DNA of 33,354 bases. It comes from an uncultured Gammaproteobacteria bacterium. GTDB taxonomy: Bacteria; Pseudomonadota; Gammaproteobacteria; Arenicellales; JAANXG01. How positions within the stretch are numbered: position 1 is the first letter of the stretch; every line of letters starts with the position of its first letter. Positions 1 through 33,354 of the stretch are shown in pieces. The position numbers and the translations under genes were made by a program. The notes under the pieces were generated by a model, which worked only from the letters and a program-made list of their open reading frames with translations, was not told the origin of the DNA and ran no database searches. The stretch lies in NCBI GenBank assembly GCA_947259395.1, contig CAMYMN010000038.1, positions 1 to 33,354 of the forward strand. The letters run 5' to 3'.

Positions 1-525
1 ACAACCTCGCTTTCCGCAGTAGCAGGGACGCCCATTCGGTATCATCACGTTGTGTCCCCATTCCCCCGCGATGTGCTGCGGCCCGGCATGCAGAGTTCTA
101 TTGCAAACGATACCGCCGCCCACACCTGTACCCATGATGACTCCGAACACGACAGCGTGTCCTTGCCCGGCGCCGTCGATTGCCTACGACAGAGAAAAAC
201 AGTTGGCATCGTTTTCGAGCCGAATTTCGCGTCCCAGCTTACGCTCGAGATCCTGTTTAATTGGTTTGCCGTTCAAACAAACAGTGTTGGAGTTTTTGAG
301 CCCGCCGGTACGAGACGAGATGGCCCCGCGCACTCCGATACCCACACAGCAACGTTGTCCTGCTGAAGACTCCAATCCAGACACCATATCGACTATAGAA
401 AATAGTATGGCATCGTAACCGTCACTAACCGGCGTTGGTTGGCGGTGACGCAGTACTGTATTGCTGGCATTGTCCAACACGACGCCTTCTATTTTCGTAC
501 CACCTAGATCAATACCAATACGCAT
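1..525 (-). pseudogene. ROK-family sugar kinase (glucokinase/fructokinase-like), interrupted by in-frame TAG and truncated by window edge
   Basis: The ROK family phosphorylates sugars such as glucose, fructose or N-acetylsugars with ATP in the cytoplasm. The start MRIGIDLGGTKIEG is the N-terminal phosphate-binding motif, and LENDANCFSLS is the catalytic-Asp region. A TAG at 184-186 follows at once, but the same frame stays open to position 1 and reads AIDGAGQGHAVVFG, a GTGVGGG glycine-rich loop, a GEWGHN histidine and the zinc motif CYCGKRGC, all in ROK order. The TAG falls where the family usually has Glu (LSEAxxGAG), so one GAG-to-TAG change explains it. The start lies 3 bp after the stop of the amidotransferase gene, suggesting one operon. 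The C-terminus is outside the window. The lesion may be a true nonsense mutation or a base error. Substrate cannot be assigned. Confidence 0.85.
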
Positions 526-528
526 CGA

Positions 529-1212
529 TTAGCCGAAAGGTTTGCTCCAAACATCGTAGATTGCATCAGCGACGCGATGTAGATTGGTGATTCGCAAGTC
601 CAAATTCCGGGTCATGGCGTCGAACCCCTGGATCGTTGCGGTTGGCTCGGCAATCTCGTCGGCATATTGTGTCGCCCACACAGGCACCATATCCGCGAGC
701 ATTTCCACGTGAAATTGTAGCGCTAGAGTATTCCCGACCCGAAATCCCTGATTCGGGCATGCATCGCTCTCGAAAAGGTGTTGTGCTTCGATGGGTAGGG
801 TAAATGTTTCACCGTGCCAATGAAACACTTCCGTTTTGTCAGCGAGCGGTGGGAACGGTACACGGCAGCGCACCGGGAACCAGCCGATTTCCTTGCACGG
901 ACCGGCACCAACCGACGCGCCCAACGCCTTGGCCACCAGTTGACCGCCGAGGCAATGTCCCAGCACCGGCACTGACCGTGCGTGGGCCGTAGCGATGAGT
1001 TCCAGGGTTGGCCCGATCCAAGGTAAATCATCGTTGACACTCATCGGGCCACCCATGAATACAAGACCCCTAGCGCCGTCTATAATATTATGAACTGATG
1101 CGCCGTGGTCGATCTTGATTATCTGGTAAGAATAACCCTTTCGTTGCAAGTATTGGCCCAGATAACCCGGTCCCTCACATGAGATGTACCTAAATATGAA
1201 AATGTCTGACAT
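529..1212 (-). CDS. Class I glutamine amidotransferase (GMP synthase-like GATase domain protein)
   Basis: This 227-residue protein is a stand-alone class I glutamine amidotransferase, which hydrolyses glutamine and passes ammonia to a partner or acts on a gamma-glutamyl bond. The nucleophile elbow VLGHCLGGQ places the catalytic Cys at about residue 87, and LQFHVEM near residues 165-171 supplies the His and Glu of the triad. VFMGGPMSVN near residues 51-60 is the usual oxyanion-loop region of GMP-synthase-like GATases. The open frame extends 70 residues upstream, but that part is low-quality sequence overlapping the divergent gene, so the ATG at 1212 (MSDIF) is chosen. No synthase domain is fused, so this is not GuaA itself. 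It is followed after 3 bp by the ROK kinase gene. The acceptor substrate is unknown. Confidence 0.85.
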   Translation of the reverse strand: MSDIFIFRYISCEGPGYLGQYLQRKGYSYQIIKIDHGASVHNIIDGARGLVFMGGPMSVNDDLPWIGPTLELIATAHARSVPVLGHCLGGQLVAKALGASVGAGPCKEIGWFPVRCRVPFPPLADKTEVFHWHGETFTLPIEAQHLFESDACPNQGFRVGNTLALQFHVEMLADMVPVWATQYADEIAEPTATIQGFDAMTRNLDLRITNLHRVADAIYDVWSKPFG

Positions 1213-1900
1213 TGCGCGAATTAATTCATGCACAGCGGGGTTGCGCATCAACCGGAAATGGTTGCTGGTGTTGTTTTTGATGTTTGCGGCATCAACAGTC
1301 CACGCAGACAAGCAAATTAATCTACTTGCGCTATTCAAAGATAAGGCGATTGTACACATTGACGGGGAACGCCGCCTGCTGGCCGTCGGCGAGGCCAGCC
1401 CTGAGGGTGTGACGCTGATCACAACCGATGCGGATCATGCGGTGGTCGAGTTTGACGGTCGACGCGAAACCTTGACATTGGGAATGGTTACTGTTTTCCC
1501 GGGGAGCGGAAAATCCACGGGTGGTGAAAACCCATCGGTCTCCTTGTGGGCCGATCCACGTGGATTTTTCTATGCCGATGGCACTATCAATGGGTATCCA
1601 GTTCGTTTTTTGGTAGATACTGGCGCCACCACGATCGCCATCAGCAGTGATCTGGCGCGTCGGATCGGTATTGAGTTGTCGGATGGGCAACCATGGATAG
1701 CGAACACTGCCGGGGGTATGGCGCGTATGGTGCGGATCAAGCTGGATCGTGTGAGTGTCGGCGACATCGCACTGCGTGATGTTGACGCCGGAGTGATTCT
1801 CGGGCCCCATCCCGACATTCCGTTGCTAGGCATGTCGTTCCTTGGGGAAGTGGATATGGTGCGCAGAGGAGACCAGATGGAACTAAAAAAACGGTACTAA
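1184..1900 (+). CDS. Exported retropepsin-like aspartic protease family protein (clan AA, TIGR02281-type)
   Basis: The protein has a hydrophobic signal or anchor segment (WLLVLFLMFAAS, about residues 26-37, ending in VHA), a central linker, and a C-terminal retropepsin-like domain. VDTGATT at about residues 144-150 contains the catalytic Asp-Thr-Gly, and LLGMSFL near residues 214-220 is the matching hydrophobic-Gly motif. Families of this type are single-domain proteases that must dimerise to form an active site, probably in the periplasm. The start is uncertain: ATG codons at 1184, 1196 and 1202 are possible and overlap the 5' end of the divergent amidotransferase gene. A TTG at 1241 would give a cleaner signal peptide (MRINRKWLL) with no overlap. 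No target is known. Confidence 0.75.
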   Translation: MYLNMKMSDIARINSCTAGLRINRKWLLVLFLMFAASTVHADKQINLLALFKDKAIVHIDGERRLLAVGEASPEGVTLITTDADHAVVEFDGRRETLTLGMVTVFPGSGKSTGGENPSVSLWADPRGFFYADGTINGYPVRFLVDTGATTIAISSDLARRIGIELSDGQPWIANTAGGMARMVRIKLDRVSVGDIALRDVDAGVILGPHPDIPLLGMSFLGEVDMVRRGDQMELKKRY

Positions 1901-1944
1901 CCCGCACTCCTCACCAGCCGGCACCAACAAGCTACATTAACCGA

Positions 1945-2778
1945 TTATGTCTGTGATTTGCTTCGCTTATCGCGCGTGATCAGCGCGTACGCGGAGTGAT
2001 TGTGAATAGATTCGAAGTTCTCTGATTCCACGCTGTACGCGTCGATTCGCTCGTCCTCATTCAGGCATCCGGCTACATCGCGCACCATATCTTCAACAAA
2101 TTTTGGATTGTCGTAAGCGCGTTCGGTAACGTACTTCTCGTCTGGGCGCTTCAACAAGCCATACAGTTCACAACTGGCCTCTGCCTCGACGACATCGATT
2201 AGTTCTTCAATCCATATGAATGTATTGGTGACCACGCGCACCGTGACGTGAGATCTTTGATTGTGGGCTCCATAGTCGGAGATCTGTTTCGAGCAGGGAC
2301 ACAGGCTGGTTACCGGTACGACGATTTTTATCTCGGTTTGTGTTTTTCCGGCGTATACCTCTCCCGCGAGCGTGACCTGATAATCGATCATACTCTCTAC
2401 GCCGGTAATCGGGGCGTTTTTAGTGACGAAATATGGAAACACCATTTCAATATGTCCTTTGTCCGCCTCCAACAATTCGGTCATCTCTTTGAGCATGGTC
2501 TTAAACGAACGAACCGAGATTTCTTTTTCATGCTGATTGAGGATCTCGACGAAACGTGACATGTGGGTGCCTTTGAAATTGTGCGGCAGCTCCACGTACA
2601 TATTGAAACTAGCTACGGTATGTTGCTCGCCGCCGCTACGATCCCGCACGCGAACGGGATGACGGATGTCCTTCACGCCCACCTTATCGATGGCCAGTTT
2701 GCGGCTGTCCGGGCTGCCCTGAACATCATCAATGGGCAACTTTTCTACGTTGATACGATTAGGTGAAGTCATTGACAT
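1945..2778 (-). CDS. folE2: GTP cyclohydrolase IB (FolE2)
   Basis: FolE2 converts GTP to 7,8-dihydroneopterin triphosphate, the first step of folate (and queuosine) synthesis. It replaces zinc-dependent FolE and can use other metals. The 277-residue product fits the family. [20 protein letters not shown] (residues 156-174) carries the conserved Cys and His of the type IB active site; further conserved stretches are SRFVEIL and [10 protein letters not shown] near the C-terminus. The initiator is ATG at 2778, with a second ATG two codons on (MTSPN) equally possible; no clear Shine-Dalgarno is visible for either. In many bacteria folE2 is Zur-controlled; I see no convincing Zur palindrome in the 68 bp between it and dxs. 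It follows dxs on the same strand, so it could be co-transcribed with the isoprenoid operon. Confidence 0.93.
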
Positions 2779-2846
2779 AGTCGGATTGGTTGTCGCGGCG
2801 TTTTCTTCAGTGGTGCGCCGCGATCATCGTCGGCGAACGCCCTAGT

Positions 2847-4719
2847 CTAAGCAGATTCCAATATGCCGGCAAGCGGAACCGGCGCCGCTTCGACTATGGC
2901 TTGCTTGATTCCCGCGGCATCCAATCCACATTCTGCCAGTATTTCCGCGGGCTTACCGTGCTCGAGGTGATGATCGGGCAGGCCGAGGTTAATGATGCGA
3001 ATGTCGATGCCCCGCGCTGATAGGTACTCATTCACCGCCGATCCAGCGCCGCCCATGACGGTGTTTTCCTCTACGGTCACTAATAGCTCATGGTCAGCGG
3101 CCAGTTGCTCGAGCAAATTGCTATCTAACGGTTTAACAAAGCGCATGTTGACCACGGTTGCGTCGAGCTCGTCTCCCACCTCGAGGCTCGGCGTCACCAT
3201 GCTTCCGAAAGCGAGGATCGCCACGCGGCGCCCGCTGCGCCGGATTTCGGCGGTCCCGATCGGCAACGCCTGCATCGTCTGGCGCTCCGCTATGCCGGGA
3301 CCGGTGCCCCTTGGATAACGCACCGCGCAGATCCCGGAGTACTGATATGCGGTGTAGAGCATGTCGCGGCATTCGGCTTCGTCCGATGGCGTCATGACCA
3401 CAACGTTCGGCAGGCAACGTAGGTAGCTTAGGTCGAATGCGCCGGCATGGGTGGCGCCGTCGGCACCGACGAAGCCGGCACGATCGATGGCCAACGTGAC
3501 ATCGAGGTTCTGAATACTGATGTCGTGAATCAGTTGGTCGTAAGCCCGCTGAAGAAACGTCGAATAGATCGCAACCACCGGTTTCAAGTCTTCGCAAGCG
3601 AGTCCGGCGGCGAATGTCAGCGCATGCTGTTCAGCGATACCCACGTCGAAGTAGCGATCGGCATACTGTTCGGAAAACTTTACCATTCCCGAACCCTCGC
3701 GCATCGCCGGTGTGATGCCGATGAGTTTTTCGTCCATCGCGGCCATGTCGCATAGCCAGTCGCCGAATACCTGGGTGTAGGTGCGGCCACTTGGCTTGTT
3801 CTCCATCTTGCCGGTATCAGGATCGAACGGCGTGACGCCGTGATAAGTGACTGGAGCGCCCTCGGCCGGTTTGAAGCCCTTGCCTTTTTGGGTCACCACG
3901 TGCAGGAAGCGGGGACCCTTCAACGCCCGCATGTTTCGCAGCGTCTTGACCAGGGTCTTGATATCGTGGCCGTCAATAGGTCCGATGTAATAAAAACCCA
4001 GTTCCTCAAAGAACGTTCCTGGCATGACCATTCCCTTGGTGTGTTCCTCCCAGCGTTTGGCAAGGCTTTTTACCTGGGGCAGGGTGCTCAACACCACCTT
4101 ACTTCCTTCGCGGACACTGGTGTACGCCTTTCCGGATAATATGCGTGCCAGGTAGTTGGAAATTGCGCCGACGTTGGGAGAGATGGACATGTCGTTGTCG
4201 TTAAGTATCACCAGCATATCGGCATCCATGCCCCCGGCATTATTGAGTGCTTCGAATGCCATGCCCGCGGTAAGTGCGCCGTCGCCGATGATCGCCACCA
4301 CCTGACGCTCATTATCTTGCTTGGCGGCGGCCACCGCCATGCCTAATGCCGCGCTGATCGACGTGCTCGAATGTCCGGCACCAAAGGTGTCGTATTCGCT
4401 TTCCTGGCGTTTGAGGAAGCCCGATATCCCCCCTGGTTGACGGATGGTATGCAACTGCTCGCGCCGACCGGTAAGTATCTTGTGAGGGTAAGCCTGGTGC
4501 CCGATATCCCACACCACCCGGTCATCCGGGGTCTTGAATCCGTAATGTAAGGCAGACCGTGCCCAGTCCCGCGGCCAGGTGGCCACCGGTCCTGGAGATG
4601 GTCTCAATGAGAAATCTGCGCAACTCGTCACAAAGCTGCGGCAGTTGGTTTGCGCGCAGCATACGCAACTCGGCCGGGTAATTAACCTTGTTTAGCAACT
4701 GATAAGGGGGTTCCGCCAT
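2847..4719 (-). pseudogene. dxs: 1-deoxy-D-xylulose-5-phosphate synthase, frameshifted by an apparent 11-nt deletion
   Basis: Dxs condenses pyruvate and glyceraldehyde 3-phosphate with thiamine diphosphate, the first step of the MEP isoprenoid pathway. Two reading frames together give a complete protein. The first piece starts at ATG 4719 ([15 protein letters not shown]) and runs through [14 protein letters not shown]. The second resumes as [25 protein letters not shown] and continues to the C-terminus at 2847. It includes the ThDP motif ([16 protein letters not shown] to ILNDND) and the catalytic Glu in [16 protein letters not shown]. Between GTV and ALHY the family has ELTV (12 nt); here one T remains at 4554, so 11 nt are missing and the first frame stops at 4522-4524. 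Dxs is normally essential, so this is either a sequence error or a paralogue lies elsewhere. It starts 3 bp after ispA. Confidence 0.88.
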
Positions 4720-4722
4720 CGC

Positions 4723-5619
4723 TCAGTAAGTCCGGTGCACGACCATCTCCGCTAACTGGCGTAATGTATACGCATTTTTCGCCAGCGTGTCGAGGCAATC
4801 GATAGCCTGCCGGTATAGATCTTCCGCCAACCGTTTAGAGGTCTCCAGCCCAATGATCGATGGGTAGGTGGGTTTGTTGCGCGCCCGATCAGCACCGCTG
4901 GTCTTGCCCAAAGTGGCAGTGGTGGATACTTCATCGAGTATGTCGTCCACGATCTGGAATGCGATACCGAGATGCCGGCCGTATTGATCCAAGGCCGCTA
5001 GTTCGGTGGTACTAGCGTCCCCGCATAGCGCCCCCAGTTGCACGCAAGCTTGGATCAGCGCGCCGGTTTTTCGTTGATGGATCGTGGCTAATTGATCACG
5101 GGATAAATTTCGGCCCACGGCCTCGAGGTCCAAGGCTTGTCCACCGGTCATTCCGGCAGTGCCCGCGGCCTTCGCAAGACACTGGACCATCTTCAGACGT
5201 CGTGGGATATCGGCGGGTGTTGCCGAGTCCGCTGCGAGGATTTCAAACGCCAAGGTGAGCAGCGCATCCCCGGCGAGGATGGCGGTCGCCTCGTCATAGG
5301 CGATGTGGCAGGCTGGTTTGCCGCGTCTCAAGTCGTCGTCATCCATCGCTGGTAGATCGTCGTGGACCAGTGAATACGCATGTGTCATTTCCACCGCGCA
5401 GGCAGCAGTATCCAGCAACAATGGGTTGGCGCCCACTGCCTCGCCGCTGGCGTATACCAGCATTGCCCGCACACGCTTTCCGCCGTTTAGACACGCGTAG
5501 CGCATGGCTGCAGTTAATCGCTTGGGTGTCGCATCCATGCCCGATAGAAAACCATCCAAAGCAGCTTCAACGCGGTCTCGATACTCGCGTTGTATGGTGT
5601 CGAAGGAGGCGTGATTCAC
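4723..5619 (-). CDS. ispA: Farnesyl diphosphate synthase (geranyltranstransferase)
   Basis: This all-alpha prenyltransferase condenses dimethylallyl/geranyl diphosphate with isopentenyl diphosphate to make farnesyl diphosphate for quinones, undecaprenyl carriers and similar products. The two Asp-rich magnesium-binding motifs are visible: HDDLPAMDDDDLRRG at residues 86-100 and DDILD at residues 225-229. GGKRVRAML near residue 47 binds the diphosphate. The GTG at 5619 is chosen because it overlaps the xseB stop as GTGA and gives 298 residues, the usual family length. The longer open frame upstream only shadows xseB. The order xseB-ispA-dxs is the standard proteobacterial operon and implies translational coupling. 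Confidence 0.95.
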   Translation of the reverse strand: MNHASFDTIQREYRDRVEAALDGFLSGMDATPKRLTAAMRYACLNGGKRVRAMLVYASGEAVGANPLLLDTAACAVEMTHAYSLVHDDLPAMDDDDLRRGKPACHIAYDEATAILAGDALLTLAFEILAADSATPADIPRRLKMVQCLAKAAGTAGMTGGQALDLEAVGRNLSRDQLATIHQRKTGALIQACVQLGALCGDASTTELAALDQYGRHLGIAFQIVDDILDEVSTTATLGKTSGADRARNKPTYPSIIGLETSKRLAEDLYRQAIDCLDTLAKNAYTLRQLAEMVVHRTY

Positions 5620-5873
5620 TCTTCCGGCGAGAACGGTTCCACGGCAAAGTCGCCGTTTTTCTTGGTCAGGACCTCTACTCGCTGCTCGGCTTTCTTCAGC
5701 GTGGTTTGACAAGTTTTTGCCAGAGCGACGCCGCGTTCAAAATCTTTTAGTGATTCCTCCAAGGTTTGATCGCCGCGTTCCAGTCTCTCGACAAGCTTCT
5801 CGAGCTCGGCGAGAGAGGACTCGAAATCCGCGAAATCAGGCGTAGCATCGTCTTGTTTGGATCTTTTAGGCAC
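5616..5873 (-). CDS. xseB: Exodeoxyribonuclease VII small subunit
   Basis: XseB is the small regulatory subunit of exonuclease VII, which degrades single-stranded DNA together with XseA. The 85-residue product contains the family core: FESSLAELEKLVERLERGDQTLEESLKDFERG, a helical coiled-coil segment, followed by LAKTCQTTLKKAEQRVEVL. The start is set at GTG 5873 (VPKRSKQDDA), which gives the usual length of about 80 residues. An in-frame ATG at 5951 would add 26 residues unlike the family. The stop overlaps the ispA start by 4 nt. xseA is not in the window. Confidence 0.93.
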   Translation of the reverse strand: MPKRSKQDDATPDFADFESSLAELEKLVERLERGDQTLEESLKDFERGVALAKTCQTTLKKAEQRVEVLTKKNGDFAVEPFSPEE

Positions 5874-6232
5874 GTTTTTTGATCGGCTGATTGATCTGTA
5901 TGCAGCGCATTTTAACCCGAATGTGCGAGACTGGCGCGTATTTCTCGGCACCGGGTGGTGAGTCTTACCGCACGGTGGCGGTCACCGATGACCCCACATC
6001 CGAGGCATTCGATTACCATATCGGTCCCGGACATGAGCGCTGTGCAGTTCTTGGACCGGTTGCTGAGGTGCGTGTCAGATGTGCGGCGCAAGGCCATGGA
6101 TCGTGGGCGTGAACTGCCCCGCGGGCCGGTGGTTCGCGGCCTTCGCCTAACACTACAAGGCGTTGCCTCAGTCCGGGCCGAAGCGCTCGACCATGACCCC
6201 AGGGGCGGCATGTGTTGCCGGGTGATGTACGG
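5874..6232. other. Gene-poor interval upstream of the rubrerythrin operon
   Basis: Between xseB and the rubrerythrin promoter, about 360 bp carry several overlapping open frames of 70-115 codons on both strands. None shows a recognisable domain, a convincing ribosome-binding site or family-like composition. The largest plus-strand candidate begins at 5955; the largest minus-strand ones end at 5912 and 6013. It may be a degraded gene or an untranslated region; I see no tRNA or clear structured RNA in it. Confidence 0.4.
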
Positions 6233-6261
6233 TTGACATCTTTCAAGCAACAATTTAGAAT
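6233..6261 (+). promoter_or_regulatory. Sigma70-type promoter of the rubrerythrin operon
   Basis: A perfect -35 hexamer TTGACA at 6233-6238 is followed after exactly 17 bp by TAGAAT at 6256-6261, one mismatch from the -10 consensus. The predicted transcription start would be near 6268, leaving a leader of about 65 nt before the rubrerythrin start. This is the strongest promoter-like sequence noticed in the window, which suggests high transcription when not repressed. Confidence 0.8.
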
Positions 6262-6271
6262 CATTCTAAAT
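6253..6271. promoter_or_regulatory. 19-bp perfect palindrome, probable Fur-superfamily (PerR/Irr-like) operator
   Basis: ATTTAGAATCATTCTAAAT is a perfect 9-1-9 inverted repeat that swallows the -10 box and the predicted start point. Its core TTAGAATCATTCTAA resembles the PerR box (TTATAATnATTATAA type), and TTTAGAAnnnTTCTAAA is also the form of the alphaproteobacterial Irr/ICE motif; both regulators are Fur-superfamily. Position over the -10 implies repression. The downstream gene, a rubrerythrin, is a common PerR target. Which regulator binds cannot be told from this window, since no fur/perR gene is present. Confidence 0.75.
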
Positions 6272-6333
6272 CTGGAGATCTCGTATTTTCCAGTTTCTGT
6301 GCCCCTGAAATCATAGACATTCGGAGATCAATG

Positions 6334-6750
6334 ATGGAGTTAAAAGGCAGCAAGACTGAACAGAACCTAAAAGATGCCTTCGCTGGCGAATCACAAGCCA
6401 ATCGCCGCTATCTGTATTTTGCGGCCAAGGCGGACGTGGAAGGCTACAACGACGTATCCAGCGTGTTCCGCTCGACCGCGGAGGGCGAGACCGGCCACGC
6501 CCATGGGCATTTGGAGTATCTAGAGCAGGTCGGCGACCCAGCAACCGGCCTTCCTATCGGTGGGACCTCCGACAACTTGAAGGCGGCGATAGCAGGCGAG
6601 ACTCACGAGTACACGGACATGTATCCGGGCATGGCGGCGGCCGCACGCGACGAGGGCTTCGACGAGATTGCCGACTGGTTCGAGACCTTGGCCAAGGCTG
6701 AGCGTTCCCACGCGAATCGATTTCAAAAGGCATTGGATAGCCTGGACTGA
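6334..6750 (+). CDS. Rubrerythrin family protein without C-terminal rubredoxin domain
   Basis: Rubrerythrins are cytoplasmic di-iron proteins that reduce hydrogen peroxide. This 138-residue protein holds only the ferritin-like four-helix domain. Likely iron ligands are E19 ([10 protein letters not shown]), the pair E52-x2-H55 (EGETGHA), E89/E92 (AGETHEY) and E123-x2-H126 (AERSHA). The C-terminal rubredoxin domain of classical rubrerythrins, which brings in electrons, is missing, so an external donor is needed. ATG 6334 is preferred over the adjacent ATG 6331 because GGAG at 6323-6326 is then 7 nt away. It is the first gene behind the palindrome-controlled promoter and precedes an Fe-S oxidoreductase gene by about 90 bp, a candidate electron partner. 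Confidence 0.93.
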
Positions 6751-6783
6751 GACCCGTTAAACGCCACATGCGCTGCGAATTCC

Positions 6784-6808
6784 AAAGGGCCGGGTCATCC
6801 GGCCCTTT
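6784..6808 (+). terminator. Strong hairpin between rubrerythrin and the Fe-S gene (attenuator or partial terminator)
   Basis: AAAGGGCCGG (6784-6793) pairs perfectly with CCGGCCCTTT (6799-6808) over a 5-nt loop GTCAT. Only three T residues close the stem and GC follows, so it lacks a full U-tract. In the spacer between two co-directional genes it could act as a leaky terminator or as a 3' stabiliser, giving much more rubrerythrin mRNA than downstream message. Confidence 0.55.
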
Positions 6809-6838
6809 GCTACAAGGCGTTTTGATAGAAGCTTAATC

Positions 6839-8170
6839 ATGAATGAAACACCCCGCGAAGGAAGTCTCGAGGCACCCGAGAGGCATCCTCTAGATCTGCA
6901 TGACCCATCGTTTTACGATCAAGACGCACTGTTCAAGGAAATGGAGCGCGTCTTCGATATCTGCCACGGATGCCGCCGCTGTTTCAATCTGTGCAATGCC
7001 TTCCCAACCTTGTTCGATGCCGTCGACGAATCGGAGACCATGGAATTGGACGGAGTCGCGAAGGAGGTCTATTGGGATGTCGCGGATCACTGTTATCTGT
7101 GCGACATGTGTTTTATGACCAAGTGCCCCTACGTGCCTCCCCACGAGTGGAACGTTGATTTTCCGCACCTGATGCTGCGTGCTAAGGCGGTCAAACACAA
7201 GCAGGGCCGCTCAAAGACGCGGGATAAGCTGCTGACCAGCACTGACACCATCGGCAGGCTGGCCGGTATTCCGGTGGTCGTTAACATGGTGAATGCGACC
7301 AACCGCAGCACCATGGGCCGTAAACTGCTGCAAAAAACCCTGGGGGTACATCCGGCCGCGAAATTGCCGCGTTATCATCACAATACCTTCAGCAAGCGGC
7401 ACCGCAGAAACGATTCGCTGCGCGCCGAATCCACCGACGCAACCCGCGGACAAGTGGTGCTATTTGCCACTTGCTTCGGTCGCTACAACGACCCCTCGTT
7501 GGGTGAAGATTTGGTCGCGGTTTTCGAACACAATGGAATCTCAGTTATGCTGGCGGATAAGGAGCGGTGTTGCGGTATGCCGAAGCTGGAATTGGGCGAT
7601 TTCGAGGCGGTGACCAAGGCCAAGGAGACCAACATACCGATGCTCGCGGAATTGGTGGATGCGGGATGGGACATTGTGGCACCGGTGCCATCTTGTGTAT
7701 TGATGTTCAAGCAGGAATTGCCTTTGATATTTCCTGACGATGCGGCGGTCAAAAAGGTTCAACACGCGATTTTCGATCCATTTGAGTATCTGGCGCTGCG
7801 ACACAAGGCCGGTAAGCTGAATATCGATTTTGAAAACTCGCTGGGAAAGATCGCCTATCATGTTCCGTGTCATCTGCGGGTGCAGAATATAGGGTTAAAA
7901 ACCCGTGACATGTTGTCGCTGGTTCCGGACACCATCATTGAAGTGATCGAACGTTGTTCGGGACACGACGGTACCTATGCGGTCAAACAGGAATTTCATG
8001 AGACATCGATGAAGATCTGCCGCCCAGTGGTGAATCGGGTCCGCCAAATGGAGGTGGATCACTACATGAGTGATTGTCCGATGGCCGGCGATCAGATTGC
8101 CAACGGATTGCAGGACGGGAGTGAACCGAAACATCCGATGGCGTTGCTGCGTCGTGCTTATGGACTCTAG
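6839..8170 (+). CDS. GlpC/HdrD-like iron-sulfur oxidoreductase: two 4Fe-4S motifs plus two CCG-type domains
   Basis: The 443-residue cytoplasmic protein begins with two ferredoxin-type cysteine sets, C42-C45-C48-C52 (CHGCRRCFNLC) and C85-C88-C91-C96 followed by Pro (CYLCDMCFMTKCP). Two CCG-type domains follow, related to GlpC and heterodisulfide reductase subunits. The first has C212, CC at 244-245 (CCGMP) and C286. The second has C344 and a variant CSGHDGTY at 373-380, where one Cys of the canonical CCG is Ser. C394 and C413 are further conserved-looking cysteines. Such proteins shuttle electrons between quinones or flavoproteins and thiol or iron partners. Lying between a rubredoxin-less rubrerythrin and a DUF3501 gene, it is a plausible reductase for the rubrerythrin. 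It is not assigned as GlpC because no glpA/glpB is adjacent. The substrate is unknown. Confidence 0.85.
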   Translation: MNETPREGSLEAPERHPLDLHDPSFYDQDALFKEMERVFDICHGCRRCFNLCNAFPTLFDAVDESETMELDGVAKEVYWDVADHCYLCDMCFMTKCPYVPPHEWNVDFPHLMLRAKAVKHKQGRSKTRDKLLTSTDTIGRLAGIPVVVNMVNATNRSTMGRKLLQKTLGVHPAAKLPRYHHNTFSKRHRRNDSLRAESTDATRGQVVLFATCFGRYNDPSLGEDLVAVFEHNGISVMLADKERCCGMPKLELGDFEAVTKAKETNIPMLAELVDAGWDIVAPVPSCVLMFKQELPLIFPDDAAVKKVQHAIFDPFEYLALRHKAGKLNIDFENSLGKIAYHVPCHLRVQNIGLKTRDMLSLVPDTIIEVIERCSGHDGTYAVKQEFHETSMKICRPVVNRVRQMEVDHYMSDCPMAGDQIANGLQDGSEPKHPMALLRRAYGL

Positions 8171-8200
8171 ATGTGCAGTCACGAAAAACGGAGTGAGACA

Positions 8201-8785
8201 ATGAAAAAACTAACGCGCGAAGATTTGTATTCTCTCGAACAGTATGCCGAATTGCGTTCCGAATTTCGTACCCGAGTAATGGCACATAAGAAAAATCGGG
8301 TCGTGCGTATCGGAGATCATGCTACTTTGTATTTCGAGGATCGGCTGACGATGCAGTATCAGGTTCAAGAAATGCTTCGTATCGAACGTATTATTGAGCC
8401 GCACGGCAACGATGAGAAACTCAGCGCGTACAATCCGCTAATTCCCGATGGACAGAATCTGAAAGCGACTTTCATGATTGAGTACCAGGATGTTGAGGCG
8501 CGCAAGAAGGCCTTGGCACAGCTTGTTGATATCGAAGATCGAGTCTGGATCAGAGTGAATGGCTTTGAGCCGGTTTGGTCAATTGCCGACGAAGACCTGG
8601 AACGCGACACCGCGGATAAGACTTCGTCAGTGCATTTCCTGCGTTTCGAATTTTCACCTGCGGCGATACAGGCTGCCAAACAAGGCGCAGAGCTCAGTAT
8701 CGGTATCGAACACGATCACTATCAAATGGCGATCGATTCGCTACCGAAGCCGATAAAAAACAGCTTGCTTGATGATTTCGACTGA
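8201..8785 (+). CDS. DUF3501 family protein
   Basis: This 194-residue soluble protein matches what I recall of DUF3501: an N-terminal LTREDLYSLEQY, the block RVMAHKKNRVVRIGDHATLYFEDRLT around residues 27-50, and QVQEMLRIERI. It has no Cys-rich motif, signal or membrane segment. Its biochemical function is unknown. The start at ATG 8201 (MKKLTRED) is preferred because GAGTGAG lies just upstream; the frame also contains an ATG at 8171 that abuts the stop of the preceding gene. Tight spacing to the Fe-S gene and the likely shared promoter tie it to rubrerythrin function. I recall rubrerythrin, this Fe-S protein and DUF3501 occurring together in other bacteria; this was not checked here. Confidence 0.8.
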   Translation: MKKLTREDLYSLEQYAELRSEFRTRVMAHKKNRVVRIGDHATLYFEDRLTMQYQVQEMLRIERIIEPHGNDEKLSAYNPLIPDGQNLKATFMIEYQDVEARKKALAQLVDIEDRVWIRVNGFEPVWSIADEDLERDTADKTSSVHFLRFEFSPAAIQAAKQGAELSIGIEHDHYQMAIDSLPKPIKNSLLDDFD

Positions 8786-8840
8786 CGTTGCGCAGTCGAT
8801 ACCATAGATAACGGCGGCGGGGTCGATCTTCCGTCGAGTC

Positions 8841-8862
8841 GACCAAGGCGCCGGCCTTGGTC
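8841..8862 (+). terminator. 9-bp hairpin after the DUF3501 gene, possible terminator
   Basis: GACCAAGGC and GCCTTGGTC form a perfect 9-bp stem around a GCCG loop. It lies 56 bp after the DUF3501 stop and before parE, where a transcription end is expected. No T-run follows, so it may be a Rho-assisted end, a 3' stabiliser or simply a protein-binding palindrome. Confidence 0.4.
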
Positions 8863-9002
8863 CACTGGTGTAACCCGTTATGCGTCTTAGTTTTTGCGAC
8901 CATCGACGTCGGAAATACTTTAAGCAGCGGCATATTCGTGTATGATTGGCCGCCAATGGAATGTTCAATATAACAACGCGTAACTGACGCTGGTTAGCGG
9001 GT

Positions 9003-10895
9003 ATGAGTGCGGTTTACGACTCGTCTGCGATAGAAGTGCTAACCGGTCTGGAGCCGGTCCGCAAGCGGCCTGGGATGTACACCCAGACCGAACGCCCCAA
9101 TCACCTCATCCATGAAGTCGTCGATAACAGCGTTGACGAAGCCATCGCCGGTTATGCCGACACCACACAGGTGGTCTTGCACGAAGATGACTCCGTCACC
9201 GTCGCCGACAATGGCCGCGGCATGCCGGTGGACAAACACAGGGAGGAAGGTATTTCCGGGGTCGAGGTAGTCCTCACTCGTCTTCATGCCGGCGGTAAAT
9301 TTTCGAATAAGACCTACCGATTCTCCGGGGGGTTGCACGGGGTCGGCGTGTCGGTGGTCAACGCGTTATCGAAGCGCTTGGAAGTGTGGGTCCGTCGCCA
9401 AGGGACGGAATACCATATGCGCTTCACTAACGGGCACAAAAGGACTGAGTTGAAGGCGGTAAGGAGTGTTGCCAAGCGGGTCACTGGAACCGTGGTGCGT
9501 TTCTGGCCCGATCCAGGTTTTTTCGACACCGTCAAGGTGCATGTCCCTAGATTAAAGCGTGTGTTGCGGGCAAAAGCAGTATTGTGTCCGGGCCTGACAA
9601 TCAGTTTTCATGATGAAAACGATCCGGACAACGACGAGGAGTGGTATTTCGAAGACGGTCTTCAAGATTATCTAACCGGTGAACTGGACGGTTACGAGAA
9701 GATTCCACGGTCCTCGTTTCTGGGCCAATTTCAGGGAAACGATGAAGAGGCGGACTGGGCGATTTTGTGGTCTCCGGACGCCGACGAGCAAATCACCGAG
9801 AGTTACGTAAATCTGATTCCAACGCCACAGGGCGGCACGCACGTCAACGGTTTGCGTACCGGGCTAACGGATGCCATACGCGAGTTCTGTGAGTTTCGCG
9901 ACATGGTGCCGCGCGGTGTCCGGCTAACCCCGGACGATATTTGGGATAAATGTAATTACGTGCTGTCGTTGCGGTTGAAGGACCCTCAATTTACCGGCCA
10001 AACCAAGGATCGCTTGTCATCCCGCGACACCGCAGTGTTTGTGTCCGGGGTCACCAAAGACGCGTTTAGTTTGTGGCTCAACCAACATATTGAAGACGCC
10101 GAGCGCATCGCACAATTGGCAATCGATCGTGCGCAAGCGCGATTGCGCGCGGGAAAGCGCGTTGAGCGCAAGAAAATTAGCAGTGGCCCCGCATTACCCG
10201 GAAAACTCGCCGACTGTACCAGTGAGGACTTGGAGGTAACCGAGCTGTTCCTGGTCGAGGGGGATTCTGCGGGAGGGTCGGCGAAACAGGCGCGCAATCG
10301 GGATTTTCAGGCAATACTCCCGTTGCGCGGCAAGATCCTGAACACTTGGGAAGTCGATTCTGCGGAGGTGCTGGCATCTCAGGAAGTACACCACATCGCC
10401 GTGGCTCTGGGGGTGGATCCCGGGTCGAGCAATCTGGCCAGCCTGCGTTACGGCAAGGTGTGTATTCTTGCCGACGCCGATTCTGATGGCGCCCATATTG
10501 CGACGTTGTTGTGCGCGTTGTTCGTTCGTCACTTCAAGGCGCTGGTAGAAGCAGAGAGGGTTCACGTATCAATGCCACCCCTCTATCGCATCGACGTGGG
10601 TAAGGAGGTCTTCTATGCCCTGGACGATGACGAGAAAAAGGGGGTCTTGGATCGTATCGAGGCCGAAAAACTGCGCGGCAAAGTCAACATCCAACGGTTC
10701 AAGGGGCTGGGCGAGATGAACCCAATGCAGCTACGCGAGACGGTGATGGATCCGCATACCCGGCGGTTGGTGCAGTTACAGATTAAACGCGGCGACAGCA
10801 CTAATAAGATTCTCGATCTGTTACTGGCCAAAAAGCGGGTTGTCGACCGCAAGACCTGGTTGGGTAACAAAGGAGATCAAGTAGATATTAGTTAG
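9003..10895 (+). CDS. parE: DNA topoisomerase IV subunit B
   Basis: ParE is the ATPase subunit of topoisomerase IV, which decatenates daughter chromosomes with ParC. The 630-residue length fits. The GHKL ATPase motifs are EVVDNSVDEA (38-47), DNGRGMPVD (69-77) and SGGLHGVGVSVVNALS (around 108-123), with the lysine loop QTKDRLSS. The TOPRIM domain has EGDSAGG near residue 416 and the metal-binding DADSDG near residue 490; KGLGEMNPMQL lies near the C-terminus. The short 630-residue form and near-colinearity with E. coli ParE argue for ParE rather than GyrB. The start ATG follows AGCGGGT. parC follows after 120 bp. Confidence 0.97.
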   Translation: MSAVYDSSAIEVLTGLEPVRKRPGMYTQTERPNHLIHEVVDNSVDEAIAGYADTTQVVLHEDDSVTVADNGRGMPVDKHREEGISGVEVVLTRLHAGGKFSNKTYRFSGGLHGVGVSVVNALSKRLEVWVRRQGTEYHMRFTNGHKRTELKAVRSVAKRVTGTVVRFWPDPGFFDTVKVHVPRLKRVLRAKAVLCPGLTISFHDENDPDNDEEWYFEDGLQDYLTGELDGYEKIPRSSFLGQFQGNDEEADWAILWSPDADEQITESYVNLIPTPQGGTHVNGLRTGLTDAIREFCEFRDMVPRGVRLTPDDIWDKCNYVLSLRLKDPQFTGQTKDRLSSRDTAVFVSGVTKDAFSLWLNQHIEDAERIAQLAIDRAQARLRAGKRVERKKISSGPALPGKLADCTSEDLEVTELFLVEGDSAGGSAKQARNRDFQAILPLRGKILNTWEVDSAEVLASQEVHHIAVALGVDPGSSNLASLRYGKVCILADADSDGAHIATLLCALFVRHFKALVEAERVHVSMPPLYRIDVGKEVFYALDDDEKKGVLDRIEAEKLRGKVNIQRFKGLGEMNPMQLRETVMDPHTRRLVQLQIKRGDSTNKILDLLLAKKRVVDRKTWLGNKGDQVDIS

Positions 10896-10904
10896 TTGGT
10901 GAAA

Positions 10905-10970
10905 CTAAAAAATAGAACGCTTGCATAAATTGGAAGTGTAAAGTCCAAAATTTAAAGGTCTATTTTTTAG
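10905..10970. repeat. AT-rich parE-parC spacer with a 12-bp perfect inverted repeat
   Basis: CTAAAAAATAGA (10905-10916) and TCTATTTTTTAG (10959-10970) are exact reverse complements 42 bp apart. Inside the loop TTGGA (10930-10934) and TCCAA (10944-10948) form a second small inverted repeat. The spacer is far richer in A and T than the flanking genes. It may be a terminator-like or regulatory structure between parE and parC, a cruciform or a protein site; no clear promoter hexamers were identified. Confidence 0.6.
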
Positions 10971-11015
10971 AATTTCATTGAACTTTGTACTTTTAACCTT
11001 GCGTTTAATTTTGTC

Positions 11016-13262
11016 ATGCCCAGAAAACGTTCTCGTTCTTCCACTCCTCGCCAGAGTTCTTTATTGGATCCTTTGACTTCTACAGTGGAAGTCGAGCGTC
11101 TGCCCCTGGCAACGTTTGCCGAGCGCGCCTATCTGTATTACTCGATGTACGTGATCTTGGACCGGGCGCTGCCGTTTATCGGCGATGGTCTCAAGCCGGT
11201 TCAGCGGCGAATCGTCTACGCGATGTCGGAGCTGGGCCTGCATGCGGCCGCTAAACACAAGAAATCGGCACGCACCGTGGGCGACGTGATTGGCAAGTTT
11301 CATCCTCACGGTGACTCCGCTTGTTACGAGGCAATGGTGTTGATGTCACAGCCTTTCAGTTACCGCTATCCGCTCGTTGATGGTCAGGGAAATTGGGGCT
11401 CGCCGGATGATCCAAAGTCATTTGCCGCCATGCGTTATACGGAAGCGCGCCTGGGCCGTTATGCACAAACCTTATTGTCGGAGTTGGATCAGGGGACGGT
11501 GGAATGGATGCCCAACTTCAATGTATTGTTAAATGGTGCCTCTGGGATCGCCGTAGGTATGGCCACGGATATCCCACCGCATAATGTCCGTGAAGTAGTG
11601 GCCGCATGCGTGCGTTTGTTGGAGTCCCCGCGAACTTCGGTGCGGGAGCTTTGTGAACATATCAAAGGACCGGATTTTCCCACCGATGCGGAGATCATCA
11701 CACCGGCGGACGAGATCCGGGAGATCTACACCACTGGCAACGGATCGATCAGACAACGCGCTACCTGGGAAAAGGAGAACGGCAACATCATCGTCACCGC
11801 TCTACCTCATCAAGTGTCGGGCGCCAAGGTCTTGGAGCAGCTGGCTGGACAAATGCAGGCGAAAAAATTGCCTATGGTGGTGGACCTTAGGGATGAATCG
11901 GACCACGAGAACCCCACACGGTTGGTTATCGAACCCCGTTCCAATCGAGTCGATGCTGAAGCGCTCATGAATCACCTGTTCGCAACTAGCGATTTGGAAC
12001 GCAGCTATCGAGTCAACTTGAACATGATTGGCCTCAACGGCCGTCCCGACGTATACAACCTGCGGGACTTGCTTGGCGAGTGGCTCAAATTTCGCATCGA
12101 GACGGTACGTCGGCGGCTGCAGTTCCGGCTCGACCGAGTCACCCGAAGGCTGCATATACTTGGTGGACTGCTGATTGCTTTTCAGAATATCGACGAGGTC
12201 ATTCGTATCATTCGTAAACAGGATGATCCCAAGCCGGTTTTGATGAAGCGATTCAAGCTCAGCGAGGTACAGACCGAGGCGGTTCTGGAACTCAAACTGC
12301 GCCAGTTGGCCAAGCTCGAGGAAATTAAGATCAACGGGGAGCAAAAAGAGCTGACCGTTGAGCGTGACATGCTCGAGGCGATATTAAAATCCAACGTACG
12401 CTTGAAACGTAAGGTACGCGATGAGTTGATCGCCGATGCGGATGAATTTGGTGATCCTCGTCGCTCACCGATCAAGGCGCGCGTGGCGGCGAAAGCGATG
12501 GATACCAGCGAGCTGATTCCCACTGAATCGGTTACCGTGGTGCTGTCCAAGAAGGGCTGGGTTAGAGTGGCCAAGGGGCATGATGTGGATCCGCCTACCC
12601 TCAGCTACAAATCCGGTGACGGCTATTTGCAGGCTGCCAAAGGTAAATCCAACCAGCTGCTGGTTGCCCTGGATTCAAACGGTCGCACCTACGCAATGCC
12701 GACCCACAACTTACCGTCGGCACGTAGCCAAGGGGAGCCATTGAGCAGTCATTTAAGCCCGCCTGCGGGTGCCGGTTTTGCAGGTGTGATGCTGGGCGAT
12801 GAGGACGCGCTGCATGTATTGGGGACGGATTTTGGATATGCCTTTATCGCCAGGTTGGGTGAACTGTATACGAAAAATAAGAAAGGTAAGGCGACGCTGC
12901 GCGTTCCATCCGGCGCTCGGGTGTTGACGCCACGACCGGTGTCGGATAGTAAAACCGGCTATATCGCGGTGGTGACGACGGCGGGTTATTTATTGAGTTA
13001 TCCCCTCGCGGAGTTGCCACTAATGGCAAAAGGGAAAGGCGTGAAAATGATCAACATTCCGAGAAAACAACTCAAAGGCGGGGAGGAACGTGTATTTACG
13101 TACGTAACGTACGTTCCTGATCAAAACTTGATAATACACGCGGGGAAGCGATTTCTGCGGCTGAAGTCAGCCGATATTGAGCACTACATCAGCGACCGCG
13201 GTCTGCGCGGACGCAAACTACCTCGAGGCTTCCAGCAGGTACGAGAAATAGAGGTTGTTTAA
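11016..13262 (+). CDS. parC: DNA topoisomerase IV subunit A, with an in-frame internal deletion
   Basis: ParC is the DNA-breaking subunit of topoisomerase IV. The 748-residue product shows the breakage-reunion domain with the quinolone region [10 protein letters not shown] (97-106) and catalytic Tyr141 in [10 protein letters not shown], followed by a C-terminal DNA-wrapping beta-pinwheel. Most of the protein aligns closely with E. coli ParC from memory. However, after VEWMPNF the usual block of 16 residues (DGTLQEPKMLPARLPN-like in E. coli) is absent and the chain goes straight to [17 protein letters not shown]. This is a 48-nt in-frame loss at about 11519/11520 in a segment conserved in both ParC and GyrA. 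Activity may be affected, or the sequence may be wrong here. No good ribosome-binding site precedes ATG 11016; the first 30 residues are basic and poorly conserved. Confidence 0.93.
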
Positions 13263-13296
13263 TCCGCGATATGCGGGTAATGATGATTGTTGCATG

Positions 13297-15294
13297 CTAG
13301 CTTTTGAATTCAACAAGATGGTCATCACTGTCTTTACTATCTTCGTTATCCTCTTCCTGTGTTACTTCGGCTTCCTCTGCGATCACGAAATAGTCATCGG
13401 CGAATAACGGTTCGCTGGGCCGGATCTCCACGCCCATACGACGTATATCCTCCCAAATCGTTCCATCCGGATCATCAAGTGCGGCGCGGGTTAATTTGGC
13501 TTGGCGGATGAATTCGTCGCCTTCACCCAAGATACGCAACACCCGGAGCAGCTGGAGGCGATAATCCGTGTTATTAGGTTCTTTATCTACTAACCGGATC
13601 AAGAGATTCTTGGCGTCGTTGTAATAACCACCGTTGATGTAAAGTTCCAATTCGTCCAACACATCGGTCTCGCTGACCTTCATTGCTAATTCTGAATCCC
13701 GTAACTCCCCGGTCAAGAACTCGGTCCCTATACCCAAGGCCTCCTTTATCTCTTCAGTTTCGTCCGCGTCGGTCGTCAGCGACGAAAACAGTGGGGTGGC
13801 GGGGGTCGGTTCCTCGGGCGCCGTGAAATGAGGTTCGGATTGTTCTTCCGGCGGTGTGGTTGCACGTTGATACAGAAGGCTGGTTTCGCTGTGTTCGCGA
13901 ACAACGCCTGGTTTTTCGCGGCGGGCAATCAGCCAGCCCACCAATGTGCCCAGGGCCAACACCAGCAGTCCCAAGATAATGTTAATGGGTGTTAAATAAC
14001 TGAGGCTGGAGCGCGATGACGTAAGGGTGCGATTTATTGTTGCGGTCATGTCTTCCAGCCGCTGTTCCAGCCCGGTGATCTGTTGCTCGCGGTTTGACAG
14101 CTGATCTTGAAGCGAATTGACCAGCCTTTCTAGGCGGTCGACATCTGTTGCCAGCGGTTGTGGCGGTGATGGAGGTGCCATAACACCGGGTTGTATGGAG
14201 TCGGCAGGCGTATCTGATGTGGTCGCCTCTGGGGTTTCCAGGTGCCGCTCGTCGGGGCCGGCGGTATCAGTCGCTACCGCCACCTTTGCTGTTGGGTCCA
14301 ACAGTTGGCTCAAGCGGGTATCTGCCGGAAATGACGCGGCTGCCATGGACGCGGTTTGCTCGAGCTTGAACCGTGGGGCAAGGTCAAATCCGATTTCCGG
14401 GGTGGTGGTCTGTGCGGCCACGTCGCGAACCGCTTCTGGTGCCGCCGCCATCTCTGCTTCGATCAGCGACGTCTCTCCGCTCGACAACGATATGCGTTTT
14501 CGCCACACGTCGGTCTGTAGGGCCAGTGCTTGTACGGCCTCGCGCTGTGACGCTTGTGCCAATGTTTCCGTAGAGGGCAAATTTAGATATACACCAGTCT
14601 TGAGCGCATTGGCGTTATTTTCGATAAAGGCACTCGGATTGGTTTGAAAAAGCCCCCAGGTCATCTGCGCGATGGTGACACCGAATCCTCGGCGCGTCTC
14701 CATCGCGATCTGCGACAGCGTTTGCCCGTTTCGCACCGGGCCGTAACGATCCCCGCTTTCGGTCGTCATCGCCTGGGCAGCCGGCGCCGGTTTCGTGGGT
14801 GCTGTTGCGGGAATCGGTTGCGGTGGGCGTTGCGCCGCCGGCGCCGGGCGCGTGCGCGCCACGCGGGTGGGATATTCCACCGGATCGAGTAACACGGTAT
14901 ATCCGCGCACAAACGCCGCCCGCTGCGTTTTAATGCTCAACATAAACGCCAAAAACGGTTCGCTAACGGGCTCTAAAGTGGTGATATGCAGCGTGCCCGT
15001 CGACCCAGGTCCGGGGATAATCTCAAACCGGAAGTCGGCCAATACCGGCGATACTTCATATCCGAACTCGCCAAAAGCGGCGTTGGGCGCGAGTCCAATA
15101 TCAACTCCTTTGAGTTCCCTTAGCGACGTATTGGCAAGTGGAATTTCGATCTTGAGCGGTTGGTCCAAATACGATTGGACATTGGCATCCCCGACCGTAA
15201 CCGCGTGGCTCAAGCCCGGCATACCGATATACAGACACAGCGCACCAAATATCCATGAGCGTGGCTGAAGCAATCTTTTATAGTTCCTTGTCAT
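13297..15294 (-). CDS. FimV/HubP-family peptidoglycan-associated polar protein
   Basis: The FimV/HubP family organises cell poles, type IV pili and secretion in gammaproteobacteria. Domains in order: a signal peptide (GALCLYIGMPGLSHA, cut before VTVGD); an N-terminal FimV core ending in VRGYTVLLDPVEYP; a Pro/Ala-rich linker; a LysM-like segment (YGPVRNGQTLSQIA); a long acidic/Thr-rich stretch with a short coiled coil (VDRLERLVNSLQDQLSNREQ); one membrane span (ILGLLVLALGTLVGWLIA); and an acidic cytoplasmic tail with a TPR-like C-terminal unit (DVLDELELYINGGYYNDAKNLL). ATG 15294 (MTRNYKRLL) is preferred to ATG 15312 because it gives a normal signal peptide. It is convergent with parC. The family name is secure; orthology to FimV itself is not. 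Confidence 0.85.
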   Translation of the reverse strand: MTRNYKRLLQPRSWIFGALCLYIGMPGLSHAVTVGDANVQSYLDQPLKIEIPLANTSLRELKGVDIGLAPNAAFGEFGYEVSPVLADFRFEIIPGPGSTGTLHITTLEPVSEPFLAFMLSIKTQRAAFVRGYTVLLDPVEYPTRVARTRPAPAAQRPPQPIPATAPTKPAPAAQAMTTESGDRYGPVRNGQTLSQIAMETRRGFGVTIAQMTWGLFQTNPSAFIENNANALKTGVYLNLPSTETLAQASQREAVQALALQTDVWRKRISLSSGETSLIEAEMAAAPEAVRDVAAQTTTPEIGFDLAPRFKLEQTASMAAASFPADTRLSQLLDPTAKVAVATDTAGPDERHLETPEATTSDTPADSIQPGVMAPPSPPQPLATDVDRLERLVNSLQDQLSNREQQITGLEQRLEDMTATINRTLTSSRSSLSYLTPINIILGLLVLALGTLVGWLIARREKPGVVREHSETSLLYQRATTPPEEQSEPHFTAPEEPTPATPLFSSLTTDADETEEIKEALGIGTEFLTGELRDSELAMKVSETDVLDELELYINGGYYNDAKNLLIRLVDKEPNNTDYRLQLLRVLRILGEGDEFIRQAKLTRAALDDPDGTIWEDIRRMGVEIRPSEPLFADDYFVIAEEAEVTQEEDNEDSKDSDDHLVEFKS

Positions 15295-15387
15295 TACTGT
15301 TTGGTCAAACACCCCCGCAGCACCTTTTTGTAATATAGCCTAGAAAATTCAGATAGATCAATGAATTGGTGGTTAATTTTAAGAACA

Positions 15388-15942
15388 TTAGTGATTTGTT
15401 TGATCTTCGGTGAGAGGGTCGGTTCGACCTGTCATACGGGTGATCTTGATTAATGTCCCCGATTCGTCGCCAGCCCGCTGTAGCAGCACATTAGTCGCCC
15501 CCAGGTCGCTGTTTTCAATAGTGATACTGATTTTGGGCCCATTTTGCGTTGGCACCCGGAGCACTTGGGCCGGCGATATTCCCAATTCGTGGGTGTAGAA
15601 GTCGGCCACCTTGCCGACTGGATCGCCACTGTGCAAAGTTGCCATCATCAGGGATTGTGCTCCCTCTGCCATCTTGTCCGTCATTTGCCAACTGCCGCCA
15701 TCTCGAGGTACCGCCCCGGGGTATATGCGAACCCCGAGCCGCTCTTCCGTAATCGTCGTGAAAGCCGTATAGGAGGCGGTTCCGGGTAGCTGTGTTGACG
15801 GCTTGTCTGTCGGCATAGGATTGCGAGATACATCAGTATCAAGTTCTTTGGGTCTGGAGCGCTCGCAGGCACTAAGGACCGTGATCGCTATCAGTAACAT
15901 TGGCAGCGACGTACCAAAAAGTAGCCGGTGATTGGATAACAT
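15388..15942 (-). CDS. Putative lipoprotein of unknown function
   Basis: The 184-residue product starts with a type II signal peptide: the hydrophobic segment PMLLIAITVLSAC ends in a lipobox LSAC with Cys26. It is therefore predicted to be a membrane-anchored lipoprotein. The mature part is soluble and includes RLGVRIYPGAVPRDGG and VADFYTHELGISPAQVL, a pattern seen in small hypothetical lipoproteins. I do not recognise the family. Its start lies only 5 bp after the stop of the upstream thioredoxin/TPR gene, so the two are probably co-transcribed and may act together. Confidence 0.8.
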   Translation of the reverse strand: MLSNHRLLFGTSLPMLLIAITVLSACERSRPKELDTDVSRNPMPTDKPSTQLPGTASYTAFTTITEERLGVRIYPGAVPRDGGSWQMTDKMAEGAQSLMMATLHSGDPVGKVADFYTHELGISPAQVLRVPTQNGPKISITIENSDLGATNVLLQRAGDESGTLIKITRMTGRTDPLTEDQTNH

Positions 15943-15947
15943 ATAGA

Positions 15948-16805
15948 CTATGGTGTCGTGTGTTGCACGCTTTTGAAGCGTCTACATAGCTCGTGGTCAG
16001 GGCCGAGCAGGGCGAAGATGGAAAACATACCACGACGAGCCTGTTCCTTGAGCGGGGATTCACTCTCCGCAATCTCAGAAAGTTGCTCCAGTGCGCCAGC
16101 GTAGTCGTCCTGCATGAGTAGACAGGCACTTAATTGATAACGCGAATGTGGGTCATTTGGGTTGACTTCTAGGGCTTGCTTCAATGTGTCTATCGAGGGG
16201 GCCTGATGGGCTATTTGGATAAATCGTAGATGGGCGGCTAATAAATCGATCTCAGGATCTTTAAATGCAGCGCGTGGGAGCTTTTCCAACACTTCCAACG
16301 CTTGTGCATGATTGCCCTGCTGGACCAATACTTTCGCCTGATTGAGTCGGATTCGATGGTCATCTGGCGCGGTCTTGGCCGCGTGATCCATAATCACCAC
16401 CGATTCGTCCAATGCCCGTTTTTGATACGCCTTGGCTGCCTGCAATCCGCCTCGTTGCGCCACGCGCGGCAGATACTTATCGATTGTGTTCCTGAAAAAT
16501 TGTTCGGAGTAGGCGCCGTGCACGGTTTCCGCAAGTTTCTCCCGGTGGTAGATGCGTACCGTTGGTATGCTGATGACACCTTGTTGTCTCGCGAAGTCTC
16601 GATGGGTATCAGTATTCATCAAAGTGAGCAAGAATCTTCCGCCAAAGTCATCGCAAAGTTTCACCAAATGGGGCAGCAAGCGCATGCATGGACCGGCATT
16701 AGGCGACCAGTAAAATACCATAACCGGTCCGCGCTTGGAGTTATCCAAGACCATCGAGTTGAAGTTGACTGGATTTATGTCGTGAATGTACTGCGGCGTA
16801 TTCAT
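15948..16805 (-). CDS. Thioredoxin-fold/TPR protein (YbbN/CnoX-like) with degenerate active site
   Basis: The first ~110 residues are a thioredoxin fold: VMVFYWSPNAGPCMRLLP holds the active-site position, and ISIPTVRIY contains the cis-Pro. The usual WCGPC is NAGPC here, so the first Cys is replaced by Ala and only one Cys remains. The remaining ~170 residues are helical TPR-like repeats (for example HAQALEVLEKLP, PSIDTLKQALEVNPNDPHSRYQLSACLL and DYAGALEQLSEIAE). This matches the E. coli YbbN/CnoX layout, a holdase co-chaperone with SxxC in place of CxxC. A chaperone rather than disulfide role is inferred. There is no signal peptide, so it is cytoplasmic. It is followed by a lipoprotein gene after 5 bp. 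Confidence 0.85.
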   Translation of the reverse strand: MNTPQYIHDINPVNFNSMVLDNSKRGPVMVFYWSPNAGPCMRLLPHLVKLCDDFGGRFLLTLMNTDTHRDFARQQGVISIPTVRIYHREKLAETVHGAYSEQFFRNTIDKYLPRVAQRGGLQAAKAYQKRALDESVVIMDHAAKTAPDDHRIRLNQAKVLVQQGNHAQALEVLEKLPRAAFKDPEIDLLAAHLRFIQIAHQAPSIDTLKQALEVNPNDPHSRYQLSACLLMQDDYAGALEQLSEIAESESPLKEQARRGMFSIFALLGPDHELCRRFKSVQHTTP

Positions 16806-16889
16806 GTGTGATCAAGCCAAAGAGGGGCTGGCTATATGGATGGCTTGCTCTATCGCTGCACCTATTATGTGACTAAGGACACACCTCCA

Positions 16890-17447
16890 TCAACGGTGAC
16901 GGCGGTGCGGATGGCGGTGACGGGGGTAACGATAAAACGGTCGGTGTGGCCACCACGGGTCATAAAACGGGCCCCAGAAATAGGGAGAGTGAAAATAGGG
17001 GTCATAGTCGGGAAGTGGCGCCCACAGATACAGATCATCGATTTGTACCACTGGAAATTGATATGGATATTTGCCGATGTTTCGGGTGACGCCTTGGGTG
17101 AGTGTACCGACAACGGTGATTTCACGTCCACGCTGATACTCCTCTGGCTCCACAAAGCCCGGTACTTGTGCGAAAAAGCGTCCCGTAGTCGTGCTGGAGT
17201 CGATGGGGCGACCGCCTCGTTGCAGACGTCTGGCAACAATCTGAATCCAGGTCTCTGTGCGTTGATTCTCGACTTCCACGATGGTGCCTCCCCAGCGCAC
17301 CCGCTCACCTGCGTATCGGTCTGCGTTCTGCACCGCGGCCAGCACCGTCGGCCCTTCGATCGGCGTTCGAATACCTTGTGGGGCCGTGGCACAAGCACTC
17401 AAACTGACTGCTACAACAACCCATAAACATTGCCGTTGACGACACAT
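16890..17447 (-). CDS. Slp family outer-membrane lipoprotein
   Basis: Slp is a starvation-induced outer-membrane lipoprotein in E. coli. This product starts at ATG 17447 (MCRQRQCLW) and has a signal peptide with lipobox LSAC, Cys19. The domain shows VRWGGTIVEVENQRTETWI, GRFFAQVPGFVEPEEYQRGREITVVG and VVQIDDLYLWAP, typical of the Slp fold. The C-terminus is unusual: aromatic and Pro-rich, followed by a His/Arg tail (RYPRHRHPHRRHR), which could bind metal or polyanions. The precise role is unknown. An ATG four codons upstream (17459) is a weaker alternative start. It is divergent from the 112-aa ORF at 17600. Confidence 0.85.
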   Translation of the reverse strand: MCRQRQCLWVVVAVSLSACATAPQGIRTPIEGPTVLAAVQNADRYAGERVRWGGTIVEVENQRTETWIQIVARRLQRGGRPIDSSTTTGRFFAQVPGFVEPEEYQRGREITVVGTLTQGVTRNIGKYPYQFPVVQIDDLYLWAPLPDYDPYFHSPYFWGPFYDPWWPHRPFYRYPRHRHPHRRHR

Positions 17448-17599
17448 AGAAGCGCTCACTTTACCTTTGTTCCACTCGTTAGTGAATTATTGAGAACCTT
17501 AAGTTCCCGCTTTGTTTCCCCACTACTGATGTATCACTATAATAACTCGTGTCACGGGTAATGGTTGACATTTAATTATCAAAATAAAAGGAAAAATTG

Positions 17600-17938
17600 A
17601 TGTCTCAGCTCAAACCGCGGAATACGCAGACCATTTCGTTTACGGCCAGCGAGCCATTACACAAACGTGTCCCGACTCGCGATGAAGACGGGCGATTGCT
17701 CGGCGACTTTATGGTGTTGATACCAGGTTTGAGGGAATGGCCGAAGCAGCGCTTCAATGATCGCGTAGCGGGCATCCAAGCGGTGCTGGGTGGCTTCAAT
17801 GAGGTCGTGTTTGCAGACCTCAACGTGCCGTTGAATTTGTTGTGGGTATCCGTGAAGGCAAAGCCGGGCATTATCTCCGCGGTTGCAGCTTCGATTCAGC
17901 ATCGCGTACCCGAGGCGCGGGTCATCAGTTCTCATTAA
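17600..17938 (+). CDS. Conserved-looking hypothetical protein, 112 aa
   Basis: A single small gene stands between divergent slp and convergent clc. ATG 17600 follows AAAAGGAAAA, a good ribosome-binding site about 8 nt upstream, and an AT-rich leader of about 140 bp separates it from slp. The product is soluble with no signal or Cys motif. Readable blocks are GRLLGDFMVLIPGLREWP, a central EVVFADLNVPLNLLWVSVKAKPGI and AASIQHRVPEARVISS. The alternating hydrophobic pattern near the end suggests an alpha/beta fold, as in small ferredoxin-like regulatory domains, but I cannot name the family. Good codon structure and its RBS support a real gene. Confidence 0.7.
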   Translation: MSQLKPRNTQTISFTASEPLHKRVPTRDEDGRLLGDFMVLIPGLREWPKQRFNDRVAGIQAVLGGFNEVVFADLNVPLNLLWVSVKAKPGIISAVAASIQHRVPEARVISSH

Positions 17939-17996
17939 GCCGTAAATTTCCCCAAGAATTATGAATAGGGGGCGGGCGCCTTGGTGCTAGGTCCAT

Positions 17997-19769
17997 TCAC
18001 GTACGATAGGCTTTCTCTATTTCGGTCCTGGTCAACACTCCATAGATTTTTTGCTTGCCCACACCGCGGGCCCCGGTGACATATAACGCCTCAGTACCGG
18101 TTTTTTGCAGAATATCCTGCGCTTCCTGAAGCGTCGCCAAAACATTGGTCCTAGACAGGTCCTTGCGAAGCGCTGGTATCTCCATCAGGTCGATGGTGTC
18201 GTCTTGGTTGTCTTTGAGATGGCGCGCAAGGTCTGCCGCGGGTAGCAATGCGACAGCTTCCCCCTGGTGACGAATTACAATCCAATTAGGTTCTTTCTTG
18301 AGCATGGTTTTCGCCGTGGTGCGTCTGATTTGACGCGGCTCGCGGATGATGTTGCGGTCCATGACGCTGGCGACGCCGACGCGTCGCAAAGCTTGGGCTA
18401 TGGGATCGTTGCGGTAATCCAGGCCGCGCGCCAACATCAACATTCGGTATACAGAAGTTTTACCGAACGCAACCCTAGCCATCAGCCCTGCGGAAACCAC
18501 CGCAATCATGCCCGGTAATATAATGTTGGGATTAGCAGTAAGCTCCAACATCGCAATCAACGCCGCTAATGGCGCTTGTAAGGTGGCACCCATCATTGCG
18601 CCCATGCCGAGCATCGCGTACAAGCCGGGCGTGCTGACATTGCCAATCCAAATCAACGCCAGTGCGCCCATCGCACCGCCGGCGGTGGCGCCGATGACCA
18701 GTGTTGGGGCGATAAGCCCTCCCGGTAATCCCAGTCCAAGCCCTGCTGTGGTGGCCACCAGCTTGGCGCCGACGATAAGGACTAAGGTGGCAAGCGCCAC
18801 CTCTCCCAATAACGCATCATTGACCGTGTCGTATCCGATTCCCATGATCTCGGGCACCGGCACAGCAAGTAGGCCGATCAGCAACCCGGCGAGGCCGGTG
18901 CGTATCCACACCGGATAGCGCGCAAATACATGTGTGGTCCACAGTAGCAATTGAATGAATAACGCCGCCAGACTGCCAATGATCAACCCCATTACCAATA
19001 CGTATGGGAGTTCGGCGATGGAAGACCACTCCAACGGCGGCACGAAGAAGGCCGGTTCGGCGCCAAATACCGCGCGGGTCAGGGTGGTAGCACTTACCGC
19101 AGCCAGAATGATGGGGGTAAATCCGAGGATGGTGTACTCCATCAATACCACTTCCATCGCAAATATGACCCCGGCCAAGGGCGTGTTGAATCCGGCGGCG
19201 ATCGCGGCTGCCACGCCACAACCAACCAGGATGCGCACGCTGTTGTTCGGTAGTCCCAGTCGCTGGCCGAGGCTACTCCCCGCCCACGCGCCCAAGTGAA
19301 TGCTGGGCCCCTCGCGCCCTACTGAGTGGCCGCTGACAATGCTCAGCGCAGCGCCGATAAACTGCATAACGGCGTTACGAAAAGGCAGGTGGCCTTGATA
19401 GTAGGACAAGCGCTCAATGACGTGAACAACACCGACCTGACGAGTGGAGCTGGTTACGAACTGAAAGACGACACCTATAGTCAAACCCCCGGCTACCGGG
19501 AGTAGTACACGATATAGGTTGGGAAGGCTCTCGTACGCCTCTGCGGTGCCCGCGGGCAGGAATGTGCCTTGTGCGCTCTCTACGAGAATTCGAAATACAA
19601 TGATGACCGCGCCGGATAACAATCCGCACAGAATTCCCACCAAAGACAACTGCGGCAGCGCCTCGATGTGAGCCATGCGCAAGCGCTGGCGTTCAAAAAA
19701 CTGAGAGATCCCGCCGGACCAATCGGCCGACGTACCGTACTGCTGTTTAGTGTCGGGTTGCTTCGCCAT
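17997..19769 (-). CDS. ClC-family chloride channel/antiporter with C-terminal CBS region
   Basis: ClC proteins move chloride (often in exchange for protons) across the inner membrane. The 590-residue product has many membrane helices and the family signatures: GREGPSIHLG with gating Glu153, GVIFAMEVVL with Glu206 at the position of the proton glutamate of exchangers, and GGLIAPTLVIGAT at the third selectivity segment. Residues from about 450 on (VASVMDRNIIREP, then PALRKDLSRTNVLATLQEAQDIL) form a CBS-pair regulatory domain that probably binds a nucleotide. Conservation of both glutamates points to H+/Cl- exchange rather than a pure channel. It follows the phosphomannomutase gene by about 52 bp on the same strand. 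Confidence 0.92.
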   Translation of the reverse strand: MAKQPDTKQQYGTSADWSGGISQFFERQRLRMAHIEALPQLSLVGILCGLLSGAVIIVFRILVESAQGTFLPAGTAEAYESLPNLYRVLLPVAGGLTIGVVFQFVTSSTRQVGVVHVIERLSYYQGHLPFRNAVMQFIGAALSIVSGHSVGREGPSIHLGAWAGSSLGQRLGLPNNSVRILVGCGVAAAIAAGFNTPLAGVIFAMEVVLMEYTILGFTPIILAAVSATTLTRAVFGAEPAFFVPPLEWSSIAELPYVLVMGLIIGSLAALFIQLLLWTTHVFARYPVWIRTGLAGLLIGLLAVPVPEIMGIGYDTVNDALLGEVALATLVLIVGAKLVATTAGLGLGLPGGLIAPTLVIGATAGGAMGALALIWIGNVSTPGLYAMLGMGAMMGATLQAPLAALIAMLELTANPNIILPGMIAVVSAGLMARVAFGKTSVYRMLMLARGLDYRNDPIAQALRRVGVASVMDRNIIREPRQIRRTTAKTMLKKEPNWIVIRHQGEAVALLPAADLARHLKDNQDDTIDLMEIPALRKDLSRTNVLATLQEAQDILQKTGTEALYVTGARGVGKQKIYGVLTRTEIEKAYRT

Positions 19770-19821
19770 CGAAAGTCAGCCACAAGATGGCGCGCGTCAT
19801 CGCTTATAAAATCCTGTTGCG

Positions 19822-21210
19822 CTAAAACGGAATTGCGATGCCAGGCCGGGTTTGTCGAATGAGCGAGCGAAATTGTTCCTGAATTCGTTCCAGGGCCTCC
19901 TGGTTGTCGCCTTCGAACCGTAACACGAGTATCGGGGTGGTATTAGAAGGACGCACCAAGCCGAAACCATCATCAAAATCAACTCGCAGTCCGTCGATCA
20001 TACTGACCTGTCCGTCCGAGAAATCAGCATTATCCGCCAGTTCCTTCATTACCACGAAGTGCTCGCCTTCCGGAAATTCGATGCGTAATTCAGGTGTATT
20101 AATACTGTCTGGTAACTGGGCGAAGACTTGCGCCGGTGGACGATCATCTTTGGACAGTAGCTCTATGAGCCGGGCACCGGCATAAAGACCGTCATCAAAT
20201 CCATACCACCGCTCTTTGAAGAAGAAATGCCCACTCATTTCACCGGCCAGTGCTGCGTCTTCACTTTGCTTGAGCTTTGCTTTGATGAAGGAGTGGCCCG
20301 TTCGCCACATCAACGGAACGCCGCCCTCAGCTTCAATCGCCATAGGCAGCGTGCGCGAACATTTGACGTCATAGATGATTTGCGCGCCCGGTTGCCGGCC
20401 AAGTACATCGCGGGCGTACAAGATCATTTGCCGGTCCGGCCAAATAACCGTGCCATCCGGTGATATGACCCCGAGACGGTCACCATCACCATCGAATGCA
20501 AGGCCCAAGTCCGCTTTGGCGCTGGTCACGGCCTGGATCAAGTCTTGCAGGTTCTCCGGTTGACTGGGGTCAGGATGGTGATTGGGGAATTCGCCGTCCA
20601 CTTCGCAATAGAGTTCTATGGTCTCGCAACCCAGGCGGCGGAACAGTTCGGGGGCGACCGCACCGGCTATGCCGTTTCCGCAGTCGATCGCAATCTTGAG
20701 TGACCTGCGAATATCCATATCGCCGACGATACGCTCGATATACGCGTCGGTGACCTCTTTTTGTGTGCGCTGTCCGCTACCCGACATCAATTCACCGTTC
20801 AAGATGCGTTTTTTCAGGCCTTGAATCCGCTCCCCCGACAGCGTTTCACCAGCGATGATCATCTTGAAACCGTTATAATTCGGCGGGTTGTGACTGCCGG
20901 TCACCGCCACTGCCGAGCCGACGTTCAAATGTTGGTTCGCGAAATATACCACGGGTGTCGGTGCCGGCCCGATGTCCACGACATCACATCCGGATGCCAT
21001 GATTCCCTCGGAAAGGGAGTCGCATAGCATAGGGCCGGACAACCGCCCGTCGCGGCCGATCACCACCGCGGCATCACCGTGGGCTTGCGCCTCACTACCA
21101 ATGGCCTGACCAATGCGGCGTGCGTTGTCTGTCGTTAAGGTGTGATCGACCACACCGCGAATGTCATAGGCCTTGAAAATCTCGTTGGGAAGGGATTGTT
21201 GATTGTTCAT
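19822..21210 (-). CDS. algC: Phosphomannomutase/phosphoglucomutase (AlgC-like)
   Basis: This alpha-D-phosphohexomutase interconverts hexose 1- and 6-phosphates of mannose and glucose for exopolysaccharide, LPS and glycogen precursors. The 462-residue length is that of P. aeruginosa AlgC. Motifs in order: active-site phosphoserine Ser106 in AVTGSHNPP; magnesium loop DGDGDR at 240-245; sugar-binding GEMSGHFFF; and phosphate-binding RPSNTTP near the C-terminus. N-terminal IFKAYDIRG is also typical. GAGAG precedes the ATG at a suitable distance. In pseudomonads algC follows coaBC-dut; here it is about 8 kb away, behind the TCA genes. The symbol is by similarity. Confidence 0.93.
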   Translation of the reverse strand: MNNQQSLPNEIFKAYDIRGVVDHTLTTDNARRIGQAIGSEAQAHGDAAVVIGRDGRLSGPMLCDSLSEGIMASGCDVVDIGPAPTPVVYFANQHLNVGSAVAVTGSHNPPNYNGFKMIIAGETLSGERIQGLKKRILNGELMSGSGQRTQKEVTDAYIERIVGDMDIRRSLKIAIDCGNGIAGAVAPELFRRLGCETIELYCEVDGEFPNHHPDPSQPENLQDLIQAVTSAKADLGLAFDGDGDRLGVISPDGTVIWPDRQMILYARDVLGRQPGAQIIYDVKCSRTLPMAIEAEGGVPLMWRTGHSFIKAKLKQSEDAALAGEMSGHFFFKERWYGFDDGLYAGARLIELLSKDDRPPAQVFAQLPDSINTPELRIEFPEGEHFVVMKELADNADFSDGQVSMIDGLRVDFDDGFGLVRPSNTTPILVLRFEGDNQEALERIQEQFRSLIRQTRPGIAIPF

Positions 21211-21303
21211 TATGGTATAGCTCTCAAAAACACGCGCATTATATGGTCGTTACAGTCCTATTGCACTCATCTTTCGTTCACTTCGTTGAACTCAACACGA
21301 GAA

Positions 21304-22725
21304 TCAATTTGCGCGATGAATCGCGCGTTTGTGCACCGCGAGAGCGGCCTCGTGTACCGCCTCGGACAGCGTAGGATGCGCATGCACAGTTCTCGCGATA
21401 TCCTCGGCGCTGGCGGTGAATTCCATTGCGATGACCACTTCGGCGATCAATTCTGACGCCTGAGATCCAATGATGTGTACGCCCAGTATCTCATCGGTGT
21501 GTTTGTGAGCGAGGATTTTAACGCGACCGGCCGTGTCGTCGACAGCCAGGGCACGTCCGGTGGCCGCGAACGGAAACACACCAGCGCTGTAGGGGATCTC
21601 CGCCTTTTGCAAATCTTGTTCGGCGCGGCCCACCCAAGCGATCTCGGGATGCGTATAGATTACCCAGGGAATCACGTCATAGTTGACATGCGCCGATTGA
21701 CCTGCAATGAGTTCGGCAACTGCGATACCTTCTTCTGAGCCTTTGTGCGCGAGCATGGGGCCGCGAACGACATCTCCCACCGCATACACGCCCGGCACGC
21801 TGGTACGGCACTGCTCATCCACGCGGATGAATCCGCGTTCGTCTAGGTCAACACCCACTCCAGGCTCCAACAAGTTCTCCGTATAGGGCCGCCGACCGAC
21901 GGCAACGACCAGACGATCAACCTTTAATTTATGTTCACCGTCATTGTCGGCATAGGACACAGTAACCGAGTCAGCGGTTGATTTCGCTCCCGTCACATTG
22001 GTACCAAGTCTGATGTCCAGTCCTTGTTGTTTGAATTGCCGTGCGGCGTCTTTGGCAATTTGTTGGTCCACCGTAGGCAACAACGTTGGCAGTGCTTCTA
22101 GAATGACGACCTTCGATCCCAGACGACTCCATACGCTGCCTAACTCGAGTCCGATGACGCCGGCACCGACGACGCCGAGACGTTTGGGCGGCTGTTTGAA
22201 ATTCAAGGCGCCGGTGGAGTCGACGATATGCTTATCGTCAAAGGGTGCAACAGCAAGCTCGATCGGTGCAGAACCTGTCGCCAACACTACGTTGGCGGTC
22301 TGCACAGTATCTTCATTTTGTTGATTCGTGATCTTGATTTGGTCCTTGGCCACTAGTCGCCCATGGCCATGGATGAAGGTGACCTTGTTGTGCTTGAAGA
22401 GTCCTTCGATGCCTTTAGTCAGGGCAGACACAATTTTTTCTTTGCGCGCCAGCATGGCTGCGATATCCATGGTGGCGCCCTCGATGTGAATTCCATGGGA
22501 CTGCAGTTGATGTTGCACGCGATGATACTGCGCGGAGGAATCCAGCAAGGCCTTGGACGGTATGCATCCGACGTTTAAACACGTCCCTCCCAGGGAGGGC
22601 TTGCCGTTGTTGTCCGTCCACTGGTCCACACAGGCTGTGTTTAGTCCTAGTTGGGCGCAACGAATAGCCGCGACATAGCCGGCCGGGCCGGCGCCGACGA
22701 CAACGACATCATAAAGTTGTGACAT
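21304..22725 (-). CDS. lpdA: Dihydrolipoyl dehydrogenase (E3)
   Basis: Lpd reoxidises the dihydrolipoyl groups of 2-oxoglutarate (and pyruvate) dehydrogenase with NAD+. The 473-residue flavoprotein shows VVVGAGPAGYVAA (FAD), the redox-active pair Cys49/Cys54 in GGTCLNVGCIPSK, the NAD-binding LGVVGAGVIGLELGSVW, FAD-ribityl GVYAVGDVVRGPMLAHK and the His-Glu couple HAHPTLSEAVHE near the C-terminus. The start at 22725 follows a weak TTGGATAAG. It lies 128 bp after sucB, so it probably belongs to the same transcript as gltA-sucA-sucB. Confidence 0.97.
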   Translation of the reverse strand: MSQLYDVVVVGAGPAGYVAAIRCAQLGLNTACVDQWTDNNGKPSLGGTCLNVGCIPSKALLDSSAQYHRVQHQLQSHGIHIEGATMDIAAMLARKEKIVSALTKGIEGLFKHNKVTFIHGHGRLVAKDQIKITNQQNEDTVQTANVVLATGSAPIELAVAPFDDKHIVDSTGALNFKQPPKRLGVVGAGVIGLELGSVWSRLGSKVVILEALPTLLPTVDQQIAKDAARQFKQQGLDIRLGTNVTGAKSTADSVTVSYADNDGEHKLKVDRLVVAVGRRPYTENLLEPGVGVDLDERGFIRVDEQCRTSVPGVYAVGDVVRGPMLAHKGSEEGIAVAELIAGQSAHVNYDVIPWVIYTHPEIAWVGRAEQDLQKAEIPYSAGVFPFAATGRALAVDDTAGRVKILAHKHTDEILGVHIIGSQASELIAEVVIAMEFTASAEDIARTVHAHPTLSEAVHEAALAVHKRAIHRAN

Positions 22726-22853
22726 TGTGACTTATCCAAGTACTGTAAAGATCTGCAGTGTTCAACCTAAGTCTGGTGCTGAGAACCCGGATTCGGGTCG
22801 TTGATATTCTGGTGCGCAAGGTTCGATATACGGGTTGAGCGCATCCAGTTGTG

Positions 22854-24062
22854 TCAGATTTCCAACAATAGACGCGCTGGATCTTCAAGCGACTCTTTAA
22901 TCGTTACCAGAAACCGCACCGCTTCGGCGCCGTCGATGATGCGATGGTCATAGGTCAGGGCTAGATACATCATCGGCCGAATCACGATCTCGCCATCCTC
23001 GGCCACCGGTCGTTGCTCAATGCGATGCATTCCTAAGATCGCACTTTGCGGGGGATTGAGAATTGGCGTAGATAGCATTGAGCCGAATATGCCGCCGTTG
23101 GTAATGGTAAAAGTGCCACCGGTTAATTCCTCCATGGCCAGTGTTCCACCGCGGGCCTTGTCTGCCAAGTTGGCGATTTCAGTTTCCAACTCAGCAAAGT
23201 TTTTTTCGTCGGCGTCACGAACTACAGGTACAACTAATCCTCGGGGCGATGCAGCGGCTATCCCAATGTCGTAATATTGATGAAAGACGATGTCGTTGCC
23301 CTCGATAGAACCATTCACCGCTGGATATCGTTTCAGCGCTTCCACGCTTGCCTTGACAAAAAACGACATAAAGCCCAAACGCGTGCCATGCTTGTTTTCA
23401 AACATTTCCTTGTACTTTTTCCTTAGATCAAGCACTGCCTGCAGGTTGACATCATTGAAGGTTGTCAGCATCGCGGCGGTGTGTTGTGCTTGAACCAGCC
23501 GCTGGGCGATGGTTGCCCGGAGACGAGACATTGGCTGCCGACGCTCGGATCGATCCCCCTTGGTCACCGTGGACACGGAAGCGGGCGCCGCAGCTACCTG
23601 CTGTGGAACGGTTTCGATCTGCTTGTTGCTATCGAGAAACTTGATGACATCCGCCTTGGTCACCCGGCCGTCCTTACCGGTTCCCGCTATCTTTGAGATA
23701 TCCAGGCTATTGTCGGCCACCAGCTTGCGCACCGCCGGGCTCATCGGGGTCGCGGTTTGCGCCACTTCAGGTTCAGGCTCGGCTTCCGGTGAGATGGAGG
23801 GTTCCGCTGCCGTCTCTGCAACCTTCGCCGGCTCAATAACGGCGAGTAATTCGTCGCTGGTTACAACATCGCCGCTGTTGCGAGCCAACTCCTTGATCAC
23901 ACCGTCCTGCGGCGCGGGCACCTCGAGCACGACCTTTTCGGTCTCGATATCGACCAGATTTTCGTCGCGACGAACCGTATCGCCGACCTTCTTGTGCCAG
24001 GTCAACAATGTCGCTTCGGTAACGGACTCCGGCAACATCGGAACTTTGACGTCAACTGACAT
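22854..24062 (-). CDS. sucB: 2-oxoglutarate dehydrogenase E2, dihydrolipoyllysine succinyltransferase
   Basis: SucB transfers the succinyl group from the E1 thiamine to CoA through a swinging lipoyl arm. The 402-residue protein has a lipoyl domain with the modified Lys43 ([11 protein letters not shown]), a Pro/Ala/Glu hinge, a peripheral subunit-binding domain ([27 protein letters not shown] split across residues ~109-135) and a catalytic domain with active-site His in [12 protein letters not shown] close to the C-terminus. One lipoyl domain is usual for SucB, versus one to three in pyruvate E2. The start overlaps the sucA stop by 11 nt, implying translational coupling. Confidence 0.97.
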
Positions 24063-26871
24063 GTCGTTGCTCGCTTAATGTTTCCTTGTCTTCGACAAAG
24101 GGCGATAACGCGTCATCAATCAGTTTTCTCTGGCTCTCAAGATGGATTGCGTAATAGCCGGCCGCAGGAGCCGGTGACGGTCGACGACCGGCATAGACAA
24201 GGCCTTGATCCCGCCGTACGCAAGCTCGTAAATGATGTTGGATTTGGTACCAAGGGCCTTGATTTTTCGGCTCCTCCTGACACCAGATCACCTCGTGCAC
24301 ATTTTTATATTGAGTCAGAATTGTGCTCACTTGGTCACGGGGAAATGGGTACAGTTGCTCCACACGGACGATCGCGACATTATTGAGTTCGCGCTTACGG
24401 CGCTCTTCCAATAGGTCGAAGTACACCTTGCCGCTACACAACACTACGCGGTCGATGACTTCGTCATTGTGTGCGTCGATTTCACCAATCGTGACTTGAA
24501 ACGATCCTTTCTCCAGTTCCGAAAGTCCTGAAGTGGACAATTTGTGGCGCAACAGGCTCTTGGGTGTCATGACGATCAGCGGACGACGGTAAGGCCGGAT
24601 CGCCTGGCGCCGCAACAAGTGAAACATCTGGGACGGTGTTGTCGGGGCGCACACCTGCATATTGGCATCTGCACATAACTGCAGGTAACGCTCGAGACGC
24701 GCGGACGAATGCTCCGGTCCCTGGCCCTCATAACCATGGGGGAGCAACATGACCAGACCACACAGGCGATTCCACTTGGCTTCACCGCTGCTGATGAACT
24801 GATCGATCACGACTTGTGCGCCGTTTGCGAAATCCCCGAATTGGGCCTCCCAGATGACCAATGTCTGTGGTTCCGCCGTCGCATAGCCGTACTCGAAAGC
24901 CAGCACCGCTTCCTCCGAGAGCAATGAATTGATAGCTAGAAATCGAGGCTGCGTGTCGAACAGATTTCTTAGCGGCACGTACACTTCCAGGCTATCTTGA
25001 TCGTGTAATGCAGCATGACGATGAAAGAAGGTACCGCGGGCCGAATCCTGGCCGGATAAGCGCAACGAGTAGCCGTCTTTCAACAGCGAGGCATAAGCCA
25101 GTGTCTCTGCCATACCCCAATCCAACGGCAAGTCGCCTAGCATCATCTTGTGCCGGTCCGCCATGATCTTCGTAATCCGTTGCTGTAAGACAAATCCCTC
25201 GGGCAGCTCCTGTAAGCGCGTTGCCATTTCTTGGAGTTGATTCACCGCGACGCTGGTGATGGCATCGGTGTCCCAGGTTGTATTCAGGTAAGGTGCCCAA
25301 TCCACCGCGTACTCGTTTTTTACTTCATGGAGAAAGTCTTCGACTACAATGTGCCCTTCATCCAGAGATGTTCGGTAGTCGTCGACCATTTGACTTGCAT
25401 CTGATCTATTGAGAACCCCTGCCGCAACCAGTTTGTCTGCGTATAACTGCCGAGTCGTTGCCAGCGACTTGATCTTCTTGTACATCATCGGTTGGGTGAC
25501 AGTTGGCTCGTCGGCTTCGTTGTGACCGTGCCTTCGGTAGCAAACCAGATCAATGATTACGTCCTTATTGAACTGCATGCGGTAATCGAGGGCGACCTGA
25601 GTGATAAACACCACCGCCTCCGGGTCATCGCCGTTCACATGGAATATGGGTGCTTGCACCATCTTCGCGACTTCGGTGCAATACAGTGTCGAGCGTGCGT
25701 CCAGCGGGTTACTAGTGGTGAAGCCGATCTGGTTGTTCACGATGATGTGAACCGATCCGCCGGTGCGGTAGCCGCGGGTTTTGGACATGTTGAATGTTTC
25801 CATGACCACACCCTGACCGGCAAATGCAGCATCGCCGTGAATAATCACTGGCAACACCACGTTCCCGTCACGATCTTCGCGACGTAACTGCCTGGCCTTC
25901 ACTGAGCCTTCCACCACCGGATTTACGATTTCCAAGTGAGATGGATTAAATGCTAGCGCAATGTGGACAGGTCCTCCGGGAGACTGAATGTCGGAGGAAA
26001 AACCCTGATGGTACTTGACGTCTCCGGTGCCGGTGAGCTTATTTCGATCGACTTTACCCTCAAACTCGAGGAATAGCTGATGCGGACTTTTCCCTAAGAT
26101 ATTGACGAGCACGTTCAGTCGTCCCCGGTGCGCCATACCGATAACGATTTCCTTGATCCCTTTATTACCGCTGTGTTGAATCAACTCATCCAGGGATGGG
26201 ATCAGCGCTTCGCTGCCTTCCAGAGAAAAACGCTTTTGCCCGACGTACTTGGTGTGCAGATATTTCTCAATACCTTCGGCGGCAGTGAGACGCTCGAGAA
26301 TCTCTCGACGTTGGTCCGGTGTAAATTGCGGGTTAGCTAAGACCGATTCCAGGCGCTCCTGAATCCACCTTTTCTCCTGAGTATCGGTGATATGCATATA
26401 CTCCGAGCCGATGGTGCCGCAATATGTTTGTCGCAGTAGATCCAGGATATCCGCTAATTTCATATTGTCCGGTGCGGCAAGCGAACCGCTATTGAACACC
26501 TGTTCCATATCGGCCGCAGTCAATCCATGAAACTCAGGGTCTAAATCCTCTACCGGTTCGGTTGTCATTAGACCCAAAGGATCGAGTTTTGCCAGTTGAT
26601 GTCCGCGCACGCGATGGGCATTGATTATTCTCAGTACCGATCCTTGTTTCTCCGCCGCGCTGTACGACACAGCGGTTGATTCGGCGCCCAGTTCGGCACC
26701 CGCATCAAGCTGGCGATGTTGCAGGCTGGCAAAGAAATCACGCCACTGCCCATCAACTGATTGAGGATCGTCAACGTAACGCGCGTAAAGTTCTTCCAGG
26801 TATTGAGCGTTGGTGCCGGTGAGGAGGGTGTCCCGCGATAATTCAAAAAATGATTTGACTGGCCCGATCAT
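24052..26871 (-). CDS. sucA: 2-oxoglutarate dehydrogenase E1 component
   Basis: SucA decarboxylates 2-oxoglutarate with thiamine diphosphate in the TCA cycle. The product is about 939 residues, as usual. Visible signatures: the N-terminal E2-interaction segment ([16 protein letters not shown]), [29 protein letters not shown], the ThDP/Mg loop [21 protein letters not shown], and the C-terminal [19 protein letters not shown] 26871 (MIGPVKSFF) is chosen because the distance to LEELY then matches E. coli SucA and GGAAG lies upstream; an in-frame GTG at 26907 would add 12 residues. Its gene directly follows gltA and precedes sucB. Presence of this enzyme means the TCA cycle is not broken at 2-oxoglutarate. 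Confidence 0.96.
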
Positions 26872-26967
26872 TGGTAACCACAGCTTCCAGATGAATTGTT
26901 GAACCACGCGAACGAGGTCGTACCATTGAGCATCTCAGTTCGACCTGGGATGGTTCAGTGAGCGGAA

Positions 26968-26997
26968 ATTATAAAACAATAAACCTTGTAGGGTTAA
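26968..26997 (-). promoter_or_regulatory. Candidate promoter upstream of sucA
   Basis: Reading the minus strand, TTAACC (26992-26997) is followed after 18 bp by a perfect TATAAT (26968-26973). It lies between the gltA stop and the sucA start and would give a leader of about 90 nt to ATG 26871. The -35 matches the consensus at four of six positions. It suggests that sucAB-lpdA can be transcribed separately from gltA. Confidence 0.5.
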
Positions 26998-27020
26998 GAT
27001 GTTTCGTTGTCTTGCCTAGG

Positions 27021-28307
27021 CTATTCTCGGTCTTCCAGTGGCACGAAATCACGTTTTTCAGCACCGGTGTAAATCTGGCGGGGTCGGGCAATTCGTGTCG
27101 TCTCATCGGCAACCATCTCCATCCACTGTGCGACCCAGCCTGCGGTGCGTGGGATCGCGAACAACACCGTGAAGATGTTGGTGGGAAATTCCAATGCTTC
27201 GTAGATGATCCCCGAGTAAAAATCGACATTGGGATACAGCTTGCGTCCAACAAAATAGTCGTCCTCCAGGGCAATCCGCTCCAACTCCAAGGCAATGTCG
27301 ATCAAAGGATTTTTTCCCGTGACCTCAAATACCTGATAAGCAGTCTGTTTGATGATCTTGGCCCGAGGATCGTAATTCTTATACACCCGATGTCCGAAAC
27401 CCATGAGGCGCATCTCGCCGGCCTTTACTCGTTTTATGTACTTGGCGACATTTTTCACTGACCCAATCTCATTGAGCATCGTCAGCACCGCCTCGTTGGC
27501 GCCGCCATGCAATGGACCGTAAAGGGCCGCGGCAGCACCAGCGCAGGAGACAAACGGATCGGCTAGCGAGCTGCCGACGCTGCGCATCGCATTTGTACTG
27601 CAGTTTTGTTCATGATCGGCATGGAGAATAAACAGCACATCCAACGCTCTTTCCAACGTCGGATCCGGTTCATACTTCGGTTCCGCCATGCGGTACATCA
27701 TATTTAGAAAGTTGCCCGGATAACTCAGCGAATTGTCCGGATACACATACGGCAGTCCCAGGCTGTTGCGGTGCGCATAGGACGCGATTGTCGGTACTTT
27801 CGCGATTAGCCGATACACCTGCAACATGCGGGTGTCGTAATCGGCGATTTTTTTTGCATCTGGATAAAACGTCGACAACGCAGCGATGCTGCTGATCAAC
27901 ATTCCCATTGGATGGGCGTTATGATGGAAACCCTCCATAAGCTTCTTGCCCTTTTCGTGAAGCATGGTGTGGTGAGTAATATTGTTGATCCATGACGTCA
28001 GCTCTACTTTGTTTGGCAGTTCACCGTTAACAAGTAGATAAGCCACTTCCAGATATGTACTGTGTTCGGCCAATTGCTCTATGGGGTAACCCCGATAGCG
28101 CAGAATACCTCTGTCACCGTCAAGATAGGAGACCGCGCTTTTACACGAAGCGGTATTAGAGAATGCCGGGTCGTAGCTCAAAAGCCCAAAATCATCCTCG
28201 GATCCTTTAATTTGCCGAAGATCGCTGGCATTGATTGTGCCGCTGGTAATCTCAAGTTCGTATTGTTGACCGGTGCGATTGTCGGTGACCGTCAATGTAT
28301 CAGGCAT
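27021..28307 (-). CDS. gltA: Citrate synthase (type II, hexameric class)
   Basis: Citrate synthase joins acetyl-CoA and oxaloacetate at the entry to the TCA cycle. The 428-residue length and sequence match the gram-negative NADH-sensitive type II enzyme. Catalytic residues are His267 (LHGGANEAV), His306 (GFGHRVYKNYDPRA) and Asp362 (YPNVDFYSG). The N-terminal ~60-residue beta domain (MPDTLTVTDNRTGQQYELE) is the allosteric part typical of the type II form. Initiation at 28307 is supported by AAGGGGGT a few bases upstream. It heads the gltA-sucA-sucB-lpdA run on the minus strand. Confidence 0.97.
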   Translation of the reverse strand: MPDTLTVTDNRTGQQYELEITSGTINASDLRQIKGSEDDFGLLSYDPAFSNTASCKSAVSYLDGDRGILRYRGYPIEQLAEHSTYLEVAYLLVNGELPNKVELTSWINNITHHTMLHEKGKKLMEGFHHNAHPMGMLISSIAALSTFYPDAKKIADYDTRMLQVYRLIAKVPTIASYAHRNSLGLPYVYPDNSLSYPGNFLNMMYRMAEPKYEPDPTLERALDVLFILHADHEQNCSTNAMRSVGSSLADPFVSCAGAAAALYGPLHGGANEAVLTMLNEIGSVKNVAKYIKRVKAGEMRLMGFGHRVYKNYDPRAKIIKQTAYQVFEVTGKNPLIDIALELERIALEDDYFVGRKLYPNVDFYSGIIYEALEFPTNIFTVLFAIPRTAGWVAQWMEMVADETTRIARPRQIYTGAEKRDFVPLEDRE

Positions 28308-28397
28308 GGGTGACCCCCTTGTACATTTATATTTAGATATATCTTGAGCCCATCCTCAGCAATCGACATAACGTACATCGACAACCGCATCCACCGT

Positions 28398-29312
28398 TCA
28401 ATGTAGAACCGACTCACGGGATTTGTTTTCGTTGGCGCTTGCGATCAGCTCATAAATCTTAGTGCGATTACGGCCTTGGTGTTTGGCGTTCAAAAGTGCA
28501 CGGTCGGCACGTTTTAACACTTGTTTGTAGTTCATGTCGAAAGGATCGGTGACGCTCAAACCGCCGGTCCAACCCAGGGTGTGAAAAACACCTTCGGTGA
28601 CTTCCATCGTCGATGGCAGTTGCGTCCGCAATCGACCGGCTAGAGACATCGCCACTGATAAACGTGTCTGTGGAAACACGATACAAAATTCATCGCCGCC
28701 CATGCGCGCGATCAGGTCCCGTTCCCTCACTCGATCCTTGAGTTCCACTGCAAACTTTTTAATCACCTGGTCACCGATATCGTGTCCGTACCTGTCATTG
28801 ATGTCTTTGAAGTAATCCAGATCGATCAATAGGATCGATACCGGCGCCTTGGTTTCGGGTCGTTCGAATAGACCGCGTAGCCATTGTTCAAGGGCACGGC
28901 GATTACCTACGTCGCACAGCGGATCGGTGAGGCCCAGAATGATCAGTTTCTGTCGTTCTTCTTGAACCAATTTGGAGAGTGGTTTCAGCTCGTCGGTGTA
29001 CAGCTCGGTGCGAAGGTGCATGCCTGAGCGTCTACCCGCCATTTGCGCCAAAAGTTTCGCGTCATGGCTAAGCGCCCTGAGCCATTGGCCGCGGGCACGC
29101 AGGTTCAGCCACAGTACCAGTGACAACACAATTCCCGCTCCGATGGCGGGGGCGATCAAGTTCCGCATTGGAACTCCCGATATGTAGAGCGACCCCAAAC
29201 ACACGACTATCAACCCCACCATCATTACCATGGTCAGTGCGAGGGTAACGAGGGAAGACTTTCTCAGGTTAGTGCTCAAGGACGCGTCAGGGTTGTTCCT
29301 GTTAGACGACAT
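28398..29312 (-). CDS. Membrane-bound diguanylate cyclase (GGDEF)
   Basis: The 304-residue protein has two N-terminal membrane helices (about residues 21-43 and 51-70), a short linker and a GGDEF domain that makes cyclic di-GMP from two GTP. The active-site loop is an intact GGDEF at 205-209, preceded by RxxD (Arg196, Asp199) at the correct five-residue spacing for the product-inhibition I-site. DYFKDINDRYGHDIGDQ and LKRADRALLNAKHQGRNR are further domain signatures, so it should be active and feedback-inhibited. No obvious sensor domain is present beyond the membrane part. It starts 12 bp after dut, an unusual neighbour, and so is probably the third gene of a coaBC-dut-GGDEF transcript. Confidence 0.92.
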   Translation of the reverse strand: MSSNRNNPDASLSTNLRKSSLVTLALTMVMMVGLIVVCLGSLYISGVPMRNLIAPAIGAGIVLSLVLWLNLRARGQWLRALSHDAKLLAQMAGRRSGMHLRTELYTDELKPLSKLVQEERQKLIILGLTDPLCDVGNRRALEQWLRGLFERPETKAPVSILLIDLDYFKDINDRYGHDIGDQVIKKFAVELKDRVRERDLIARMGGDEFCIVFPQTRLSVAMSLAGRLRTQLPSTMEVTEGVFHTLGWTGGLSVTDPFDMNYKQVLKRADRALLNAKHQGRNRTKIYELIASANENKSRESVLH

Positions 29313-29324
29313 GTAGCGGATCTC

Positions 29325-29780
29325 TCAATTATGACCCGTATGTCCGAAGCCCCCCGCGGATCGGGTGGTGGAATCGAACTCTTTAACCAATTCGAATCGG
29401 ACCCGTTTGACCGGCAAGAACACCATCTGGGCGATCCGATCTCCTGGCTCGATGATGACATTATGCGTGCTCCGATTCCAGGCCGATATCAACACCTGCC
29501 CTTGATAATCAGAGTCGATGAGACCCACGAGATTACCCAGCACCAGCCCTTTTTTGTGTCCCAGACCGGAGCGCGGCAGGATAACCGCCGCGAGATTCGA
29601 ATCCGCGATGTGGATAGCGATGCCGGTAGGAACAAGGTGTGTCTCCCCTGGCTCGATGCGCAGATGTTCATCAAGACACGCACGCAGGTCGAGGCCAGCG
29701 GACCCGTCGGTGGCGTATTCGGGTAATGGAAAATCGTTACCGATGCGCTCGTCTAGGATTTTTACTTGTACTTTCTGCAC
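29325..29780 (-). CDS. dut: Deoxyuridine 5'-triphosphate nucleotidohydrolase (dUTPase)
   Basis: Dut hydrolyses dUTP to dUMP, keeping uracil out of DNA and feeding dTMP synthesis. All five trimeric dUTPase motifs are present: [12 protein letters not shown] (I), [11 protein letters not shown] (II), [13 protein letters not shown] (III), [12 protein letters not shown] (IV) and [10 protein letters not shown] (V). The GTG at 29780 ([14 protein letters not shown]) is chosen by alignment with E. coli Dut and gives 151 residues. The coding region then overlaps the 3' end of coaBC by 44 nt, so translation is probably coupled. Confidence 0.96.
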
Positions 29781-30972
29781 GATAACGAGTTGCAATTTCT
29801 TCGATGAGATTCCGTGCTAATCGTTGTTTCAACATGCGCGGCAGAGACTTCGCGTCCGTCCGGTCGAGAATTATTAACTCGTTTTCATCGCTCTCGAGGC
29901 CAACATCGACATCACCGACCCGGTTGGCGGCGATCATGTCCACGCCTTTGCGCATCAGTTTTTCGCGTGCGTGGATCTCGACATTGTGCGTCTCGGCGGC
30001 GAATCCCACCGTGAAGGGCGGATCCTCCAGTCCTGCCACTGTTGCCAGAATATCTGGATTCTTGACCAGCTTAATCGTCAATTGATCGCTGCCTTTTTTA
30101 ATCTTCAGCTTACGAAATTCGGCCGGCCGATAGTCGGCTACCGCGGCTACGCCGATGAAGATGTCGGAGTCGGCGACCTCCGTCATAACCGCCTGGTGCA
30201 TCTCCAAGGCCGAGGTCACGGGAACCACATGTACGCCATCGGGGCATGGGAGATGCGTCGGGCCGGAGACCAGCACCACGCGGGCGCCCGCCTCTGCGGC
30301 CGCTTGTGCCACCGCGTAGCCCATTTTTCCCGAACTGCGATTGGTAATGTTACGCACCGGATCGATCGCCTCGTGGGTGGGTCCGGCGGTGATCACTACT
30401 TTGGTGCCCGCAAGTGCCCCGCTGCCATACAGCGCGGCTAAGCTTTCTACCAGCTCGGTGGGTTCCGGCATGCGGCCAGGGCCGACCTCGCCGCAGGCCT
30501 GGCTGCCCGACGCCGGTCCAAACACGGTGATGCCGCGATTGACCAAGAGTGCGACATTATCGCGGGTGGCGGCATGCTGCCACATCTGTTGATTCATAGC
30601 GGGTGCGATTGCGACGCGGGCTTCGGTGGCCAGACACAGGATGCTGAGCAAATCATTGGCCACACCGTGAGCCATGCGCGAGATGAAATCGGCGCTGGCG
30701 GGGGCAATCAATACTGCATCGGCCCAGCGAGCCAGTTCGATATGACTCATCGCCGATTCGGCATCTGCATCCAATACATTACTGCGGTGCACGGGTCGCT
30801 CACTGACCGCCTGCAGGGTTAGGGGGGTGATGAAATGTTCGGCGTTCGCGGTCATGACCACACGCACGGATGCGCCGGCATCGCGTAGCCGGCGGACCAG
30901 GTCGGGGCTCTTATAAGCGGCAATACCGCCGGTGACGCCGACAATGACTCGTTTTTGACTTAGGCTCGACAT
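29737..30972 (-). CDS. coaBC: Bifunctional phosphopantothenoylcysteine decarboxylase/phosphopantothenate-cysteine ligase
   Basis: CoaBC performs two successive steps of coenzyme A synthesis. The N-terminal FMN decarboxylase domain (CoaC) shows [11 protein letters not shown], active-site His77 ([11 protein letters not shown]), PAMN (124-127) and Cys160 ([12 protein letters not shown]). The C-terminal synthetase (CoaB), from about residue 190, starts with [21 protein letters not shown] and includes [13 protein letters not shown] and DMIAANRVG. The 411-residue length fits the fused enzyme. The C-terminal ~20 residues overlap the dut start. radC is transcribed divergently 91 bp away, the gene order also found around E. 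coli dfp. Confidence 0.96.
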
Positions 30973-31063
30973 TGCTGAGGTGGAAGTGTACTGTGGGGCA
31001 AGTGGGATTGGAAACGTATAAAACGGAATTTTTACTGTTAATTAACGACTAAGGAGGGTCGTC

Positions 31064-31738
31064 ATGTCGATTGTTCGCTGGCCCGTGAACGAGCGCCCGC
31101 GGGAAAAGCTCGTCGCGCGAGGTGCCCATACTTTGTCGGATGCCGAGCTGTTGGCGATTTTTCTACGCACCGGTTTCAGCGGTCACACTGCGGTAGATTT
31201 AGCGCGAGGATTGCTCCATCGCTTCGGCGGATTGCGCCAGTTATCAAATGCCGAACGCAGCGTCTTGTGTAACGAACCGGGGATTGGGCTCGCGAAATAT
31301 GTCCAGCTGCAAGCGGCCCTGGAGTTCGGACGGCGCTATTTTGCCGCGGAGTTGCCACGCGGCGCCGGTCTGACTTCACCAGGCCAGGTCCGTACGTTCC
31401 TGCGCGCCCAGTTATGGGATCGGCCCTATGAAGTATTCTGTTGCCTATATCTGGATACCCGGCACCGGGTGCTGGCGTTCGAGGAATTGTTTCGTGGCAC
31501 CATAGATGGCGCGTCGGTACACCCCCGAGAGGTGGTCAAAGCGGCGTTGGCGCGCAATGCCGCCGCGGTAATTATCGCCCACAACCATCCATCCGGGGTG
31601 GCCGAACCGAGCGCTGCCGATGAAGCGCTGACCCAGCGTCTGAAACAAGCATTGGCCCTGGTCGACATCCGACTGCTCGACCACTTCGTCGTCGGTGAAA
31701 CCGAGGTTGTGTCCCTCAGCGAACGGGGGTTGGTGTAA
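31064..31738 (+). CDS. radC: RadC family JAB/MPN-domain protein
   Basis: RadC proteins have an N-terminal UPF0758 helix-hairpin-helix domain ([14 protein letters not shown], then the [15 protein letters not shown] hairpin) and a C-terminal MPN/JAMM metalloprotease-like domain. The JAMM metal motif is intact: [14 protein letters not shown], with an upstream Glu in EELFRGT. The 224-residue length matches E. coli RadC. The cellular function is unresolved; a role in recombination or DNA repair was proposed and later disputed. The start ATG follows a perfect AAGGAGG at 31051-31057. It precedes rpmB and rpmG, as in E. coli. Confidence 0.95.
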
Positions 31739-31818
31739 GGGATTCGGCTGCAGCTGGCCCCGGGCTGCCGTTTTTGGTATAAACCGGTTCCCACTACGGT
31801 GAGTATTAGGAAATAATC

Positions 31819-32055
31819 ATGCCACGAGTCTGTCAGGTGACCGGCAAACGTACAATTCGGGGAAACAACGTTTCCCATGCCAACAACAAGACCCGCCGCA
31901 GCTTCCTGCCCAACCTCCATTATCGGCGGTTCTGGGTAGAGAGCGAAAATCGGTGGGTGCGCTTGCGGGTGTCCAGAAAAGGTTTACGCATCATCGATAA
32001 GAAGGGTATCGATACAGTTTTGAAGGAGCTGCGATCACGCGGCACAAAGGTATAA
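31819..32055 (+). CDS. rpmB: 50S ribosomal protein L28
   Basis: The 78-residue product is nearly colinear with E. coli L28: [11 protein letters not shown] at the N-terminus, [23 protein letters not shown], and the C-terminal [15 protein letters not shown]. It binds 23S rRNA in the large subunit. The gene lies 80 bp after radC and 10 bp before rpmG, the standard rpmB-rpmG pair, and TATAAA at 31778-31783 could belong to its own promoter although no -35 box was found. Confidence 0.98.
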
Positions 32056-32065
32056 GGAGGGCAAT

Positions 32066-32221
32066 ATGCGAGACAAAATCAAGCTCGTTTCTTCAGCAGG
32101 TACTGGCCACTACTACACCACCACCAAGAATAAACGCACGATGACCGGAAAATTGGAGCTCAAAAAATATGATCCCGTGGTGCGAAAGCACGTGATCTAT
32201 AAAGAGGCAAAGATCAAGTAG
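32066..32221 (+). CDS. rpmG: 50S ribosomal protein L33
   Basis: This 51-residue protein begins [20 protein letters not shown] and contains [20 protein letters not shown] and [11 protein letters not shown], the full L33 pattern. The zinc-binding cysteines of the C+ form are absent, so it is the zinc-independent form. ATG 32066 follows AAGGAGG with 5 bp between. It is the last gene before the intrinsic terminator at 32247. Confidence 0.98.
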
Positions 32222-32246
32222 AAAGGGAAATCGGCAGCTAAGCATC

Positions 32247-32274
32247 AAGCCCGGTTCCGTACCGGGCTTTTTTA
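32247..32274 (+). terminator. Intrinsic terminator of the radC-rpmB-rpmG unit
   Basis: AAGCCCGGT (32247-32255) pairs perfectly with ACCGGGCTT (32261-32269) over a TCCGT loop and runs into a T-tract. It lies 25 bp after rpmG. Its end overlaps the stop codon of the convergent phosphoribulokinase gene. In the opposite direction there is no U-run, so it should act mainly on the plus strand. Confidence 0.92.
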
Positions 32275-33144
32275 TGCATGTTTCCGCTTATCCTCGATCA
32301 ACGAATGGATCCGGGACGTGAGCACCATTTCCATCGCCAGACCCATCTTGCCGCCGGGTACTACGATAGTGTTGGGGCGGGACATGTAGGAATTGTGCAG
32401 CATCTGCAGCAGATAGGGAAAGTTCTGACTGCCGTGCTCGCGAAATCGGATCACCACGGCGCTTTCATCCGCAGTTGGAATGTCCCGGGCGATGAATGGA
32501 TTGGAAGTGTCTACCAGGGGCACGCGTTGGAAATTGATGTCGGTGCGCGAAAATTGGGGCGTGACGTAGTGCACGTAGTCATACATACGACGCAAAATAG
32601 TATCCGTGACGACGTCCGTGGCGTAACCTCGTTCGCCCGTGTCGCGATGGATCTTCTGTATCCACTCTAAGTTGACCACCGGCACCACCCCGATCAACAA
32701 ATCCACGTACTTGGCGACGTCTACATCGCCATCGACGACGCCACCATGCAGGCCCTCATAAAATAGCAAATCGGTGCCTCCAGGGATAAGTTCCCAGTCA
32801 GTAAATGTGCCGGGTTCCTGATTATATGGGGCCGCCTCCTCCTCGTTGTGTAAATACCGCCGAATCTCACCGCCGGCAGACTGGCCGTAGCTGCGGAACA
32901 AGTCCTCGAGTTTGTCAAACAGGTTCGCTTCCGGGCTAAAATGACTCAGATTTTGGCCCTGTGCTTCAGATTTACTAATGGCCGCTTTCATGTCGATACG
33001 GTTGTAGCGATGAAAGCTGTCGCCTTCGACGATCACCGGATTGATTTGTTCGCGCCGAAAAATATGCTCCATTGCGGTTTTGACTGTGGACGTGCCCGCG
33101 CCGGAGGAACCGGTGATGGCAATTATCGGATGTTTTTCAGACAT
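32272..33144 (-). CDS. prkB: Phosphoribulokinase family protein
   Basis: Phosphoribulokinase makes ribulose 1,5-bisphosphate from ribulose 5-phosphate and ATP. This 290-residue class I bacterial form has the P-loop ITGSSGAGTST (10-20), catalytic EGDSFHRYNR (40-49), Walker B-like LLFYEGLHGGV (126-136) and the conserved VVNLEWIQKI and QFSRTDINFQRVP. Homologues occur both in Calvin-cycle autotrophs and in E. coli (PrkB/YhfX-type neighbours of no known Calvin role), so autotrophy is suggested but not shown. No RuBisCO or other Calvin gene is in the window. It is transcribed alone on the minus strand, convergent with rpmG. Confidence 0.92.
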   Translation of the reverse strand: MSEKHPIIAITGSSGAGTSTVKTAMEHIFRREQINPVIVEGDSFHRYNRIDMKAAISKSEAQGQNLSHFSPEANLFDKLEDLFRSYGQSAGGEIRRYLHNEEEAAPYNQEPGTFTDWELIPGGTDLLFYEGLHGGVVDGDVDVAKYVDLLIGVVPVVNLEWIQKIHRDTGERGYATDVVTDTILRRMYDYVHYVTPQFSRTDINFQRVPLVDTSNPFIARDIPTADESAVVIRFREHGSQNFPYLLQMLHNSYMSRPNTIVVPGGKMGLAMEMVLTSRIHSLIEDKRKHA

Positions 33145-33265
33145 GCCTTTCCTCTTAAGTTATGGTGTCCCACGTAGTCTATAGTTTTTCATATACAACC
33201 TTGCCGTCGGTTCACGAGAGGGTATTTTACGTCAAACTTCCATGCCAAGCCGTGATAATTGAATC

Positions 33266-33350
33266 TCCCCGCGCTTATGCGCGGGGAATCATCCCGGCTA
33301 CGCCGGGATACACTGGACTCGGCCGGTTGTCGGCAAAGCCGCACCCGGCC
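33266..33350. repeat. Three tandem GC-rich palindromes (REP/BIME-like hairpin cluster)
   Basis: Within 85 bp there are three successive hairpins. TCCCCGCGC/GCGCGGGGA closes a TTAT loop (33266-33287). ATCCCGGC/GCCGGGAT closes a TAC loop (33291-33309). The third is imperfect, GGCCGG with CCGGCC around an inner CGGC/GCCG over AAA (33321-33350). They lie upstream of the phosphoribulokinase gene on its 5' side and run to the window edge. They share a GC stem and short loop but differ in sequence. Confidence 0.6.
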
Positions 33351-33354
33351 TCGT

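Follow-up and report, generated by a model that had tools for sequence, protein, structure and literature searches.

The three-gene set of an aerobic-type rubrerythrin (rbr), RFO and a DUF3501 protein was named in 2016, together with the proposal that RFO delivers electrons to the rubrerythrin (Cardenas, Quatrini and Holmes, PMC5114695), and was reported in eukaryotes in 2020 (PMC7050145). According to the first of these papers, GlpC is the nearest outside relative of RFO. Peroxidase activity was reported in assays of ferriperoxin, a rubrerythrin of the aerobic type whose electron donor is NADPH with FNR (PMC3317640), unlike the RFO proposed here. With regard to regulation, targets of Irr include a rubrerythrin-like gene in Bradyrhizobium, which it represses, and in Rhodobacter sphaeroides it binds in front of the rubrerythrin-like mbfA and of ccpA (PMC3413700). 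Acidithiobacillus ferrooxidans lacks oxyR, and a PerR-like Fur-family protein encoded beside ahpC, AFE1467, has been proposed as a peroxidase regulator in that organism (PMC2621215).

The locus analyzed here lies in a window of 33,354 nucleotides (the whole stretch of DNA that was analyzed), and its host is placed in the Gammaproteobacteria by its nearest relatives among the best 80 of at least 590 confirmed stretches. It carries the same three adjacent families, again with a rubredoxin-less rubrerythrin, and is the known aerobic-type rubrerythrin operon, a bacterial peroxide-scavenging set. The original prediction had called the system uncharacterised, which cannot be upheld given the 2016 and 2020 reports and the assayed relative, and the idea of a novel operon was rejected since the trio is already in the literature (PMC5114695, PMC7050145, PMC7852563). 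No published account of the regulatory switch of the operon was found in the literature searched, and the accessible part of the text of PMC5114695 has no match for PerR, the Fur family or a palindrome. What we newly propose is the regulatory wiring, namely an operator and an Irr-like regulator.

Compared with the Irr/ICE-box regulon of Alphaproteobacteria, the regulator clade is shared, whereas the host is a gammaproteobacterium, the regulator scores under both Irr cut-offs, and the target is a soluble aerobic-type rbr operon, joined in some genomes by katG and a peroxiredoxin. The operator, TTAGA-N5-TCTAA, may resemble the Irr (ICE) box. The system is like PerR regulons in the kind of genes that bear the operator, and like the AFE1467 proposal in assigning peroxidase control to a Fur-family protein; however, the accessible part of PMC2621215 mentions no rubrerythrin and gives no operator.

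The three genes and their order

The first gene, rbr (6331 to 6750, forward strand), encodes 139 amino acids with domain matches to PF02915 (1.9e-29) and the Ferritin-like PF00210 only, which bears out the prediction of a rubrerythrin without a rubredoxin domain. It matches 9onm, 4di0 and 8fuh in the PDB with E values of about 1e-74, and sulerythrin (1j30), like ferriperoxin a single-domain rubrerythrin, with 9.2e-52. The gap that follows holds an 11-bp stem-loop (6783 to 6809, forward strand) without a long T-run, possibly a partial terminator or a protector of the mRNA end; the whole gap folds moderately better than its shuffles (z of −2.03, 7 of 200 shuffles equally good). RFO (6839 to 8170, forward strand, 443 amino acids) is a GlpC-like CCG Fe-S oxidoreductase (PF02754, 1.1e-16) that falls under the cut-offs of both GlpC equivalog models (242.5 against 278 and 175.6 against 279.9 bits). 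Cysteines 42/45/48/52, 85/88/91/96, 212/244/245/286 and 344/373/413 are invariant in 15 aligned proteins, in agreement with the multi-cluster oxidoreductase that had been predicted. A sequence search of the PDB gave no match to RFO at E 0.01, and the fold of its model has eight matches at E <0.001 (LutA-LutB, EtfD and HdrB-type subunits). The third gene is a DUF, as was also predicted: the DUF3501 protein (8201 to 8785, forward strand, 194 amino acids) matches PF12007 at 7.8e-69, as scored on the longer reading from 8171, although the start at 8201, preceded by the RBS-like stretch GGAGTGAG, is the likelier one. It matches PDB entry 3fjv (7.4e-59), which is also the sole fold match of its AlphaFold model (mean pLDDT 91.3) at E <0.001; the remaining listed fold matches have E values of at least 0.008, and their TM-scores, taken by query length, stay under 0.3.

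The order rbr-RFO-DUF3501 on a single strand was found in all 107 loci that hold all three genes among the 115 fetched, and the arrangement recurs in 74 of 80 named loci (the best 80 of at least 590 confirmed stretches); three of the 119 DUF3501-bearing genomes (G079, G164 and G194) lie outside the fetched set. The conserved unit that had been postulated is thus confirmed, and the scattering of orthologues for which a neighbourhood search had been recommended was not seen. RFO is missing at the locus in 2 of 109 untruncated loci. EncFtn-like iron-storage genes lie inside 13 of 112 operons, and encapsulin (PF04454), sought as their partner, occurs in just 2 of the 13 genomes with such genes.

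The predicted operator before rbr and its candidate regulator

A sigma-70-like promoter is predicted before rbr (6233 to 6261, forward strand), with the −35 box TTGACA at 6233 to 6238, a 17-nt spacer and the −10 box TAGAAT at 6256 to 6261. It lies where the original prediction had located it and agrees with 11 of 12 consensus positions, but this match alone is weak evidence because the same consensus scan yields 6 promoter-like sites in the scanned region against 2.5 expected. The −10 box is covered by the 19-bp palindrome that had been described as perfect, and it is so: ATTTAGAAT-C-ATTCTAAAT (6253 to 6271, no strand assigned) consists of two fully complementary 9-nt arms around a 1-nt centre, and is the predicted operator of an Irr/PerR-like regulator. 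Allowing up to three mismatches, the 19-nt pattern has one match in the window and none in 100 dinucleotide shuffles, and the sole exact match of its 17-nt core in the whole host assembly (4.1 Mb, 86.6% complete) is the site before rbr. No known RNA element was matched by Rfam in the window at the gathering threshold.

The palindrome search upstream of orthologues, suggested as a check, covered 110 same-class operons, the window's locus included. In 84 of them the 250 bp before rbr contain the core TTAGA-N5-TCTAA with at most one mismatch, compared with 0.76% of shuffles. The 17-nt form with up to three mismatches is found in 63 of these 110 loci, with 0.55 expected and none in reversed sequence. 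Among the named loci, drawn from the best 80 of at least 590 stretches, the operator is present in 50 of 71, after four of 75 with faulty upstream coordinates at contig edges (L368, L407, L413 and L419) were left out.

The host assembly encodes three Fur-family proteins: one on contig C31, the strongest FUR match; one on contig C69, Zur-like by resemblance; and the Irr/PerR-like protein of 146 amino acids encoded on contig C8. The gene of the last has its own operator copy, TTAGAACAATTCTAA, directly before its ATG, and a site precedes the regulator gene in 9 of 30 relatives (30 of 111 Irr-like genes covered). The regulator passed none of the family models, scoring 122.2 for IrrA (cut-off 150) and 114 bits for Irr (170), 83.8 for PerRA (200), 75.1 for PerRB (250), and 58.9 (180) and 30.2 (200) for two further PerR models. 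By these models it is Irr-like and is not filed as Irr; since its best models are Irr and not PerR, it may respond to heme or iron. Residues H41, D89, H95, H97 and D108 are kept in all 37 regulator sequences (36 distinct genes, L090 and L185 being the same gene), and we take them to be the PerR metal ligands; on this equation, the regulator has a His/Asp regulatory metal site of the PerR type. In contrast to PerR, none of the 37 sequences has the CxxC structural zinc motif of the Cys4 site, and 32 of them have the middle histidine of the HHH motif.

The regulator gene and the operator track each other. An Irr-like gene is present in 87 of the 119 DUF3501-bearing genomes compared with 24 of 155 without DUF3501 (Fisher p 1.2e-22), and of the 82 loci from genomes with the gene 76 have the operator, compared with 8 of 28 from genomes lacking it (p 9.4e-11), both tests ignoring shared ancestry. 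The exceptions are 8 loci with the operator where an Irr-like gene was not found and 6 of the reverse kind. Of 12 operator changes on the RFO tree, 8 coincide with a change of Irr in the same direction on the same branch, two of the 8 adjoining the midpoint root and possibly stemming from rooting. Seven of 115 loci have the Irr-like gene at the operon. An OxyR-like gene occupies such a position in 8 of the 28 Irr-less loci and in none of the 82 others, and these eight operons also lack the operator. OxyR was used only as a local neighbour because its model matches 257 of 274 genomes, 14 of them over the cut-off, mostly, as we read it, through other LysR proteins; as a genome-wide alternative it was rejected as not clean.

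Other genes bearing the operator

In the host genome, a katG fragment at a contig end (67% identity over 61 amino acids; TIGR00198, 6.9e-17) has TTAGACTTAGTCTAA roughly 170 bp ahead of its likely ATG, and the complete katG on contig C90 (L245) has no operator site. In 80 of the 111 Irr-positive genomes, a non-random set in which at least five (G205, G244, G121, G236 and G131) were kept in the knowledge that they had sites, exact TTAGANTNANTCTAA occurs at 66 places and the reversed pattern at 8. While 38 of the places precede rbr, the other 28 include 4 katG, 2 di-haem CCP, 2 AhpC-type peroxiredoxin, 1 sodB and 3 gpmI genes, together with 16 that have no explanation, twice the 8 reversed-pattern places. 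A direct test on katG was not significant (6 of 30 loci in Irr-positive against 1 of 27 readable loci in Irr-negative genomes, p 0.105; 57 of 60 loci read, 3 unreadable), nor was an earlier, cruder count (4 of 23 compared with none of 17, p 0.12; 20 of 60 unreadable). The original interpretation is partly supported: we judge the predicted Fur-superfamily operator and the link to peroxide or iron to be right.

A proposed peroxide switch and its alternatives

We suggest, with a probability of roughly 0.7, that rbr-RFO-DUF3501 is controlled by a metal-loaded, PerR-like Fur-family repressor of the Irr clade and is part of a peroxide regulon. The C8 repressor, bound to the palindrome over the −10 box, would block transcription; on a rise in H2O2 its Fe(II)-bound histidine site would be oxidised as in PerR and the repressor would leave, so that the operon, a katG and the repressor gene would be derepressed together. 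The di-iron site of the rubrerythrin would then reduce H2O2, and RFO would probably feed it electrons in place of the absent rubredoxin, as was first proposed in PMC5114695. DUF3501 might, as a guess, be a docking or assembly partner. It also seems somewhat probable that many Gammaproteobacteria have a TTAGA-N5-TCTAA peroxide stimulon under an Irr-clade regulator behaving as PerR, comprising rbr-RFO-DUF3501 with katG, ahpC, ccp or sodB according to species, and that OxyR is the evolutionary alternative at the rubrerythrin operon.

The regulator could instead be functionally an Irr that senses heme or iron sufficiency, the operon being an iron-safety system derepressed at plentiful iron. Its best-scoring models, and its annotated relatives on plasmids (up to about 40% identity), are Irr or IrrA, and the HHH histidine, the binding upstream of mbfA and ccpA in R. 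sphaeroides (PMC3413700) and the EncFtn-like genes within operons agree with it; however, peroxide and superoxide enzymes dominate the nameable operator-bearing genes, no heme-synthesis or iron-storage gene was recognised among them, and OxyR-like genes stand at eight Irr-less operons, so we regard this possibility as unlikely. Far more improbable is that the palindrome serves C31 or C69: these are also Fur-family proteins and the palindrome is Fur-superfamily-like, but it is the Irr-like gene that bears the site in the host, tracks the operator and lies at some of the operons, whereas neither the exact pattern nor the 3-mismatch form was found near the other two genes.

A different doubt concerns the electrons. 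RFO and DUF3501 might instead do other repair or assembly work controlled by this switch, with ferredoxin-NADP reductase supplying the rubrerythrin: Hydrogenobacter ferriperoxin works with NADPH and FNR (PMC3317640), in Thermoproteales rbr and DUF3501 occur without an RFO (PMC5114695), and a few loci here lack RFO. Against the fixed gene order, the near-constant company and RFO cysteines that are those of a multi-cluster electron carrier, we consider such a division of labour doubtful. That palindrome and gene order are coincidence is hardly credible, and a chance palindrome was rejected, given the unique 17-nt core, the absence of the 19-nt pattern from shuffles and the operator counts in the 110 loci.

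The proposed control by a PerR-like repressor of the Irr clade yields a testable switch, an operator and a candidate regulon for a widespread, little-studied peroxide-defence set, which is predicted in the mitochondria of some protists (PMC7050145). If true, regulation and not just position would link DUF3501 and RFO to peroxide defence, and the regulator and OxyR would have replaced one another at the rubrerythrin operon. On this reading an Irr-clade regulator may perform the job of PerR beyond the Alphaproteobacteria and may also swap with OxyR.

The operon and its conservation

The promoter, the palindrome and the three adjacent genes of the original prediction are all present in the window, which is contig C38 of a 4.1-Mb assembly (86.6% complete, 222 contigs). 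The promoter matches the consensus at 11/12, and a 9-1-9 palindrome (6253-6271) overlies its -10 box. On the forward strand follow the rubrerythrin gene rbr (6331-6750), an 88-bp gap holding an 11-bp hairpin, the gene of the GlpC-like Fe-S protein RFO (6839-8170), and DUF3501 (8201-8785), the likely start of which lies 30 bp beyond the RFO stop. Among the matches listed, the closest named relative of the window RFO is from an uncultured Gammaproteobacteria MAG (74% identity).

The operon was thus correctly observed, but it is already known and the set is not "uncharacterised". In PMC5114695 an aerobic-type lineage of rubrerythrins is set apart whose genes are neighbours of those for DUF3501 and RFO; the paper counts 185 genomes with all three genes and proposes that RFO makes up for the loss of the rubredoxin domain. 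According to other papers, protists have all three proteins, with predicted mitochondrial targeting (PMC7050145), the set is clustered with OxyR in Sideroxydans (PMC7852563) and is reported from Acidihalobacter (PMC7760498), and a Hydrogenobacter single-domain rubrerythrin of the same type is a peroxidase (PMC3317640).

DUF3501 is present in 119 of the 274 genomes of the class compared. The trio is complete in 107 of 115 further loci, always on one strand in the order rbr-RFO-DUF3501 (107/107); contig ends cut 6 of the 115, and two (L118, L130) carry rbr and DUF3501, with RFO absent at the locus. Among the best 80 of 590 named loci, 74 have the trio in order. Identity to the window proteins across the 107 trio loci is 78-96% for rubrerythrin, 47-72% for RFO and 39-70% for DUF3501, so that constraint on rubrerythrin and DUF3501 is very unequal in the same operons.

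An EncFtn-like gene of ~100 aa lies between RFO and DUF3501 in 13 of the 112 operons having both (L057, L063, L073, L079, L080, L086, L088, L097, L098, L105, L117, L124 and L125). Its identity is a resemblance to encapsulated ferritin, with PF22277 checked for 2 of the 13; the nearest PDB entry, for one of them, is 3k6c. The encapsulin shell family PF04454 had no match in 11 of the 13 genomes, where the insert would be an EncFtn without a shell.

The rbr-RFO gap forms a stem-loop at 6783-6809 in the window. Over 106 loci the longest gap stem averages 7.9 bp, compared with 4.7 bp in shuffles, and reaches at least 8 bp in 58; equal-length stretches 5' of rbr, operators included, average 6.5 bp, with at least 8 bp in 28/102. 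In 101/106 gaps a 40-nt stretch folds at -15 kcal or below, a figure without a control. Some stems may be ordinary terminators, since at least four T follow within 8 nt in 39/106 loci. The stem-loop may set rubrerythrin higher than RFO.

A predicted operator and an Irr-like regulator

The palindrome core TTAGA-N5-TCTAA, with at most one mismatch and within 250 bp 5' of rbr, is found at 84 of 110 loci, the window counted, a match level reached by 0.76% of shuffles. In 79 of these operators the core has no mismatch, and in 74 it stands 40-120 bp ahead of the start codon. The arms are fixed by the selection pattern and the centre is not; the latter prefers A/C-T-N-A-G/T. In the named set, which partly overlaps the 110 loci in organisms, 50 of 71 readable loci have the operator (four rows with faulty coordinates were left out). 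Exact TTTAGAATNATTCTAAA matches number eight, the window's among them. One genome (G185, C1:1748961-1749003) has a tandem pair of operators at a single rbr promoter.

A search of the window's assembly gave three Fur-family proteins. One of them, of 146 aa, is encoded on contig C8, and the same site precedes the ATG of its gene by 16 nt. Among the family models IrrA ranks first for this protein (122 bits against a cut-off of 150), followed by Irr (114 against 170) and PerRA (84 against 200), with no cut-off reached; its top PDB sequence match is the Fur-family regulator 5nl9, and among annotated plasmid proteins its relatives are the IrrA of Rhizobium and of Rhodobacter (identity about 36-40%). 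Residues H41, D89, H95, H97 and D108, which we take to correspond to the regulatory metal ligands of PerR, are invariant in 37 regulator sequences (36 genes), none of which has a CxxC.

Irr-like matches (E of 3.3e-20 or better) occur in 111/274 genomes and are well separated from the remaining Fur proteins, the best of which reached 6.5e-10. The gene is found in 87 of the 119 genomes with DUF3501 compared with 24 of the 155 others, and is located at the operon in 7/115 loci. The operator is present at 76/82 loci with the Irr-like gene and 8/28 without it. The RFO tree (108 tips) shows 12 changes of the operator and 18 of Irr; eight share branch and direction (random-placement probability 1.9e-7), two of which adjoin the midpoint root and are best left out of account. 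Irr presence tracks this tree only modestly, with 18 changes against at least 20 in 200 shuffles (mean 24). Searches of the open-access literature gave no match for the operator-regulator link; an earlier description may exist in subscription journals or regulon databases.

A candidate wider regulon and a possible exchange with an OxyR-like regulator

In the 274 genomes, TTTAGANTNANTCTAAA occurs at 48 places in 44 genomes, and the reversed pattern at 9 places. In 80 of the 111 genomes with Irr, TTAGANTNANTCTAA occurs at 66 places against 8 control places, an excess somewhat inflated by the 80 being partly kept for known TTTAGANTNANTCTAAA-search sites. By position, 37 of the 66 lie 5' of rbr, as does one more of them on another contig (G110, C67).

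Among the 28 places off rbr, the operator accompanies katG (the window's genome G000, G244, G184, G124), di-haem cytochrome c peroxidase (G205, G132; L230, L332, confirmed by Pfam), AhpC-type peroxiredoxin (G121, G099), Fe/Mn superoxide dismutase (G242) and gpmI (G132, G125, G191; L331, L341, L225; Pfam 2/3, the G125 identity being a resemblance). The expected Pfam family was confirmed for 9 of these 12 genes; the G000 katG fragment has no Pfam match and matches TIGR00198, as does the G124 katG, which starts ~400 bp beyond the site. The other 16 places, twice the control count of 8, are unassigned or intragenic; this surplus and the partly preselected genome set slightly lower our confidence in the overall reading. 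The cytochrome c peroxidase operator in two genomes resembles the case of Rhodobacter, where Irr binds upstream of ccpA. The phosphoglycerate mutase gpmI is an unusual gene to find in a peroxide regulon. In a direct test, 6/30 katG loci of genomes with Irr had the site compared with 1/27 readable loci of those without (p 0.105), which is only suggestive of katG membership. G000 itself has a contig-end katG fragment with the operator (C149) and a complete copy without it (C90).

An OxyR-like LysR gene stands at the operon in eight loci, all lacking both the operator and the Irr-like gene, and at 0/84 operator-bearing loci (p 3.8e-6); the eight include L102 and L145, the source of the queries. 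The L113 protein has only 33% identity, and the L055 gene is a contig-end fragment ~3 kb off. A C-x8-C pair is retained in the L102 protein at the position of the OxyR redox cysteines; the second cysteine is absent from the L145 protein. Against the OxyR model, the protein of the L102 genome scores 237.5 bits (cut-off 329), and the best match in the window's incomplete genome is only 1.6e-27.

A proposed peroxide-responsive repressor

Because of the operator-promoter geometry, we suggest that the regulator would repress the rbr operon by occupying the -10 box. The ligand set and the genes sharing the operator point, by analogy with PerR, to derepression by H2O2. The regulator might instead sense heme or iron, which we consider less likely.

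Judging from its relatives, the derepressed rubrerythrin would act as a peroxidase. RFO would be its electron donor, as its invariant cysteines and modelled fold suggest (mean pLDDT 87.9; nearest folds LutA-LutB, EtfD and HdrB-type subunits). A docking or assembly role for DUF3501 is only a guess, since its invariant residues include no cysteine and its fold has the sole match 3fjv. Comparative sequence evidence thus suggests, with a probability of about 0.7, that an Irr-clade, PerR-like repressor acts at the operator and would control a peroxide regulon including the trio.
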